The position numbers were made by a program, and so were the translations under genes. The notes beneath the pieces were generated by a model. That model ran no database searches. It was not told the origin of the DNA and worked only from the letters and a program-made list of their open reading frames with translations. From Nocardioides marmorisolisilvae (lineage in GTDB: Bacteria; Actinomycetota; Actinomycetes; Propionibacteriales; Nocardioidaceae), in NCBI RefSeq assembly GCF_003725775.1, contig NZ_RJSG01000002.1, positions 1,839,871 through 1,903,870 of the forward strand: a stretch of DNA of 64,000 bases, in the 5' to 3' direction. Positions 1-64,000 of this stretch are shown one piece after another. Position 1 is the first letter of the stretch. Each line of letters begins with the position of its first letter.

Positions 1-42
1 CTCCCACTTGTGCGGCTTGATCACCGCGGTCACCAGCTTCAT
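1..42 (-). CDS. Nitrogen regulatory protein P-II, second copy (5' end only)
   Basis: Only the first 14 codons lie in the window. They read [14 protein letters not shown], the same N-terminus as the complete P-II gene at 1513-1851, so this is a second P-II paralogue running off the left edge. P-II proteins are trimeric sensors of 2-oxoglutarate, ATP/ADP and nitrogen status that bind and block ammonium channels. It starts 19 bp after the stop of the ammonium transporter at 62-1420, so the two are very probably co-transcribed. The T-loop and anything downstream (glnD would be expected in many actinobacteria) cannot be seen. Confidence 0.9.
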   Translation of the reverse strand, partial: MKLVTAVIKPHKWE

Positions 43-61
43 GCGCCACTCCTCATCGTCG

Positions 62-1420
62 TCACTCGTCTCTGTCCTTGTGGCCGAGGAACCCGCTGCG
101 GGTTCCCGCCATGGCGTGCAGGTCGTACGCCGTCTCGGCGTGGACGACCAGGTCGATGCCGCTGACCTCGTGCTCCTCGTTGACCCGGAAGCCCATCACC
201 TTGTCGACCACCAGGACAATGATCCCCGATGCCACGAACGCGTAGACCAGGACGATGCCACCAGAGAGCGCCTGCTTGCCGAGCTGGTCGACGCCGCCAC
301 CGTAGAAGAGGCCGTCCACCCCGGTCGGCGCCGCAGCGGTGCCGATCAGGCCGATGCCCAGGACGCCCACGATGCCGCCGACCATGTGCACGCCGACGAC
401 GTCGAGCGAGTCGTCGTACCCGAACTTGTACTTCAGCCCGACGGCCCAGGCACAGACCAAGCCGGCGGCCAGGCCCATCAGCAGCCCGCCCAGCGGCGAC
501 AGCGAGCCGCAGCTCGGCGTGATCGCCACGAGTCCGGCCACCATGCCGGAGGCCGCACCGAGCGAGGTCGCGTGCCCGTCGCGGACCCGCTCGACGAGCA
601 GCCAGCCCAGGGTTCCCGAGGCACCGGCGCACAGCGTGGTCACGAAGACCACCGCTGCCGCGTGGTTGGCCGCCAGCGCGGAGCCCGCGTTGAAGCCGAA
701 CCAGCCGAACCAGAGCAGGCCGGCGCCGAGCATCACCAGGGTCAGGTTGTGCGGTCGCATCGGGTCGCGGCCGAATCCGACCCGGACCCCGACGACCAGG
801 GCCACGGCCAGCGCCGAGGCACCCGAGCAGATCTCCACGGCGGTGCCGCCGGCGAAGTCGATGACGTGCACCTTGTTCGCCAGGAACCCGCCGGTGTGCC
901 CGTCGCGGCTGAAGTCGAAGACCCAGTGCGCGACCGGCGCGTAGACGACCACGGTCCAGATCGAGACGAACATCATCCACGCACCGAAGCGCGCCCGGTC
1001 GGCGATCGCACCGGAGACCAGGGCCCCGGTGATGACGCAGAAGAGGCCCTGGAAGACGGCGAACAGGATCACCGGGACGGTGAGCCAGTTGTCCTTGCCG
1101 CTGACCAGGTCCTGCAGTCCGAAGTGCTGGAACGGGTCGCCCAGCAGGCCGCCGCCGATGTCGTCCCCGAAGGCCAGCGAGTAGCCGACCAGGACCCAGA
1201 TGACCGTGATCGCCGCCAGGGCGCCGAAGGTCATCATGATCATGTTCAGCACGCTCTTGGAGCGGACCATGCCGCCGTAGAACAGCGCCAGCCCCGGTGC
1301 CATCAGGAGCACCAGACCCGAGGCGGCGAGGAGCCAGGCGGTGTCGCCGCTGTTGATCTTCTGGATGGTGGTCTCGAGCTCGAGCACGGGCAGGCTCGGC
1401 AGGAGGAGTGGTGAGCTCAT
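62..1420 (-). CDS. amtB: Ammonium transporter, Amt family (divergent second copy)
   Basis: A 452-aa polytopic membrane protein of the Amt/Mep/Rh family, which conducts ammonium into the cell. Hallmarks are FYGGMVRSKSVLN near residue 47, the FQGLFCVITGAL segment near 123 that corresponds to the Phe gate, the LWFGWFGFNAGS segment, and VVGVHMVGG carrying the second pore histidine. At the first twin-His position the sequence reads GGTAVEICSG, so Glu196 replaces the usual His; the neighbouring paralogue keeps His. The N-terminus has about 20 extra residues before the first membrane segment. It follows the upstream P-II gene by 92 bp with a strong hairpin between them, and a second P-II gene follows. 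An AAGGTG Shine-Dalgarno-like site precedes the ATG. Confidence 0.95.
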   Translation of the reverse strand: MSSPLLLPSLPVLELETTIQKINSGDTAWLLAASGLVLLMAPGLALFYGGMVRSKSVLNMIMMTFGALAAITVIWVLVGYSLAFGDDIGGGLLGDPFQHFGLQDLVSGKDNWLTVPVILFAVFQGLFCVITGALVSGAIADRARFGAWMMFVSIWTVVVYAPVAHWVFDFSRDGHTGGFLANKVHVIDFAGGTAVEICSGASALAVALVVGVRVGFGRDPMRPHNLTLVMLGAGLLWFGWFGFNAGSALAANHAAAVVFVTTLCAGASGTLGWLLVERVRDGHATSLGAASGMVAGLVAITPSCGSLSPLGGLLMGLAAGLVCAWAVGLKYKFGYDDSLDVVGVHMVGGIVGVLGIGLIGTAAAPTGVDGLFYGGGVDQLGKQALSGGIVLVYAFVASGIIVLVVDKVMGFRVNEEHEVSGIDLVVHAETAYDLHAMAGTRSGFLGHKDRDE

Positions 1421-1443
1421 GGCGGCACCTTGGCACGGACGCG

Positions 1444-1492
1444 CCGATCCGGCGAGAGCGTCTCAGAAGTCGTGACGCTCTCGCCGGATCGG
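1444..1492 (-). terminator. Perfect 19-bp hairpin between P-II and second ammonium transporter
   Basis: Arms 1444-1462 and 1474-1492 are perfectly complementary over 19 bp with an 11-nt loop. It lies in the 92-bp gap between the P-II gene and the downstream transporter on the minus strand. No T-run follows, so it resembles the U-less terminators of actinobacteria, or a partial terminator or RNA-stability element that sets different expression for the two amt-glnK units. Confidence 0.7.
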
Positions 1493-1512
1493 TCATCTCG
1501 TCGTGCTCGGAG

Positions 1513-3158
<1,646 letters not shown>

Positions 3159-3265
3159 GGAACCTCCAGTGGTGAGACTGCTAAGGGCATCGACGTCCCA
3201 CCGGGCCCCCACGACGGTGTCGGGGTGAGTGGTCGCCTTGTCGGGGAACAGACTCATCGGCCGAG

Positions 3266-3335
3266 GTTTCGCGGAGCCGTTCAGGAGCGTTTCGGTTGCG
3301 TGACACCTGGGCCGGTCGTGTTACGAACGGGTTAA
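3266..3335 (-). promoter_or_regulatory. Candidate GlnR boxes upstream of amtB-glnK
   Basis: Read on the minus strand, 3304-3289 is GTCAC-N6-GAAAC, an exact match to the GTnAC-N6-GaAAC half of the GlnR operator. About 7 nt further on comes AACGG-N6-GAAAC (3281-3266), a degraded second half. Another pair, TTAAC-N6-GTAAC, lies at 3335-3320. GlnR is the OmpR-type nitrogen regulator of actinobacteria and amtB-glnK-glnD is one of its best known targets. The match is from consensus knowledge; binding is inferred. Confidence 0.55.
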
Positions 3336-3528
3336 CTCCGCCGATCCGGCAAACTCGGAATCCGTGGACCCGATGAGGTCCAGACCACCGGGATGCACGC
3401 TGAAACCCCCGGTTTCGCGCCGGTTCCGCGGCAATTCACGCGTACGGGTGCGAATTTCCGAGTGAACGCTCGGGAAATCCTTGGACGCGAACTTCAGCGT
3501 TTCGCTCGCGTCCCGCGCGGCGCGGCTC

Positions 3529-3534
3529 TAGTTT
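3529..3534 (+). promoter_or_regulatory. -10 element of a probably leaderless TetR transcript
   Basis: TAGTTT fits the actinobacterial -10 consensus TAnnnT and ends 6 bp before the GTG at 3541, the usual distance to a transcription start. No Shine-Dalgarno sequence precedes that GTG, so transcription and translation probably start at the same base. Confidence 0.4.
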
Positions 3535-3540
3535 GTGCAC

Positions 3541-4158
3541 GTGTCTCAGACAACGGGGGTTTCTGAGCCGATGGAGCCAGCGCTCCCTCGGCGGAAGGGT
3601 CGTCCGCGCGATGCCGGTGCCGACGAGCGCATCCTGGCTGCCGCGGCGGACCTGATCCTGCAGCGCGGCTACGACAACATGACCGTCGACGAGGTCGCCG
3701 CGACCGCGAAGGCGGGCAAGGCCACCGTCTACCGGCGCTGGGCCGGCAAGGAGGACCTGGCGTTCGCCGCTCTCGAGCAGCTCTACAGCCAGGAGTTCCC
3801 GGTCCCGGACACCGGCAACATCACCGACGACCTCCGGGCGTCCTACAAGCAGGTGCTCGAGTTCGCCAACTCCGAGGCCGGCCTGGCCTACCTGCGGATG
3901 AGCATCACCGAGTCGTTGCGCGACGAGCGCATCGCCACCTTGTACATCGGTGCCCACCAGCGCCAGGAGCGGGCAGCACGCGCCGTCTTCGAGCGGGCCA
4001 TCGAGCGCGGCGAGCTGCGCGCGGACTTCCGCACCGACCTGGCCGTCAGCCAGCTCGGCGGGATCGTGGTGCTCCGCGCGGTGGTCGGCGGGATGCCGAC
4101 CGAGGCCGACGTCGAGGACATGATCGACCTGATCCTCAAGGGCATCGAGAAGCGCTGA
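3541..4158 (+). CDS. TetR/AcrR family transcriptional regulator
   Basis: About 205 aa. After a short tail comes the basic GRPRD motif and a TetR helix-turn-helix (ILAAAADLILQRGYDNMTVD, then VAATAKAGKATVYRRWAGKEDL), followed by an all-helical ligand-binding domain of the TetR_C_11/16 kind. It likely represses a nearby or unlinked gene in response to a small molecule; its target cannot be named. It stands alone between the amt operon (divergent) and ftsY (convergent). Start choice is uncertain: GTG 3535, GTG 3541 and ATG 3571 are in frame. I prefer 3541 because a -10-like TAGTTT ends 6 bp upstream. Confidence 0.85.
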   Translation: MSQTTGVSEPMEPALPRRKGRPRDAGADERILAAAADLILQRGYDNMTVDEVAATAKAGKATVYRRWAGKEDLAFAALEQLYSQEFPVPDTGNITDDLRASYKQVLEFANSEAGLAYLRMSITESLRDERIATLYIGAHQRQERAARAVFERAIERGELRADFRTDLAVSQLGGIVVLRAVVGGMPTEADVEDMIDLILKGIEKR

Positions 4159-4164
4159 CCCCGG

Positions 4165-5277
4165 TCAGTCACCGAGGAGCGCGTCGACGAACCCCTCGGG
4201 GTCGAACGGAGCCAGGTCGTCGGGGCCCTCGCCCAGACCGACGAGCTTCACCGGTACGCCGAGCTCGCGCTGCACCGCCACCACGATGCCCCCCTTGGCG
4301 GAGCCGTCCAGCTTGGTGAGCACGATCCCGGTGACGTCGACGACCTCGCTGAAGACGCGCGCCTGCACCAGGCCGTTCTGACCGGTGGTGGCGTCGAGGA
4401 CGAGCAGCACCTCGCGCACCGGGAGCTGCTTCTCGATGACGCGCTTGACCTTGCCGAGCTCGTCCATCAGGCCGGCCTTGTTCTGGAGCCGGCCCGCGGT
4501 GTCGACCAGGACCACGTCGACGTCCTTCTCCACGCCGGCGCGGACCGCCTCGAAGGCGACGCTGGCCGGGTCGCTGCCCTCGGGACCGGCGACGACGTCG
4601 ACACCGAAGCGCTGACCCCAGGTGGAGAGCTGCTCGGTGGCCGCGGCACGGAAGGTGTCCGCGGCGCCCATGAGCACGGTGCGGTCCTCGGACACCAGGA
4701 CGCGGGCGATCTTGCCGACCGAGGTGGTCTTCCCGGCCCCGTTCACGCCGACGACCAGCACGACCGCCGGACCGTCCCCGTCGAGGTTGAGCGAGCGGTC
4801 CATGCTCGGGTCGACCAGGTTCAGCAGCTCCTCGCGCAGGACGGCGCGGGCCTCCCCCGCCCCGGTGCCCTCGACCCGCAACCGGGTGCGCAGGGTGCCG
4901 ACGAGCTCGGTCGTCGGACCGACCCCGACGTCCGCGGTCAGCAGGGTGTCCTCGAGCGCCTCCCAGGTGTCCTCGTCGAGACGGTCGCGCGAGAGCAGGG
5001 CCAGCAGGCCCCGACCGAGCGCGCCCTGCGAACCGGCGAGCCGCGCCCGCAGGCGGACCAGTCGGCCGGCCGTGCTCTCGGGTCGCTCGAGCGTGCTGAC
5101 CGGGGCATCGGGCAGATCCCGGGCTGGTGCGTCCTCGACGGCCGCGGGCGGGGCCTGCGGAGCGGGTGCGGCGACCGGGGACTTCGCGGGGCGTCGCCGT
5201 ACGACGAGCCCGACGAGCAGGCCGACCGCGACCAGCGCGACGACAGCGGCAATGACGAGGTACTCAGCGGTGCCCAT
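4165..5277 (-). CDS. ftsY: Signal recognition particle receptor FtsY
   Basis: A 370-aa SRP receptor GTPase that docks ribosome-SRP complexes at the membrane. Residues 5-27 form a transmembrane anchor, followed by a Pro/Ala-rich linker, then the helical N domain (about 75-160) and the G domain. G1 is GVNGAGKTTSVGK (about 177-189), then DTFRAAATEQL, DVVLVDTAGRLQN and TKLDGSAKGG. An N-terminal single-span anchor is common in actinobacterial FtsY. It lies downstream of smc and a small membrane protein on the same strand, the usual order in this phylum. Confidence 0.98.
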   Translation of the reverse strand: MGTAEYLVIAAVVALVAVGLLVGLVVRRRPAKSPVAAPAPQAPPAAVEDAPARDLPDAPVSTLERPESTAGRLVRLRARLAGSQGALGRGLLALLSRDRLDEDTWEALEDTLLTADVGVGPTTELVGTLRTRLRVEGTGAGEARAVLREELLNLVDPSMDRSLNLDGDGPAVVLVVGVNGAGKTTSVGKIARVLVSEDRTVLMGAADTFRAAATEQLSTWGQRFGVDVVAGPEGSDPASVAFEAVRAGVEKDVDVVLVDTAGRLQNKAGLMDELGKVKRVIEKQLPVREVLLVLDATTGQNGLVQARVFSEVVDVTGIVLTKLDGSAKGGIVVAVQRELGVPVKLVGLGEGPDDLAPFDPEGFVDALLGD

Positions 5278-5309
5278 GGCTCAATCCAACCAGAGGCGCC
5301 GGGCCTGCC

Positions 5310-5486
5310 TCAGCGACGGGTGTGCTCGTCCTCGAGGACCGGCATCGCCTCGACGCCACGCTTGAGCGCCTCGCCGAGCCACGGCGCGTGCGGGACCTCC
5401 TGGCCCCGGTGCGGGTAGGCGACGTAGACGAAGACGGCCCCGGCTGCCACGAGGATCAGCAGCATCGCGAAGAACATCAGGAACAT
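5310..5486 (-). CDS. Small single-span membrane protein, unknown function
   Basis: 58 aa beginning MFLMFFAMLLILVAAGAVFV, one strongly hydrophobic segment, then a short polar tail with PHRGQEVPHAP and an acidic/basic end. I do not recognise the family. The frame extends to 5552, but AAAGG lies 8 nt before the ATG at 5486 and the transmembrane segment begins right there, so the short form is preferred. It sits between smc/thioesterase and ftsY on the same strand and may share their transcript. Confidence 0.7.
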   Translation of the reverse strand: MFLMFFAMLLILVAAGAVFVYVAYPHRGQEVPHAPWLGEALKRGVEAMPVLEDEHTRR

Positions 5487-5601
5487 GGGGAGGGCCTTTC
5501 CGAGAAATGCAGTGCAGGGACCATCCTCGTACCCCGGGCCAAGTCCGGTCACTCGTCCGTTCGGCGGATGTGACCGAACCGACGCTTGATAGACGCCTGG
5601 A

Positions 5602-6039
5602 TCAGGCCAGAGGTTGCACCGCGGCGCGGATCACGTCCGGGATCGGCGTGCTCGGGCGGTTGCCGGCGACGGTGTTGTCGACGTACACGTGCACGAAACG
5701 GCCCTCCGCGGCAGCCTCGTCCCCCGGTCCCTGGAAGATGCCGATCCGGTAGATGACCGAGCTGGTGCCGATCCGCTCGACGGTCAGGCCGAGCTCGATG
5801 GGCTCGGGGTAGCCGACCTCGCGGAAGTAGCGGCAGGAGACTTCGGCGACCACTCCGACGGCCGGCAGCTCGCGGATGTTCACCCCGGTGGCCTCGGCCA
5901 GGTGCGCGTTGACCGCGGTGTCGATCAGCTCGAAGTACCGGGCGTTGTTCATGTGCCCGTAGACGTCGTCGTCGGCCCAGCGGGTCGTCGCCGTCCGCCA
6001 GACCTGGTAGTCGGAACGCGTGGGGCGCTCCTGGGTCAC
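5602..6039 (-). CDS. Acyl-CoA thioesterase, hot-dog fold (4HBT/YbgC-like)
   Basis: 145 aa. The signature TRWADDDVYGHMNNARYFEL near residue 17 carries the Asp and the GHMNN turn of 4-hydroxybenzoyl-CoA-thioesterase-like hot-dog enzymes, which hydrolyse acyl-CoA thioesters in the cytoplasm. Later segments (VSCRYFREVGYPEPIELGL, VHVYVDN) fit the same fold. Its ATG overlaps the smc stop in an ATGA, so it is translationally coupled to smc. The acyl substrate cannot be read from the sequence. Confidence 0.9.
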   Translation of the reverse strand: MTQERPTRSDYQVWRTATTRWADDDVYGHMNNARYFELIDTAVNAHLAEATGVNIRELPAVGVVAEVSCRYFREVGYPEPIELGLTVERIGTSSVIYRIGIFQGPGDEAAAEGRFVHVYVDNTVAGNRPSTPIPDVIRAAVQPLA

Positions 6040-9000
6040 GCGGACTCCGCCTCGCGCAACCGCTGGCTGATGACCGCGGAGACGCCGTCGCCGCGCATCG
6101 AGACGCCGTAGAGCGCGTCGCCGACCTCCATCGTCCGCTTCTGGTGGGTGATCACCATGAGCTGCGAGTGCGCCCGCAGCTCCTCGTAGATCTCCAGCAG
6201 GCGGCCGAGGTTGGTGTCGTCGAGCGCCGCCTCGACCTCGTCGAGGATGTAGAACGGCGAGGGCCGGGCCTTGAACAGCGCGAACAGGAAGCAGACCGCG
6301 ACCAGGGAGCGCTCGCCGCCGGAGAGCAGCGAGAGCCGCTTGACCTTCTTGCCGGCCGGACGGGCCTCGACCTCGATGCCCGTGGTCAGCATGTTGTCGG
6401 GATCGGTGAGCACGAGCTTGCCCTCACCGCCGGGGAACAGCCGGGTGAAGGTCTGGTCGAACGCCTTGACGACGTCCTCGTAGGCCTCGGTGAAGACCTG
6501 CTCGACGCGCTCGTCGACCTCCTTGACGATGTCCAGCAGGTCGCGCCGGGTGCGACGCAGGTCCTCGAGCTGCTCGGAGAGGAACTTGTGCCGCTCCTCC
6601 AGCGCCGAGAACTCCTCGAGCGCCAGCGGGTTGATCCGGCCGAGCTGCGCGAGCGCGCGCTCCGCGGCCCGCAGCCGCTTGGTCTGGGTGTCACGATCGA
6701 AGGCGGCCGGTTCCGGGGCCTCCTCGCCGTCCGGTACCTCGCCGGTGAACGGCACGAGCTGGTCGGGGCCGTACTCGGCGATGAGCGAGTCGGCGTCGAG
6801 GCCGAGCTCCTCCAGCGCGCGCTCCTCGAGCTGCTCGATCCGCATCCGCTGCTCGGTGCGGGCCATCTCGTCGCGGTGCACCGAGTTCACCAGCTCGTCC
6901 AGCGTCGTCGACAGCGCCCGGAGCTGCTCGCGGGCACCGATCAGGTCCTGCTCGCGGGCCACCCGTCCCTGCTCGACGCGGGTGCGCTGGACGGCGGCCA
7001 GCTGCACCGACTCCTCGAGCCGGGCCAGCACCACCGCGACGCCCTTGGTCACCGCCTCGGCGACGGCACCTTCGCGGATCAGCCGCTCGCGGCGGGCGAT
7101 CGCCTTCGCCTTCGCCTCCCGCTCCGCGTTGGCCTGGCCGATCAAGGTGTCGGCACGACCGTGCAGCGCGCGGGCGCGCTCCTCGGCCGTGCGCAGGCCC
7201 AACCGGGACTCCATCTCGTGAGCCCGGGCGGCCCGCGCGGCCTCGGCGAGCTGCTCGCGCGCCGTGGTGTCCGGCTCCTCCTCGGGTGACTCCTCGGCGG
7301 AGGTCAGCCGGGCCTCGAGCTCGGCCAGACCCTCGAGGTCCTTGGTGTGCGACTCCTGGGCGGTGAGGATCGCCTGGTCCAGGCGCGCGGCCTCGGCCTT
7401 GGCAGACCGGGCCTGCGAGCCGAACTGGCCGAGCTCCTCGGCGACCGCGGCCAGCGCCGCGTCGGACTCGTGCAGCTTGGCCAGCGCCACGTCGACCCGG
7501 CGGGTGGCGTCCTCGCGCTCGCTCTCCAGCGCGCTCAGGGCGAAGGTGAGCCGGTCCAGCTCGTGACCGGCGCGGGTGAAGGCCTCCTCGGCCTCGTCGT
7601 ACGCCGCCTGCACCTCGATCAGGCTCGGCTGGCTGTTCGAGCCGCCGGCCGCGAAGTGGGCGCCGAGCAGGTCGCCCTCGAGCGTCACCGCGGTCACGTC
7701 GGAGGACTCGGCGACCAGGCTCCGGGCACCGGCGAGGTCGTCGACCACGGCCACCTTGAAGAGCAGCCGGGAGAGCGCCGCGCGCAGCTCGGTCGGGCAC
7801 TCGACGACGTCCATCGCGTAGACGGCACCGGCCGGCAGTCCGGGCCAGCTCGCGTCGTCGGCAGCAGCTCCCCCGAGCAGCAGGCCAGCCCGACCGAGGT
7901 CGTCGGTCTTGAGGTGGGAGATCGCCGAGATCGCGGCGTCGACGTCGCTGACCGCAACCGCGTCGGCCGCGCTTCCGAGGGCCGCAGCGACCGCGGTCTC
8001 GTAGCCGGCCCGGACGTTGAGCAGCGCGGCCACGGAACCCAGCAGGCCGGAGACCGACCCGGTCGCCGCGAGCAGTGCCCCGGCGCCGTCCTTGCGGTTC
8101 AGGCCCAGCTCGAGGGCCTCGCGGCGCGCGGCGAGGGCGCTGCGCTCGCGCTCGGCGGACTGGGCCTCCTCGCGCATCTTGGCCAGCCGCTCCTCGATGT
8201 CGGCGAGCAGACCGCTGGCGCCCTCGTGCTCGGCGTCCAGACCCTCCTCGCCCGCATCGAGCCCGGCGATGCGGGACTCCAGCGCGGTGAAGCTGGAGCT
8301 GGCCTTCTCGGCCCGGGCGATCGCCTCGGACCGGGCTTCGGCCAGACGGGCGACCTCGTCCTCGGCGGCGGCGGCGCGGCTGCGCAGTCCGTTGACCTGG
8401 CCGTGCAGGCGGGCCAGTCCTTCGCGGCGGTCGGCGGCGGCGCGCTGGAGCCCGGCGATCCGGCGCTCCTCCTCGCCGAAGGCCTGCTCGGCTGCCTGAC
8501 GGGCGGTGACCGCGGACTCGAGCGCTCCGCGGTTCTGCTCGACCTCGGCCAGGATGCCGGCCTCCTCGGCGCGCACCCGCTCGGCCTCGGCCTCGAGCTC
8601 CACCGGGTCGCGGCCGGCCGGGATCTCGGGCTCGACGGCAGCGTTGCGGACCCGCTCGGCGGCCAGGCTGGCGGTGCCGCGGAGGCGGTCACGCAGCCCG
8701 GAGAGGCCGAACCAGGTCTCCTGGGCGCGGGCCAGGGCGGGCAGGTCCTCGCGCAGCGCTGCCTCCAGGGCCGCCTCGGTCTCCCGGATCGCGGCGATCT
8801 CCGCCTCGACCTCGGCCCGCTTGGCGACCAGCACGCTCTCGTCGGCGAGCTCTTGCTCCAGCGAGACACGAGCGGCGGCCAGGTCGTCGGCCATCAGGCG
8901 GGCCCGGGCGTCGCGGACGTCGGCCTGCACCACCGCGGCACGGCGGGCGACCTCGGCCTGACGACCCAGGGGCTTGAGCTGGCGGCGGATCTCGGTGAGC

Positions 9001-9581
9001 AGGTCGGAGAGGCGGGTCAGGTTGCCCTCGGTGGAGTCCAGCTTGCGGAGCGCCTTCTCCTTGCGCTTGCGGTGCTTGAGGACGCCCGCGGCCTCCTCGA
9101 TGAACCCGCGGCGCTCCTCCGGGGTCGCCCGCAGGATCGAGTCGAGCTGGCCCTGGCCGACGATGACGTGCATCTCGCGGCCGATGCCGGAGTCGGAGAG
9201 CAGCTCCTGGACGTCGAGCAGACGGCACGGGGTGCCGTTGATCGCGTACTCCGAGCCGCCGTTGCGGAACATCGTCCGGCTGATCGTGACCTCGGCGTAC
9301 TCGATCGGCAGCGCGCCGTCGGTGTTGTCGATGGTCAGCATCACCTCGGCGCGGCCCAGCGGCGGCCGGCCGGCGGTACCGGCGAAGATGACGTCCTCCA
9401 TCTTGCCGCCGCGCAGCGACTTGGCGCCCTGCTCACCCATCACCCACGCGAGCGCGTCGACGACGTTGGACTTGCCCGAGCCGTTCGGCCCGACGATGCA
9501 GGTGATGCCGGGCTCCAGCTGAAGCGTGGTGGCGGAGGCGAAGGACTTGAACCCCTTCAGGGTCAGGCTCTTCAAGTACAC
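6036..9581 (-). CDS. smc: Chromosome segregation protein SMC
   Basis: 1181 aa, full length. The Walker A motif GPNGSGKSNV is at 31-40 and the N-terminal head continues to about 170. Two long Glu/Ala/Arg-rich coiled-coil arms flank a hinge near residues 500-660. The C-terminal head holds the signature LSLLSGGERSL and the Walker B ILDEVEAALDD. SMC dimers with ScpA/ScpB compact and resolve origins. The start is GTG at 9581 with AGGAG 7 nt upstream. It is followed by the overlapping thioesterase gene and ftsY. Confidence 0.98.
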   Translation of the reverse strand: MYLKSLTLKGFKSFASATTLQLEPGITCIVGPNGSGKSNVVDALAWVMGEQGAKSLRGGKMEDVIFAGTAGRPPLGRAEVMLTIDNTDGALPIEYAEVTISRTMFRNGGSEYAINGTPCRLLDVQELLSDSGIGREMHVIVGQGQLDSILRATPEERRGFIEEAAGVLKHRKRKEKALRKLDSTEGNLTRLSDLLTEIRRQLKPLGRQAEVARRAAVVQADVRDARARLMADDLAAARVSLEQELADESVLVAKRAEVEAEIAAIRETEAALEAALREDLPALARAQETWFGLSGLRDRLRGTASLAAERVRNAAVEPEIPAGRDPVELEAEAERVRAEEAGILAEVEQNRGALESAVTARQAAEQAFGEEERRIAGLQRAAADRREGLARLHGQVNGLRSRAAAAEDEVARLAEARSEAIARAEKASSSFTALESRIAGLDAGEEGLDAEHEGASGLLADIEERLAKMREEAQSAERERSALAARREALELGLNRKDGAGALLAATGSVSGLLGSVAALLNVRAGYETAVAAALGSAADAVAVSDVDAAISAISHLKTDDLGRAGLLLGGAAADDASWPGLPAGAVYAMDVVECPTELRAALSRLLFKVAVVDDLAGARSLVAESSDVTAVTLEGDLLGAHFAAGGSNSQPSLIEVQAAYDEAEEAFTRAGHELDRLTFALSALESEREDATRRVDVALAKLHESDAALAAVAEELGQFGSQARSAKAEAARLDQAILTAQESHTKDLEGLAELEARLTSAEESPEEEPDTTAREQLAEAARAARAHEMESRLGLRTAEERARALHGRADTLIGQANAEREAKAKAIARRERLIREGAVAEAVTKGVAVVLARLEESVQLAAVQRTRVEQGRVAREQDLIGAREQLRALSTTLDELVNSVHRDEMARTEQRMRIEQLEERALEELGLDADSLIAEYGPDQLVPFTGEVPDGEEAPEPAAFDRDTQTKRLRAAERALAQLGRINPLALEEFSALEERHKFLSEQLEDLRRTRRDLLDIVKEVDERVEQVFTEAYEDVVKAFDQTFTRLFPGGEGKLVLTDPDNMLTTGIEVEARPAGKKVKRLSLLSGGERSLVAVCFLFALFKARPSPFYILDEVEAALDDTNLGRLLEIYEELRAHSQLMVITHQKRTMEVGDALYGVSMRGDGVSAVISQRLREAESA

Positions 9582-9720
9582 GTCAGGCTCCTGGCATCCG
9601 GCAGTTCGAGGGCACGCGAACAGGCATCCTAAAGCGCATACCTGCCGGGGGAAGCGGCAACGTCGAGCCTACGTGCCCCCACCCCCGGTCGGGTGAGGAG
9701 GGGTGCGTGTCGCGGACCAG

Positions 9721-9780
9721 AGTTCAGGCCGGAGTTCAGGCCGGAGTTCAGGCCGGAGTTCAGACCTGAGTTCAGACCAG
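9721..9780. repeat. Five tandem 12-bp repeats after a TetR gene
   Basis: Five contiguous 12-bp units: three identical AGTTCAGGCCGG copies, then AGTTCAGACCTG and AGTTCAGACCAG. They begin 15 bp beyond the stop codon of the minus-strand TetR gene and about 140 bp upstream of smc. Copy-number variation by replication slippage is likely. No coding role is evident. Confidence 0.9.
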
Positions 9781-9795
9781 GGCTCCGGCCCGAGG

Positions 9796-10533
9796 TCAGC
9801 GGGCCGCGGACAGGGCCTTGAGCCCGGAGATCAGCACGTCGACCCCGAACTCGAACCGCTCGTCACCCGTTCCGGTGGTCATCGCCTCCGCCATCCCGCT
9901 CAGCAGCGGGAACTCAGCGACCGGCAGCTCGGAGAAGACCTCGCGGACCTCGACCACGGTCTCCTCCTCGGAGGGCGCCTCGCCGATGTCGGCCATCCGC
10001 TCGCGCCAGATGTCCTCCTCGGCCGCGACGCTGCCGACGAACAGCGAGGAGACGTCCACGAACCAGGCGATGTACTGGTCCGGCACCTCCCCCGCCTTGA
10101 GCAGCCCGATCAGCCTCTCGACGACGGCGAGCATGCCGCGCTCGACCGGGATCATCCCCATCGTGCAGCGAGCCACCCCCGGGTGCGCCCGCAGGATGCC
10201 GAGCAGCGAGATCAGGCACTCGCGCAGCTGGGCGTCCCAGCGCTCCGGGTCGGGGTCCGGGATCTCCCACAGCGCGCACACCCGGCCAACGACCAGCTGG
10301 TCGAGCTCAGCCCGGTTGGCGACGTGGGCGTAGAGCGAGGCCGGCCCGGTGCCGAGCTCGCGCGCGATCGAGCGCATCGTGACCGCGTCGTACCCGTGGG
10401 TGCGCATCTGGTCGATGGCCACCGCCACGATCCGGTCCACCGACAGGCGCTCGGCGGAACGACGGCGGGTGCCGCTGCGCACGGTCGCACCGACCCGGTC
10501 ACCGGAGGCGTAGACCCTGCGCTGCTCAGCCAC
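9796..10533 (-). CDS. TetR family regulator of the divergent MFS exporter
   Basis: 245 aa. The DNA-binding domain lies near residues 30-75 (VDRIVAVAIDQMRTHGYDAV, then ARELGTGPASLYAHVANRAEL), and the rest is a long TetR_C-type ligand domain of the tetracycline-repressor subgroup. It is divergently transcribed from an MFS drug-transporter gene across 101 bp that hold four palindromic operator copies, so it very probably represses both itself and the exporter, with an exported compound as inducer. Five short tandem repeats follow the stop codon. Confidence 0.9.
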   Translation of the reverse strand: MAEQRRVYASGDRVGATVRSGTRRRSAERLSVDRIVAVAIDQMRTHGYDAVTMRSIARELGTGPASLYAHVANRAELDQLVVGRVCALWEIPDPDPERWDAQLRECLISLLGILRAHPGVARCTMGMIPVERGMLAVVERLIGLLKAGEVPDQYIAWFVDVSSLFVGSVAAEEDIWRERMADIGEAPSEEETVVEVREVFSELPVAEFPLLSGMAEAMTTGTGDERFEFGVDVLISGLKALSAAR

Positions 10534-10556
10534 GGCGCGACCCTAACAGGCGCGGC

Positions 10557-10623
10557 GAACAACGTTCTTGCATAACGAACAGTGTTCGTGTTAGAACAGC
10601 GTTCGTCAATACGAACACTGTTC
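10557..10623. promoter_or_regulatory. Four-copy TetR operator array
   Basis: Four palindromes of the form GAACANNGTTC occur at 10557-10567, 10577-10587, 10594-10604 and 10613-10623, centred 20, 17 and 19 bp apart. Copies two and four extend to CGAACA-N-TGTTCG. The array fills the intergenic region between the TetR gene and the MFS gene and ends 4 bp before the exporter's Shine-Dalgarno sequence. Spacing near two helical turns suggests cooperative loading on one face of the DNA. Confidence 0.85.
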
Positions 10624-10634
10624 GCCCAGGAGCC

Positions 10635-12083
10635 ATGATGTCCGGAACCACCGTCCCCGTGACCGCCACCGCCGTCCTCGATCCCGAGACCGGTTACCGC
10701 TACCGCTGGATGGTCCTCACCGTCGTGCTGATCGCCGACGTGATGGACCTCCTCGACGCCACCATCGCCAACCTCGCCGGCCCGTCGATCCGCGCCGACA
10801 TCGGCGGCAGCGAGACCACCCTGCAGTGGGTGCTCGCGGCGTACACGCTGACCTTCGCGGTCGGCCTGATCACCTCCGCCCGCGCCGGCGACCTCTGGGG
10901 CCGCCGCCGGCTCTTCGTGATCGGCATGGTCGGCTTCACCGTCGCCTCGCTGCTGTGCGGGCTCGCGCCGTCGGCCGGTCTGCTCATCGCCGCTCGCGCT
11001 GCCCAGGGCCTGTTCGGCGCGGTGATGATCCCCCAGGGCCTGGCCATGGTGAAGGCCAGCTTCACCGAGGCCGACCTGCAGAAGGCGTTCATCCCGTTCG
11101 GCCCGGTGATGGGTCTCGCCGCGGTGATGGGACCGATCCTGGCCGGCTTCCTGCTGCACGCCGACCTGTTCGGCAGCGGCTGGCGCTCGATCTTCTGGAT
11201 CAACGTCCCGGTCGGTGCGGTCTCCTCCTACCTCGCCCTGCGCTTCCTCCCCCGCCACCTGGAGACCGATCCAGGAGCACGCCTCGACCTGCGCGGGAGC
11301 GCCCTGCTCACGGCCGCCTCGATCACCTTGATCTACCCGCTGGTCCAGGGCCACGACCAGGGGTGGCCGGGCTGGATGTTCGGGCTCCTGGGTCTCTCCG
11401 CAGTCCTCTGGCTGACCTTCGTGGTCTCCGAGCGCCGGGCCTCGCACCCGGTGATCGAGCGCTCGCTGTTCGGCAACCGCGCCTTCGTCGGCGGGCTGGT
11501 CTTCCTCGGCACGTTCTTCACCGCGATGTCCGGCTTCATGCTGACCATCAACCTGTTCCTCCAGTACGGGTTGCACTTCACGCCGATGCACACCGGTCTG
11601 GCGCTCGCCCCCTGGGCGCTCGGGATGGCGGTCGGCGCCGCCGCCTCCGGTGCCGCGCTCGGGCCGAAGTTCGGCCGGCACGTGCTGCACGGCGGGCTGG
11701 TGCTGGTCGCCGCCGGGCTCGGCCTGGTGTGGCTGACCGTCGGCAGCAACGCGATGCACACCACCGGCTGGGACCTGGCGCTCGGGTTCTTCGTCACCGG
11801 AGTCGGCAGCGGTGCGATCTTCGCCCCGCTCTTCGACATCATCCTGGCCGACCTCGGCGACCACGAGGTCGGGACCGGCAGCGGCGTGCTCAACGCCGTC
11901 CAGCAGTTCTGCGGCGCGCTCGGTGTCGCGGTCCTCGGCTCGGTGTTCTTCCAGCTGCTGCCGGGGCACGGGTTCGCGGACTCGATCCGCGAGCTGATCG
12001 TCATCAGTGTCGGGTGCTACGCCGTCAGCTTCGCGGCCGCGTTCCTGCTCCCGATGAAGGCGCGTGAGGACGCCCTGCACTAG
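10635..12083 (+). CDS. MFS drug-resistance transporter, DHA2/EmrB-QacA type
   Basis: 482 aa with about 14 predicted transmembrane segments. The N-terminal half shows VMDLLDATIANLAGPSI, the typical D(x)4(V/I)NxA region of DHA2 exporters, followed by the WVLAAYTLTFAV segment and the loop motif ARAGDLWGRRRLF. It probably uses the proton gradient to export a toxic or signalling compound. AGGAG at 10628-10632 lies only 2 nt from the first ATG but 5 nt from the second (10638), so translation may begin at 10638. Regulation by the divergent TetR through the four-copy operator is inferred. Confidence 0.93.
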   Translation: MMSGTTVPVTATAVLDPETGYRYRWMVLTVVLIADVMDLLDATIANLAGPSIRADIGGSETTLQWVLAAYTLTFAVGLITSARAGDLWGRRRLFVIGMVGFTVASLLCGLAPSAGLLIAARAAQGLFGAVMIPQGLAMVKASFTEADLQKAFIPFGPVMGLAAVMGPILAGFLLHADLFGSGWRSIFWINVPVGAVSSYLALRFLPRHLETDPGARLDLRGSALLTAASITLIYPLVQGHDQGWPGWMFGLLGLSAVLWLTFVVSERRASHPVIERSLFGNRAFVGGLVFLGTFFTAMSGFMLTINLFLQYGLHFTPMHTGLALAPWALGMAVGAAASGAALGPKFGRHVLHGGLVLVAAGLGLVWLTVGSNAMHTTGWDLALGFFVTGVGSGAIFAPLFDIILADLGDHEVGTGSGVLNAVQQFCGALGVAVLGSVFFQLLPGHGFADSIRELIVISVGCYAVSFAAAFLLPMKAREDALH

Positions 12084-12111
12084 AGCTCCGCGAGGACCTG
12101 CCCGAACGGGT

Positions 12112-12146
12112 CAGAGCCCGGCGTCCCTGCGGGACGTCGGGCTCTG
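12112..12146. terminator. Bidirectional hairpin terminator after MFS gene
   Basis: A 16-bp stem (CAGAGCCCGGCGTCCC with GGGACGTCGGGCTCTG, one G-T wobble) and a 3-nt loop lie 28 bp after the MFS stop and 57 bp from the end of the converging small coiled-coil gene, so it can serve both. Confidence 0.85.
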
Positions 12147-12202
12147 GTGTGTCGTGTGCGACGGGGCGTGTGAGGGACGTCCCGGTGACCCGGACTGCCG
12201 GG

Positions 12203-12394
12203 TCAGGCGTTGGCGAGAACCTCTTCCGCGGACTCGCTCACCATGGAAGCGAGCGCGTCGTTCTCCTTCTGGAGGCGGACGGCGACAGCTTCGAGGTCGG
12301 CGATCCGCTGGCGAAGGAGCTGGTTCTCACGAGCGAGGCGGGCGGTGACGCGAGGGTCGGTGCCACCCATGTAGCCGAGGAGAGCCTTGGCCAT
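12203..12394 (-). CDS. Small coiled-coil protein, unknown function
   Basis: 63 aa: MAKALLGYMGGTDPRV, then a heptad-rich helix with RLARENQLLRQRIADLEA and VRLQKENDAL, an obvious short parallel coiled coil, and an acidic end. GGAGG lies 8 nt before the ATG. I recall similar small proteins with the MAKALLGY start in related actinobacteria, but no function. It is upstream of mutM only in position: the two genes are on the same strand, with mutM ending 124 bp before this start. Confidence 0.75.
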   Translation of the reverse strand: MAKALLGYMGGTDPRVTARLARENQLLRQRIADLEAVAVRLQKENDALASMVSESAEEVLANA

Positions 12395-12518
12395 GAATGT
12401 TTCCTCCGGGGAACTGGAGCGGTGTCTGGCCCGAGCGGGCCGCCTACAAGAATCTCACGGTCTGGCCGTTGGAGCAAGATCGCCGAAGGTCCCGAATGTC
12501 GGATGTGCCCGCTGCGGG

Positions 12519-13364
12519 TCAGCTCCGCCCGCGGGGCGCGGGCTGGCAGACCGGGCAGAAGTACGAGGAGCGGTTCATGAAGCTGATCCGGCGCACGGGC
12601 GTGCCGCAGCGGGAGCACGGCTCCCCCTCCTGGCCGTAGACCTCCAGCGACCGGTCGAAGTAGCCGCTCTCGCCGTTGACGTTCACGTAGAGCGCGTCGA
12701 AGGAGGTCCCTCCCTGGCCGAGGGCGGCCACCATCACCGTGCGGGCGCCCGCGAGCACGTTCTCGACGTCGCGCACCCGCAGCCGGTCACCGCGCCGCTC
12801 CCCGTGCAGCCGGGCCAGCCAGAGCGCCTCGTCGGCGTAGATGTTGCCCACCCCGGAGATCGCCGTCTGGTTCAGCAGGATCCGCTTGATGCCCGAGGCG
12901 CTGCGCCGGACCTTGCGGACGAAGGCCGCGTCGTCGAACTCGGGGTCCAGCGGGTCGCGGGCGATGTGCGTCAGCTCGGCGGGAAGCTCGGCACCACCGG
13001 GCGAGAGCGACAGGCCCCCGAACATGCGCTGGTCGACGAACCGCAGCTCGTTCTCCCCCAGGGCGAACCGGACGCGCAGGTTGCGCTCGTCGGGGGCACC
13101 GGCCGGCGGCACCAGCATCTGGCCGCTCATCCCCAGGTGACCCAGGAGCGCGTCACCGGTGTCCAGCGGCAGCCACAGGTACTTCCCGCGGCGCCGGGCA
13201 TCGGTGAAGGTGCGCCCGGTCAGCGCGGCGGCGAAGTCAGCGGGGCCGCCGGGGTGCCGGCGTACGGGACGCGGGTGCAGCACCTCCACCGAGCGGATCG
13301 GCTGTCCCAGGACGTGCCGTTCCAGGCCGCGTCGGACGACCTCGACCTCGGGGAGCTCAGGCAC
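12519..13364 (-). CDS. mutM: Formamidopyrimidine-DNA glycosylase
   Basis: 281 aa. The N-terminus [15 protein letters not shown] carries the catalytic Pro2 and Glu3. The lysine-containing MSGQML loop and the H2TH helix region ([15 protein letters not shown]) follow, and the C-terminus has a zinc finger with four cysteines (CSRCGTP and CPVCQ). The enzyme removes oxidised purines such as 8-oxoguanine by a glycosylase/AP-lyase mechanism. The start overlaps the end of rnc by 8 bp, so the two are probably co-translated, as in other actinobacteria. Confidence 0.98.
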
Positions 13365-14082
13365 CAGCGACTTCGGCCGGGAGCTCCTCGACCAGCGTGC
13401 TGTACGCCGACTCGGCGGCCTGCTGCTCGGCTTCCTTCTTGGACCGGCCGACGCCGTGCCCGTGCAGCCGGTCGGCCACCCGCACCTGCGCGGTGAAGGT
13501 CTTCATGTGGTCGGGGCCCTCGTCCTCGATGAGGTACGTCGGGACGCCCAGGTCGTGCTCGGCGCAGAACTCCTGGAGGCTGGTCTTCCAGTCCAGGCCG
13601 GCGCCGAGCGCCGCGGCCGCCTCGAGCAGCGGGTCGAAGAGCAGGTGGATCAGCTCGGCGGCGGTGGTGTGCCCACCGGAGAGGAACGCGGCGCCGATGA
13701 CGGCCTCCACGGTGTCCGCGAGGATCGAGGCCTTGTCGTGGCCCCCCGTGGACTCCTCGCCCTTGCCGAGCAGGATGTGCGGGCCGAGCCCGATGGTGCG
13801 GGCCACGTCGGCCAGCGCGCGCGCGTTCACGACGGCGGCGCGCAGCTTGGCCAGCCGGCCCTCGGAGAGGTCCGGGTGGGTGCGGTAGAGCGTCTCGGTG
13901 ATCACCACGCCGAGCACCGAGTCGCCGAGGAACTCCAGGCGCTCGTTGGTCGGCAGACCACCGTTCTCGTAGGCGTACGAGCGGTGCGTGAGGGCAAGCT
14001 CCAGCAGCTCGGGACTCAGGACAGGGTCTCCGAGCGCTGCACGCAGGTCCGGGTAGGTCCGGGACCCGTCGGCCTGCGTCAC
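13357..14082 (-). CDS. rnc: Ribonuclease III
   Basis: About 241 aa. The RNase III signature [16 protein letters not shown] is near residue 45, with the catalytic acidic residues there and in [13 protein letters not shown] double-stranded RNA-binding domain occupies the last 70 residues ([18 protein letters not shown] through [16 protein letters not shown]). It processes rRNA precursors and other duplex RNAs. The open frame runs back into rpmF, so I chose GTG 14082, 14 bp after the rpmF stop. No clear Shine-Dalgarno is visible, and this start is the least certain part. Confidence 0.95.
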
Positions 14083-14096
14083 TGCGTCAGCAGACG

Positions 14097-14282
14097 TCAG
14101 ATGACCTGACGACGGTCGGCCTTGGCGCCGTACTGACCGCACTCCGGGCACGCGCGGTGCGGCAGGTGCTTGGAACCGCAGGCCGGGTTGGTGCAGGTCA
14201 CCAGCGACGGCGCAACAGCCTTCCAGGCCGAGCGACGGTGGCGCGTGTTGCTGCGCGACATCTTCCGCTTCGGGACAGCCAC
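14097..14282 (-). CDS. rpmF: 50S ribosomal protein L32
   Basis: 61 aa beginning at GTG 14282 with [20 protein letters not shown], the canonical L32 start. The [20 protein letters not shown] segment contains four cysteines for zinc (C+ form). Upstream in-frame codons are not part of the family. It follows the DUF177 gene by 19 bp, a linkage conserved across bacteria, and precedes rnc. Confidence 0.97.
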
Positions 14283-14301
14283 GATGTACTCCTCGTTGTC
14301 T

Positions 14302-14865
14302 TCAGTCTTCGTCTGTTGCTGCGAGGTCCTGCAGCGCGGCCCATCGTGGATCGACGGGCTCGGTGTGCCGGTGGTCCGGGTCGTCCGCCAGGCGCGCACC
14401 GCACTCGGTGCACAGTCCCGGACAGTCGTCCTGGCACAACGGCTGGAACGGCAGTGCGAGCACCACCGCGTCCCGCAGCACCGGTTCGAGGTCGATCAGG
14501 TCTCCCTCGGTCCGGCGGACATCGGTCTCCTCGTCGTCGTCGCTGGCTGCGGCGGCGTCACGGGAGTCGTCGTAGAGGTACAGCTCCTGGATGTCGATCG
14601 TGATCTCGTCCTCGATCGGCTCCAGGCACCGTGCGCACTCGCCCTCCAGCTCGGCCGTTGCCGTTCCGGTGACCAGCACTCCCTCCATGACCGCCTCGAG
14701 CCGCAGGTCGAATTCGACCTCCGAGCCCTCGGGCACGCCCAGGATTTCGATGCCTAGCTCTGCAGGGGCTTCAGCGGTGAGTGTCACCGTGCGCTGGGAC
14801 CCCGGGCGGCGGCCGAGCTCGCGTGTATCGAGCACGAGCGGCGCTCTCGGGTCGAGATTGCGCAA
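14302..14865 (-). CDS. DUF177/YceD family protein
   Basis: 187 aa. The family core is visible as [20 protein letters not shown] near residue 70 and the Cys motif [16 protein letters not shown] near 145. YceD/DUF177 proteins are linked to 23S rRNA maturation and sit next to rpmF in most bacteria, including here. The first codon is probably TTG at 14865, with GGAAG 7 nt upstream. The linker near residue 105 is strongly acidic (DDDEETD). Confidence 0.92.
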
Positions 14866-14955
14866 GGTTTCACTTCCGTTGGAGCTCTTCAGAACCTACG
14901 GGAGTCTATCTGCACGGGCGTTTCGGGGCCAATCGGCGCCCGGAGCTGCCCGAGG

Positions 14956-15471
14956 TCAGCGCTCGAGGTGGTCCGGGAGGACGATGTCGTGCACGTCGGA
15001 GTCGTCGCCCAGGCGGTGGGAGTGGCCCCCGGAGAGCTGCGCACGGCCCTTGCGGACCAGCTCCAGGGTGCGCTCCAGGGTGAGCTCGAAATTGGCCAGC
15101 TTGCCCTCGACGTACTCGTCGGTCTCCGCCCGCAGGCTGGCGGCCTCGCGGGCGGCGGCCTGCTGCACCTCGACCGCGCGCTCGCTGGCGAGCTGGTAGA
15201 CGCTGGTGTCGGAGACCAGGGCCTCGCTCTGCATCCGGGCCTGCCGCAGGATCTCCTCGGCCTCCTCGGAACCGGAGGCGACGACGGCCGCACGGTCACC
15301 GACCACCTCGGTGGCCTCGGAGAGCGTCTTGTCGATGACCCGCTCGAGGTCGTCGAGCATCGCGTGGAAGTCGGAGCGGTTGATCATCACCGATGCGGAC
15401 ATCGGGACCGACCGGGCCTCGTCGACCGCCCGGCGCAGCGCGTCCAGGCGCGAGGTGACGTCGTCCTTCAC
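14956..15471 (-). CDS. SepIVA-like coiled-coil division protein (DivIVA-related)
   Basis: 171 aa, mostly helical with heptad character (residues about 30-145, e.g. EILRQARMQSEALV, AAREAASLRAETDEYVEGKL). Position between the DUF177 gene and coaD matches the mycobacterial locus Rv2926c-Rv2927c, where Rv2927c is SepIVA, a DivIVA-domain protein of septation and polar growth. The link rests on synteny and coiled-coil pattern. The start is GTG at 15471, overlapping the coaD stop in a GTGA. Confidence 0.75.
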   Translation of the reverse strand: MKDDVTSRLDALRRAVDEARSVPMSASVMINRSDFHAMLDDLERVIDKTLSEATEVVGDRAAVVASGSEEAEEILRQARMQSEALVSDTSVYQLASERAVEVQQAAAREAASLRAETDEYVEGKLANFELTLERTLELVRKGRAQLSGGHSHRLGDDSDVHDIVLPDHLER

Positions 15472-15971
15472 CGGCCACCCCCCGCAGCGCGCTCGGCGAG
15501 CCGGGAGGTCAGCCGCTCCAGCACGAAGGGCGGCACCAGGCGCGAGACGTCGCCTCCGAAGGTGGCCACCTCCTTGACCAGGGACGACGCCAGGAACGAG
15601 TACTCGGGGCTGGTCGGGATGAATACGGTCTCCACGTCGACCAGCGAGGAGTTCATCTGAGCCATCTGGAGCTCGTAGTCGAAGTCGCTCACGGCGCGCA
15701 GGCCCTTCACGATGGCGCCGATGCCGTTCTCCTCGCAGAACGTGGTCAGCAGGCCGTCGAACCCGGCGACGGTGACGTTGGGGAAGTCCGAGCAGGCCTT
15801 CTCGAGCATCTCGATGCGCTCCTCGGCGGTGAACAGCCGGGCGCTCGCCTTCGCCTTGTTCACGCCGATGGCGACCACGACCTCGTCGAAGAGGTTCGAG
15901 GCCCTCGAGATGATGTCGATGTGTCCGTTGGTCACGGGATCGAAGGATCCCGGACAGACCGCCTTCCGCAC
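15468..15971 (-). CDS. coaD: Phosphopantetheine adenylyltransferase
   Basis: About 167 aa. CPGSFDPVTNGHIDII contains the T/HxGH nucleotidyltransferase motif, and VKGLRAVSDFDYELQMAQMN and EYSFLASSLVKEVA are family blocks. It adenylates 4'-phosphopantetheine, the penultimate step of coenzyme A synthesis. Start options are GTG 15971 (family-length, chosen) and GTG 15995, which would overlap the rsmD stop in a GTGA and add eight residues. The stop overlaps the next gene by 4 bp. Confidence 0.96.
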   Translation of the reverse strand: MRKAVCPGSFDPVTNGHIDIISRASNLFDEVVVAIGVNKAKASARLFTAEERIEMLEKACSDFPNVTVAGFDGLLTTFCEENGIGAIVKGLRAVSDFDYELQMAQMNSSLVDVETVFIPTSPEYSFLASSLVKEVATFGGDVSRLVPPFVLERLTSRLAERAAGGGR

Positions 15972-15991
15972 TGCGTCCACACCCCTGTCGT

Positions 15992-16585
15992 TCACGACCG
16001 GTCCCCCGGCGCCGATTCGTCTTCCTCCTCGGCGCGGCGAAGGTACCAGAGCAACGTCTCGCCGTACTTCTTCTGGCGGATCGGCCCCAGCCCGGTCGGC
16101 CATGCAGGCTCCACGCTACGCGCCGAGCGCTCCAGGACGACAGGTGCGCCCGGATTGAGCCAATCGTTCTCGACCAGCAGCCGCAGCGCCTCGACCACCT
16201 CGTCCTCGGTCATCGGGTACGGCGGGTCGAGGAACGCCACGTCGTACGGCGCGTGCGGCCGACCCGCGAGGGCCCGGGCCACCGGGTGCGCGATCACCTC
16301 CACCTCGAAGCCCAGGGTGCGGGCGTTCGTGGCGATCAGTGCGGCGGTGCGGCGGTCGGACTCGACCGCGGTGACGGCCGCTGCACCGCGCGAGGCCGCC
16401 TCCAGGCCGACAGCGCCGGAGCCGGCGTACAGGTCCAGCACCCGCAGCCCGTGCAGGGAGCCGAGCTCGGCCTCGAGAGCGGAGAACAGCGCCTCGCGGA
16501 CCCGGTCCGAGGTCGGCCGGGTGGCGTCGCCGGTCGGGGTCTGGAGCCTGCGGCCCTTGGCGGAGCCGCCGATGATGCGCGTCAT
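15992..16585 (-). CDS. rsmD: 16S rRNA (guanine966-N2)-methyltransferase RsmD
   Basis: 197 aa. RIIGGSAKGRRLQTP at the start, the SAM-binding motif VLDLYAGSGAVGLEA near 50, and the catalytic FLDPPYPM near 118 (D/N-PPY of amino-methyltransferases) identify it. It methylates G966 of 16S rRNA. The ATG overlaps the recG stop in an ATGA. recG-rsmD-coaD order is conserved in actinobacteria. Confidence 0.97.
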   Translation of the reverse strand: MTRIIGGSAKGRRLQTPTGDATRPTSDRVREALFSALEAELGSLHGLRVLDLYAGSGAVGLEAASRGAAAVTAVESDRRTAALIATNARTLGFEVEVIAHPVARALAGRPHAPYDVAFLDPPYPMTEDEVVEALRLLVENDWLNPGAPVVLERSARSVEPAWPTGLGPIRQKKYGETLLWYLRRAEEEDESAPGDRS

Positions 16586-18744
16586 CCCTTCTCCAGGAAC
16601 TCTGCCTGGTCGGAGTCCTCGACGGCGCGCACCGCAGCGAGCAGTCCCGGCGCCGCACCCAGGTCCGGATCGGCCAGCAGGTACGCGGTCGCGGTGTCGC
16701 GGGCGGCCACGATGACGTCCTCGTCCTGGACCACCGAGAGCAACCGCAGTGCCGACCGCTTGCCGCTCTGCTGGACGCCGAGGACGTTGCCCTCGCGGCG
16801 TTGCTCGAGGTCGATCCGGGACAGCTCGAACCCGTCACGGGTGCCCGCGACCGCGGTCAGGCGCTCCATCGAGACCGACTCCGGCGCCGCCGTGGTGACC
16901 AGCAGGCAGAGTCCCGCGTGACCGCCGCGGCCGATCCGCCCCCGCAGCTGGTGCAGCTGGGAGACCCCGAAACGCTCGGCGTCGAGGATCACCATCACCG
17001 TCGAGTTCGGGACGTCGACGCCGACCTCGATCACCGTCGTGGAGACCAGCACGTCCACCTCGCCCGCGGCGAAGGCCTGCATCACCGGGTCCTTGTCGTC
17101 GGGCGACATCCGGCCGTGCAGCATCTCGACCCGCAGCCCGGTCAGCGGGCCGGCGACCAGGTCGGGCGCGAGCTCCTCGACCGAGAACAGGTCCGGCGCA
17201 TCCTCGGCCGGCGGCTCGTCACCGATCCGGGAGCAGACGACGTAGGCCTGCCGGCCGTTGCCGACCTCTTCACGGATCCGCGCCCAGGCTCGATCGAGCC
17301 AGGCCGGCTGGGTGCGCACCGGCACCACGCTGGTCTGCACGTCCCCGCGTCCGGCCGGCAGCTCGGCCAGCGTCGAGGTGTCCAGGTCGCCGAAGACCGT
17401 CATCGCCACGGTGCGCGGGATCGGGGTCGCGGTCATCACCAGCACGTGCGGTGGCGTGCCGGCCTTGCTGGTCAGGGCGGCGCGCTGCTCGACGCCGAAC
17501 CGGTGCTGCTCGTCGACCACCACCAGGCCGAGGTCGAAGAACTGCACCTTCTCCTCCAGCAGCGCGTGGGTACCGATGACGATCCCGGCCTCGCCGCTGG
17601 CGGCGTCGAGCATGGCCTCGCGGCGCGCGGCCGTGCCCATCGAGCCGGTCAGCAGCGCGACGCGGGTGGCGCCCTCGGCGGCACCGAGGCGACCGCCCTC
17701 GCCCAGGTCGCCGAGCATCGCGGAGATCGAGCGCAGGTGCTGGCTGGCCAGCACCTCGGTCGGCGCCAGCAGCGCGGCCTGGCCGCCGGCGTCGACGACC
17801 TGGAGCATCGCGCGGAGGGCGACCAGCGTCTTGCCGGAGCCGACCTCGCCCTGGAGCAGCCGGTGCATCGGGTGCCCGCCGGCCAGCTCGTCGGCGATCT
17901 CGTCGCCGATCCGCTCCTGCCCGGCGGTCAGGGTGAACGGCAGCCGCTGGTCGAACCGGTCGAGCAGGCCACCGGTGGTGATCGGGCGCGGCGTCGCCGG
18001 CTCGGCCCGGTGCTCGGCCCGGCGCATCGCGAGAACCATCTGCGTCACGAACGCCTCGTCGAACTTCAACCGTTTCCGTGCCGCCCCGAGCTGGCCGTGG
18101 TCATCCGGTCGGTGGATCCAGCGCAGCGCCTGGGCGCGACTGATCAGGTCGCCGCGCACCGCGTCGGGCAGCGACTCGGGGATCTCGTCGATCAGGTCGA
18201 GAGCCAGCCCGATCGTCTCCTCGAGCGCCCAGCTGTCGATCTTGCCGACCACCGGGTAGACCGGGATCAGGTCCGGCATCTTGGCCAGCGCCTCGTTCGC
18301 GTCGCCCTCCGCGCCGTACATCCGGTAGTTCGGGTTGTTCAGGTCCCAGCGGTGGTTGAACCACTTGAGCTTGCCCGAGAACATCCCGATCGCACCGGGG
18401 CTGAACAGGTTCTTGTGGAAGTTGGCGATCCCCGCCGACTTCGCGAAGAACGTCATCGCCAGGGTGCCGCCCTCGCCCTTGACCTGTAGCAGGACCCGGT
18501 ACGCCGTCCGGCGGGTGCGCTTGTCCTGGTAGGTCTTCAGCTCCGAGCTGACCACCTGGCCCACCATCGAGATGAAGTCGCCCTCGACCAGGTCGTCGAG
18601 CTCGCTGAGCCGGCCCTTGTCGACGTAGGTGCGCGGGTAGTGGCCGAGCAGATCGCCGACGGTCGCGAAGCCCGTCTCCTTCTCCACGTCCTTGGCCTTC
18701 TTGCCGCCGAGCGAGGACAGCGGCGTGTCCCAGGTGATCCTCAC
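16582..18744 (-). CDS. recG: ATP-dependent DNA helicase RecG
   Basis: 720 aa. An N-terminal wedge/OB domain (about 1-250) is followed by helicase motifs: the Walker A LLQGEVGSGKT, motif II as VVVDEQHRFG, VMTATPIPRT, and the C-terminal helicase half ending in HQLRGRIGRGGHAGLCLL. RecG regresses stalled forks and processes Holliday and R-loop structures. The open frame runs further upstream, but GTG 18744 starts the family sequence (RITWDTPLSSLGG), 7 bp after the fakA stop. Confidence 0.97.
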   Translation of the reverse strand: MRITWDTPLSSLGGKKAKDVEKETGFATVGDLLGHYPRTYVDKGRLSELDDLVEGDFISMVGQVVSSELKTYQDKRTRRTAYRVLLQVKGEGGTLAMTFFAKSAGIANFHKNLFSPGAIGMFSGKLKWFNHRWDLNNPNYRMYGAEGDANEALAKMPDLIPVYPVVGKIDSWALEETIGLALDLIDEIPESLPDAVRGDLISRAQALRWIHRPDDHGQLGAARKRLKFDEAFVTQMVLAMRRAEHRAEPATPRPITTGGLLDRFDQRLPFTLTAGQERIGDEIADELAGGHPMHRLLQGEVGSGKTLVALRAMLQVVDAGGQAALLAPTEVLASQHLRSISAMLGDLGEGGRLGAAEGATRVALLTGSMGTAARREAMLDAASGEAGIVIGTHALLEEKVQFFDLGLVVVDEQHRFGVEQRAALTSKAGTPPHVLVMTATPIPRTVAMTVFGDLDTSTLAELPAGRGDVQTSVVPVRTQPAWLDRAWARIREEVGNGRQAYVVCSRIGDEPPAEDAPDLFSVEELAPDLVAGPLTGLRVEMLHGRMSPDDKDPVMQAFAAGEVDVLVSTTVIEVGVDVPNSTVMVILDAERFGVSQLHQLRGRIGRGGHAGLCLLVTTAAPESVSMERLTAVAGTRDGFELSRIDLEQRREGNVLGVQQSGKRSALRLLSVVQDEDVIVAARDTATAYLLADPDLGAAPGLLAAVRAVEDSDQAEFLEKG

Positions 18745-18751
18745 CGGGCGA

Positions 18752-20422
18752 TCACTCCACCGCCAGCAGCAACGGGTAGCGCTCCTGGCCACCGTCGTAG
18801 ACCAGCACGTCGACGCCGGTGTGGTGCGCCTCGATCCAGTCCTCGCACCGGCTCACCAAGTCACCCGCACCTTCGCCGGAGACCAGCGTGACGAGCTCCC
18901 CGCCGGCGCTGAGCAGCCGCTCCAGGATCGCGGTGGTGACCTCGAACAGGTCGGTACCGACGATGGCGAAGTCGCCCATCAGCACGCCGAGCACGTCGCC
19001 CGGCTCGCAGGCGCCCGCGGTGGTGATCGCCTGCTTCACCGCGACGGTCACCGCGCCGTGCCGGGCCCCGCGAGCGGCCGAGGTCATCTGCACCACGTCG
19101 GCGTCGAAGCTGCGCCCGGGCTCGTGCACGGCCAGCGCAGCGATACCCTGGACCTGCGCCTTGGTCGGGATGACGACGACGCGGACGTCGCCGGCGCCGT
19201 CGGCCTCCGCGGCGGCAGCCTCGGCCGCGCGGATGGTGTCCGGGTCGTTCGGCAGGACCACGACCTCCTCGGCACCGCAGCCGTGCACCAGGTCGAGGAT
19301 CTCGCCCGTGCTGGGTCGCCGACCCGGTCCCCCGACGAGCACGTGCGCGCCGGCCTCGCGGAAGATCGCGGCCAGCCCCTCGCCGGCGACCACCGCCACG
19401 ACCGCGCGGCCGCGGCGCTCGGCGCGCCGACCCCGGGCCCGGGTGACCTGCTCGGCGAAGTGGGTCACGCGGATCCGCCGGGGGCGCCCGACGTCGATAC
19501 CGGCCTCCACGGCCGCGCCGACGTCGTCGGTGTGCACGTGCACGTTCCAGAGCCCGTCTCCCCCGACGACCACGAGCGAGTCGCCGAGCTCGGTGAGCCG
19601 GGCGCGCAGGGCACCGATGGCCTCGGACTCGGTCTCCTCCTCGACGTCGAGCAGGTACATCACCTCGTAGGCCGGCCCGTCCTCGGTGAGGTCGCCGGTC
19701 GGCAGCTGCGAGGCCTTGCGGGCCGCCATCGGCTGCGGGGCGTCAGTCGAACGCTGGCCGGTCACCGCGGTCGCAGCGGCGTCCAGGATCACGCACAGGC
19801 CGGCGCCACCGGCGTCCACGACCCCGGCGTCGCGCAGCAGCTGCATCTGGTCCGGGGTGCGGGCCAGCGCCTCGCGGGCCTCGGCGGCCGCCGCCTTGAG
19901 CACGTCGCCCAGGTGCGTCTCCGGGTCCGCAGCCACCCTGGCCGCCGCGCCCGCCGCATCCCGGGCGACCGTGAGCATGGTGCCCTCGACGGGGTTCCCC
20001 ACCGCTGCGTACGCCGCCTCGGTGGCCATCGCGAAGCCCTCGGCCATCAGGGAGGCGGACCGGTCGTCCGGGCCGCCCTGGCCCATCCGCTTGAACAGCG
20101 CACCGATGAGCTGGGAGAGGATCACGCCCGAGTTCCCTCGTGCGCCCAGCAGCGCCGCCTTGGCGTAGACGTGGAGTGCGGGGCCCAGATCGGGCTCCTC
20201 CCCGGCCGGCGCCGCGGCCAGGTGGTCGCGCAGCGCCTCGCGGGCCGACTCCATCGTCAGGAACATGTTCGTGCCCGTGTCGCCGTCCGGGACCGGGTAG
20301 ACGTTGAGTGCGTCGATCTCCTCGCGGGCGGCCGAGAGGCCCTCCACCGCCAGGTCGGCGAACCGGCGCACGGCACCCAGGTCGAACGTCGCGATCGCCT
20401 CGCCACGCGTCCCGGTGCTCAT
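18752..20422 (-). CDS. DAK2/DegV-type protein, FakA-like fatty acid kinase subunit
   Basis: 556 aa. The N-terminal DhaL-like kinase domain has NVYPVPDGDTGTNM (about 40-53), whose aspartates bind Mg-ATP; GARGNSGVILSQL follows near 130. The C-terminal half is a YloV/DAK1_2 domain that in FakA contacts the fatty-acid-binding partner FakB. It is annotated in many actinobacteria as a DAK2 domain protein directly upstream of recG, as here. Phosphorylation of exogenous fatty acids is inferred from the family; no fakB (DegV) gene is in the window. Confidence 0.85.
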   Translation of the reverse strand: MSTGTRGEAIATFDLGAVRRFADLAVEGLSAAREEIDALNVYPVPDGDTGTNMFLTMESAREALRDHLAAAPAGEEPDLGPALHVYAKAALLGARGNSGVILSQLIGALFKRMGQGGPDDRSASLMAEGFAMATEAAYAAVGNPVEGTMLTVARDAAGAAARVAADPETHLGDVLKAAAAEAREALARTPDQMQLLRDAGVVDAGGAGLCVILDAAATAVTGQRSTDAPQPMAARKASQLPTGDLTEDGPAYEVMYLLDVEEETESEAIGALRARLTELGDSLVVVGGDGLWNVHVHTDDVGAAVEAGIDVGRPRRIRVTHFAEQVTRARGRRAERRGRAVVAVVAGEGLAAIFREAGAHVLVGGPGRRPSTGEILDLVHGCGAEEVVVLPNDPDTIRAAEAAAAEADGAGDVRVVVIPTKAQVQGIAALAVHEPGRSFDADVVQMTSAARGARHGAVTVAVKQAITTAGACEPGDVLGVLMGDFAIVGTDLFEVTTAILERLLSAGGELVTLVSGEGAGDLVSRCEDWIEAHHTGVDVLVYDGGQERYPLLLAVE

Positions 20423-20492
20423 GGGAGGAAACGCTAGACGGTGTGCGCTCGATTCGCGTGCAGGGGCCGGTGTCGTTTATCCTTCTTCGGTT

Positions 20493-20511
20493 GCCCGGAA
20501 CGACTCCGGGC
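20493..20511 (+). promoter_or_regulatory. Short leader hairpin upstream of rpmB
   Basis: GCCCGGA and TCCGGGC form a perfect 7-bp stem with a 5-nt loop, 41 bp before the rpmB start and about 10 bp downstream of a TATCCT -10-like sequence (20478-20483), so it would be near the 5' end of the rpmB message. A stabilising or regulatory role is possible but unproven. Confidence 0.35.
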
Positions 20512-20551
20512 CCCTCAACTTCGATTGACCAGCAAACCCAAGGAGTGCACG

Positions 20552-20737
20552 GTGGCTGCCGTCTGCGACATCTGCGCCAAGAAGCCCGGCTTCGGCAACA
20601 ACCGCCCGTGGTCCCGCAAGATCACCAAGCGTCGGTTCAACCCGAACATCCAGCGCGTCCGCGCCACCGTCAACGGTGCGCCGAAGCGTCTGAACGTGTG
20701 CACCGGCTGCCTGAAGGCGGGCAAGGTCACTCGCTGA
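20552..20737 (+). CDS. rpmB: 50S ribosomal protein L28
   Basis: 61 aa starting at GTG 20552 with AGGAG at good spacing. The sequence AAVCDICAKKPGFGNNRPWS, the KRRFNPNIQRVR block and NVCTGCLKAGKV are typical L28, with four cysteines (CDIC, CTGC) marking the zinc-binding form. It is divergent from fakA and ends at a strong terminator. Confidence 0.97.
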   Translation: MAAVCDICAKKPGFGNNRPWSRKITKRRFNPNIQRVRATVNGAPKRLNVCTGCLKAGKVTR

Positions 20738-20751
20738 CCCACGGCTTCGAG

Positions 20752-20784
20752 AACGGCGCGGCGCTTCGGCACCGCGCCGTTTTT
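20752..20784 (+). terminator. Rho-independent terminator after rpmB
   Basis: AACGGCGCGG and CCGCGCCGTT form a 10-bp stem with a 10-nt loop, followed by TTTTG. It lies 14 bp after the rpmB stop and just before the end of the convergent thiL. Confidence 0.93.
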
Positions 20785-20791
20785 GCGTCCC

Positions 20792-21754
20792 TCAGAAGTG
20801 CGTCCAGCCCGTCTCGCCCGCGTAGGCCTCTCCGTCCACGGTGACCCCGGCTCCCGCGGCCACCGTGCCGATCTGCCGGAAACCGTCCGGCAGGGTCGTC
20901 CCGGCGGGGAACGTCGCGACCAGCGGGTGGTCCTCGCCACCGCCCAGCACGAACTGCATCGGGTCCACGCCGAGCGCTGCGCCGACCGCGGTCAGCGGTT
21001 CGTCGATCGTGAACGCGGTGGACCACACGTCGATCGCGACCCCGGAGGAGGTCGCAATGTGCCCGACGTCGGCGACCAGCCCGTCGGAGACGTCGATCAT
21101 CGAGGTCGCCCCCGCCTGGGCGGCCGCAGGCCCCGCGTCGTACGGCGGCTCGGGCCGCTGGTGGGCCTCCACGACGGCACGCGGGGAGCGGAACCCGCGC
21201 CCGAGCACCGCCAGGCCCGCCGCCGCCCAGCCCTGGCGCCCGCAGATCGCGAGCACGTCGCCGGCACCGGCGCCCGAGCGCAGGACCGGCGCCACGGCGC
21301 ACTCCCCCAGCACGGTCACCGCGATCACCACCTCGGAGCCGCGGGTGATGTCGCCCCCGATCACGCTGGCGCCGACGAGCCCGGCCTCCGCGGCGATGCC
21401 GTCGGCCAGGTCGAGCACCCACTGCGCCGGCAGGTCGGCCGGCAGCACCAGCCCGACGGTCAGCCCCGTGGTCCGTCCGCCCATCGCGTTGACGTCCGAC
21501 AGGTTCTGCGCCGCGGCCCGGTGGCCGACGTCGGTGGCGCTCGCCCAGTCCCGCCGGAAGTGCCGGTTCTCCACCAGCAGGTCGGTGGAGACCACGACGT
21601 GACCCTTGGGCGTGCGCAGCACGGCACCGTCGTCCCCGGGACCGACGTAGACCGCGGTCCCCTGCTCGAACCGGGCGGTGAGCTCGGCGATCAGGCCGAA
21701 CTCACCGACGTCGGCGACCGTTGCTCCGGCGGCGATCGGCGTCGGCGAGGTCAT
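20792..21754 (-). CDS. thiL: Thiamine-monophosphate kinase
   Basis: 320 aa. GPGDDGAVL near residue 42 and STDLLVENRHF near 60 are the metal and substrate motifs of the ThiL/PurM fold; SMIDVSDGLVADVGHIA and LGGGEDHPLVATFP also fit. It converts thiamine phosphate to thiamine diphosphate. The open frame extends far upstream, but the ATG at 21754 begins the family N-terminus and is divergent from the Lrp-domain gene, so the extension is rejected. Confidence 0.96.
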   Translation of the reverse strand: MTSPTPIAAGATVADVGEFGLIAELTARFEQGTAVYVGPGDDGAVLRTPKGHVVVSTDLLVENRHFRRDWASATDVGHRAAAQNLSDVNAMGGRTTGLTVGLVLPADLPAQWVLDLADGIAAEAGLVGASVIGGDITRGSEVVIAVTVLGECAVAPVLRSGAGAGDVLAICGRQGWAAAGLAVLGRGFRSPRAVVEAHQRPEPPYDAGPAAAQAGATSMIDVSDGLVADVGHIATSSGVAIDVWSTAFTIDEPLTAVGAALGVDPMQFVLGGGEDHPLVATFPAGTTLPDGFRQIGTVAAGAGVTVDGEAYAGETGWTHF

Positions 21755-21871
21755 GACGGCACTCTCCCACCTGCCGGGATCCGGGGAGCGGCCAGATGCC
21801 GAGTTTCGGAAGCCCAGGGTGTCCGGTAGGTTTCGTGTGGCCCACTCACCGCCGAGACCAGGGAGACTCAG

Positions 21872-22108
21872 ATGGTTGTCCAGGCGTACATCCTGATCCA
21901 GACCGATGTCGGCAAGGCGGCAGAGGTTGCCAACAAGATCACCGACATCAAGGGCGTCATCCTCGCCGAGGACGTCACCGGTCCGTACGACGTGATCGTC
22001 CGCGCCGAGGCGCGCAACGTCGACGAGCTGGGCAAGCTCGTGGTCGCCAAGGTGCAGACCCTGGACGGGATCACCCGGACCCTGACGTGCCCGGTCGTCC
22101 ACATCTGA
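21872..22108 (+). CDS. Stand-alone Lrp/AsnC ligand-binding (RAM) domain protein
   Basis: 78 aa, a single alpha/beta RAM domain (VQAYILIQTDVGKAAEVANK, GPYDVIVRAEARNVDEL, TRTLTCPVVHI) without a DNA-binding helix-turn-helix. Such domains bind amino acids or other small ligands as decamers or dimers and may act as metabolite-binding or enzyme-modulating proteins. The ATG is preceded by AGGGAG. It is divergent from thiL, and the next gene starts inside its 3' end. Confidence 0.92.
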   Translation: MVVQAYILIQTDVGKAAEVANKITDIKGVILAEDVTGPYDVIVRAEARNVDELGKLVVAKVQTLDGITRTLTCPVVHI

Positions 22109-22578
22109 GACCTGCGCTCGGCCTCGCTCTGGCGGCGCTCCTCGCAAGCCTGCTGTCCGCCTGCGGCAACGGCGCCGTCGAGATCGACCGCTTCAAGGTC
22201 ACTGCTGCCGGCCACGAGTCCTGCCAGGCCCTGCTCGACGCCCTGCCCACGCGGGTGGCCGACCAGCACCGGCGGCGTACGTCGGGGAGCACGTTCGGCG
22301 CGGCCTGGGGCAGCAAGCCGATCGTGCTGCGCTGCGGGGTCGGCAAGCCCGCCGACTACGACAAGTTCTCCGGCTGCCAGACCGCGAACGGCGTCGACTG
22401 GTTCGTGCCCGACGCGATCATGGAGGACCAGGACGCGGACGTGGTGATGACCACCATCGGCCGCTCCCCCGCCGTCGAGGTGCGGGTGCCCTCCTCCTAC
22501 CGGCCGGCGACCGCGCCGATGGTCGACCTGGCGAAAGCCATCAAGGCCCACACCCGCGAGATCAGTCCCTGCAGCTGA
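22087..22578 (+). CDS. DUF3515 family lipoprotein
   Basis: About 163 aa. A hydrophobic signal segment ends in the lipobox LLSAC, so the protein is probably exported and lipidated. The rest contains CQALLDALPTRVADQHRR, WGSKPIVLRCGVGKP and VDWFVPD, the pattern of DUF3515. In actinobacteria this family sits between thiL/Lrp and ddl, as in mycobacteria (Rv2980 region). I place the start at GTG 22087, overlapping the Lrp-domain gene by 22 bp in another frame; no other start allows a full signal peptide. Confidence 0.85.
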   Translation: MPGRPHLRPALGLALAALLASLLSACGNGAVEIDRFKVTAAGHESCQALLDALPTRVADQHRRRTSGSTFGAAWGSKPIVLRCGVGKPADYDKFSGCQTANGVDWFVPDAIMEDQDADVVMTTIGRSPAVEVRVPSSYRPATAPMVDLAKAIKAHTREISPCS

Positions 22579-22582
22579 GGCG

Positions 22583-23686
22583 TCAGCGCAGCCCGGTGCT
22601 GCGCTGCAGGGCGAGCTGCACCAACCGGTCGACCAGGGCCGGGTAGTCCAGCCCCGACGCCGCCCACATCCGCGGGAACATCGAGGTCGCGGTGAAGCCC
22701 GGCATCGTCTCCACCTCGTTGACCACGACACGACCGTCCGGCATCAGGAAGAAGTCGACGCGGGCGAGCCCTTCGACGTCCAGCGCCCGGAACGCTCCGA
22801 CGGCGTAGGCACGGACGGTGGCGGCCGTGTCCTCGTCGAGGTCGGCCGGCACGTCGAGCGCGGTGCTGTCCTCGAGGTACTTGGCCTCGAAGTCGTAGAA
22901 GGCGTGCGCGGCATCGACGCGGATCTCCGCGATCGCGCTCGTCTCAGGGTCGCCGTCGACACCCTGGAGCACGCCGATCTCGACCTCGCGGGCACCCATC
23001 GCGCCCGCCTCGACGAGCACCTTCGGGTCGAAGCGGATCGCCTCGGCCACCGCGTCGTCCAGGCCCTCGGGGCCGTCGACGCGGGTGATCCCGAAGCTCG
23101 AGCCGGCACGGGCCGGCTTCACGAAGACCGGGTAGCCGAGCCCATCGATCTCGGCGCGCAGCGCTGCCTGCTCGCGGTCCCAGGCTCCCGGGCGGATCAG
23201 TACCCACGGCTGGACCGGGAGGCCCGCCGCGGCGAAGAGCAGCTTCATGTAGGCCTTGTCGGTACCCACGGCCGACGACAGCACTCCCGCGCCGACGTAC
23301 CGGACCCCGGCGAGCTCGAGGAGACCCTGCAGGGTGCCGTCCTGGCCCCAGGGGCCGTGCATCACCGGGAAGACGACGTCGACCTGACCGAGGTGACTGG
23401 GCACCTCACCGGGCGCGGAGACGACCAGGCCCTCGGACGGGCTGAGCGCCACCTCGCGGGTTCCGGAGACCGCCGGCAGCTCGCCGGCGGGACCCAGGGC
23501 GAGGCGTCCGCCCTCGTTCGACTCCAGCACCCAGCGGCCGTCGGTGGTGATGCCGACCGGGATCACCTCGTAGCGCTGCGGGTCCAGTGCGGCGATCACG
23601 CTGCCGGCCGAGACGCAGGAGATGGCGTGCTCGCTGGACCGGCCACCGAAGACGACGGCGACCCGGATCCGCTGCTGCTCACTCAC
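22583..23686 (-). CDS. ddl: D-alanine--D-alanine ligase
   Basis: 367 aa, ATP-grasp enzyme making the D-Ala-D-Ala dipeptide for peptidoglycan. Blocks seen: VVFGGRSSEHAISCVSAGS at the N-terminus, PVMHGPWGQDGTLQG near 115, YPVFVKPARAGSSFGITRV near 185, and the C-terminal RVDFFLMPDGRVVVNEVET and MPGFTATSMFPRMW. The start is GTG 23686, giving SEQQRIRVAVVFGG; longer frames are antisense to the downstream gene. Its 3' end converges with the DUF3515 gene. Confidence 0.97.
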   Translation of the reverse strand: MSEQQRIRVAVVFGGRSSEHAISCVSAGSVIAALDPQRYEVIPVGITTDGRWVLESNEGGRLALGPAGELPAVSGTREVALSPSEGLVVSAPGEVPSHLGQVDVVFPVMHGPWGQDGTLQGLLELAGVRYVGAGVLSSAVGTDKAYMKLLFAAAGLPVQPWVLIRPGAWDREQAALRAEIDGLGYPVFVKPARAGSSFGITRVDGPEGLDDAVAEAIRFDPKVLVEAGAMGAREVEIGVLQGVDGDPETSAIAEIRVDAAHAFYDFEAKYLEDSTALDVPADLDEDTAATVRAYAVGAFRALDVEGLARVDFFLMPDGRVVVNEVETMPGFTATSMFPRMWAASGLDYPALVDRLVQLALQRSTGLR

Positions 23687-23728
23687 CTGAGCGACCCTAC
23701 CGGCGCTGCCTCTCGGTAGCCTCACTGC

Positions 23729-24793
23729 ATGCGTCCCTCCACCCGAGCCGTGCACGCCGGTCGACCCGCGCGTGAGCCCGACGCGCCCCTGAACGCCCCG
23801 ATCACGATGGCCGCGACCTACGTGGCCGGCGGGTCCGTGGAGTACGGGCGCTACGGCAACCCGACCTGGTCGGCGTTCGAGGAGGCGCTGGCCGACCTCG
23901 AGGGCGGCGACGCCGGTGCCCGCTGCCTGGCGTTCGCGAGCGGCCTGGCTGCTGTCTCGGCGATCCTGGACCTGGTTGGCCAGGACCAGGTCGTGGTCGC
24001 TCCGCGGCACGCCTACACCGGCACCGTGATGCAGCTGGCCGACCTGGAGTCGCGCGGTCGGGCCAAGGCTCGCCTGGTCGACATGACCGACACCGCGGCC
24101 GTCATCGCCGCGTGCGAGGACGCCGCCCTGGTCTGGCTCGAGTCGCCGGCCAACCCGGCGCTGGAGGTGGCCGAGATCGAGGTGATCGCGGCCGCCGCGC
24201 ACGAAGCCGGAGCCCGGGTCGTGGTCGACAACACCTTCGCCACCCCGGTGCTCCAGCAACCGCTCGACCTCGGCGCCGACCTGGTGGTCCACGCAGCGAC
24301 CAAGTACATCGCCGGTCACTCCGACCTGGTGATGGGCGCGGTCGTCACCCGCGACGACGAGCTGCACGAGGTCCTCAAGGGTCGGCGCGACCTGCTCGGC
24401 GCGATCCCCGGACCGTTCGAGACCTGGCTCGCGCTGCGCGGCCTGCGCACGCTGCCTCTGCGGATGGAACGGGCTGCTGCCAACGCCGTGGAACTGGTCT
24501 CCCGGCTGCGTGCGCACAGCGCGGTCCTCGACGTGCGCTACCCGGGGTTCGGCGCGGTCGTCTCGATCGTGCTGGCCGACGCCGCGACCGCCGACCGGCT
24601 GACGGCCGGCACCCGGCTGTGGGTGCATGCCACCTCGCTCGGCGGGGTCGAGTCGATGTTCGAGCGCCGTCGTCGTTGGGCGGCGGAGGCCAGCACCATC
24701 CCCGAAGGCCTGGTCCGGTTGTCGGTCGGGATCGAGGACGTGGAGGACCTGTGGGACGACCTGAGCGCGGCCCTGGACCGGGTCGCCCCGTGA
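23729..24793 (+). CDS. Cys/Met metabolism PLP-dependent enzyme (cystathionine gamma-lyase/synthase type)
   Basis: 354 aa, fold-type I aminotransferase-like. Hallmarks are YGRYGNPTWSAFEEALADLE near residue 38, SGLAAVSAIL near 71, VVDNTFATPVLQQPLDLGAD, and the PLP lysine in HAATKYIAGHSDLVMG near residue 192. The family includes cystathionine gamma-synthase, gamma-lyase and beta-lyase; I cannot choose between them. It is shorter than the usual 380-400 aa. It overlaps the following GNAT gene in a GTGA. Confidence 0.92.
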   Translation: MRPSTRAVHAGRPAREPDAPLNAPITMAATYVAGGSVEYGRYGNPTWSAFEEALADLEGGDAGARCLAFASGLAAVSAILDLVGQDQVVVAPRHAYTGTVMQLADLESRGRAKARLVDMTDTAAVIAACEDAALVWLESPANPALEVAEIEVIAAAAHEAGARVVVDNTFATPVLQQPLDLGADLVVHAATKYIAGHSDLVMGAVVTRDDELHEVLKGRRDLLGAIPGPFETWLALRGLRTLPLRMERAAANAVELVSRLRAHSAVLDVRYPGFGAVVSIVLADAATADRLTAGTRLWVHATSLGGVESMFERRRRWAAEASTIPEGLVRLSVGIEDVEDLWDDLSAALDRVAP

Positions 24794-25695
24794 GCGCCGA
24801 CCTGCCCACCGGCCTGACGTCGCGCCCACTGCAGGTCACCGACTCTGCCGCCGTCACCGCGGTGATGGCCGCGTCCGAGATCGCCGTGCTGGGCCGGGCC
24901 CTGATCGAGGAGGCCTACCTGCTCGGCGACTGGAACCGGCCCAGCTTCGACATCAGCACCAGCACCATCGGCGTCTTCGAGGCCGACCAGCTGCTCGGGT
25001 ACGCCGAGATCAGTGGCGAGGCCCGGGGTGACGCGGCGGTCCACCCCGACCACCTCGGCCGCGGCATCGGCACCTGGTTGGCGCACTGGATGCAGCAGGC
25101 CGCCCGGGCCCAGGGCCAGTCGGCGATCGGGATGCCGGTCCCGGAGGGATCGCCGGGTGAGCGCCTGCTGCGCCACCTCGGCTACCAGATCCGGTGGGAG
25201 TCGTGGCTGCTCGCGTTCCCGCCCGGTCGGGCGATCGCGGAAGTGCCTCTTCCGGAGGGCTACGCGCTGCGCATCGCCGGCGAGCAGGACCTGGAGCCGG
25301 CGTACCACGTCGTCGAGGACGCGTTCCTGGAGTGGTCGGTGCGCGCCAAGGACTCCTTCGAGGACTGGGCTGCCGGGGTCACCGGGATGCCGACGTACGA
25401 GCCGTGGAACCTGCAGGTCGTGCTGGCCGCGGACGGCACGGTCGCCGGCGCGGTGCACGTCACCTTGGACAGCAACGCACCGATCGGGTTCGTCGACAAG
25501 GTCGCCGTCCGGGCCGACCAGCGCGGCAAGGGCCTGGCCAAGGCGCTGCTGGCCGCCGCGTTCGCCTCGGCGCGCGAGCACGGCGCGGAGCGCTCGGAGC
25601 TGAGCACCGACTCGCGGACCGGAGCGCTCGACCTCTACCTGGGCCTGGGCATGGAGATCGACAGCACCTGGGTGAACCTCGGCATCACGCTCTGA
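24790..25695 (+). CDS. GNAT family N-acetyltransferase with two GNAT domains
   Basis: 301 aa. The N-terminal half has an acetyl-CoA loop (AAVHPDHLGRGIGTWLAHWM), and the C-terminal half a second one (VAVRADQRGKGLAKALLAAAF), so this is a tandem GNAT protein like the mycothiol synthase type. The start is GTG 24790, overlapping the PLP enzyme stop by 4 bp. Coupling to a Cys/Met enzyme hints at a sulphur or amino-acid substrate, but the acceptor is unknown. Confidence 0.9.
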   Translation: MSADLPTGLTSRPLQVTDSAAVTAVMAASEIAVLGRALIEEAYLLGDWNRPSFDISTSTIGVFEADQLLGYAEISGEARGDAAVHPDHLGRGIGTWLAHWMQQAARAQGQSAIGMPVPEGSPGERLLRHLGYQIRWESWLLAFPPGRAIAEVPLPEGYALRIAGEQDLEPAYHVVEDAFLEWSVRAKDSFEDWAAGVTGMPTYEPWNLQVVLAADGTVAGAVHVTLDSNAPIGFVDKVAVRADQRGKGLAKALLAAAFASAREHGAERSELSTDSRTGALDLYLGLGMEIDSTWVNLGITL

Positions 25696-25698
25696 GCG

Positions 25699-26700
25699 TC
25701 AGTCCCGTTCGGCCTTGGTCTGGCGCGAGATGAACGCATCCATCATCTCCCGGGCACTGATCTCGCCGCGGACCACGGCATCGACGTGCTCGGCGATCGG
25801 CGCGTCCACCCCGTTGCGGCGCGCCAGGTCGAGGATCGAGGAGCACGACTTGGCGCCCTCGGCGACCTGCTTGGTGGTCGCGTAGATCTCGTCGGTGCTC
25901 ATCCCCTGGCCGAGCTTCTCGCCGAATGTCCGGTTGCGCGAGAGCGGCGAGGAACAGGTGGCCACCAGGTCGCCGAGACCGGCGAGGCCCATCAGGGTGA
26001 GCGGGTCCGCACCGAGCTTCATCGCAAGTCGCGCCGTCTCCGCCAGGCCGCGGGTGATCACCGACGCAGTGGTGTTGTCACCGAACCCCAGACCGACCGC
26101 CATGCCGACGCAGAGACCGACAACGTTCTTGTAGGCGCCGCCGAGCTCGCAGCCCAGCACGTCGGTGCTGCGGTAGGGCCGGAAAGCCCGCGAGTGGCAG
26201 AGCTCCTGGACCCGGTGGGCCACGGTGTCGTCCGCGCAGGCCACCACGCTGGCCGCGGGTTCGCGCACCGCGATCTCCTTGGCGAGGTTCGGGCCGCTGA
26301 CGACCGCGATCCGCTCCGGCCCGGCGCCGGTGACCTCGGCGATCACCTCGCTCATCCGCTTGGTGGTGCCCAGCTCGACGCCCTTCATCAGCGAGATGAA
26401 CACCGCGTCCTCGGGCACCAGCGGCGCCCACTGCGCGAGGTTCTCGCGCAGGGACTGGGAGGGCACCGAGAGGACGACGTACTCAGCGCCGGCGAGGGCC
26501 TCCGCGGGGTCGGTGGTCGCCCGCATCCCTTCCGGCAGCTCGACCCCCGGGAAGTAGTCGGTGTTCTCCCGCTTGTCGTTGATGTTGGCGCAGACGTCCT
26601 CGCGCCGCGCCCACAGCGTGACCTCGTTGCCGGCGTCAGCCAGCACGATGCCGAAGGCGGTGCCCCAGGAGCCCGCGCTGAACACTGCGACCCGCGCCAT
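25699..26700 (-). CDS. gpsA: Glycerol-3-phosphate dehydrogenase [NAD(P)+]
   Basis: 333 aa. The Rossmann start VAVFSAGSWGTAFGIVLADAG, the GPNLAKEI block near 137, GAYKNVVGLCVGM with the catalytic lysine near 188, and TRGLAETARLAMKLGADPLT near 215 are diagnostic. It reduces dihydroxyacetone phosphate to glycerol-3-phosphate for phospholipid synthesis. Its ATG overlaps the plsC stop by one base, so both lipid genes are on one transcript. It converges with the GNAT gene with only 3 bp between. Confidence 0.97.
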   Translation of the reverse strand: MARVAVFSAGSWGTAFGIVLADAGNEVTLWARREDVCANINDKRENTDYFPGVELPEGMRATTDPAEALAGAEYVVLSVPSQSLRENLAQWAPLVPEDAVFISLMKGVELGTTKRMSEVIAEVTGAGPERIAVVSGPNLAKEIAVREPAASVVACADDTVAHRVQELCHSRAFRPYRSTDVLGCELGGAYKNVVGLCVGMAVGLGFGDNTTASVITRGLAETARLAMKLGADPLTLMGLAGLGDLVATCSSPLSRNRTFGEKLGQGMSTDEIYATTKQVAEGAKSCSSILDLARRNGVDAPIAEHVDAVVRGEISAREMMDAFISRQTKAERD

Positions 26701-27479
26701 CAGGCGTGTCCCTTCTTCTTGCCGTGCTCGTCCTTGTCGGGATTGCCGATCTCACGGACCCCTGCCGACCGCGGGTCGAACCGCTCGGCCGGCGGCTCCT
26801 CGCCGCGCAGCTCGGCCACGAGCGCGGTGATCGCGTCCATGATCCGGTCGGTCGCCTCGTGCAGCACGTCGTTGGTCAGCGGCTTTCCCGCCAGATCGCT
26901 GAGGTCGACCGGGTCGCCGACCTTGTAGCGGGCGGTCTTGCGCGGGAACAGGTGCGGCTTGGCCGAGTACGGCGGCAGGATCTCCTGCGCTCCCCACTGG
27001 CCGATCGGGATCACCGGGCAGCCGGTCTCGAGCGCGATCCGGGCTGCGCCCGTCTTGCCGCGCATCGGCCAGCCGGTCGGGTCCTTGGTGATCGTGCCCT
27101 CCGGGTAGACGCCGACGCAGCCGCCGTCGCGGACCGAGACGCAGGCGGCCTCGAACGCCTTCGCCGCATCCGTGGTCAAACGCGAGACCGGGATCATCCG
27201 CGCGTCGCGGACGATGTACTTGAGGACCGGCACCTCGAAGAGCGCGTCCTTGGTCAGGTACTGGATCAGCCGGCCGTGCTCGTAGACCAGCCATGCGAGT
27301 GTCAACGGGTCGATGTGCGAGACGTGGTTCATCGCGATCACGCAGCCGCCCTCGGCGGGGATCTTGTCGCCGTCGATCCACTCGTGCTTGGTGGTGGTCA
27401 ACAGCGTCGGCTTCACGATGGCCACGGCGAGCGACCACGCCCACCCCCGACGTTCGTGCAGCTTGCGGACCTTGACCAC
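26700..27479 (-). CDS. plsC: 1-acyl-sn-glycerol-3-phosphate acyltransferase
   Basis: 259 aa. The acyltransferase motif I is AMNHVSHIDPLTL (HxxxxD) near residue 51, and motif III VGVYPEGTITKDP follows near 124. It adds the second acyl chain to lysophosphatidic acid at the membrane. The C-terminus is a charged tail ending in KKKGHA. Start: two adjacent GTG codons at 27482 and 27479; 27479 has GGGAG at 5-nt spacing. It is divergent from cofC and directly upstream of gpsA. Confidence 0.93.
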   Translation of the reverse strand: MVKVRKLHERRGWAWSLAVAIVKPTLLTTTKHEWIDGDKIPAEGGCVIAMNHVSHIDPLTLAWLVYEHGRLIQYLTKDALFEVPVLKYIVRDARMIPVSRLTTDAAKAFEAACVSVRDGGCVGVYPEGTITKDPTGWPMRGKTGAARIALETGCPVIPIGQWGAQEILPPYSAKPHLFPRKTARYKVGDPVDLSDLAGKPLTNDVLHEATDRIMDAITALVAELRGEEPPAERFDPRSAGVREIGNPDKDEHGKKKGHA

Positions 27480-27591
27480 CACGACTCCCTTCCCGCACAG
27501 CCCTCCGGGGCGAGGAACCCGGACAGCACCAAGACCGTGCAGGAGCAGACTACCGACGCGACCCCGCAGAACTGCTGCAAGGATCGTCGGT

Positions 27592-28206
27592 GTGACGGCA
27601 CTCGAGTACGCCCTGCTGATCCCGGTGAAGGACGGCCGGACCGCGAAATCGCGGCTCGGTGTCGGCGACGACGGCGAGCGCGCCCAGCTGATGGCCGCCT
27701 TCGCGCGTGACGCCATCAGTGCGGCCGCCGCCGTCCCGGGAACGGCCGTGCACGTCGTCGGCGACGAGGCTGCACTGGCCGAGGTGCTCGACGGGCTCGA
27801 GGTGACCGTGCTGCCCGACGAGGGCGAAGGCCAGCTCAACCGCGCCCTGTCCCGGGCCGCCGAGCGACTCGCCCGTCCGGACCTGGCCATCGCGGTCCTG
27901 CTGGCCGACCTGCCCTGCCTGCGCACGGCCGACCTGGCCTCGGCCCTGTCCGACGGCCACGACCGGCGCTTCGTCGCCGATGCCGCGGGCACCGGCACCA
28001 CCCTCCTGGTGGCGCCGGCCGGCAGCACGCTGGACCCGCGGTTCGGGCCGGGCTCGGCGGCAGCCCACCGGCAGAGCGGAGCACGCCCGCTGGACGCCGA
28101 GCTCGCGTCGCTGCGCCTGGACGTGGACACGACCGACGACCTCGAGGCGGCGCTCCGGTTCGGCGTCGGTGTGCACACCGCGAAGACGGCGTCGGGCCGG
28201 CTGTAG
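27592..28206 (+). CDS. cofC: 2-phospho-L-lactate guanylyltransferase CofC
   Basis: 204 aa. The N-terminus [17 protein letters not shown] is the nucleotide-sugar-transferase-like GTP-binding loop of CofC, and [20 protein letters not shown] carries the metal-binding aspartate. CofC activates 2-phospholactate (or phosphoenolpyruvate in mycobacteria) for coenzyme F420 synthesis, so the host makes F420. GTG 27592 has AAGGA 8 nt upstream. Adjacency to plsC/gpsA matches mycobacterial Rv2982c-Rv2983. Confidence 0.93.
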
Positions 28207-28216
28207 CCGGAACGAC

Positions 28217-28250
28217 AACAGCGGTGCTCCCCGAGGGGAACACCGCTGTT
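28217..28250. terminator. Bidirectional terminator between cofC and HU gene
   Basis: AACAGCGGTG and CACCGCTGTT pair over 10 bp, with a further CCCC/GGGG inner stem. It lies between the convergent cofC and HU genes, 10 bp from the cofC stop and 15 bp from the HU stop. Confidence 0.85.
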
Positions 28251-28265
28251 GATCAGGCGTGCAGG

Positions 28266-29051
28266 TCAGCGCTTCTTGGCTGCCTTCTTGGCCGGAGCCT
28301 TCTTGGCTGCCTTCTTGGCGGGCGCCTTCTTGGCCGGGGCCTTCTTGGCGGCGGCCTTCTTGGCCGGAGCCTTCTTCGCGGGCGCCTTCTTCACTGCCTT
28401 CTTGGCAACCTTCTTGGCCGGGGCCTTCTTGGCCGGAGCCTTCTTCGCGGGTGCCTTCTTGGCCGGAGCCTTCTTCGCGGGCGCCTTCTTGGCCGGAGCC
28501 TTCTTCGCGGGCGCCTTCTTGGCCGGAGCCTTCTTCGCGGGCGCCTTCTTCACTGCCTTCTTGGCAACCTTCTTGGCGGCGGCCTTCTTGGCCGGAGCCT
28601 TCTTGGCGGCGGCCTTCTTGGCCGGAGCCTTCTTGGCAGCAGCCTTCTTGGCCGGAGCCTTCTTGGCAGCAGCCTTGGCGGTCTTGGTCGCGGTCTTCTT
28701 GGCCGCAGCGGCGGTCCTGGAAGCAGCGGCAGCGGGCTTCGCGGCAGCGGCCTGGACCACAGCCGGGAGCTTCTTCGCACCGGAGACGATCGCCTTCAGG
28801 TCAGCGCCGGCGCTGAACTTCGGAACGCTGGTCTTCTTCGACTTCATCCGCTCGCCGGTGGCGGGGTTGCGGACCCAGCGCGACTCGCGGACGCGCTTCT
28901 CGAACGACCCGAAACCGGTGATCGCGACCTTCTCGCCCTTCGCCACCTCGCGGGTGATGGTGTCGAGCACCGACTCCAGCGCGTGCGCCGCCGCCTTCTT
29001 GTTGCCCTCGAACCGGGCGGCAAGAGCGTCGATCAACTGACTCTTGTTCAC
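28266..29051 (-). CDS. hup: HU-family nucleoid protein with long Lys/Ala/Pro-rich tail
   Basis: 261 aa. Residues 1-95 are an HU/IHF fold: [40 protein letters not shown] with the DNA-binding arm. From about residue 105 to the end the chain is built of AAKKAPAKK-type repeats, resembling eukaryotic histone H1 tails and mycobacterial HupB. The tail binds DNA non-specifically and compacts the nucleoid. GTG 29051 has AAGGGA at 5-nt spacing. The DNA encoding the tail is itself highly repetitive (see the repeat entry), so length should vary between strains. Confidence 0.97.
28270..28680 (-). repeat. Repeated DNA coding the Lys-rich HU tail
   Basis: Units of about 15 bp (GCCTTCTTGGCCGGA and variants such as GCCTTCTTCGCGGGC, plus strand) repeat more than 20 times without spacers. 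Higher-order 30-bp pairs recur between 28440 and 28545. They encode [10 protein letters not shown] steps in frame. Confidence 0.9.
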
Positions 29052-29107
29052 TAGCTTCCCTTTCGTGAACGTCTGGTATCGAGCGCCTTGCTCGACTTTC
29101 TCCTTGC

Positions 29108-29136
29108 ACGCTAGGCAAATCACGCCGCGGCCACAA
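29108..29136 (-). promoter_or_regulatory. Predicted promoter of the HU gene
   Basis: On the minus strand TTGTGG (29136-29131) and TAGCGT (29113-29108) are separated by exactly 17 bp, matching -35 and -10 elements. It lies 57 bp upstream of the GTG start and downstream of the leuD terminator, giving a short leader with a Shine-Dalgarno site. Confidence 0.5.
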
Positions 29137-29231
29137 TGCACTCTTGCGCGTGTCGTGAAACGTTTTAAAGGGCGCAAAAACGCGTTCAAGACCTCGGTTT
29201 CAAAGCGCGCCGAAACGCGCACCAACAAGCA

Positions 29232-29271
29232 ACGGCGAGTTTCCCCTTACAGATAAGGGGAAACTCGCCGT
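29232..29271 (-). terminator. Terminator after leuCD
   Basis: A perfect 18-bp stem (29232-29249 with 29254-29271) and a 4-nt loop lie 39 bp beyond the leuD stop. The minus strand continues with TTGCTTGTT, a modest T-rich tail. It separates leuCD from the HU gene. Confidence 0.93.
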
Positions 29272-29309
29272 CGTCATTGTGATGAGTCAGCGAAAGTCGC
29301 CGCGATCGA

Positions 29310-29912
29310 TCAGTGAATCGTGACCGGCTTCCACGAAGGACGTTGGTCCTCGAATGCTGCGATCGCGTCGGCGTGGCCGAGAGTGATGCCGATGTCGTCG
29401 AGTCCTTCGAGCAGACGCCAACGGGTGTAGTCGTCGATGTCGAAGGAGTCCTCGATCGCGTCCGGACCCTCACCGGCACGGACGGTGCGGCTCTCCAGGT
29501 CGACGGTGACGGTCGCACCCGGGTGGTCGTCGAGGTGGTCCCAGATCTTCTGGACGACCTTCTCGTCGACCTGCGCCGCGAGCAGTCCGGCCTTGCCCGA
29601 GTTGCCGCGGAAGATGTCGGCGAAGCGCGAGCTGATGACGACCTTGAAGCCGTAGTTCTGCAGTGCCCAGACCGCGTGCTCGCGCGAGCTGCCGGTCCCG
29701 AAGTCCGGACCGGCGACCAGCACCGAGGCACTGGCGTACTCGGGCTTGTTGAGGACGAACTCCGGGTCCGAGCGCCAGGCCGAGAACAGCCCGTCCTCGA
29801 AGCCGTTGCGGGTGACCCGCTTGAGGTAGACCGCGGGGATGATCTGGTCGGTGTCGACGTTGCTGCGCTTCAGCGGCGCGGCGACGCCGGTGTGGGTCGT
29901 GAACTTGTCCAT
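29310..29912 (-). CDS. leuD: 3-isopropylmalate dehydratase small subunit
   Basis: 200 aa. The LeuD block [20 protein letters not shown] is near residue 16, and the swivelling-domain motif [17 protein letters not shown] near 68. With LeuC it isomerises 2-isopropylmalate to 3-isopropylmalate in leucine synthesis. It follows leuC by 4 bp and is followed by a strong terminator. Confidence 0.98.
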
Positions 29913-29916
29913 GTCG

Positions 29917-31320
29917 TCAGGCCTCCAGGTCTGCCGGGGAGGAGAGGGTGCCGCGGACTGCCGTGGCAGCAGCCACCGGGATCGAGACCAGGTGGGTGCG
30001 ACCGCCCTTGCCCTGGCGGCCCTCGAAGTTGCGGTTCGACGTCGACGCGCTGCGCTCCTGCGGGGCGAGCTGGTCGGGGTTCATGCCCAGGCACATGGAG
30101 CAGCCCGCGCCACGCCACTCGGCGCCGGCCTCGATGAAGACCTGGTCCAGGCCCTCCTCCATCGCCTGCATGCGCACCCGCACCGAGCCCGGCACGACGA
30201 GCAGGCGGGTGCCCTCGGCGACCTTGTGACCCTTGATGATGTCGGCGGCCAGGCGCAGGTCCTCGATCCGGCCGTTGGTGCACGAACCGACGAAGACGGT
30301 GTCGACCTTGACCTCGCGCAACGGCGTACCGGCCTCCAGGCCCATGTACTCCAGCGCCTTCTCGGCAGCGATCCGGTCCTGCTCGTCCTCGAAGTCCGAC
30401 GGAGTCGGGACCACACCACCCAGCGGCGCGCCCTGGCCCGGGTTGGTGCCCCAGGTGACGAACGGCGTCATCGTGGAGGCGTCGAGGACGATCTCCTTGT
30501 CGAAGGTCGCGTCCGCGTCGGTGACCAGCGTCTGCCAGTGCGCGACGGCGGCGTCCCAGTCAGCGCCCTTCGGCGCCTCGGGCTTGCCCTCGATGTAGTC
30601 GAAGGTGGTCTGGTCGGGAGCGATCAGGCCGGCCTTCGCGCCCCACTCGATGCTCATGTTGCAGACCGTCATCCGGCCCTCCATCGAGAGCTCCTCGATG
30701 GCCTGGCCGCGGTACTCGACGATGTAGCCCTGACCGCCACCGGTACCGGTGTGGGTGATCAGGGTGAGCACCAGGTCCTTGGCGGTGACGCCGGCCGGCA
30801 GGCTGCCGTTGACGGTGACCGCCATCGTCTTCGGCTTGGCCTGCGGAAGCGTCTGGGTGGCGAGCACGTGCTCGACCTCGGAGGTGCCGATGCCGAACGC
30901 GATCGCGCCGAACGCACCGTGGGTGCTGGTGTGGCTGTCGCCGCAGACGATGGTCATGCCGGGCTGGGTCAGACCCAGCTGCGGGCCGACCACGTGCACG
31001 ATGCCCTGCTCGACGTCACCCAGCGGGTGCAGCCGGACGCCGAACTCGGCCGCGTTCTTGCGCAGCGTCTCGACCTGCGTGGCCGAGACCGGGTCCGCGA
31101 TCGGCTTGTCCCAGTCGACGGTGGGGACGTTGTGGTCCTCGGTCGCCAGCGTGAGGTCCGGGCGACGCACCGAACGGCCGGCCAGGCGCAGGCCGTCGAA
31201 GGCCTGCGGGGAGGTCACCTCGTGAATGAGGTGGAGGTCGATGAAGAGGAGATCGGGCTCCCCTGCAGCAGAACGCACGACGTGCTCGTCCCAGACCTTC
31301 TCCGCCAGGGTCTTGCCCAT
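29917..31320 (-). CDS. leuC: 3-isopropylmalate dehydratase large subunit
   Basis: 467 aa aconitase-family subunit holding a [4Fe-4S] cluster: the cluster cysteines are in [14 protein letters not shown] and [31 protein letters not shown] and the N-terminal [15 protein letters not shown] are family blocks. The frame extends to 31362, but ATG 31320 has AAGGAGGAG just upstream and matches the family start. The divergent IclR regulator starts 88 bp away and probably controls this operon. Confidence 0.98.
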
Positions 31321-31378
31321 GGCTCCTCCTTCAGCTGATTTCCCTCGTTGAACTGTGAACATCCACCGTACACTTGCA

Positions 31379-31393
31379 TCTCATCGTTTGAGA
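31379..31393. promoter_or_regulatory. Dyad between leuC and the IclR regulator
   Basis: TCTCA-N5-TGAGA is centred 58 bp upstream of the leuC ATG and 23 bp before the regulator's ATG. It is in the 88-bp divergent region where NdgR/LtbR-type regulators bind to control leuCD. The site is inferred from position and symmetry. Confidence 0.5.
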
Positions 31394-31408
31394 CGGCAGT
31401 ATTGGTAT

Positions 31409-32131
31409 ATGGACAACTCTAGCGGAGTCGGCGTTCTCGACAAAGCCGCTCTTGTGCTCGCCGCCCTCGAGTCAGGCCCAGCCACCCTGGCCGGCCTGGT
31501 CGCCGGCACCGGCCTGGCGCGGCCCACGGCCCACCGGCTGGCGGTCGCTCTCGAGCACCATCGTCTGGTTGCCCGCGACATGCAAGGTCGCTTCGTCCTC
31601 GGCCCGCGCCTGGCCGAGCTCTCCGCCGCCGCCGGCGAGGACCGCCTGCTCGCAGCCGCCGGCCCGGTCCTGGCACGCCTGCGCGACATCACCGGCGAGT
31701 CCGCCCAGCTCTGGCGCCGCCAGGGCGAGTACCGCGTCTGCGTCGCCGCCGCCGAGCGTCCCAGCGGCCTGCGCGACACCATCCCGGTCGGCTCGCAGCT
31801 GACCATGCGCGCCGGTTCGGCAGCGCAGATCCTGCTCGCCTGGGAGGACCCGGAGCGGATCCACCGCGGCCTTCAGAACGCTGCGTTCTCCGCCACCGCC
31901 CTGGCCGGCATCCGACGCCGCGGCTGGGCCCAGTCGATCGGCGAGCGCGAGCAGGGCGTGGCCTCGGTCTCCGCCCCGGTCCGCTCCCCCAGCGGCAAGA
32001 TCATCGCCGCGGTCTCCGTCTCCGGTCCGCTGGAGCGGCTCTCCCGTCAGCCTGGCCGGATGCACGCACCCGCCGTGCTCGCCGCAGCCGACCGGTTGTC
32101 CGAGTCGCTGCGCCGCGCTGCGGCCGAGTGA
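31409..32131 (+). CDS. IclR family regulator of leucine biosynthesis (NdgR/LtbR-like)
   Basis: 240 aa. An N-terminal winged helix (VLDKAALVLAALESGPATLA, then GTGLARPTAHRLAVALEHH) precedes an IclR effector domain with SAQLWRRQGEYRVCVAAAER, LRDTIPVGSQLTMRAGSAAQ and the GVASVSAPVRSPSGKIIAAV block. Divergent placement from leuCD is the defining context of LtbR in Corynebacterium and NdgR in Streptomyces, which regulate leucine and related genes. No Shine-Dalgarno precedes the ATG, so a leaderless message is possible. Confidence 0.9.
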   Translation: MDNSSGVGVLDKAALVLAALESGPATLAGLVAGTGLARPTAHRLAVALEHHRLVARDMQGRFVLGPRLAELSAAAGEDRLLAAAGPVLARLRDITGESAQLWRRQGEYRVCVAAAERPSGLRDTIPVGSQLTMRAGSAAQILLAWEDPERIHRGLQNAAFSATALAGIRRRGWAQSIGEREQGVASVSAPVRSPSGKIIAAVSVSGPLERLSRQPGRMHAPAVLAAADRLSESLRRAAAE

Positions 32132-32142
32132 CCGTCCTGGAA

Positions 32143-32160
32143 TGAGTACCTGTACGGATG
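32143..32160 (+). promoter_or_regulatory. 18-bp motif TGAGTACCTGTACGGATG
   Basis: It contains GTAC-CT-GTAC and ends 33 nt before the ATG of the downstream membrane-protein gene. A 17/18 match lies at 43171-43188, 32 nt before another small membrane-protein ATG, while the surrounding sequence is unrelated. It is probably a promoter or operator element. Confidence 0.55.
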
Positions 32161-32193
32161 CCGGCCCCGGTCGCATCCGGCCACGCTCGTTCC

Positions 32194-32640
32194 ATGGCAC
32201 CCACCACGCGTAGAGCACCCGTCTGGAGCTGGGCACCGGCCGGCACGCTGCTGATCCTCGGCGTCAGCGTCCTGACCGGCCCCCCGGCGTACTTCATCTC
32301 GTTCCTCTTCGCCTACGGCTTCCGCGATCACATCGGCGTCGTCGAGCACGGCACGTTCCTGGTCCTGATCGCGCTCTACGCGACGGCAACCGGTCTGCTC
32401 TCGACGGTCGCCGGCACCGGGCTGGCGCCGATCCGGCAGCGCGCCACGTTCGGCGTACGCGCCGCGGGTGCTCTGAACGCCACGGCGATTGGCATCGGCA
32501 GCGTCGTCAGCTCCTTGAACAAGGACCAGGGCTCGGTCTCCGCCGACTTCTCGCCGGTGACCGACGTCGCTGTCGCGGGGACGCTGTTCTTCCTTGCTGC
32601 GACGCTCGCGGTAAGCGCCTTCCGAACAGCCCGGGCCTAG
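32194..32640 (+). CDS. Small integral membrane protein, unknown function
   Basis: 148 aa with about four hydrophobic segments (WAPAGTLLILGVSVLTG, FLVLIALYATATGLL, GALNATAIGIGSVVSSL, VAVAGTLFFLAATLAVSAF). I recognise no domain. Frame start choices are ATG 32158, which lies inside the repeated 18-bp motif, and ATG 32194; the second is preferred because the related motif at 43171 has the same distance to its ATG. It follows the IclR gene by about 60 bp and converges with another membrane-protein gene with the stops overlapping by 4 bp. Confidence 0.65.
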   Translation: MAPTTRRAPVWSWAPAGTLLILGVSVLTGPPAYFISFLFAYGFRDHIGVVEHGTFLVLIALYATATGLLSTVAGTGLAPIRQRATFGVRAAGALNATAIGIGSVVSSLNKDQGSVSADFSPVTDVAVAGTLFFLAATLAVSAFRTARA

Positions 32641-33038
32641 ACCGTCAGCAGCCCGACGCCCAGCGTCGCCAGTCCGACCGCCATCGCCGCACCTCCGGCG
32701 AAGACCATCGCGATGAACCCGTTGGGCTGGGTGCGACCCCTGCCCATGGATGCGGCGAAGAAGCCGGCCGGCATCAGGATCGCCGCGACCGGTACGCCGC
32801 TGCGCGCCACCCAGGCCCAACCGTCGGCCAGGCCCGCCTGGTCGACGTACAGCTGGCACAGCAGGCCGAGGACCAGCAGCACCCCTGCATGGGCGTGCCC
32901 GGCGCGGGCGAACCCGATCTGGAACGGAGTCGCGCCGGCGGCGTCCTTCCAGAGCTTGACCAGGTAGAGACCGCCGGTCTCGACGGTCACCAGCGACAGG
33001 AACAGGATCCCTGCCAGGATCCGCGACTCGTCCGACAT
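32637..33038 (-). CDS. Four-span membrane protein controlled by the divergent MerR regulator
   Basis: 133 aa. Hydrophobic stretches are ILAGILFLSLVTVETGGLYL, GHAHAGVLLVLGLLCQLYV, GVPVAAILMPAGFFAA and VFAGGAAMAVGLATLGVGLL. The first helix pair contains Glu and two His residues (GHAHAG), an unusual polar set within the membrane that might bind a metal or cofactor. AGGAGG lies 7 nt before ATG 33038. It is divergent from a MerR regulator over a 72-bp region packed with dyads, so expression is probably induced by that regulator's signal. The family is not one I can name. Confidence 0.75.
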   Translation of the reverse strand: MSDESRILAGILFLSLVTVETGGLYLVKLWKDAAGATPFQIGFARAGHAHAGVLLVLGLLCQLYVDQAGLADGWAWVARSGVPVAAILMPAGFFAASMGRGRTQPNGFIAMVFAGGAAMAVGLATLGVGLLTV

Positions 33039-33052
33039 GAGCATGCCTCCTA

Positions 33053-33100
33053 GATAGTTCCGATATCCAATATTGGACAGTGGAACTATCCAAGTGTCAA
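33053..33100. promoter_or_regulatory. Nested palindromic operator and promoter of the MerR locus
   Basis: GATAGTTCC (33053-33061) and GGAACTATC (33082-33090) are perfect inverted repeats placed symmetrically 5 bp either side of a 10-bp palindrome CCAATATTGG (33067-33076). On the minus strand a consensus TTGACA (33100-33095) lies 19 bp before CAATAT, the long spacer typical of MerR-activated promoters. Confidence 0.75.
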
Positions 33101-33110
33101 GATGATTCCC

Positions 33111-33788
33111 ATGTGGATGGCAGAACTGTCCCGGCTGAGCGGGCTCAGCGTTCCCACGATCAAGTTCTACCTGCGTGAAGGGCTGCTGCCCGCCGGCACC
33201 GCGACCGGGGCCACCCGCTCCACGTACGACGAGTCCCACGTACGACGCCTCCGGCTGATCCGCGCCTTGACCGACGTCGCCGGCCTCCGCCTGGACACGG
33301 TGAAGCAGGTCCTTGACGGCATCGACAGCGCCGAGTCCTGGCACGACGCGGTCGGCAGCGCCCACACGCGCCTTGCGGGAACCGGCGAGGACAGCGCTCC
33401 CCCGACCGAAGCGTCCCTGGCCCGCGTGGACGCCCTCCTGGAGATCCAGGGCTGGCAGCTCGCCCCCGGTCATCCGCAGGCCGAGATCCTCGCGCGAGCG
33501 CTCGATGCGCTCGACGAGGTCGGGCACCCGATGTCCGAGGACATGCTCTGGTTCTACGCGCACGCGATCCGGCCGATCGCCATGGAGGAGGTCCTCTGGG
33601 TCCATTCCGACGAGCACGGCGAGGAGATCGAGGCGGACGTCGAGTCTGCTGTCGTCCGCACGATTCTCACCGAGCCCGTCATCCTCGCGCTGCGCCGCAT
33701 CGGCCAGGAGAACGTCTCCCGGCAGCTCAACGAGCCGAAACCCGACGTGCCGCCGGACATGCGAATGTGGCCAGAGAGGGACAGGTGA
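33111..33788 (+). CDS. MerR family transcriptional regulator
   Basis: About 225 aa. The N-terminal winged helix MAELSRLSGLSVPTIKFYLR followed by EGLLPAGTATGATRSTYDES is typical MerR; a helical region and a long C-terminal domain (SEDMLWFYAHAIRPIAMEEV) follow, which may bind an organic ligand rather than a metal, as there are no cysteines. In-frame ATGs at 33102, 33111 and 33117 compete; 33111 fits the family start. It probably acts on the dyad shared with the divergent membrane-protein gene. The last codons lie in a long hairpin. Confidence 0.9.
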   Translation: MWMAELSRLSGLSVPTIKFYLREGLLPAGTATGATRSTYDESHVRRLRLIRALTDVAGLRLDTVKQVLDGIDSAESWHDAVGSAHTRLAGTGEDSAPPTEASLARVDALLEIQGWQLAPGHPQAEILARALDALDEVGHPMSEDMLWFYAHAIRPIAMEEVLWVHSDEHGEEIEADVESAVVRTILTEPVILALRRIGQENVSRQLNEPKPDVPPDMRMWPERDR

Positions 33789-33825
33789 TTCCCAACAGTC
33801 CCACCCGTTACATTCGCATGTCCGG
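33753..33825. terminator. 16-bp stem-loop overlapping the MerR stop region
   Basis: CCGGACATGCGAATGT (33753-33768) pairs perfectly with 33810-33825. The 41-nt loop has inner GGGAC/GTCCC pairing. The left arm is inside the MerR coding sequence and the right arm lies 18 bp from the end of the convergent ogt, so it can terminate both messages. Confidence 0.7.
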
Positions 33826-33843
33826 GTGCGGCAGGAGCGGCTG

Positions 33844-34368
33844 CTAAAAGAGCCCGTCCACCTCGAGGTCGAGCAGCAGCTGCTTGCGCTCCAGGCCGCC
33901 GGCGTACCCGGTCAGCGAGCCGTTCGCTCCGATCACCCGGTGGCACGGGATCACGATCGGGATCGGGTTGCGGCCGTTGGCCAGCCCGACCGCGCGGGAG
34001 GCGGCGTTGGTGTGCCCGAGCCGGTGCGCGATCTCGCCGTACGAGGCGGTCTCGCCCCACTTGATGCCGACCAGCTGGTCCCAGACCTCACGCTGGAACT
34101 TGGTGCCGGCCGGAGCCAGCGGCAGGTCGAAGTCGCGCAGCTCGCGGTTGAAGTACGCCGTGAGCTGCTCGACCGCCCGGCTCAGCAACGGGTGGTCGTC
34201 AGCGCGCTCGCCGATCGGCTTGCCGTCGGCCAGACCGCGGAACGGGGAAAACTCGATCGCCTGGATCGCCTCGTCGTCGCCGATGATGCGCAGGTCGCCG
34301 ATCGGCGACGGCATCACGGTCCACACGGTCGTAGCTCTCGAGGTCGGGGGCAGGGTTGTTGCGGTCAC
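33844..34368 (-). CDS. ogt: Methylated-DNA--protein-cysteine methyltransferase
   Basis: 174 aa. The active site PIPIVIPCHRVIGANGSLTG near residue 133 contains the acceptor cysteine, followed by YAGGLERKQLLL. It repairs O6-alkylguanine by a suicide transfer to that cysteine. GTG 34368 is preceded by AAGGAG at 8-nt spacing and starts 1 bp after the Ada-AlkA stop, so both alkylation-repair genes form one operon. Confidence 0.97.
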   Translation of the reverse strand: MTATTLPPTSRATTVWTVMPSPIGDLRIIGDDEAIQAIEFSPFRGLADGKPIGERADDHPLLSRAVEQLTAYFNRELRDFDLPLAPAGTKFQREVWDQLVGIKWGETASYGEIAHRLGHTNAASRAVGLANGRNPIPIVIPCHRVIGANGSLTGYAGGLERKQLLLDLEVDGLF

Positions 34369-34369
34369 C

Positions 34370-35854
34370 TTATGACTCCTTCGTCAGCGGTTCGGACGGG
34401 ACTGTGTCGGACAGAGCTGTCCAGAGGTGGATGAGTGCGTAGGAACGCCAGGGACGCCAGGTCTCGCTGCGCCCGGCCAGGTCGTCGATCCCGAGAGCCT
34501 CGGCGGCGTGCTTCACACCGAGATCGGTCGGCAGGAACACGTCCGGGTCGCCCAGGACGCGGAAGGCGATGTAGTCGGCCGTCCACGGGCCGACGCCGGG
34601 CAGAGCCAGCAGCGCCTCCCGGGTCTCGGCGCGGTCGGCACCGCGATCCAGCTGCACGTCGCCGTCGCGGATCGCAGCCGCACACGCGGCCAGCGCTCGG
34701 CCCCGGGCTCGCGGCATCGCGATCGACTCCGGCTCGATCTCGGCGAGCACGTCGGCCGTCGGGAACAGGTGCGTCACCCGGTGCTCCCCGTCGAGGCCGA
34801 GCTCGCGGCCGTGGGAGGCGACGAGCCGACCTGCGAGAGTGCGGGCGCCCGCGACGCTCACCTGCTGACCGAGGATCGCCCGGGTCGTCAGCTCGGTGCC
34901 GTCGACGTGGCCGGGGACCCGCAGGCCGGGACGGCGCCGGACCAGCGGCGCGAGCAGCGGATCCGAGGCGAGCTGGTCGTCCACCGCGATCGGGTCGCAG
35001 TCCGCGTCGAGCAGCCGGCGGGTCCGCTCCAGGGCCGGTGCCAGGTCGCGTGCGTCGGCCAGGGAGAAGCTGCACGGCACGTACCGCTCCGGCCGGTCGA
35101 CGAGCTCGACCCGGACCACACCCGCTCCGTGGGGCAGGTCCAGCGAGCGTTCGTACCAACCCTCACCGGTGGCCTCGATCCCGGGAACGGCGCGCAGCGC
35201 CAGGAAGTCCAGGAGCGAGGCCCCGTCGAACGGCTCCCGTACGCCGATCCGGGTGTTGATCACCCCGGAGGTCGCCGCGCTCCCCCGCCGACCACGCAGG
35301 TCGGTCGGCGTCGCCGCGTAGACCTCGCGCACCGTGTCGTTGAACTGCCGGATGCTGGCGAAGCCGGAGGCGAACGCCACGTCCGCGAACGACATCTCCG
35401 AGGTCTCGATGAGGACCCGGGCCGTCTGCGCGCGCCGAGCCCGCGCGAGGGCCAGGGGGCCGGCTCCGAAAGAGCCGGTGACGACCCGGTTCAGCTGACG
35501 CGTCGAGTAGCCGAGTCGTGCCGCCAGGCCGTCGACCCCGTCGCGCTCGACGACGCCGTCGGAGATCAGGCGCATCGCGCGGCCGGCCACGTCGGCCGCC
35601 AGGTCCCAGTCGGGCGAGCCGGGCGTCGCGTCCGGCAGGCAGCGCTTGCAGGCCCGGTAGCCGGCGAGCTGCGCGGCCGCGGCGCTCGGGTGGAACGACA
35701 CGTTCGCCAGCTTCGGCGTGATCGCCGGGCAGCTCGGCCGGCAGTAGATCCCGGTGGTGCGCACAGCGGTGTAGAAGACGCCGTCGAAGCGGCGGTCCTT
35801 GCTCTTCACGGCCCGGTAGCAAGCCTCGGTGTCGAGGTACATCGCGTTGTGCAT
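34370..35854 (-). CDS. Ada-AlkA fusion: AraC-type regulator and 3-methyladenine DNA glycosylase
   Basis: 494 aa. Residues about 10-75 are an Ada zinc domain with CRPSC and CKRC cysteines, one of which would take a methyl group from DNA phosphotriesters. An AraC helix-turn-helix follows (about 80-185: RLGYSTRQLNRVV, AFASGFASIRQFND). The C-terminal half is AlkA: an N-domain, then the helix-hairpin-helix LPGVGPWTADYIAFRVLGDP with its catalytic Asp. The fusion links sensing of methylation with base excision and is typical of actinobacteria. The start is ATG 35854 or 35842; neither has a clear Shine-Dalgarno. Confidence 0.95.
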   Translation of the reverse strand: MHNAMYLDTEACYRAVKSKDRRFDGVFYTAVRTTGIYCRPSCPAITPKLANVSFHPSAAAAQLAGYRACKRCLPDATPGSPDWDLAADVAGRAMRLISDGVVERDGVDGLAARLGYSTRQLNRVVTGSFGAGPLALARARRAQTARVLIETSEMSFADVAFASGFASIRQFNDTVREVYAATPTDLRGRRGSAATSGVINTRIGVREPFDGASLLDFLALRAVPGIEATGEGWYERSLDLPHGAGVVRVELVDRPERYVPCSFSLADARDLAPALERTRRLLDADCDPIAVDDQLASDPLLAPLVRRRPGLRVPGHVDGTELTTRAILGQQVSVAGARTLAGRLVASHGRELGLDGEHRVTHLFPTADVLAEIEPESIAMPRARGRALAACAAAIRDGDVQLDRGADRAETREALLALPGVGPWTADYIAFRVLGDPDVFLPTDLGVKHAAEALGIDDLAGRSETWRPWRSYALIHLWTALSDTVPSEPLTKES

Positions 35855-35964
35855 GAGACGAGTCTGTCGCGGACCCACCGACAGTTCTAGCGGAAATCGG
35901 CCACGACCGTGGGCCCCCGGGAACACCGCAGCCCGGCCTCTGGGAGACCGGGCTGCGGGATCTG

Positions 35965-36037
35965 TACCCCCGACGGGATTCGAACCCGCGCTACCGCCTT
36001 GAGAGGGCGGCGTGCTAGGCCACTACACAACGGGGGC
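35965..36037 (-). tRNA. tRNA-Glu (CTC)
   Basis: A 73-nt cloverleaf on the minus strand. The acceptor stem is GCCCCCG with CGGGGGT (first pair G-U), the anticodon loop CTCTCAA gives CTC, and the T-arm has GGTTCGAATCC. CCA is not encoded. It lies close to gltX and tRNA-Gln. Confidence 0.96.
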
Positions 36038-36105
36038 CTGAGCGAGACGTGACTCTATCGGTTGGTCTGGAACCCGACCAAATCGAACGAGTGTGTCCTT
36101 ACTCG

Positions 36106-36177
36106 CTGGGATACAAGGACTCGAACCTTGACTGACAGAATCAGAATCTGTAGTGCTGCCAATTACACCATATCCCA
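36106..36177 (-). tRNA. tRNA-Gln (CTG)
   Basis: A 72-nt cloverleaf on the minus strand. The acceptor TGGGATA pairs with TATCCCA, the anticodon loop TTCTGAT gives CTG, and the T-arm has GGTTCGAGTCC. It is 68 bp upstream of tRNA-Glu on the same strand, so both are probably made from one transcript. Confidence 0.96.
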
Positions 36178-36221
36178 CCGATTCGGACTGGCCTCGCGAC
36201 CGCCCGAACCGAAGAGAAACC

Positions 36222-37175
36222 TTACACGGCGGGCGTCGTGACCGGCAAAACGGGCGGGGTCGTCCGGGATGTGATTCCCATCCTCTTCGCGACGGTCAGC
36301 ACCAGCAGCAGGTAGACGCCGTTCTGGGTGATCGTCAGCGGGAGGTTCCACCAGGACACCTCGGTGACGTTCAGGGTGTCGTCGATGTTGCCCAGGAACA
36401 GCGCGAAACCGAAGGCCACGATGTTGTTCCAGATGTGCAGCGCGATGCCGGCCTCCAGCCCGCCGGTCCGGTACACCAGGTACGCCGCGAGGACGCCGAA
36501 CGAGAACCGGTCGGCGAACAGCGGCGCGTTCTGCACGCCGTGGGCCAACCCGAACAGGAAGCCGCTGACCACGATCGCGATCCACGGCTGACGGGTGAGT
36601 GATCCGACCGCTTGGAGGATGTAGCCGCGGAAGGCGTACTCCTCCCCCATCGCCTGGATCGGCGTGGTGATCGCGACCACCACCAGCATCGCGACCAGGG
36701 TGCGGGTGATGTCGTTCACCCCGGTGCCGAGGTCGTTGGGGTCGCCGGGCAGGAACGCCCCGACGGTGAGCTGGGCCGCGATCGCGACGACCGACAGCCC
36801 GAGGCACGCGAAGAAGAACCGCCAGCGGATCCCGGGCAGGACCGACATCAACCAGCGCGGTCGCATCCCGTGCACCACCCTGACGATCAACCAGGTGGCC
36901 GGCACCAGGGCGGCCAGCGACAGGTTCAGGTAGAGCAGGCCCTGCCACGTGACGGGGTCGAGCGTCGCGGCGTTCTTCAGGGCCTCCGAGTAGCTGCCCG
37001 TGTGGTCGAGCGCGACCGTGGCGGCCAGCAGCGGGAACAGCACCAGGGGCGCCGCGATGAACATCGCGACCAGCAGGGCCAGGAGCCCGCTGACGGGCCG
37101 CCACCAGGCGTAGTTCCAGGTGCGCAGCATCAACGGGTAGCTGCGCGGCTCCGGGTGCGGGTGCTCCAGGCTCAT
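36222..37175 (-). CDS. CPBP family intramembrane glutamic endopeptidase
   Basis: 317 aa with about eight hydrophobic segments. The CPBP (Abi) motifs are all present: EEYAFRG (about 180), SGFLFGLAHG (about 213) and HIWNNIVAF (about 255), carrying the catalytic Glu pair and His residues of type II CAAX-like proteases. It is likely a membrane protease; substrates in bacteria include prenylated or membrane peptides, unknown here. Stretches of Pro/Val at the C-terminus are cytoplasmic or external. It follows gltX by 20 bp and is followed by tRNA-Gln and tRNA-Glu. Confidence 0.93.
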   Translation of the reverse strand: MSLEHPHPEPRSYPLMLRTWNYAWWRPVSGLLALLVAMFIAAPLVLFPLLAATVALDHTGSYSEALKNAATLDPVTWQGLLYLNLSLAALVPATWLIVRVVHGMRPRWLMSVLPGIRWRFFFACLGLSVVAIAAQLTVGAFLPGDPNDLGTGVNDITRTLVAMLVVVAITTPIQAMGEEYAFRGYILQAVGSLTRQPWIAIVVSGFLFGLAHGVQNAPLFADRFSFGVLAAYLVYRTGGLEAGIALHIWNNIVAFGFALFLGNIDDTLNVTEVSWWNLPLTITQNGVYLLLVLTVAKRMGITSRTTPPVLPVTTPAV

Positions 37176-37195
37176 CGACGGCTCTTCGACAGGGC

Positions 37196-38656
37196 TCAGG
37201 CCGGGAGGGAGTCGAGCCGGCGCAGGGTCTCGTCGCGCCCGAGCAGCTCGAGGGACTCGAACAGCGGCGGCGAGACCTTCCGACCGGTGATCGCGACGCG
37301 CACGGGTCCGAACGCGTTGCGCGGCTTGATCCCGAGCTCCTCGACGAGCTTGGCACGCAGCGCCTCGTCGATCGCGGCGGTGCTCCAGGTCGAGAGCGCA
37401 CCGAGCGCCTCCCGGGCTGCGGCGACGACCCGGCGGCCCTCCTCGTCCAGAGCCGAGGCGACGTCGGCCTCGTCGTAGGTGACCTCGGAGGCGAACAGGA
37501 AGCCGAGCATCTCGGGCGCCTCGGTGAGCTTGTTGATCCGCTCGGCGATCAGCGGCATCGCCAGCTCGAGCAGCTGGGCGTCGGAGTCGGAGACCGGGTC
37601 GCCGACCACGCCGGCCGCCTTGAGGAACGGGAGTGCGCGGTGGGTGATCTCCTCGACCGGCAGCAGCCGCATCTGCGAGGCGTTGATCGCGTCGCACTTC
37701 TTCAGGTCGAAGCGGGCCGGGTTCGGGTTCACGTCCTTGATGTCGAACGCGGCGACCATCTCCTCCATCGAGAACACGTCCCGGTCGGCCGCGATCGCCC
37801 ACCCCAACAGCGCCAGGTAGTTCAGGAGTCCCTGGGGCAGGTAGCCCTGGTCGCGGTAGCCCAGCGCGTCCGCCTCGGGGTCGCGCTTGGAGAGCTTCTT
37901 GTTGCCCTCGCCCATCACGTACGGCAGGTGGCCGAACTGCGGCGTCTGCTTCGCGATGCCGAGAGCGGTCAGCGCGTCGTACAGGGCGATCTGGCGCGGG
38001 GTGCTGGAGAGCAGGTCCTCGCCGCGGAGCACGTGCGTGATGTCCATCAGTGCGTCGTCGACCGGGTTGACCAGCGTGTAGAGCGGATCGCCGTTCGCCC
38101 GGCACAGGGCGTAGTCGGGTACGAACTGGGTCTCGAAGGTGACCTCGCCGCGGACCAGGTCGTTCCAGGTGATCGAGCCCTCGGGCATGCGGAACCGGAC
38201 GACCGGCTTGCGGTCCTCGGCCTCGAAAGCGGCGCGCTGGTCGGCGCTGAGCTCGCGGCAGAAGGCGTCGTACCCCATCACCTTCGAGCCGGACTCCTGG
38301 CGTCGGGCCTCGACCTCCTCGTTGGTGCAGAAGCAGTCGTAGGTGTACGACGATCCGGCGAGCTTCTCGAGCGCGTCCTTGTACTTGTCGCCGCGCTCGC
38401 TCTGGAAGTAAGGCGCGTGGGGGCCACCGACCTCGGGGCCCTCGTCCCAGTCCAGGCCGAGCCAGCGCATCAGGTCGATGATCGAGGCGAGCGACTCCGG
38501 GGTGCTGCGCTCCTTGTCGGTGTCCTCGATCCGGAACACGAACGTGCCACCGTGGTGGCGGGCGAACGCCCAGTTGAACAGGGCCGTGCGGACCAGGCCG
38601 ACGTGCGGGCTCCCGGTCGGGCTGGGGGCCATCCGGACACGAACGTTCTCAGTCAC
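37196..38656 (-). CDS. gltX: Glutamyl-tRNA synthetase
   Basis: 486 aa, class I synthetase. MAPSPTGSPHVG is the HIGH-type motif at 9-20 and NKKLSKRDP the KMSKS-type motif near 245. The anticodon-binding domain follows. In actinobacteria GltX usually is non-discriminating and also charges tRNA-Gln, with GatCAB fixing the product; this is family knowledge. Its start overlaps the stop of the FAH gene by 8 bp. The adjacent tRNA-Glu and tRNA-Gln are its substrates. Confidence 0.98.
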   Translation of the reverse strand: MTENVRVRMAPSPTGSPHVGLVRTALFNWAFARHHGGTFVFRIEDTDKERSTPESLASIIDLMRWLGLDWDEGPEVGGPHAPYFQSERGDKYKDALEKLAGSSYTYDCFCTNEEVEARRQESGSKVMGYDAFCRELSADQRAAFEAEDRKPVVRFRMPEGSITWNDLVRGEVTFETQFVPDYALCRANGDPLYTLVNPVDDALMDITHVLRGEDLLSSTPRQIALYDALTALGIAKQTPQFGHLPYVMGEGNKKLSKRDPEADALGYRDQGYLPQGLLNYLALLGWAIAADRDVFSMEEMVAAFDIKDVNPNPARFDLKKCDAINASQMRLLPVEEITHRALPFLKAAGVVGDPVSDSDAQLLELAMPLIAERINKLTEAPEMLGFLFASEVTYDEADVASALDEEGRRVVAAAREALGALSTWSTAAIDEALRAKLVEELGIKPRNAFGPVRVAITGRKVSPPLFESLELLGRDETLRRLDSLPA

Positions 38657-39452
38657 GCTGCTTCACCTTGTTGGTCAGATTGCCGATGCCCTCGATGAAG
38701 ATCTCCATCTCGTCATCGACCTCGACAGGACCGACACCCTCCGGGGTGCCGGTGAGGATGACGTCGCCGGGGAGGAGCGTCATCACCGACGACACGTGCT
38801 CGATCAGCTCCGGGACGCCGAAGATCATGTCGCTGGTGCGACCGTCCTGCTTGAGCTCGCCGTTGACGTAGGTCTTCACCGCCAGGTCGGTGACGTCGAG
38901 CTCGGACTCGATCCACGGCCCGAGCGGGCAGAAGGAGTCGAAGCCCTTGGCGCGGGTGAACTGGCCGTCCTTGCGCTGCAGGTCGCGGGCGGTGACGTCG
39001 TTGGCCACCGTGTAGCCCTGGACGACGTCGGCGAACTTGGCAGCCGGCACGTCGCGGCAGGGGCGGCTGATCACCACGGCGAGCTCGCCCTCGTAATGCA
39101 CCTCGGCGCTCTGGCGCGGGTAGAAGACCGGGTCGTCGGGACCGACGACGCTGGTGTTCGGCTTCATGAACATCAGCGGCTCGTCCGGGACGTCGCTGCC
39201 CATCTCGGCGGCGTGCGCGGCGTAGTTGCGACCGATCCCGATCACCTTGCTGCGCGGCAGGACCGGCGCGAGCAGCCGTACGTCGGCGAGGCGGTACTCC
39301 TTGTTGGTCAGGTGCAGACCGACGTACAGCGGGTCTCCGTTGAGCCCGACGATCACGCAGTCCTCGTCCGGGATGCCGTTCTCGTCGACCTCGCCGGTGA
39401 CCACACCGAACAGGGGGTCCTCACCCGTGGTGAACCTCGCGATACGCACCAC
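38649..39452 (-). CDS. Fumarylacetoacetate hydrolase (FAH) family protein
   Basis: 267 aa. The FAH domain includes VIGIGRNYAAHAAEMGSDVP, the metal-binding Glu set in EVHYEGELAVVI, GYTVANDVTARDLQRKDGQF and LTGTPEGVGPV. The family hydrolyses or decarboxylates acylpyruvates and similar dioxo-acids. The exact substrate is unclear. It starts at one of two GTG codons at 39452/39449, and overlaps gltX, a linkage found across actinobacteria. Confidence 0.93.
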   Translation of the reverse strand: MVRIARFTTGEDPLFGVVTGEVDENGIPDEDCVIVGLNGDPLYVGLHLTNKEYRLADVRLLAPVLPRSKVIGIGRNYAAHAAEMGSDVPDEPLMFMKPNTSVVGPDDPVFYPRQSAEVHYEGELAVVISRPCRDVPAAKFADVVQGYTVANDVTARDLQRKDGQFTRAKGFDSFCPLGPWIESELDVTDLAVKTYVNGELKQDGRTSDMIFGVPELIEHVSSVMTLLPGDVILTGTPEGVGPVEVDDEMEIFIEGIGNLTNKVKQRD

Positions 39453-39481
39453 CGGAGCCTATCTGCCGGGGCGCGAGGGCC

Positions 39482-40057
39482 TCACGGCAGATGGTTCTCC
39501 AGGACCGACCGGCCGAGGTGCAGGGCCCGCTCGATCTCGGGCGGGTCGCCGATGACGATCGGGGTCCACTGGAGGTTCGCGCCGACCTGGACCAGCACGT
39601 CGATGATGTCGGGCGGCAGCGGCAGCTGGCGCGACGGCAGGTTGCGCTCGAGGGCTTCGGTCACCCCGGCCCGGATCCGCTGCTGGACCAGGCCGTGGGA
39701 GGCGACCAGGATCCGCAGCGCGAGCGCCGGCTCCCGCTGGGCGAAGTCGCGCAGCGGTTCGAAGCTCGAGGTGAGGGCCATGAACCGCCGGATCGAGTCC
39801 AGCGCCGCCTCGATGCCCCCTCCGCCGGGTCGTGCGTTGATCTCGGCGAAGATCTCGTCCGTCAGCCCGGCGAACAGCTCGGAGATCACCTGCTCGCGAT
39901 CCCCGAACCAGCGGTAGAGCGTGGTCCGCCCGACGCCGAGCTCGGCCGCAAGCGTCTGCATGTCGACGCGCTCGCCACGCTCGAACTGGGCCCGCGCGAA
40001 CTGGAGCGCGTGCTCACGGGTCGCGCGCTCCAGGCGCGGCAGCTCGGTCGAGGTCAC
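39482..40057 (-). CDS. TetR-like regulator divergent from a secreted protein
   Basis: 191 aa. The HTH is VDMQTLAAELGVGRTTLYRW near residue 31, followed by a helical effector domain with QADxxx-like hydrophobic core (LALRILVASHGLVQQRI). A dyad operator (ATGTTCC-N4-GGAACAT) lies between it and the divergent secreted-protein gene. GTG 40057 is the start. Confidence 0.88.
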   Translation of the reverse strand: MTSTELPRLERATREHALQFARAQFERGERVDMQTLAAELGVGRTTLYRWFGDREQVISELFAGLTDEIFAEINARPGGGGIEAALDSIRRFMALTSSFEPLRDFAQREPALALRILVASHGLVQQRIRAGVTEALERNLPSRQLPLPPDIIDVLVQVGANLQWTPIVIGDPPEIERALHLGRSVLENHLP

Positions 40058-40095
40058 GACGAGGAGCCTAGCGGGTCATGAGACATTTTCAAGGA

Positions 40096-40113
40096 ATGTT
40101 CCGAGCGGAACAT
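40096..40113. promoter_or_regulatory. TetR operator dyad ATGTTCC-GAGC-GGAACAT
   Basis: A perfect 7-bp inverted repeat with a 4-bp centre between the TetR gene (start 40057) and the secreted-protein gene (start 40150). It is well placed to block transcription in both directions. Confidence 0.75.
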
Positions 40114-40149
40114 ATTGAAGTTTTGTCACATCGCGAGTACGTTCCGTGC

Positions 40150-41466
40150 ATGCGCCCCTCCCTGCGTTCGCTCGTCCTTGCCCTCGCCGCCCTCCTCGCG
40201 ATCGGCGCACTCCAGCCGTTGCAGAGCGCCAGCGCCTCCGACCCGAGCCGTGACCGGTCCTGCGGCTGGATCCTCGAGCCCAGCGCGGACCGGGAGAACA
40301 TCCTGTTCCCCGACCTGGCGACCCGGTACCTGGGCGCGGCGATCCCGGTGCCGCTCGGCGGTTACATCGAGCTCAAGGGACAGTTCCCGCACGCGCGCTA
40401 CATGTCGCTGCAGACCTACAGCACCACGCTGCAGACCGCAACGAACCTGCGCGACGACCAGATCAACCCGGACCCGGGCTCGACGAACCCGTTCCGTGTC
40501 GGGGCTGACCGCAACGCCACGAAGCGTGGCTACACGGTGCGCATCGTCGCCGGGAAGCCGCCGGCCAACCCGCCGGCGAACACGCTCTACAACAACAGCG
40601 CCGACGGCACCCGGTCCGGCAACGGCTTCGCCTACCGGATCTACCTGCCCGACAACGGCACCGGCGCCTTCGGCGGGGTCCCGGCCCCGGCGATCACGCT
40701 GGTGCTGGCCACCGGTCAGCGCATCCCGCTGCCGACCTGCCCTGACCCGCTGCCCGACATGATGCCGGTCACCGACTTCCTGGCCGGCCTGGGCCTGCCG
40801 GACCTCGGCCTCGACGACCTCGGCCTCGGGCTGCTCGCTCCCCCGACCCCGACCTTCCGCCGCTACATCAACGCGGCGCAGGTCTACGCCACTGACGTGA
40901 CCGAGAACAAGTACACCTCCGACACGCTGACCCCGCTGATCGCGTCGCTCACCGCACAGCTGCCCTCAGGGCTCGGCGAGAACGTCGACAACAAGTACGT
41001 CTACGCCTACCTGTCCCAGGAGTACGGCCGGGTGCTGCTGCTCAAGGGCAAGATGCCGACCACGCCGAAGACCTACTACGGCGACGCGACGGTGCCGGCT
41101 CCCACCGAGATGCGCTACTGGTCGATGTGCACCGCCAACCGCACCACGCAGACCTACGGCTGCGTGCACGACCAGACGGTGCAGGTCGACCAGAACGGCT
41201 ACTTCACGATCGCCATCTCGACCGCCGCTGACCGGCCGGCCAACGCCACCGACGCCTGCGGTGTCTCCTGGCTGCCGTGGGGCCTGGACCCGAAGGGCAT
41301 CGCCTACATGCGCAACATGCTGCCGCGCGCCGACTTCACGCACGCGGTGCAGAACGCCACGTACGGGACCGAGAAGCAGGTGCTGGGCGACTACTACCCG
41401 AAGGGCACCTACTACGCGAGCCCGCAGGCGTTCGAGCAGGCGATCGGCTGCCACCCCCACTCCTGA
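40150..41466 (+). CDS. Secreted protein of DUF1214-like type, unknown function
   Basis: 438 aa. A Sec signal peptide (basic start, LALAALLAIGA core, SASA cleavage near residue 29) predicts export. The mature part has GQFPHARYMSLQTYSTTLQT near 75, a block resembling those in DUF1254/DUF1214 proteins (G-x-F/Y-PHARY), and NPFRVGADR. Six cysteines may form disulfides. The function is not known; it could act on a small substrate at the surface. It is divergent from a TetR regulator with a dyad between. An in-frame ATG at 40078 precedes the operator and is not used. Confidence 0.82.
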   Translation: MRPSLRSLVLALAALLAIGALQPLQSASASDPSRDRSCGWILEPSADRENILFPDLATRYLGAAIPVPLGGYIELKGQFPHARYMSLQTYSTTLQTATNLRDDQINPDPGSTNPFRVGADRNATKRGYTVRIVAGKPPANPPANTLYNNSADGTRSGNGFAYRIYLPDNGTGAFGGVPAPAITLVLATGQRIPLPTCPDPLPDMMPVTDFLAGLGLPDLGLDDLGLGLLAPPTPTFRRYINAAQVYATDVTENKYTSDTLTPLIASLTAQLPSGLGENVDNKYVYAYLSQEYGRVLLLKGKMPTTPKTYYGDATVPAPTEMRYWSMCTANRTTQTYGCVHDQTVQVDQNGYFTIAISTAADRPANATDACGVSWLPWGLDPKGIAYMRNMLPRADFTHAVQNATYGTEKQVLGDYYPKGTYYASPQAFEQAIGCHPHS

Positions 41467-41480
41467 CCTACGCTCTCTCG

Positions 41481-42494
41481 GTGACCCTGAGCCGAGCCGA
41501 GTGGAGCGAGCGCGCCCGCGCCCACGCCGATCGGGTCGACGTCTGGATCCAGCCCCACCTCGCGCGACGGCTACGCGGCGAGAAGCACCCGGTGCACGAC
41601 TTCCTGTTCACCTACTACTCGCAGCGCCCGACGGCGCTCCGTCGCTGGCACCCCGGGTACGGCGTGCAGCTGGCCGATGCACCCGAGTACGCCGCCCTCA
41701 AGGGCTACTCCCGCGCTTCGCCGGTTGCGCCTGCTTCCTCACTGGATGAGCTTGTCGAAACCCCCGTCACGATTTCCTCACTGGATGAGCTTGTCGAAAC
41801 CCCCGTCACGATCAGCCAGCGCTACCTGGACTCGCAACGGCCGGTGCTCGAGCGGATCCGCACGCTGCTCGCGGCGACCCTGGGCCGGCCGGCCAACCTC
41901 GGCTGCTTCGGCCTGCACGAGTGGGCGATGGTCTACCGGGGCAACCCGGCGGCCTCGGGCGCCGAGAACGCGATGCGCCACGACTGGCCCCTGCGCCTCG
42001 GCGGTCCCGCGACCGACGAGGTCGTGGAGAACCACCGCATCGGCTGCTCGCACTTCGACGCCTTCCGGTTCTTCACCGAACCGGCGCGGCCGCTGAACAC
42101 CCTGCACCCTGGACGCGAGGACCGGCCGGACTTCGAGCAGCCGGGCTGCCTGCACGCCGGCATGGACCTCTACAAGCACGCGTTCCGGCTCACCCCGTTG
42201 ATCCCCAGCGAGCTGGTCGCCGATGCCTTCGCGCTGGCCTGGGACATCCGCATCCTCGACATGCGCGCGGCGCCGTACGACTTCACCGGGGTGACCCTGG
42301 ACCCGACCGGGGAACCCTGGTCACCGGTGTCGATCGAGACCGCGGAGGGCAAGGCGACGTACGCCGCCGCGCAGCGCGGCTTCGCCGAGCGAGGAGCACC
42401 GATCCGCGAGCGCCTCGTCGCTGAGTGCGACCGCCTACTCGCGCAACCACCAGCGCCAGAGGCCGACGGCGAACAGGCTCACGCCGAGACCTAG
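41481..42494 (+). CDS. 3-methyladenine DNA glycosylase-like protein with in-frame repeat insertion
   Basis: About 337 aa. GEKHPVHDFLFTYYSQRPTA, LRRWHPGYGV, LGCFGLHEWAMVYRG, HRIGCSHFDAFRFFT and CLHAGMDLYKHAFRL belong to a family usually labelled 3-methyladenine DNA glycosylase in actinobacteria; I know of no strong evidence for that activity. Residues about 86-111 are two copies of SLDELVETPVTIS, encoded by tandem 39-bp repeats that interrupt the region between LKGYS and YLDSQRPVL. It probably shares a transcript with the secreted-protein gene, 14 bp upstream. The reading frame stays open, so the protein may still be active. Confidence 0.75.
   Translation: MTLSRAEWSERARAHADRVDVWIQPHLARRLRGEKHPVHDFLFTYYSQRPTALRRWHPGYGVQLADAPEYAALKGYSRASPVAPASSLDELVETPVTISSLDELVETPVTISQRYLDSQRPVLERIRTLLAATLGRPANLGCFGLHEWAMVYRGNPAASGAENAMRHDWPLRLGGPATDEVVENHRIGCSHFDAFRFFTEPARPLNTLHPGREDRPDFEQPGCLHAGMDLYKHAFRLTPLIPSELVADAFALAWDIRILDMRAAPYDFTGVTLDPTGEPWSPVSIETAEGKATYAAAQRGFAERGAPIRERLVAECDRLLAQPPAPEADGEQAHAET
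41735..41812 (+). repeat. Two tandem 39-bp repeats inside a coding gene
   Basis: 41735-41773 and 41774-41812 are identical and in frame (13 codons each). Each holds TGAGCTTGTCGAAACCC, the reverse complement of which also occurs between genes at 45017-45033, so the insert contains a dispersed repeat. Confidence 0.95.
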
Positions 42495-42689
42495 CAGGAT
42501 GCCGCTCACCGCCATCGAGGTGAGCATGACGTCTGGGGACGAGGTCGGCTCGACCCGGCTCACGTGGAGCACGGCCCCGAGCAGATAAGCGGCGAGAACG
42601 AGAACGGCCGACGCCGTCATCAGCAGCAAGGGGATTCCGGTTCGTCGCACGACGCGCCTCCTCGTCCGGGGCACCTGGATCGGTCCCAC
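42435..42689 (-). CDS. Small two-span membrane protein, unknown
   Basis: 84 aa: basic N-terminus (RTRRRVVRRTG), hydrophobic segments IPLLLMTASAVLVLAAYLLG and SMAVSGILLGLGVSLFAVGLW, and a WRWWLRE tail. I know no family. The 3' 60 bp overlap the glycosylase-like gene end to end in the opposite direction. The clear two-helix hydropathy pattern supports coding despite the overlap. Confidence 0.5.
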   Translation of the reverse strand: MGPIQVPRTRRRVVRRTGIPLLLMTASAVLVLAAYLLGAVLHVSRVEPTSSPDVMLTSMAVSGILLGLGVSLFAVGLWRWWLRE

Positions 42690-42741
42690 TGCCAGATAGA
42701 CGCTCCTGCTGGTCCGGAGGTTGCGTCGTCGGCAGGAATTC

Positions 42742-43116
42742 TCAGACGAGGTTGCCGTTGTGGACCCCGCTGGCCGCGATAGCGAACCCGAGCACCACCC
42801 CGCCCACCGAGAGCACCGTCATCAGGATCGGCACCCACCACGCCGGTCGGCTCTGCGCCATCCGCTTGATCGACCAGATCAGGGAGATCACGAACAGCCC
42901 GGCGGCGACCAGCGGCGGCGTCATCACGCCCCAGGCGATCCGGCCGTCGTCGCACGTCGTCGAGCTGCTGCCGCAGGAGTCCGACACGAACACGATGAAC
43001 AGGCCGAAGGCGCCGAACACGAGGATCCCGAGTGCCTGGAGCACGAGGAGGACGATCGTGGCGGCGCGGTCGCCGGTGCGGGTCTCGGTGCGGTTGTCCG
43101 GGCGCATCTGGGTCAC
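42742..43116 (-). CDS. Small membrane protein, unknown
   Basis: 124 aa with three hydrophobic segments (IVLLVLQALGILVFGAFGLF, VMTPPLVAAGLFVISLI, VPILMTVLSVGGVVLGFAIA). The first loop holds SDSCGSSSTTCDDGR, with a Cys pair likely on the outer face. The family resembles small actinobacterial DUF6264-type membrane proteins, but this is not certain. It lies divergent to the membrane-protein gene at 43221. Confidence 0.65.
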   Translation of the reverse strand: MTQMRPDNRTETRTGDRAATIVLLVLQALGILVFGAFGLFIVFVSDSCGSSSTTCDDGRIAWGVMTPPLVAAGLFVISLIWSIKRMAQSRPAWWVPILMTVLSVGGVVLGFAIAASGVHNGNLV

Positions 43117-43170
43117 GTGCGCACCGTAGTCATCGACGGAGCGGATTCCTATCGACTTCGAGGGCGGATC

Positions 43171-43188
43171 TGAGTACCCGTACGGATG
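43171..43188 (+). promoter_or_regulatory. 18-bp motif TGAGTACCCGTACGGATG
   Basis: The second copy of the motif at 32143-32160 (17/18 identical). It ends 32 nt before the ATG at 43221. The downstream bases CCCCGG are also shared. Likely promoter core or operator. Confidence 0.55.
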
Positions 43189-43220
43189 TCACCCCGGCGC
43201 TGGCGGTCGAGGCTGGACGC

Positions 43221-43577
43221 ATGACGAACTCTTCGGGAATCGCCCCGTGCTACCAGCCGCCGAGCACTGCCGACAACATCGGTCTCGCGATCGGTGTCGG
43301 ACTGACCTGGCTGCTGACCGTCGTCGCGGACGTCGCGATCTACCTCGGCAACTCCAACACCTGCGAGGAGCCCGCGGACATGCTCGCGACGCACCGGGGT
43401 CAGGCCGCCATCGTCCTGGTCCTCGCGCTCGCCGCGCTGCCGTGGATCGTCGGCGTCGTCCGGAGCCGGCGCCGCTTGACGGTTGCCTCGCTCGCCGTCG
43501 CCGCCCTGTTCCCGGCAGTCCTGCTGCTCAGCGCGGCGTTCGACCTGGGCTCGAACGGCGGCTGGTGCATGTTCTGA
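43221..43577 (+). CDS. Small membrane protein with conserved Cys loops, unknown
   Basis: 118 aa. Hydrophobic segments: IGLAIGVGLTWLLTVVADVA, AAIVLVLALAALPWIVGVV and VASLAVAALFPAVLLLSAAF. Cysteines lie in the N-terminus (APCYQPP), the first loop (SNTCEEPADM) and the last residues (GGWCMF). No family is recognised. GAGG precedes the ATG. The 18-bp motif upstream is shared with the membrane-protein gene at 32194. Confidence 0.65.
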   Translation: MTNSSGIAPCYQPPSTADNIGLAIGVGLTWLLTVVADVAIYLGNSNTCEEPADMLATHRGQAAIVLVLALAALPWIVGVVRSRRRLTVASLAVAALFPAVLLLSAAFDLGSNGGWCMF

Positions 43578-43595
43578 ACGCGCAGGGCCTGGGGC

Positions 43596-44993
43596 TCACC
43601 AGCAGGGCGGGTGCCGATCCAGCCACGGCGCGGCGTCCTCGACCTGGGCAGCCAGGCCGAGCAGAAGGTCCTCGCGCCCGGGTGCCGCGGCGAGCATGAC
43701 GCCGACTGGCAGCCGGTCCGGGGTGACGTGCAACGGCAGGGAGATCGCCGGGCTACCGGTCACGTTCCACATCGAGGTCCACGGGGTGAACCGCTTCTGC
43801 GCCTCGAAGTCGGCGGCCGGGTCCGCGTCGTTGCGCAGTGCGCCCACGGGAAGCGGCGGGACCGCGAGCGTCGGGGTCAGGACGACGTCGAAGGGCGCGA
43901 GCTCGGCCAAGGTCCGAGCAGCGATCCTCCGGAGCTCGCCGAGCGCCAGCCCGAACTCGGGCCCACCGATCGCCTCGCCCTTCTCCCCCAGCCACCGGGT
44001 CAACGGCTGCAGCAGACCCCGCGCCTCCTCCGGGATGTTCACGGTCGAGAGGCCGGTGAGCACGGCCCAGCAGGTCTCGAAGGTCGGCACCGCGTCGCGC
44101 GGCATCGGGGGCTCGATGTCGACGACCTCGTGGCCGAGCGACTCGAGCAGGGCTGAGGCGTCCTCCCAGGCGCGCACGCACTCGGGGTCGACGTCCGTCT
44201 CCGCGATGACGGGCTTCACGAACCGCGCCACGCGCAGACGGCCCGGCGCCACGTCGCAGGAAGAGAGGAACGACCGAGCGGACTCCGGTGCCCAGAACGG
44301 ATCGCCGATCGCACGACCGGCCATCACGTCGAGGAAGGCGGCGGCATCGCGCACGGTGCGGGCTAGTGGACCCGCGGTCGCGAGCCCGGTGATCTCGCCG
44401 TACATCGGAGCACCCGAGATGCGGCCGCGCGTCGGCTTGAGCCCGACGATGCCGCAGCAGCTCGCCGGGATCCGGATGGAGCCGCCTCCGTCCGATCCCT
44501 GGGCGAGCGGGACCAGACCGGCGCCGACCGCCGAGGCGGCGCCACCGCTGGAACCGCCGGCCATCCGGGTGGTGTCCCACGGGGTCACGGCCGGCGGCGC
44601 GACCGCGGACTCGGTGTAGCAGGGTGAGCCGAACTCGGGGGTGTTGGTCTTGCCGAGGCTGATCAGACCAGCCGCCTCGATCCGCAGGACCAGCTCGTCG
44701 CTGACCTCGGGGACGTAGTCGGCCAGCAGCCGGGAGCCGAACATCGTCCTGACCCCGGCGGTCGCGTTCAGGTCCTTGATCGCCGTCGGTACGCCGGCCA
44801 GCGGGCCGCTGCCCTGCACCGAGCCGGCTCTTGCTCGTGCCTCGTCCCCGGTCAGGAGCACGAACGCGCCGAGCGACGGGTTGAGTCGCTCGGCGCGTTC
44901 GGTGTAGTGGTCGACCAGCTCGGCCGGGGACGTCTCCCCGGCCGCGATGGCCGCACCCTGCTCGAGGGCGGTCAGGTCGTGCAGCTCGCTCAC
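43596..44993 (-). CDS. Amidase (amidase signature family)
   Basis: 465 aa. The Ser-Ser-Lys triad of the family is visible: PTAIKDLNATAG with the catalytic Lys near 72, and the glycine/serine-rich GGSSGGAASAVGAG near 147 with AQGSDGGGSIRIPAS near 164 carrying the cis-Ser and nucleophile. The family hydrolyses amides, including glutaminyl-tRNA amidotransferase substrates; length and lack of a GatA context suggest a stand-alone amidase. A dispersed GTTTCGACAAGCTCA repeat lies just upstream. Confidence 0.93.
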   Translation of the reverse strand: MSELHDLTALEQGAAIAAGETSPAELVDHYTERAERLNPSLGAFVLLTGDEARARAGSVQGSGPLAGVPTAIKDLNATAGVRTMFGSRLLADYVPEVSDELVLRIEAAGLISLGKTNTPEFGSPCYTESAVAPPAVTPWDTTRMAGGSSGGAASAVGAGLVPLAQGSDGGGSIRIPASCCGIVGLKPTRGRISGAPMYGEITGLATAGPLARTVRDAAAFLDVMAGRAIGDPFWAPESARSFLSSCDVAPGRLRVARFVKPVIAETDVDPECVRAWEDASALLESLGHEVVDIEPPMPRDAVPTFETCWAVLTGLSTVNIPEEARGLLQPLTRWLGEKGEAIGGPEFGLALGELRRIAARTLAELAPFDVVLTPTLAVPPLPVGALRNDADPAADFEAQKRFTPWTSMWNVTGSPAISLPLHVTPDRLPVGVMLAAAPGREDLLLGLAAQVEDAAPWLDRHPPCW

Positions 44994-45016
44994 GGCAGTG
45001 ACGCTAGTACGTCACC

Positions 45017-45033
45017 GGGTTTCGACAAGCTCA
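45017..45033. repeat. Dispersed repeat GGGTTTCGACAAGCTCA
   Basis: It is in the 54-bp gap between the amidase start and the FMN reductase stop. The reverse complement occurs twice inside the glycosylase-like gene (41747-41763 and 41786-41802). Similar GTTTCGACAAGCTCAACC sequences are common extragenic repeats in such genomes, from general knowledge. Confidence 0.7.
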
Positions 45034-45047
45034 ACCGACCAGGTGGG

Positions 45048-45590
45048 TCAGGCCGCGGAGGTCTCCGGGGCGAAGGCCACCAGCGTGTCCAGGGCGCCGC
45101 GGAGCTTGCCCTGCACCTCGGGGTCGTTGAGCACGTCGACGTCGATCGAGGTCTGCGAGACGGTGACGTCCTCAACCACGATGGCACCGGCGATCTTGGC
45201 CGACTTCTGGGTGTCCTCGTGGGCCCACTTGCCGCCGTACGGGGTCGGGGTGACGCCGACGACGCCCAGCGGCTTGCCCGCGATGGCGCCCTGGCCGTAA
45301 GGGCGGGAGAGCCAGTCGATGGCGTTGTTCAGCACGGCCGGCATGGTGGCGTTGTACTCGGGGGTGACGACGAGGACCCGGTCGGCCTTGCCGACCTGCG
45401 CGCGGAGCGCGGCGGCGGAGGCGGGGACCTCGGCACCGTCGATGTCCTCGTTGTAGAAGGGGACGTCGGCGAGACCGTCGACGATCTCGACCTCGACGCC
45501 GGCGGGAGCCTGGGCCTTGAGGGACTCGGCGACCTGGCGGTTGACGCTGTCGGCGCGGAGGCTGCCGACCAGAACGGCTACGTGTGTCAT
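45048..45590 (-). CDS. NADPH-dependent FMN reductase
   Basis: 180 aa flavodoxin-like fold. VLVGSLRADSVNRQVAESL at the start binds FMN phosphate, and TPEYNATMPAVLNNAIDWLS near 76 is the isoalloxazine loop. Members reduce FMN, quinones, azo compounds or chromate with NAD(P)H. It is divergent from a TetR gene over a 118-bp region with a clear operator. Confidence 0.94.
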   Translation of the reverse strand: MTHVAVLVGSLRADSVNRQVAESLKAQAPAGVEVEIVDGLADVPFYNEDIDGAEVPASAAALRAQVGKADRVLVVTPEYNATMPAVLNNAIDWLSRPYGQGAIAGKPLGVVGVTPTPYGGKWAHEDTQKSAKIAGAIVVEDVTVSQTSIDVDVLNDPEVQGKLRGALDTLVAFAPETSAA

Positions 45591-45630
45591 GGGGTGCTCC
45601 TGTGAGGGTGTGGGAACGCTTCTGAGTGCT

Positions 45631-45652
45631 AAACCGGACTACGGTCCGCTTT
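45631..45652. promoter_or_regulatory. TetR-type operator before the FMN reductase gene
   Basis: CGGAC-TACG-GTCCG (45635-45648) is a perfect core, and the flanks AAA/TTT extend it to 22 bp with one mismatched pair. It lies 41 bp upstream of the FMN reductase start and 57 bp before the TetR gene. Confidence 0.7.
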
Positions 45653-45696
45653 CATTCCCGGTTCCCAAAACTTTTTTTCTGTCCCCACCGCACCCC

Positions 45697-45702
45697 TAGG
45701 GT
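45697..45702 (+). promoter_or_regulatory. -10 element of a probably leaderless TetR gene
   Basis: TAGGGT fits TAnnnT and ends 6 bp before the ATG at 45709, which has no usual Shine-Dalgarno at proper distance. Confidence 0.4.
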
Positions 45703-45708
45703 GTGGGC

Positions 45709-46305
45709 ATGTCCGAGCCGGAGCTGCTGCCGATCCTGGGGCAGCCCCCGCGCGAGCGCCGGGACGCCGCCCGCAACCGCGACGCGGTGATGTGCGCGGC
45801 GCAGCAGCTCATCGACCACTGCGGCGTCGAGGCCGTCACCATGGACGCGGTCGCGGAGAAGGCCGGCGTCGGCAAGGGCACGATCTTCCGCCGGTTCGGC
45901 AACCGCGCCGGCCTGATGGCCGGGCTCCTCGACGAGTCCGAGGCCGCCTGGCAGGCGTCCGTGATCAGCGGACCGCCGCCGCTCGGCCCGGGCGCACCGC
46001 CCAAGGAGCGCCTGCTCGCGTTCGGCCGCTCCCGGCTGGAGGCCAACCTGCGGCACGCCGACCTGCTGCTCGCGGCGGTCGGCGCCGACACCGGCCGCAG
46101 CTACGCGGCGTACTCGTTCACCGCCACGCACGTGCGCTACCTGCTCAGCGAGCTCGGGGTGCACGGCGACATCGCACTGCTGGCGACCGCGATCCTGGCG
46201 CCGCTCGAGGTCCCGATCCTGCGTCAGCAGACGGGCGTGGAGAACATGAGCATCGACCGGATCATCGCCGGATGGGAGGACCTGGTCGAGCGTGTCCTGG
46301 CCTAG
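45709..46305 (+). CDS. TetR family regulator of the FMN reductase
   Basis: 198 aa. HTH: AVMCAAQQLIDHCGVEAVTM, then EKAGVGKGTIFRRFGNRAGL near residue 44; C-terminal helical domain with MAGLLDESEAAW. Divergent from the FMN reductase gene with a palindrome in between, so it probably represses it in response to a quinone or similar electrophile. A GTG 6 bp upstream is the only other start; ATG 45709 fits the -10. Confidence 0.88.
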   Translation: MSEPELLPILGQPPRERRDAARNRDAVMCAAQQLIDHCGVEAVTMDAVAEKAGVGKGTIFRRFGNRAGLMAGLLDESEAAWQASVISGPPPLGPGAPPKERLLAFGRSRLEANLRHADLLLAAVGADTGRSYAAYSFTATHVRYLLSELGVHGDIALLATAILAPLEVPILRQQTGVENMSIDRIIAGWEDLVERVLA

Positions 46306-46311
46306 CGGTTC

Positions 46312-47886
46312 CTAGGCATCGTGGCGGCGCAGGCCGAAGGTCAGACCGTCGATCAGCGCCTCCCACGAGGCCTCGATGACGTTGTGCCCGACGCCCACGG
46401 TCACCCAGGACGACTCCCCGTCCGAGGTCTCGATGAGAACCCGGGTGATCGCGTCGGTGCCGTGGCCCTGGTCGACGATCCGCACCTTGTAGTCGATCAG
46501 CTCGAACTTCACGACCTCGGGGTAGAGCCGCTCGATGGCCTGGCGCAGGGCGTGGTCCAGCGCGTTGACCGGCCCGTTGCCCTCCCCCACCATGACCAGG
46601 CGCTCGCCGCCGGCCATCAGCTTCACGGTCGCCTCAGATCCGGCCTCCGCGTCCGAGGCGGAGTCGGTGATCACCCGCCAGGACTCGATCTCGAAGTACG
46701 ACGGGCGCACGCCTTCCACCTGCTCGGCCAGCAGCAGCTCGAACGAGGCGTCCGCGGCGTCGAAGGTGTAACCGCGCTGCTCCAGCTCCTTGACCCGGGC
46801 CGTGACGCTCGCGATCACCTCGGGACCGAGGTCGAAGCCGAGCTCCTTGCCCTTGAGCTCGATGGAGGCACGACCGGCCATGTCGGAGACGAGCAAGCGC
46901 ATGTCGTTGCCGACGCCCTCCGGCTCCATGTGCTGGTACAGGTTCGGGTCGACCTTGATCGCGCTGGCGTGCAGGCCGGCCTTGTGGGCGAACGCCGAGA
47001 CGCCGACGTACGGCTGGCGCGAGGAGGGCGGCACGTTGGTGACCTCGGCGACCGCGTGCGCGATCCGGGTGGCGTCGCGCAGCAGACCGGCCGGCAGCAC
47101 CTGGCGGTCCAGCTTGAGCTCGAGGTTCGCGACCACGTTGATGAGGTCGGCGTTGCCGGTGCGCTCGCCGTACCCGTTGATGCAGCCCTGCACGTGCGTC
47201 GCGCCTGCGTCGACGGCGGCCAGGCTGTTGGCCACGGCGCACCCGGTGTCGTTGTGGGCGTGGATCCCGATCCGTCCGCCGGTCGTGGAGACGACGTCGT
47301 CGACGACGTCGCTGACCCAGTTCGGGAGCATCCCGCCGTTGGTGTCGCAGAGCGCGGCCACCTCGGCCCCGGCCTCGAACGCGACCCGCAGGACCTCGAG
47401 CGCGTAGTCGCGGTTGTCGCGGTAGCCGTTGAAGAAGTGCTCGGCGTCCAGGAAGACCCGCTGCCCCTCGGCGGTCAGGTGGCTGACGGTGTCGCGCACC
47501 ATCGCCAGGTTCTCCTCCAGGGTCGTCCGCAGCGCGAGCTCGACGTGCCGGTCGTGCGACTTGGCGACCAGGGTGACCACCGGGGCACCGGACTCGCGCA
47601 GCGCCGCCACCAGCGGGTCGTCGGCGGCTTTCATGCCGGCACGACGGGTGGCGCCGAACGCCGCGAGCTGGGCGTTCTGGAGCTTGAGCTCGTCACGCGC
47701 CTTGGCGAAGAACTCGGTGTCCTTCGGGTTCGCCCCCGGCCAGCCGCCCTCGATGAAGCCCACGCCGAGACCGTCGATGTGCCGCGCGATGGCGAGCTTG
47801 TCCGCCACGGAGAGGTTGAGGCCCTCCTGCTGCGCGCCGTCGCGCAGGGTGGTGTCGTAGACGTGGAACGCGTCTGCGGTGCTCAT
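46312..47886 (-). CDS. cimA: Citramalate synthase
   Basis: 524 aa of the alpha-isopropylmalate/homocitrate synthase family. [20 protein letters not shown] at the start holds the catalytic Arg-Asp of the TIM barrel and [17 protein letters not shown] the metal-binding HxH. A C-terminal LeuA-dimer regulatory domain follows (about 370-520). Citramalate synthase condenses pyruvate and acetyl-CoA to feed 2-oxobutyrate into isoleucine synthesis without threonine. That role fits its leader: three consecutive Ile codons and an attenuator lie upstream, so expression probably responds to isoleucyl-tRNA. It converges with the TetR gene. Confidence 0.93.
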
Positions 47887-47920
47887 CGGGTGTCCTTCGG
47901 ATCAGGGTGCTCTAGAACAA

Positions 47921-47949
47921 GAAAAAACCTCCCGTTGGGACGAGAGGTT
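47921..47949 (-). terminator. Attenuator terminator of cimA
   Basis: On the minus strand AACCTCTCGT and ACGGGAGGTT form a 10-bp stem (one C-A mismatch) with a 4-nt loop, followed at once by a run of six T. It lies between the leader peptide and the cimA start, 35 bp upstream of the latter. Confidence 0.9.
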
Positions 47950-47950
47950 G

Positions 47951-47975
47951 GCGCGGCGGGGAGGTCCCGTCGCGC
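47951..47975 (-). promoter_or_regulatory. Pause hairpin and antiterminator arm in the cimA leader
   Basis: The minus-strand segment folds as GCGCG-A-CGGG / CCCG-C-CGCGC, a hairpin reaching the leader stop codon. Its central ACCTCCC can alternatively pair with GGGAGGT of the downstream terminator, so the two structures exclude each other as in classical attenuators. Pairing is read by eye. Confidence 0.7.
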
Positions 47976-48022
47976 TAGTGAATGATGATGCTTGCTGCGT
48001 GCACGGTTCGAGTGTGCCACAT
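47975..48022 (-). CDS. cimA leader peptide with Ile-Ile-Ile
   Basis: A 15-codon ORF: MWHTRTVHAASIIIH then TAG. Three consecutive isoleucine codons (ATC ATC ATT, 47989-47981) precede the stop by one codon. The stop abuts the pause hairpin, and the terminator follows. This is the layout of a leader peptide that couples ribosome stalling at scarce Ile-tRNA to readthrough into cimA. No strong Shine-Dalgarno is visible, so translation may begin on a leaderless or near-leaderless message. Confidence 0.8.
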   Translation of the reverse strand: MWHTRTVHAASIIIH

Positions 48023-48052
48023 CAGGCGGAGCGGTACCGGGGAGGTTGAGGA

Positions 48053-48877
48053 ATGAGACGAGCGCTCGTGCTCGGCGGCGGTGGCGTCACCGGCGTCGCC
48101 TGGGAGCTCGGCATCCTGGCCGGCCTGGCCGAGCAGGGCGTCGACCTGACCGGCGCCGACACCGTGATCGGCACCTCGGCCGGATCCGTCGTCGGCACCC
48201 GGATCACCACCGGCACCCTGGCCCACGCCTACGAGGACCAGCTGCGCCCGCCGGACGGCGAGCTCGCTGCGAAGCTCGGGCCGACGACGTTGATCAAGCT
48301 CGGCGTGATGCTCGCCCGTCCCGGCGAGGAGGCCGCCAAGTGGCGCCGCCTCGGCGCGGCCTCCGCGAAGGCTCACCCCGAGTCCCCGGACGCACGGCGC
48401 GAGGTGATCCGCTCCCGCATCGGCGACCCGGCGTGGCCGGACCGCGACCTGCGGGTGACGGCCGTCGACACCGACCGTGGCGCGTTCGTGGTCTTCGACC
48501 GCGCCTCGGGCGTGAGCCTGCTCGACGCCGTCGCGGCCAGCTGTGCGGTGCCGCTGGTGTGGCCGCCGGTCCCGATCAACGGCACCACGTACGTCGACGG
48601 GGGCATCCGGTCCCCCGCCAACGCCGACCTCGCCGAGGGCTGCGACGTGGTGATCGTGCTGGCTCCCGGGACGCAGGCGCTGTCCCGCGAGCACAGCATC
48701 AGCCGCCAGCTCGCGCGCACCGGGGCGACCCGCACGCTGCTCGTCGCCCCGGACCCCGAGGCGCTGAAGGAGATGGGCTCGAACGTCCTCGATCCGGCGT
48801 ACCGGAAGGCGGCGGCGCTCACCGGCCTGCGCCAAGGGCTGACGCTGGCGTCCGAGGTCGCCGAGATCTGGGGCTAG
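48053..48877 (+). CDS. Patatin-like phospholipase family protein
   Basis: 274 aa. The oxyanion loop GGGGVTG at 8-14, the nucleophile elbow GTSAG near 40, and the Asp of the dyad in DGGIRSPANAD near 181 define the catalytic core of patatin/RssA-type serine hydrolases. Such proteins cleave lipids or lysophospholipids; the substrate is unknown. GGAGG upstream. It is divergent from cimA. Confidence 0.92.
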   Translation: MRRALVLGGGGVTGVAWELGILAGLAEQGVDLTGADTVIGTSAGSVVGTRITTGTLAHAYEDQLRPPDGELAAKLGPTTLIKLGVMLARPGEEAAKWRRLGAASAKAHPESPDARREVIRSRIGDPAWPDRDLRVTAVDTDRGAFVVFDRASGVSLLDAVAASCAVPLVWPPVPINGTTYVDGGIRSPANADLAEGCDVVIVLAPGTQALSREHSISRQLARTGATRTLLVAPDPEALKEMGSNVLDPAYRKAAALTGLRQGLTLASEVAEIWG

Positions 48878-48893
48878 TGGTCGGGCGAACTGG

Positions 48894-48933
48894 CCCGTCG
48901 AAACCATCACATCCCCGCCGAAATTTCGACGGG
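48894..48933. terminator. Inverted repeat between patatin gene and ilvE
   Basis: CCCGTCGAAA and TTTCGACGGG are a perfect 10-bp inverted repeat with a 20-nt loop. It lies between the convergent patatin and ilvE genes, 17 bp and 43 bp from their stop codons. No long T-run. Confidence 0.65.
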
Positions 48934-48975
48934 TAAGTGACGGCTTCCCGTGTGCTGATGGGAATCCGACAGCCC

Positions 48976-50064
48976 TCAGGCCTTCGTGACCTGGTGCATC
49001 CAGTGGAAGTCATCCGTCGCACGGCCGTACTGGATGTCGATCAGGCGCTGACGGATCTCGGTGGTGAGCTGACCGGTCTCGGTCGAGCCCTGCACCTCGC
49101 CGCCGTCCCACTTCAGGGTGCCGACGGGCGTGATCACGGCAGCGGTCCCGCAGGCGAAGACCTCGGTGATCTCGCCCGAGGTGATGCCGTCGCGCCACTC
49201 GTCGATGGAGAACTTGCGCTCCTCGACCTTGTGGCCGGCCTGGTGGGCGATCTCGATGATCGCCGAGCGGGTGATGCCCTCGAGGATCGTGCCGGTGGCG
49301 GGGGTGACGATGTGGCCGTCGGCGAAGACGAAGTACATGTTCATCCCGCCGAGCTCCTCGACGTACTTGCCCTCCTGGGCGTCGAGGAAGACGACCTGGT
49401 CGCAGCCCTGGCCGATGGCCTCCTGCTGGGCGACGAGCGAGCTGGCGTAGTTGCCGCCGGTCTTGGCGGCACCCATGCCACCGCGCCCCGCCCGGGTGTA
49501 CTCCTCGGTGAGCCACAGCGTGAGCGGCTTGATGCCACCCTTGAAGTAGGCGCCGGCCGGCGAGGCGATCACCATGAAGGTGACGTGCTGGCTCGGACGC
49601 ACCCCGAGGAACGCCTCGGTCGCGATCATGAACGGACGGATGTACAGGCTCTTCTCCGAGCCGGCCTCCGGGACCCAGCGCTGGTCGACCTCGACCAGGG
49701 CGTCGACCGCCTGGACGAAGTCCTCGGGCTCTAGCACCGGCAGGGCGAGCCGGTGCGAGGACCGCTTCATCCGCTCGGCGTTCGCGTACGGGCGGAAGGA
49801 CCAGATCGATCCGTCCGCGTGCCGGTAGGCCTTCATGCCCTCGAAGGTCTCCTGCGCGTAGTGCAGGACGGCGGTGGCCGGGTCCAGCGTCAACGGCCCG
49901 TACGCCGTGACGCGGGCGTCGTGCCAGCCCTTCTCGGGAGTCCACTCGACGGTGAACATGTGGTCGGTGAAGTACGTGCCGAAGCCCGGGTCGGACAGGA
50001 TCTGGGTGACCTCCGCGGCCGAGCGCGGGTTCGCCGACGGGACGATCGAGATGTCGAGGGTCAT
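48976..50064 (-). CDS. ilvE: Branched-chain amino acid aminotransferase
   Basis: 362 aa, fold-type IV PLP enzyme of the BCAT II type. HYAQETFEGMKAYRHADGSI near 87, SLYIRPFMIAT near 155 and the PLP lysine in GMGAAKTGGNYASSL near 208 are diagnostic, followed by LGGMNMYFVFADGHIVTPAT. It transaminates the keto acids of leucine, isoleucine and valine. leuB lies upstream on the same strand with an intervening hairpin. Confidence 0.97.
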   Translation of the reverse strand: MTLDISIVPSANPRSAAEVTQILSDPGFGTYFTDHMFTVEWTPEKGWHDARVTAYGPLTLDPATAVLHYAQETFEGMKAYRHADGSIWSFRPYANAERMKRSSHRLALPVLEPEDFVQAVDALVEVDQRWVPEAGSEKSLYIRPFMIATEAFLGVRPSQHVTFMVIASPAGAYFKGGIKPLTLWLTEEYTRAGRGGMGAAKTGGNYASSLVAQQEAIGQGCDQVVFLDAQEGKYVEELGGMNMYFVFADGHIVTPATGTILEGITRSAIIEIAHQAGHKVEERKFSIDEWRDGITSGEITEVFACGTAAVITPVGTLKWDGGEVQGSTETGQLTTEIRQRLIDIQYGRATDDFHWMHQVTKA

Positions 50065-50109
50065 GGGACGAGGTTATCTCTCTGTGGCGGGTGGTTAGTA
50101 GTCGTTAAC

Positions 50110-50154
50110 GCCCGCCTTCGGGTCTCCCCGTGTCCCGAGGACCTCCTGGCGGGC
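50110..50154 (-). terminator. Hairpin after leuB
   Basis: GCCCGCC and GGCGGGC (7 bp) enclose an inner TCGGG/CCCGA stem in a 45-nt element starting at the leuB stop. It may terminate or attenuate transcription between leuB and ilvE, which are 89 bp apart. Confidence 0.5.
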
Positions 50155-51218
50155 TAGCCGGCTACTCGAGCGGCGATGCGGTCGCCGATCTCGGGCGTGC
50201 TCAGCGCAGCACCCGGCTCGCGGGAGGCGAGGTCGGCGATGACCGCCGCCTCGACCTTCTGCGCCGCCTCGGTCAGCCCGAGGTGGTCGAGCATCAGCGA
50301 GACCGAGAGGATCGCGGCGGTCGGGTCGGCCTTCTGCTGCCCGGCGATGTCGGGCGCGGAGCCGTGCACCGGCTCGAACATCGAGGGCGCGGTCCGGTCC
50401 GGGTTCACGTTGCCGCTCGCCGCCAGGCCGATGCCACCGGTCACGGCGGCGGCCAGGTCGGTGATGATGTCGCCGAACAGGTTGTCGGTGACGATCACGT
50501 CGAAGCGCGCCGGGTCGGTGGTCATGAAGATCATCGCGGCGTCGATGTGCATGTAGTCGGTGCTCACCTCGGGGTACTCGGCGGCAACCTCCTGGAACAG
50601 GCGCCACCAGACCGAGCCGGCGTTGACCAGCACGTTGGTCTTGTGGACCAGGGTGAGCTTCTTGCGCGGGCGGCGCTGGGCCCGGGCGAACGCGTCGCGG
50701 ACGACCCGCTCGACGCCGAAGGCGGTGTTCACCGAGACCTCGGTGGCGACCTCCTGCGGCGTACCGACGCGCAGGGCGCCGCCGTTGCCGGTGTAGGGAC
50801 CCTCGGTGCCCTCGCGGACCACCACGAAGTCGACCTCGCCGGGGTTGGCGAGCGGCGAGACCGAGCCCGGGAAGATCCGGGACGGACGCAGGTTCACGTA
50901 GTGGTCGAGCTCGAAGCGCAGCCGCAGCAGCAGTCCGCGCTCCAGGATGCCCGGGGGCAGGTTCGGGTCGTTGGGCTTGCCACCGACGGCACCGAGCAGG
51001 ATCACGTCGTGCTGACGGATCTCCTCGAGCACCGAGTCCGGGAGCACCTCGCCCGTGGCGAGGTAGCGCTCGGCACCCAGGTCGTACCGGGTCGGCTCGA
51101 ACTTCACGTCGGCAGGCATGACCACCTCGAGGACCTTCAGGGCCTCGGCGGTGACCTCAGTACCGATCCCGTCTCCGGGGATGACGGCGAGCTTGAGCGA
51201 CTGGGTGGTGGCAGACAT
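50154..51218 (-). CDS. leuB: 3-isopropylmalate dehydrogenase
   Basis: 354 aa. [20 protein letters not shown] at the start, the substrate-binding arginines in [14 protein letters not shown], and the metal/NAD region [20 protein letters not shown] and [19 protein letters not shown] are typical of the isopropylmalate dehydrogenase family. It oxidatively decarboxylates 3-isopropylmalate in leucine synthesis. The frame extends to 51272, but ATG 51218 fits the family; it lies 10 bp after a 41-codon small gene. Confidence 0.96.
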
Positions 51219-51228
51219 GCGGGCGAGC

Positions 51229-51354
51229 CTAGTTGTCGTCGGGGCGCTGACCGCCGTTGTCTCGCAGGTCAAGCGCGGCCTGGACGGCCTCGTGCGAGAG
51301 CGGGCTCTCGGGGTTGTTCCTGGCCGGGCCCCACTCGGGGTACATCTCGTACAT
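51229..51354 (-). CDS. 41-codon small protein upstream of leuB
   Basis: An ORF of 41 codons starting [20 protein letters not shown] and ending RPDDN. GAAGGAAAG gives a Shine-Dalgarno at suitable distance before the ATG, and the stop lies 10 bp before leuB, so it probably shares its message. A Glu/Pro-rich, helical, non-hydrophobic protein of unknown role. I believe similar small genes lie there in relatives but cannot confirm it. Confidence 0.65.
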
Positions 51355-51599
51355 AGGACTTTCCTTCGTCACGGAGGGGTTCGTAGACCGCTGGGCGAGA
51401 AACGCCGAACTCCGCGACGAGGTGGCCTACTCCGAAGTGGCCTCGCCGCGGCGGTCGATGGATACGAACACGCTCCGCATGATGGAACGAGGGTAGATCG
51501 GAACCGGCGCCGGTGAGCAGGTATTAACCGAGACGTCCCACGATCCGAGACTTCGCGCCAGATTCCGGACCGGCGCGAACCGTTTGGCAAGGTAGACGC
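51355..51599. other. Gene-free region between leuB operon and methyltransferase
   Basis: 245 bp divergent region. It must hold the leuB-side promoter and that of the methyltransferase, but I find no convincing -35/-10 pair. A plus-strand open frame here (to 51496) lacks a ribosome-binding site and overlaps the 41-codon gene. Confidence 0.5.
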
Positions 51600-52166
51600 A
51601 TGAGTGCCCCTCCCGAGGTCCCGGCGATCGTCTCCCGTGCGTTCGACGTGTCCCGACGGGCCGGGTACGTGTCGTTCTGCCGCAACGAGACCGGCCGGCT
51701 GCTCGCCGCCCTCGCCGCGACCCGCACCGGGACGATGGCCGAGTTCGGCACGGGCTGCGGCGTCGGCACCGCGTGGCTGCGCTCAGGCGCACGCCCGGGC
51801 GCGATGATCCTCTCCGCCGAGCTCGACGAGAAGCTGGCCGTGGCCGCCCAGGAGATCTTCACCGACGACGACCAGGTCGAGGTGCTCGCCGCCGACTGGT
51901 CGACGCTGCGCAACAAGGGCCCCTACTCGCTGCTGTTCCTCGACCCGTCCTCCCCCGAGGACGCTTCGGTCGACTCGGTCGCCGACCTGGTCGAGCCCGG
52001 CGGGATCGTCGTGATGGACGACTTCACGCCGTGCGAGATGTGGCCGCCGATCACGCTCGGGCGCGTCGACACGCTGCGCGAGTCCTGGCTGACCGACGAC
52101 CGCTTCACCGCGGTCGAGGTGATGGTCGCGCCGGACGCCTCTGCGCTGATCGCGACGAAGAACTAG
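51600..52166 (+). CDS. Class I SAM-dependent methyltransferase (O-methyltransferase-like)
   Basis: 188 aa. Motif I is AEFGTGCGVGTAWLRSG near 42, followed by ILSAELDEKLAVAAQEIF (motif post-I), LLFLDPSSPED near 114 and GGIVVMDDFTP near 135, the metal-dependent catechol O-methyltransferase pattern. The methyl acceptor is unknown. AAGGTAG precedes the ATG. The 3' end meets the yczE gene end to end with 1 bp between. Confidence 0.88.
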   Translation: MSAPPEVPAIVSRAFDVSRRAGYVSFCRNETGRLLAALAATRTGTMAEFGTGCGVGTAWLRSGARPGAMILSAELDEKLAVAAQEIFTDDDQVEVLAADWSTLRNKGPYSLLFLDPSSPEDASVDSVADLVEPGGIVVMDDFTPCEMWPPITLGRVDTLRESWLTDDRFTAVEVMVAPDASALIATKN

Positions 52167-52167
52167 T

Positions 52168-52878
52168 TCACGCCGCCGCTTCGGCGGCTTCCTCGACGTC
52201 GACCGGAGCCGCACCGGGCAGCTCGACGATCGCGTAGGGCAGGAACAGCTGCACCATCGGCCCGATGGCGAGCGCGTAGAGCAGGGTCCCGACACCGACG
52301 GTGCCGCCGAGCACGAACCCGATGGCGACGACTGAGACCTCCAGGCAGGTCCGGACCAGCCGGATGGACAGGCCGGTACGCCGGTGCAGGCCGGTCATCA
52401 GCCCGTCGCGCGGTCCGGGACCGAACTGGGAGCCGATGTAGAGCGCCGTCGCCAGCCCGTTGAAGCCGATCCCGAGGACGGTCAGGGCGACCCGGGCGAG
52501 CAGGTCGTGCGGCTTGTCGATGAGCGCCAGGAACACGTCGGCGGAGAGGCCGATCAGGATCGCGTTGGCGATGGTGCCGAGCCCCGGCAGCTCGCGCAGC
52601 GGGATCCAGAGCAGCAGGACGACGAAGCTGACCACGATCAGCGCCGTACCGATGTCGATCGGCAGGTGCTCGGCGAGGCCCTGGTGCAGGACGTCCCACG
52701 GAGCGTTGCCCAGGGTGCCGCGGATCAGCATCGCCAGGGTCAGCCCGTACAGGACCAGTCCCCCGACGAGCTGGGTCAGCCGTCGGGTCAGCCGGCCGGC
52801 ACGCAGCTGCTCGACCGGACCGAGCCGGGCGAGCTCACGAGTGCCCCGAGATGAGCGCCGGTCAGCGCGGGAGGACAC
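52168..52878 (-). CDS. yczE: YczE/YyaS/YitT family membrane protein
   Basis: 236 aa with about five membrane segments (LVGGLVLYGLTLAMLI, GTALIVVSFVVLLLWIPL, ALTVLGIGFNGLATALYIGS, LEVSVVAIGFVLGGTVGVGT). The GNAPWDVLHQGLAEH and QFGPGPRDGLMTGL blocks define the YczE family, whose transport role is not settled. Divergent linkage to a MocR-type regulator is the known YczE/YczR pairing. GTG 52878 is the start; it overlaps a 33-codon ORF by 17 bp. Confidence 0.9.
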   Translation of the reverse strand: MSSRADRRSSRGTRELARLGPVEQLRAGRLTRRLTQLVGGLVLYGLTLAMLIRGTLGNAPWDVLHQGLAEHLPIDIGTALIVVSFVVLLLWIPLRELPGLGTIANAILIGLSADVFLALIDKPHDLLARVALTVLGIGFNGLATALYIGSQFGPGPRDGLMTGLHRRTGLSIRLVRTCLEVSVVAIGFVLGGTVGVGTLLYALAIGPMVQLFLPYAIVELPGAAPVDVEEAAEAAA

Positions 52879-52963
52879 GGTTGATCAGCTTCTGCAGGCG
52901 CCGGCGGGGCCGGCGACCGAGAGGCGGAGTGCCCATGCGGGAGGTGTTGTCGAAAGCAGCCAT
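52862..52963 (-). CDS. Possible 33-codon basic small protein upstream of yczE
   Basis: ORF of 33 codons, MAAFDNTSRMGTPPLGRRPR... ending INRVLPR: half the residues after position 16 are Arg, Lys or hydrophobic, so an amphipathic cationic helix. It ends 17 bp inside yczE in another frame, suggesting coupling. No good Shine-Dalgarno. Coding status is uncertain. Confidence 0.4.
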   Translation of the reverse strand: MAAFDNTSRMGTPPLGRRPRRRLQKLINRVLPR

Positions 52964-52971
52964 GGCACAAG

Positions 52972-53038
52972 ATTGGCATCTGATTGGCCTGGTCTTAAAT
53001 AGCCAATCGTGTTTAACTGGTCTGTATGAGCCAGACCA
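52972..53038. promoter_or_regulatory. Putative YczR operator region
   Basis: ATTGGC occurs at 52972-52977 and 52983-52988 (11 bp apart) with inverted GCCAAT at 53002-53007, and TGGTCTG-N7-CAGACCA is a perfect dyad at 53018-53038. MocR regulators usually bind direct plus inverted repeats like this. It is the divergent region of yczE and yczR. Confidence 0.6.
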
Positions 53039-53054
53039 CTTTTTCGGCCACCGC

Positions 53055-54494
53055 ATGAGTCCGCGCGCCATTGCTGCCGCCCGCGTCGCCGCGCTGATCG
53101 GGGACTTCGACCGCGAGCCGGCGTACAAGGGACTGGCCGAAGGCCTCCGGGTGCTGATCACCGACGGCCGGATCCAGGTCGGCGTCCGGCTCCCCTCCGA
53201 GCGTGAGCTCACCGACGCGCTCGGGGTCAGCCGCACCACGGTCACCCGCGCCTACGCCGAGCTGCGCGACATCGGCTTCCTGGTCTCCCGCCAGGGATCG
53301 GGCAGCGTGGCGAGCCTGCCGGCGTCGCGGGCCCACCGAGGAGACCACCTGATCTTCCCGGGCGACGCACGCGACGACGAGATCGACCTTACCTGCGCGG
53401 CACCGGCGTCCAGCCCGGGGATCCTGGCCGCCTACGAGCGGGCCGTCGGAGAGCTGCCGGCCTACCTCTCCGGCATCGGCTACTACCCCTCGGGCCTGCC
53501 GGTCCTGCGCGAGGCGGTCGCCGACCAGCTGACCGCGCGCGGCCTGGCCACCTCCCCCGACCAGGTGATGATCGTGCCCGGCGCACTGGCCGGTGTCGCC
53601 GTCGCAGCGCGGGCGCTCTCCGGGCGCGGCACCCGCACCCTGATCGAGAGCCCGACCTACCCGAACGCGATCGCCACGTTCCGGGAGACCGGTGCCCGGT
53701 TGCTGTGCAGCCCGATCGCCCGCGAGCAGGCCGACGTCGTCGACCTGCTGGCCACCACCGACCAGGTCCGCCCCGCCCTGGCCTACCTGATTCCCGACTT
53801 CCACAACCCGACCGGGCACCTGATGGGCGACAGCGCCCGCGAGCAGGTCGCCGCCCGGCTGCGCAAGCACGGCACGACCGCGATCGTCGACGAGTCGATG
53901 ATCGACGTCGCCCTCGACGGCCAGGTGATGCCGCGCCCGCTCGGCTCGTTCCTGGCCGACTCGATCACCGTCGGCTCGGTCTCCAAGGCCTACTGGGGCG
54001 GTCTCCGGGTCGGCTGGCTGCGCGCGCCGGCCGAGCGGATGGACGCGATGGTGCGCTCCCGCCTGAGCCTGGACCTGGGCGTGCCGGTCCTCGAGCAGCT
54101 GGTGACCGCGGACCTGCTCCGCAACGGCCAGGCCCTGCTCGACCAGCGACGGGCCTTCCTGCGCGAGAACCGGGACGCCGCGCTCGGCGCACTCGCCGAG
54201 CACCTGCCGACCTGGAAGGTGCGGGTCCCTAGCGGCGGCCTGAGCCTGTGGTGCGAGCTGCCGACGGCCGCGTCCTCGGACCTGGCGCCCCGCGCCGCCG
54301 ACCACGGGGTCCTGCTCGCGACCGGACCGACCTTCGCCCCCGAGGGCGGACTCGACCGGTTCCTCCGGCTCCCCTACACCCAGCCGGCGAACGTCCTGGA
54401 GGACGCGATCACGCGGCTGGGCGAGGCCTGGCGCAGCACGCTGGCCGAGGACCCGAGCGCCCGGGGGCACGACAAGCCGACGATGGTCGCCTGA
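53055..54494 (+). CDS. yczR: MocR/GntR-type PLP-dependent regulator YczR
   Basis: 479 aa. A GntR winged helix (about 20-85: LITDGRIQVGVRLPSERELT, LGVSRTTVTRAYAELRDIGF) is fused to a fold-type I aminotransferase-like domain with the PLP lysine in VGSVSKAYWGGLRVGW near 306. Divergent position next to yczE identifies it as YczR. The effector is not known. An open frame extends upstream, but ATG 53055 is the family start. Confidence 0.92.
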   Translation: MSPRAIAAARVAALIGDFDREPAYKGLAEGLRVLITDGRIQVGVRLPSERELTDALGVSRTTVTRAYAELRDIGFLVSRQGSGSVASLPASRAHRGDHLIFPGDARDDEIDLTCAAPASSPGILAAYERAVGELPAYLSGIGYYPSGLPVLREAVADQLTARGLATSPDQVMIVPGALAGVAVAARALSGRGTRTLIESPTYPNAIATFRETGARLLCSPIAREQADVVDLLATTDQVRPALAYLIPDFHNPTGHLMGDSAREQVAARLRKHGTTAIVDESMIDVALDGQVMPRPLGSFLADSITVGSVSKAYWGGLRVGWLRAPAERMDAMVRSRLSLDLGVPVLEQLVTADLLRNGQALLDQRRAFLRENRDAALGALAEHLPTWKVRVPSGGLSLWCELPTAASSDLAPRAADHGVLLATGPTFAPEGGLDRFLRLPYTQPANVLEDAITRLGEAWRSTLAEDPSARGHDKPTMVA

Positions 54495-54509
54495 GAAGCT
54501 GCTCGCGCG

Positions 54510-55373
54510 CTACTTCCAGACCCGGACGTAGCTGACCTGCATCGTCGAGGGGAACGGCGTCGACGTCGTCGGCGCGTTCTTCTTGACGCCCCAGGCCTGG
54601 GTCAACGAGACGTTGAAAGGCTTGTCGTACGGCGAGCCGCCGCCGGCGTCCAGGCAGGTCTTGCCGTCGTACTGGATCAGGATCCGGCTCTTGGTCCACG
54701 TCAGAGTGTAGGTGTGCCAGTCGGCCGGGTTCTTCAGGATGCAGTAGTTGTTGGTGGCGCCGGACGGGTTCAGGATCGACGACGCGGTGTGCAGGTACGG
54801 GATCGCGCGGTCCGGGTACTTGCTGAACCACTCCGCGATGTCGAGCTCGCCGCTCACCGGCCAGGTCATCCCGCTGGCACCCTCGGGCCACAGCCAGAAC
54901 GCGCCTTGCAGCCCGATCTGCTTGGTGTACGGCCACTTGGCCTTCATCTCGAAGCGCCCGTAGGTCTGGAAGAAACGGCCCATCGTGCTGACCATGCCGG
55001 AGGTGCCGGTCGCGGTGTACTTGTTCATGCCCGTGCCGCAGGAGAACGGCGCGGTCCGGCGGGTCGTCAGCCGCAGGATGCCACCGGAGACCGAGACGTT
55101 CTTGGAGCTGTTGACGAAGCAGTCCTTGCGGCTGCGGTAGTCGGCGTCGTTGCTGGTGACGACCTTCCACCGCGCGGTGCTCAGCTTGGTCCCGTCGAAG
55201 TAGTCGGCGAACGAGCAGCGCCAGGCGGTCCCGTCCGCCTTCCGCACCGTCGCGCCGCAGTCCGGCGCGGTCGTCGCAGCGTTGCCGGCCGGCGCCTCGG
55301 CCAGCGCGAACCCGAACGCGATCAGCCCGGCGACGCCGAGCGCCGCGAGCTTGCGCCTGTTGAACCTGCTCAT
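54510..55373 (-). CDS. Secreted glycoside hydrolase family 16 protein
   Basis: 287 aa. A signal peptide (RRKLAALGVAGLIAFGFALA, AxA cleavage near residue 32) directs export. The GH16 catalytic motif is GELDIAEWF (E-x-D-x-x-E), preceded by FWLWPEGASGMTWPVSGELD. Substrates may be laminarin, lichenan or another beta-glucan. Several cysteines (DCGAT, WRCSF, KDCF, SCGTG, YCIL, TCLD) suggest disulfides. ATG 55373 follows AAGGA closely. About 140 bp separate it from a homologue on the same strand. Confidence 0.95.
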   Translation of the reverse strand: MSRFNRRKLAALGVAGLIAFGFALAEAPAGNAATTAPDCGATVRKADGTAWRCSFADYFDGTKLSTARWKVVTSNDADYRSRKDCFVNSSKNVSVSGGILRLTTRRTAPFSCGTGMNKYTATGTSGMVSTMGRFFQTYGRFEMKAKWPYTKQIGLQGAFWLWPEGASGMTWPVSGELDIAEWFSKYPDRAIPYLHTASSILNPSGATNNYCILKNPADWHTYTLTWTKSRILIQYDGKTCLDAGGGSPYDKPFNVSLTQAWGVKKNAPTTSTPFPSTMQVSYVRVWK

Positions 55374-55515
55374 TCCTTGTTCCCCCACTCGTGTCTCGTT
55401 CGGGCCGCGGTGCGAGCGGCTCGTCCCGAGAGGTTCGCGCAACGTACCCGGCGCGATTCGGGTGTGTCCGGCGTTTGAGGCGACCCCCCGCCTGCGTCCG
55501 CCGGAATGTCCTAGA

Positions 55516-56427
55516 TCAGGACCAGGCCCGTACGTAGTCCACCTTCATCGTGGCGGGCAGCGGCGTGGTGCCGGCGACGTAGTCGTTGCCGGTGGAGCCG
55601 AGGCCCTGGGTGAGGGCGACCATGAACGGGCTGTTGAACGGGTACGGCTTCTTGTGCCCCACCGGCGACCAGGCCGAGTCCTTCAGGCAGACCTTGCCGT
55701 CGAAGCTGATCGTGATGGCCGAGCTGGTCCACTCGAGCGTGTAGGTGTGGAACGCGCTCGGGTTGCTGACCAGGCAGTTGTTGTTGGTCATGTTCGCGTC
55801 GTACTTGGTCGGCGCGTAGTGCAGGAACGGGATCACCCGGTCCGGGTACTTGCTGTAGTACTCCGCGACGTCGATCTCGCCCGAACCCGGCCAGGCCTCG
55901 GTGATCGTCGTGGGCCAGAGCCAGAACGCCGAGTGCACGCCGGCCGTGGTGACCGCCGGGAACGCGGCCCGGATCTCGAAGCGGCCGTAGGTCTGCGAGA
56001 ACCGGTTGAACGTGCTCACGCTGCCGGCGGTGACATCGGTGCTGAAGCTGCCGCCCGGCTTGGCGCACGTGAACGGCGCGGATTCACGGCGGACCGTGAG
56101 GTTCAGCGTGCCCCCCGAGACCGAGACGTTGTTCGGCGAGTCCACGAAGCAGTCCTTGCCGCTGGTGAACGCGCTGGCGGCGGTCGTCTGGGCGATCCAC
56201 TTGGTGGTGTCCAGCGCGGTGCCGTCGAAGTCGTCGGAGAAGGTGCACTTCCAGGCGTTGAGGAAGTTCTTCGCGACCCGGGGGCCGCAGTCCGGTGCGG
56301 CGGCGGCAGCCCGTGCCTTGGGGGCCGCATCGGCGGAGCCCTGCTGCATCGCCAGCAGCGTCACGGCCACGACGAACGCAGCCCCGAGAGCGGTGAGCGC
56401 GCGCAGGCGCGCAGGACGAGAGGACAT
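55516..56427 (-). CDS. Secreted glycoside hydrolase family 16 protein (paralogue)
   Basis: 303 aa. A signal peptide (ARLRALTALGAAFVVAVTLL, cleavage near residue 38) and the GH16 catalytic motif GEIDVAEYY with WLWP and SQTYGRFEIRAAFP blocks. It aligns along its length with the neighbouring GH16 gene (KDCFVDSPNNVSVSGG versus KDCFVNSSKNVSVSGG), so this is a tandem duplication with strong divergence. AAGGAAC lies 6 nt before ATG 56427. The upstream 200 bp are relatively AT-rich with TATACAT, a -10-like element. Confidence 0.95.
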   Translation of the reverse strand: MSSRPARLRALTALGAAFVVAVTLLAMQQGSADAAPKARAAAAAPDCGPRVAKNFLNAWKCTFSDDFDGTALDTTKWIAQTTAASAFTSGKDCFVDSPNNVSVSGGTLNLTVRRESAPFTCAKPGGSFSTDVTAGSVSTFNRFSQTYGRFEIRAAFPAVTTAGVHSAFWLWPTTITEAWPGSGEIDVAEYYSKYPDRVIPFLHYAPTKYDANMTNNNCLVSNPSAFHTYTLEWTSSAITISFDGKVCLKDSAWSPVGHKKPYPFNSPFMVALTQGLGSTGNDYVAGTTPLPATMKVDYVRAWS

Positions 56428-56625
56428 GAGGTTCCTTCCCACTTAGGAACAACTTCCGAGCCAGTCCAGAGGTGCAATCCGGACTGTTCCACCAGAACGC
56501 CGCAAAAACTACCGGACCCCGTTAGTTCATGTATAGGGGTTGATAGGTATTCACAGATTCAGACAGGAAACGGCCGGACCCGGAACTCGTGACGCGGTTC
56601 GGGTGGAATTCCGGTGCGACCTGGG

Positions 56626-58215
56626 TCACTCCGACAGGTCGACCCCGCGTACGGTCTCCGCCTCGATCGCGGTCCGGATCTGCTCGAGCACCTCGCCGGG
56701 CACCGCGGAGTCGACCGACAGGGCGACCAGCGCCTGGCCCCCCTTCTCGTCGCGGGCGACCTGCATCCCGGCGATGTTGACGTTCGCCTCCCCCAGGATC
56801 TGGCCGACCGTGCCCACCATGCCGGGGCGGTCCTCGTAGCGGAAGAACGCGAGGTGCTCGGTCGGCTCGAGGTCGACCAGGAACCCGTTGACCTCGACCA
56901 GGCGCTCGCGCTGGTTGATCCCGACCAGCGTCCCGGACACCGAGAACTGCGAGCCGTCGGCGAGCGTGCCGCGGATGGTGATCAGGTTGCGGTGGTCCGG
57001 GCTCTCCGGGTCGGTGACCAGGCGGACCGCCACGCCGCGCTCGGCGGCCAGCAGCGGGGCGTTGACGTAGGAGACCTGCTCCTCGACGACATCGGCGAAC
57101 ACGCCCTTGAGGGCGGCCAGCTCGAGCACCTTCACGTCGAACTCGGTGATCTCACCGCGGACCTCGACGTCGATCGACTGGGCGACCTCGCCGGCCAGCG
57201 AGGTGAAGATGCGGCCGAGCTTCTCGGTGAGCGGGATGCCCGGGCGGACGTCCTCGGCGATGACCCCGCCCTGCACGTTGACCGCGTCCGGGACCAGCTC
57301 GCCGCCGAGGGCCAGGCGGACCGACTTCGCCACCGCGATGCCGGCCTTCTCCTGGGCCTCGTCGGTGGAGGCGCCGAGGTGCGGGGTCGCGACGACGTTC
57401 TCCAGCTCGAACAGGGGCGAGTCGGTGCACGGCTCCTTGGCGAACACGTCCAGGCCGGCTGCGGCGATCTGCCCGGTCTTCAGGGCGTCGTACAGGGCGG
57501 CCTCGTCGACGATGCCGCCGCGGGCCGCATTGACCAGGACCAGGTTCGACTTGGCCCGGGCCAGCTGCTCGGCGCCGATCAGGCCGGCGGTCTCCGGGGT
57601 CTTCGGCAGGTGCACGCTCATGAAGTCGGCCTCGGCGAGGAGCTCGTCGAGCGAGACCATCCGCACTCCCATCTGCGCGGCCCGGCCGGCCTGCACGTAG
57701 GGGTCGTACGCGATCACGTTCATGCCGAAGGCCGAGAGCCGCTGGGCGACCAGGACGCCGATCCGGCCGAGGCCGACGATGCCCACGGTCTTCTCGTAGA
57801 GCTCGATGCCGGTGTACTTCGAGCGCTTCCACTCGCCGTTGCGCAGCGCAGCGTGCGCCGGGCTGACGTGGCGGGCGGCGGCGAGCATCAGCGCGACCGC
57901 GAGCTCCGCGGCGCTGACGATGTTCGAGGTGGGCGCGTTGACGACCATCACACCGCTCTGGGTGGCGGCTTTGACGTCGACGTTGTCCAGGCCGACGCCC
58001 GCGCGGGCGACGATCCGCAGCTTCTTGGCCGCGGCCAGCGCCTCGGCGTCGATCTGGGTCGCGGACCTGATCAGGACGGCGTCGACGTCGGCGATGGCCG
58101 GCAGCAGCTCGGCGCGGTCGGCACCGTTGCAGGTGCGGATCTCGAAGTCCGGGCCGAGCGCCTCGACCGTCGCGGGGCTGAGTTCTTCGGCGATGAGTAC
58201 GACGGGCTTGCTCAC
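56626..58215 (-). CDS. serA: D-3-phosphoglycerate dehydrogenase
   Basis: 529 aa. The NAD-binding Rossmann motif is VGIVGLGRIGVLVAQRL near 145, with catalytic Arg, Glu and His in NAARGGIVDEAAL and TPHLGASTDEAQ. A C-terminal intervening domain and an ACT domain (ends at 529) allow serine feedback, as in mycobacterial long-form SerA. GTG 58215 follows AAGGAC. It starts serine synthesis. A -10-like TACAGT lies at 58309-58304 upstream. Confidence 0.97.
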   Translation of the reverse strand: MSKPVVLIAEELSPATVEALGPDFEIRTCNGADRAELLPAIADVDAVLIRSATQIDAEALAAAKKLRIVARAGVGLDNVDVKAATQSGVMVVNAPTSNIVSAAELAVALMLAAARHVSPAHAALRNGEWKRSKYTGIELYEKTVGIVGLGRIGVLVAQRLSAFGMNVIAYDPYVQAGRAAQMGVRMVSLDELLAEADFMSVHLPKTPETAGLIGAEQLARAKSNLVLVNAARGGIVDEAALYDALKTGQIAAAGLDVFAKEPCTDSPLFELENVVATPHLGASTDEAQEKAGIAVAKSVRLALGGELVPDAVNVQGGVIAEDVRPGIPLTEKLGRIFTSLAGEVAQSIDVEVRGEITEFDVKVLELAALKGVFADVVEEQVSYVNAPLLAAERGVAVRLVTDPESPDHRNLITIRGTLADGSQFSVSGTLVGINQRERLVEVNGFLVDLEPTEHLAFFRYEDRPGMVGTVGQILGEANVNIAGMQVARDEKGGQALVALSVDSAVPGEVLEQIRTAIEAETVRGVDLSE

Positions 58216-58370
58216 GTGACTGGAGTCCTTGCGAAGTTGGCGAGTCTGCATGGCGGGCGGCCCACGTGCTGGGCGCCGTGCACGACGCTGTGCCCGAGGC
58301 ACGACTGTACCGGACCTGGTGCGTCCGCTTCCGGGGGTTCCCGCATCCGAGAAGGTGCCCGAGAATGGAC

Positions 58371-58405
58371 GAAGGCCCCCGCAAGTATGAGTTGCGGGGG
58401 CCTTC
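58371..58405 (-). terminator. Strong 14-bp hairpin terminator
   Basis: GAAGGCCCCCGCAA (58371-58384) and TTGCGGGGGCCTTC (58392-58405) form a perfect 14-bp stem with a 7-nt loop. It lies in the gap between argG and serA on the minus strand; no plus-strand gene ends nearby, so it terminates argG read-through or a small RNA. Confidence 0.85.
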
Positions 58406-58630
58406 TGTGACCGGATCACGGTGACTCTTCCGATCGACCGGTCCTCTGCTCCGATCCACCGACTGTCACCTCGTCGGCTGCTGCGAGTTGCCCCGCAACC
58501 AGATCTTCGTTTCGGTCCGATCCCGCATCCCCCGAAGGGTTTGCGTGAGAGATTTCTACGTCCGTCGCGGACCCCTTGGCAAGAGGGTTTCCCCAACTAT
58601 TTTGGGGAATTCTCGTCGCTCGGCGTGTCC

Positions 58631-58699
58631 TCCACAGAACGGCGGTCGCCGTCCACAGAAAGCCCGAGTTCTCCACAGAACCAGACCGGCGTCTGTGGA
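58631..58699. repeat. TCCACAGAA array after argG
   Basis: Three direct copies of TCCACAGAA at 58631-58639, 58652-58660 and 58672-58680 (21 and 20 bp apart), and an inverted core TCTGTGGA at 58692-58699. They are similar to, but not exact, DnaA boxes. Confidence 0.8.
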
Positions 58700-58702
58700 T
58701 TT

Positions 58703-60169
<1,467 letters not shown>

Positions 60170-60259
60170 ATCTCGCTGGCCCCCGAGCACAACCCGATGA
60201 CGTCCTGAAGCGTCTCTCCCTGCAGAAGGGCTGCCGCGGGTGCAGCCGAGGAGGTCCTC

Positions 60260-60874
60260 ATGAGGCGTGCCCACCTGCTTGCGATCGCGACCGTCCTGGT
60301 CGCCCTGGCCCTCACCGGGTGCTCCGGTGGGGACGACTCCCCCGCGGCCGCGCCGCGCACGACCCCCACCGCGATCGAGCCCGTTGTGCTCCCGACCCCC
60401 GCAAGCGCCACTCCCGGTCTGAAGATCGGCCCGATCGTCCCCGGCGGGTTCCTGCCGGTGCGGGTCGGGCACCGGGCCAGCGAGTACACCCGGGCGGGGT
60501 ACCTCGAGAAGGACCCGACCCCGCCGTGCGAGGGCCCCTCCTGGCGGTGGACGAGCAAGGTCCCCCGGGACCTGCAGGTCCTGGCCGACGCCCGCGGCAC
60601 GATCGACTACCTCGGCACCACGAAACCGGGTCTTCGCACCGCCGAGGGTGTCCACGTGGGCAGCACCTACCGTGCGCTCAAGGCCGCTTACGGGTCACGG
60701 CTGTCGCCGGTCCTGCCGGACGACTACGACGGGGGCTGGGTGAACGTGCGAAGCGGAACGCGCTGGATCGCGTTCGGTCTCGGCAAGCGCGCCGCCATCG
60801 GCGAGAGCACCGTCGTGCGGCAGATCCAGGTCGGCGCCGGCCGGGTGCTCTACGCCTTCCAGGACGCCTGCTGA
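60260..60874 (+). CDS. Lipoprotein, unknown function
   Basis: 204 aa. The signal peptide ends in the lipobox LTGC (about residue 21), followed by a Gly/Asp/Ser/Pro/Thr linker and a compact domain with GGFLPVRVGHRASEYTRAGY, CEGPSWRWTSK and AAYGSRLSPVLPDDYDGGW. No family is recognised. GAGGAGG precedes the ATG. It converges with the DsbA-like gene with only 4 bp between. Confidence 0.85.
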   Translation: MRRAHLLAIATVLVALALTGCSGGDDSPAAAPRTTPTAIEPVVLPTPASATPGLKIGPIVPGGFLPVRVGHRASEYTRAGYLEKDPTPPCEGPSWRWTSKVPRDLQVLADARGTIDYLGTTKPGLRTAEGVHVGSTYRALKAAYGSRLSPVLPDDYDGGWVNVRSGTRWIAFGLGKRAAIGESTVVRQIQVGAGRVLYAFQDAC

Positions 60875-60878
60875 CGGC

Positions 60879-61613
60879 TCAGACCGCACACCCGTCCGGG
60901 CCGCACACGTCTCCCCCGGCGACGAGGTCGAGCGTCGGGTGGGAATCGGCCCATGCCCGCTCGAGCACCTGGACGAAGGTCTCCACCGGCTGCGCTCCCG
61001 GGACGCCGTACGTGCGGTCGATCACGTAGAAGGGGACCCCGGTCGCGCCCAGCGAGACCGCCTCACGCACGTCTGCCTCGACCGCGTCGGCGTACTCGTC
61101 GCTGGCGAGCACCGCACGCACCCGGTCGGCGTCGAGGCCGACCTCGGTCGCGATCCGGGTCAGCGTCGCAGCGTCGGCCACGTTCGCGACCTGCTCGAAG
61201 TACGCCGAGAGCAGCGCCTCCTTGAGCCGGCCCTGCAGCTGCGGACCGCCCTCCTCCAGCGCGAGGTGCAGCACCCGGTGCGCGTCGACCGTGCGCACCC
61301 GCAGCGACTCGTGGTGGCGCCAGGTCATGCCCTCCTGCGCGGCGACCGCCTGGACCCGGTCGACCATGCCCAGGCCAGCCTCCGGCCCGCCGCCGTACTT
61401 ACGTCCCAGCGCCTCGGCGACCGTCTCGACCGGCTCCTGGGGGGCCGAGGGATCGAGCTCGAAGGAGCGCCACACGATCTCCAGCTCCTCAGCCGGGAGA
61501 CCCGACTGCTCGATCGCGGCTTCCAACCGGCGCTTGCCGATGTAGCACCACGGGCAGACGACGTCACTCCAGATCTCGATGCGCACGCCCGCCACAACAC
61601 GTTGAGCGTTCAT
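60879..61613 (-). CDS. DsbA family protein, FrnE-like
   Basis: About 244 aa. RIEIWSDVVCPWCYIGKRRL holds the CPWC redox motif typical of FrnE-like DsbA proteins, and the core has TGVPFYVIDRTYGVPGAQPV with the cis-Pro. A C-terminal VCGPDGCAV adds two cysteines common in the family. Cytoplasmic thiol-disulfide exchange is probable. Start choice: ATG 61613 or GTG 61586 (homologues often start near the latter). Confidence 0.92.
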   Translation of the reverse strand: MNAQRVVAGVRIEIWSDVVCPWCYIGKRRLEAAIEQSGLPAEELEIVWRSFELDPSAPQEPVETVAEALGRKYGGGPEAGLGMVDRVQAVAAQEGMTWRHHESLRVRTVDAHRVLHLALEEGGPQLQGRLKEALLSAYFEQVANVADAATLTRIATEVGLDADRVRAVLASDEYADAVEADVREAVSLGATGVPFYVIDRTYGVPGAQPVETFVQVLERAWADSHPTLDLVAGGDVCGPDGCAV

Positions 61614-61714
61614 CTTGTTCCGCCTGACCCCGAGAACCCCGAGGCCGATCTCAGGGTCGGGTCCAGCGTTCTCCCCGATGCGGGCGCAGGCCCGCGCGGG
61701 CGAGGCTTCCACCC

Positions 61715-62632
61715 ATGATCACAGTCGAATCCCTGACCAAGACCTACGGCGGCTTCACAGCCGTCGACGACGTCTCGTTCTCGGCACGCGCCGGGCGGGT
61801 CACCGGCTTCCTGGGCCCGAACGGCGCCGGGAAGTCCACCACGATGCGGATGATGGTCGGCCTCACCTCGCCGACGTCGGGGACCGCAACCATCTCGGGG
61901 CGCTCCTTCGCAGACCTCCCCAACCCGGGCCTGGAGGTGGGCGTCCTGCTGGACGCCTCCGCCCAGCACGCGGGGCGAACGGGCCGGGAGATCCTCGGCA
62001 TCGCCCAGCGCACCATGGGCCTTCCGAAGGGCCGGGTCGAGGAGATGCTGCACAAGGTGAGCCTCACCGACGCCGAGGCCGAGCGGCGGGTGAAGAACTA
62101 CTCGCTCGGCATGCGTCAGCGCCTCGGCATCGCCACCGCGCTGATCGGCGACCCGGAGGTGCTGATCCTGGACGAGCCGGCCAACGGCCTCGACCCGGCG
62201 GGCATCCGGTGGATGCGCGACCTGCTGCGCGAGTACGCCGACAAGGGCGGCACCGTGCTGCTCTCCTCGCACCTGCTGCACGAGATCGAGGTCATCGCCG
62301 ACGACCTGGTGGTCATCGGCAACGGCCGGATCGTCGCCCAGGGCACCAAGGCCGAGCTGCTCGCCGCGGCCGGCACCGTCGTTCGCGCCGATCGCGCGCT
62401 GGACCTGGCCGCCGCCATCCGCGGCACCGGCCAGACCTGCAATCTCGACCCCGACGGCACCCTGCGCACCGAGGTCGACGCCGCCCAGGTCGGTCGGATC
62501 GCCCTGGACGCCGGGGTGGCGCTGACCGAGCTGCGTTCGGCCGACGGGGCCGGGCTGGAAGAGATGTTCCTCGAGCTCACCGCTGAGACCCAGCGGGAGA
62601 CCCGAACCCACACCGAGAGGACCGCGGCATGA
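61715..62632 (+). CDS. ABC transporter ATP-binding protein
   Basis: 305 aa. Walker A GPNGAGKSTTMRMM near 34, the signature YSLGMRQRLGIATALIGDPE near 129, Walker B VLILDEPANGLDPAG near 150 and the H-loop SSHLLHEIEV. It pairs with the next membrane protein as an ABC-2-like exporter. The start ATG overlaps no other gene; the 3' end overlaps the permease in an ATGA. Confidence 0.95.
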   Translation: MITVESLTKTYGGFTAVDDVSFSARAGRVTGFLGPNGAGKSTTMRMMVGLTSPTSGTATISGRSFADLPNPGLEVGVLLDASAQHAGRTGREILGIAQRTMGLPKGRVEEMLHKVSLTDAEAERRVKNYSLGMRQRLGIATALIGDPEVLILDEPANGLDPAGIRWMRDLLREYADKGGTVLLSSHLLHEIEVIADDLVVIGNGRIVAQGTKAELLAAAGTVVRADRALDLAAAIRGTGQTCNLDPDGTLRTEVDAAQVGRIALDAGVALTELRSADGAGLEEMFLELTAETQRETRTHTERTAA

Positions 62633-63441
62633 GCACCGCAGCAGCAACACTCGAACGCCCGGCACGGGCGAGCCACGCGGCCAAGCGGATCGAGCCGATC
62701 CCGATGACCCGGCTGATCGGCGTCGAGATCTCCAAGATGTTCGACACCCGCTCCGGCTTCTGGCTGATGACCAGCGTCGGGATCACCGCGACCATCGCGA
62801 CGATCGCGACCATCCTGTTCGCGCCGGACGACTCGCTGAACTACGGCAACTTCGCCGCCGCGGTGGGCTTCCCGATGTCGGTGATCCTGCCGATGATCGC
62901 GATCCTGTCGATCACCAGCGAGTGGAGCCAGCGTTCGGGCCTGACCACCTTCACCCTGGTGCCCCACCGGGGCCGGGTGATCAGCGCCAAGCTCGCCGCG
63001 ACCCTGATCGCCGGGGCCGCCTCGATCGCCCTCGCGTTCGCGGTCGGCGCGGTCGGCAACGTCGTCGGGTCGGCGATCGCCGGCGTCGACACCAGCTGGA
63101 ACATCCCGCTCGGCGATGCAGGGCTGATCTTCCTGGCCGACGCCCTCGGCATGCTGATGGGCTTCACGATCGGCGTGCTGGTGCGCAGCTCGGCCGGCGC
63201 CATCGTCGGGTACTTCGTCTACGCACTGGTGCTGCCGGCGGCGTTCGGGACGCTCGCCTCGTTCAAGGACTGGTTCGCCGACCGCCAGGGCTGGTTCGAC
63301 TTCCAGTTCAGCTCGACGCGGCTCTACGACGGCGACCTGGCCAAGTCCGACTGGGCGCACCTGGCCGTCTCGGGTTCGTACTGGCTGGTGATCCCGCTGG
63401 TCGTCGGCCTGTGGCTCGCGCTGCGCTCCGAGGTCAAGTAG
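62629..63441 (+). CDS. ABC-2 type transporter permease
   Basis: 270 aa with about six membrane segments (FWLMTSVGITATIATIATIL, GFPMSVILPMIAILSI, LAATLIAGAASIALAFAVGA, LIFLADALGMLMGFTIGVLV, IVGYFVYALVLPAAFGTLA, SYWLVIPLVVGLWLAL). TSEWSQRSGLTTFTLVPHRG is the conserved coupling loop. The substrate is unknown. It starts in an ATGA overlap with the ATPase gene. Confidence 0.9.
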   Translation: MSTAAATLERPARASHAAKRIEPIPMTRLIGVEISKMFDTRSGFWLMTSVGITATIATIATILFAPDDSLNYGNFAAAVGFPMSVILPMIAILSITSEWSQRSGLTTFTLVPHRGRVISAKLAATLIAGAASIALAFAVGAVGNVVGSAIAGVDTSWNIPLGDAGLIFLADALGMLMGFTIGVLVRSSAGAIVGYFVYALVLPAAFGTLASFKDWFADRQGWFDFQFSSTRLYDGDLAKSDWAHLAVSGSYWLVIPLVVGLWLALRSEVK

Positions 63442-63454
63442 TCAGGCTCCCCGG

Positions 63455-63492
63455 ACGACGGTCCGGCTCCCCGGTGGGAGTCGGACCGTCGT
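63455..63492. terminator. Bidirectional terminator after the ABC genes
   Basis: ACGACGGTCCG and CGGACCGTCGT form an 11-bp stem with a 16-nt loop, 13 bp after the permease stop and 16 bp before the converging RraB-like gene. Confidence 0.8.
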
Positions 63493-63508
63493 GGCGCGTC
63501 CTGGGGAA

Positions 63509-63859
63509 TCAGACCTCGGTCTGCCAGCCTCCGTAGTCGCCCCCGCGGCAGCGGTCGGCGAGGCTCTCGAAGAAGCGTCGGGCTGCCGCGACCCGGTCCG
63601 GGCTGAGCACGGCGTCGTGCTGCTCGGCCACGACGACCCAGCCGCGGCTGCCCTGGACCGGTTCGACCCGGTCCAGGTCCCAACCGTCGGAGAGGACCTC
63701 GTCGGCCGCCGCGCGGGCAGTCGACTCGTCGGCGACGTACAAGTAGTGCGTCCAGTGCCTCGGCTGGTGCAGGTCGGCCTTGGCCTGGATCCGGGCGAGC
63801 AGGTCGTCGTCCACCGGGTTGCCGGTGCGGACGTGACGTCTACGGCGGAGGAGTTTCAC
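63509..63859 (-). CDS. RraB-like protein (ribonuclease E inhibitor family)
   Basis: 116 aa. The family layout is visible as ADLHQPRHWTHYLYVADEST, then AAADEVLSDGWDLDRVEP, and the C-terminal GGDYGGWQTEV. RraB in E. coli binds RNase E; in actinobacteria these domains are of unknown function. A short basic N-terminus (KLLRRRR) precedes it. The start is GTG 63859. Confidence 0.75.
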   Translation of the reverse strand: MKLLRRRRHVRTGNPVDDDLLARIQAKADLHQPRHWTHYLYVADESTARAAADEVLSDGWDLDRVEPVQGSRGWVVVAEQHDAVLSPDRVAAARRFFESLADRCRGGDYGGWQTEV

Positions 63860-63939
63860 GAGAGAACCTCGCGATCGTGTGGGAGGGACTCGATCCCTAC
63901 CCCGCCGCCCGTCGTCCTACACCTGCAGCGTGGGACGGA

Positions 63940-64000
63940 CTAGTGCGCGAGGTCCGGGTCCCAGCGGTTGGCGATCAGCTTGAAGCTCGGGGTGTCCTCG
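63940..64000 (-). CDS. C-terminal end of a gene cut by the right edge
   Basis: The last 19 codons (EDTPSFKLIANRWDPDLAH) and TAG of a minus-strand gene whose rest lies to the right. Too little remains to name it. It would be the gene upstream of the RraB-like gene, with 80 bp between. Confidence 0.75.
   Translation of the reverse strand, partial: EDTPSFKLIANRWDPDLAH

Follow-up and report, generated by a model that had tools for sequence, protein, structure and literature searches.

What controls citramalate synthase in Nocardioides marmorisolisilvae, and does this control reveal which amino acid the enzyme serves? The question arises in a 64,000-nucleotide stretch of the genome (the window), where cimA lies on the minus strand (46312..47886) and its product scores 640 bits against the TIGR00977 citramalate synthase profile (cut-off 450). 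Because TIGR00977 is a relative of LeuA, the substrate of CimA is otherwise inferred from homology. The genome also encodes ilvA, and the nearest relatives of this cimA are those of a Nocardioidaceae MAG (93%) and Nocardioides marmoriginsengisoli (92%). A divergent patatin-like gene sits between ilvE and cimA (48053-48877). The original prediction placed a classical isoleucine-responsive attenuator in front of cimA. Our analysis places the probability that cimA is under ribosome-mediated, Ile-responsive transcription attenuation at roughly 0.87, and points to a switch that differs from the classical type.

Read along the minus strand, the element begins with an extended -10 box, TGGCACACT (TGn plus CAnnnT; 48011..48019), a candidate promoter of the leader transcript. 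Six bases further on, a GTG codon (48004-48002) opens a short ORF, VHAASIIIH-stop (47975..48004). The three Ile codons ATC ATC ATT (47981..47989), the putative sensor, are adjacent as predicted but do not stand directly before the stop, since one His codon (CAC) intervenes. Hairpin 1, GCGCGaCGGG-ACCTC-CCCGcCGCGC (47951..47975), is formed in the predicted fold of the leader, and it begins on the G of the TAG stop codon (47975), so that the described contact between hairpin and stop holds. A single base separates it from the intrinsic terminator, a predicted stem-loop with covariation, AACCTCTCGT-CCCA-ACGGGAGGTT (47926..47949), the last two stem bases of which belong to a U-tract of six T (47922..47927). 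This stem and its six-T run had also been read correctly, and the run ends about 35 bases before the cimA start. With end-product codons in a short ORF and an intrinsic terminator before the structural gene, the element has the sequence features of an attenuator in the general sense.

The start of the leader was placed by comparison with relatives. The 15-codon ORF MWHTRTVHAASIIIH, which had been taken for the leader, is present at 48022-47975 on the minus strand, and is unlikely to be translated from ATG 48022, because its first codons (ATG TGG CAC ACT) overlap the conserved -10 box and starts in the relatives cluster 6-7 nt after that box. TGnCAnnnT is present in 127 of the 146 leaders collected here, and an in-frame ATG or GTG follows it at exactly 6 nt (68 leaders) or 7 nt (39 leaders), 107 in total, where about 3 per offset would be expected; out-of-frame starts at these offsets were absent from the 146 leaders. 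Four Aeromicrobium loci (L070, L078-L080) carry an exact TAnnnT box (TAGACT, TATGCT). Since leaderless starts stand at such a distance of 6-7 nt from their -10 box, we infer a leaderless leader, which in N. marmorisolisilvae is very probably the nine-codon ORF from GTG 48004. Leaderless leaders have been documented for leuS and leuA of Streptomyces lividans (PMC8079986).

Upstream of the -10 motif, some leaders (e.g. L035, L020 and L069) carry TGRGACG...CGTCYCA half-sites at about 31 and about 22 bases. The inverted pair occurs in 13 of 127 leaders and is perhaps a repressor operator. An assignment of this conserved upstream box to NdgR was rejected, as the published NdgR motif differs and the NdgR paper does not mention citramalate. 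TGRGACNNNNGTCYCA is matched at three places in the N. marmorisolisilvae genome.

The distribution of the element was assessed in two slightly overlapping sets, 80 Nocardioidaceae loci plus the window and an even class sample of 88 loci from 31 families, by an automatic rule that required a terminator and a short ORF in which Ile occurs close to the end. By this rule, the element is found upstream of cimA in 76 of the 81 Nocardioidaceae sequences, the window included, and at 70 of the 88 loci of the class sample (26 of 31 families). The architecture of the original prediction thus recurs in 146 of 169 cimA upstream regions, and judged from these sequences its presence at the cimA locus is far beyond chance. 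Two further loci were recognised by eye, L104 and L174; the latter, with a weakened Ile block, is the only terminator-bearing locus that the Ile rule rejected. An Ile run was found in all 145 parsed relatives, with a length of two or three codons in 129. The codon blocks of the cimA leaders comprise 356 Ile, 30 Leu and 28 Val codons, counts mildly biased by the demand for at least one Ile; without the last Ile, which is Ile by definition, 210 Ile codons are left. Outside the class but within the phylum, two cimA genes are also preceded by leaders with four Ile codons and two hairpins (L232, MSASIIIIA; L243, MRNATTAARIIIIR), where the plan is similar, with longer linkers and looser spacing than in the class leaders.

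A covariance model (R1) built from 25 cimA leaders only contains compensatory changes in 10 of its 18 pairs, and both hairpin 1 and the terminator are conserved with such changes. Covariation and retained Ile codons in relatives, which the original prediction had named as a check, are therefore both present. The folding z-score of hairpin 1 across relatives has a median of -3.2. In the 3.83 Mb genome of N. marmorisolisilvae, the model finds one place (70.8 bits, E 3.4e-21), the next having an E of about 0.9, and of 198 class genomes 135 contain a match to it at E <= 1e-4. No Rfam family matched the element at its gathering score, and at E up to 5 the matches were at chance level.

The spacing within the element is rigid. 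Of 145 leaders, 100 have 5 nt between the last Ile codon and hairpin 1 and 125 have 4-6 nt there; in 134, hairpin 1 and the terminator are 0-1 nt apart. The position of the stop codon varies; it is usually a TAG just before hairpin 1, and in several families a TGA within its 5' arm (IIGRRAG-stop). As the stop is variable and the spacings are rigid, it is the distance between sensor codons and hairpin 1, and the direct contact of hairpin 1 with the terminator, that selection keeps. In the 5' arm of the terminator (47940-47949), the letters CCTCTCG are fixed across families, and the 3' arm varies through G-U pairs. This suggests an added constraint on the 5' arm, perhaps a pause site or a factor.

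Where the element is absent from a cimA locus, it is usually absent as one unit. At L035, L043, L096 and L098, the last two in Aeromicrobium-like genomes, the whole element is deleted, and the start codon of cimA is preceded at 7-9 nt by a promoter-like box (e.g. TAGACT), the picture that excision of the attenuator would give. These four deletions are a ready natural control. At L072 the leader, hairpins and T-run are all lost, and at six loci (L122, L124, L135, L163, L168 and L171) there is no leader and cimA directly follows a coding frame with an ilvE-like end, which is a reading of the sequence, not an annotation. In the window the patatin-like gene lies between ilvE and cimA, and in other families cimA apparently stands directly behind ilvE, without a leader. 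In family f18, none of the four cimA genes has the element. Drift of the Ile codons beside an intact terminator was not seen among these losses, save for weakened cases such as L016, L050, L055 and L174.

Moreover, the model built on cimA leaders alone also finds leaders of ilvB, leuS, leuA and ilvA, the codon blocks of which mostly follow the gene. Among 26 ilvB leaders, 13 have 5 nt between codons and hairpin 1 and 20 have a linker of 0-1 nt; their codon block is composed of 42 Leu, 42 Val and 14 Ile, against the strong Ile excess at cimA. One such ilvB leader, MRFEILVRTRRVS, is present in the N. marmorisolisilvae genome. LLL blocks on the same scaffold mark leuS leaders (L280-L287 and L291; LLLTEPR-stop and similar), and L328 is probably another; at L280 and L284, NCBIfam confirms that the gene is leuS. 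Leu codons are found in the leuA leaders of family f11 (L290, MTNLLLT; L330, MKHLLLIESARH), whereas for leuA of other Actinobacteria a LEU element has been described. In family f18, Ile leaders precede ilvA, encoding threonine ammonia-lyase (L292, L293 and L321-L325), with peptides such as ...MIISWAREPA (L293), VPQHLMIIN (L325) and VTVHEMAIT (L292); some of these have a single Ile codon (MAIT, MGIT), which counts against the Ile-responsive reading. A second Ile leader on the scaffold occurs in family f20 (L326, MFALVIIM; L327, MFTPRIII), and that of L327 lies upstream of a small ORF resembling an ACT-domain acetolactate synthase small subunit.

The Ile leader of f18 stands on ilvA where cimA lacks the element, so it appears that either entry to 2-ketobutyrate can carry the Ile switch, and this supports the isoleucine role of CimA that had been proposed. 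The codon choice at the other genes, Leu, Val and Ile at ilvB and Leu at leuS, points the same way. Since most families have the Ile leader at cimA and f18 has it at ilvA, the switch would track the step that commits to isoleucine. We suggest, tentatively and with more doubt than confidence, that one ancient codon-programmable scaffold serves the branched-chain pathway (Ile at cimA and ilvA, Leu, Val and Ile at ilvB, Leu at leuA and leuS), its antiterminator blocking by adjacency, with no shared bases. If true, attenuation would here work sterically, without overlap between antiterminator and terminator.

Could the Ile codons instead be incidental, in a translated short ORF without regulatory function ahead of a constitutive terminator? 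A codon substitution in the Streptomyces coelicolor ilvB leader that reportedly had no effect, as cited in PMC1262725, speaks for such a reading and against attenuation by Ile. However, the Ile codons are fixed in place across families, the leuS, leuA and ilvB leaders have matching codons, and the element is lost as a unit, which together make incidental codons very improbable. In Mycobacterium tuberculosis, the change of LVVI to AAAA in the ilvB1 leader abolishes induction (PMC13236596). The retention of Ile codons and terminator across at least 26 families thus supports the Ile-dependent attenuation of the original prediction, and cimA is very probably made only when isoleucine runs short in most actinomycete families examined.

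How the ribosome would control the terminator is a separate matter. The original prediction had assumed mutually exclusive folds of the classical type through pairing of ACCTCCC in hairpin 1 with GGGAGGT of the terminator, and had proposed to fold the leader in the two states. In such a trp/ilv-type switch, stalling would free ACCTCCC to pair with GGGAGGT or with the terminator 5' arm, and the competing base pairs would prevent the terminator. Both segments are indeed present; their duplex in N. marmorisolisilvae has a predicted energy of -14.8 kcal/mol including flanking stem bases, in 28 of 145 relatives loop and terminator pair at -5 kcal/mol or better, and an antiterminator of this kind has been proposed for the Corynebacterium ilvB-II motif (PMC10272879). 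However, the pairing is not conserved: a loop paired with the terminator 3' arm of its own species gave -3.53 against -3.26 for arms swapped between species, and -7.82 against -7.81 with flanking bases. In addition, classical sensor codons lie inside the 5' arm of hairpin 1, and here the Ile codons end upstream of it.

Folding in the presence of a ribosome, represented by a mask on the RNA that reached 13 nt from the codon in the A site, showed that hairpin 1 responds to ribosome position. Its median probability was 0.99 in free RNA and 0.99, 0.79 and 0.46 with the ribosome stalled two, one and zero codons before the last Ile, respectively; for a ribosome at the stop it was 0.00. In full-length equilibrium folding the terminator formed in every ribosome state, and hairpin 1 and terminator can coexist. 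Since the Escherichia coli trp leader likewise kept its terminator in all states, such folding is uninformative on the terminator; it was rejected as a test of antitermination, and its hairpin 1 probabilities alone were used.

In a second test, folding was carried only up to the terminator loop, and the upstream pairing of the terminator 5' arm was read out. The E. coli trp leader, the sequence identity of which was checked, behaved as a positive control, with values of 0.09 free, 0.63 stalled at Trp and 0.06 at the stop. The medians for the cimA leaders were 0.29 free, 0.16 at the first Ile, 0.32 at the last Ile and 0.34 at the stop. With a rise of 0.3 over both the free and the stop state taken as sequestration on stalling, none of the 146 leaders showed it at the first Ile and two did at the last Ile, and the 26 ilvB leaders behaved in the same way. 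The two-state folding thus bears out the response of hairpin 1 and not the sequestration of the terminator: the test detects the trp-type switch in E. coli and finds it, at the first Ile, in none of the cimA leaders. No conserved loop:terminator or region-3 antiterminator was detectable in the cimA leaders, and a switch of the classical type is accordingly improbable here.

Hairpin 1 is the only structure that tracked ribosome position in these foldings, and it is also the element that we propose as the antiterminator. The extended -10 promoter would start a leaderless transcript at GTG 48004, and a ribosome would translate VHAASIIIH. When charged tRNA-Ile is ample, the ribosome would reach the TAG. 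Hairpin 1, its 5' arm covered by the leading edge of the ribosome, would then be unable to form as RNA polymerase transcribes the adjoining terminator, and transcription would end before cimA. When charged tRNA-Ile is scarce, the ribosome would stall on the Ile codons, just short of hairpin 1; the free hairpin would then fold directly beside the foot of the terminator stem, on its 5' side, and hinder the stem from being completed, allowing cimA to be read. The completed hairpin may clash with RNA polymerase as the terminator stem closes at the exit channel. We infer the sign of this regulation, and with it the mutual exclusion of hairpin 1 and terminator, from the logic of the pathway: more cimA would be needed when isoleucine is short, so hairpin 1 must oppose the terminator. 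That it does so through abutment falls a little short of even odds. The published model for M. tuberculosis ilvB1 similarly has a hairpin that forms on stalling and is masked by the ribosome at the stop (PMC13236596).

Alternatively, hairpin 1 could be a pause or synchronising hairpin, with readthrough on stalling arising from lost ribosome-polymerase coupling or from NusA/NusG action and not from a sterically blocked terminator. The fixed spacing would fit a pause hairpin as well, and the CCTCTCG letters kept in the terminator 5' arm could mean a sequence-specific pause. However, this explanation leaves the 0-1 nt abutment of hairpin 1 and terminator unaccounted for; we consider it unlikely, yet deserving of more weight than the classical switch.

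Our findings provide a regulatory ground, testable in sequence, for assigning actinomycete CimA to isoleucine synthesis, and suggest that the entry to isoleucine through pyruvate and citramalate is probably gated by isoleucine supply across much of the class. Leaders that occur in nature with different codons on a single scaffold, combined with rigid spacing in the apparent lack of a base-pairing antiterminator, make the mechanism of the actinobacterial branched-chain attenuators directly testable.

Attenuators of this pathway have been described before in Actinobacteria. Seliverstov et al. (2005) reported leaders of ilvB, leuS and trp as well as the LEU element of leuA, and called the ilvB mode unclear (PMC1262725), Narunsky et al. 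(2023) described the Corynebacterium ilvB-II motif (PMC10272879), and an RNA-seq survey of S. lividans listed eight leaders, none at cimA (PMC8079986). In the open-licence literature we found no earlier report of a cimA attenuator or leader peptide.

Enterobacterial trp, ilv and leu attenuators share with the cimA element the end-product codons, a hairpin near the stop and an intrinsic terminator, but the cimA element has no detectable 2:3 antiterminator, its sensor codons lie upstream of hairpin 1 and its leader is probably leaderless. The Corynebacterium ilvB-II motif also combines a uORF with two hairpins, the second being a terminator. Its uORF covers most of hairpin P1, whereas that of cimA mostly ends at hairpin 1, and the loop:terminator-arm pairing proposed there is not conserved in cimA leaders. 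The Streptomyces leuS attenuators (leuL2) have in common with cimA a hairpin, a U-stretch and a leader that is leaderless, at cimA probably so, but they carry Leu codons in place of Ile and are described upstream of leuS only. The likeness to the actinobacterial ilvB attenuators (Seliverstov et al. 2005; S. lividans ilvL; M. tuberculosis ilvB1NC) extends to the order of parts and to nearly the same spacing, with the codons some 5 nt ahead of hairpin 1 and an abutting terminator. The S. lividans ilvL peptide MRTRILVLGKRVG (PMC8079986 Table 4) forms the C-terminal end of the leader in three loci of our ilvB set. The two differ in that the cimA codons are almost only Ile, and in that the stop is usually a TAG before hairpin 1 at cimA and a TGA inside it at ilvB. 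The sequence comparison therefore strongly supports an attenuator of the known actinobacterial branched-chain type, now at cimA.
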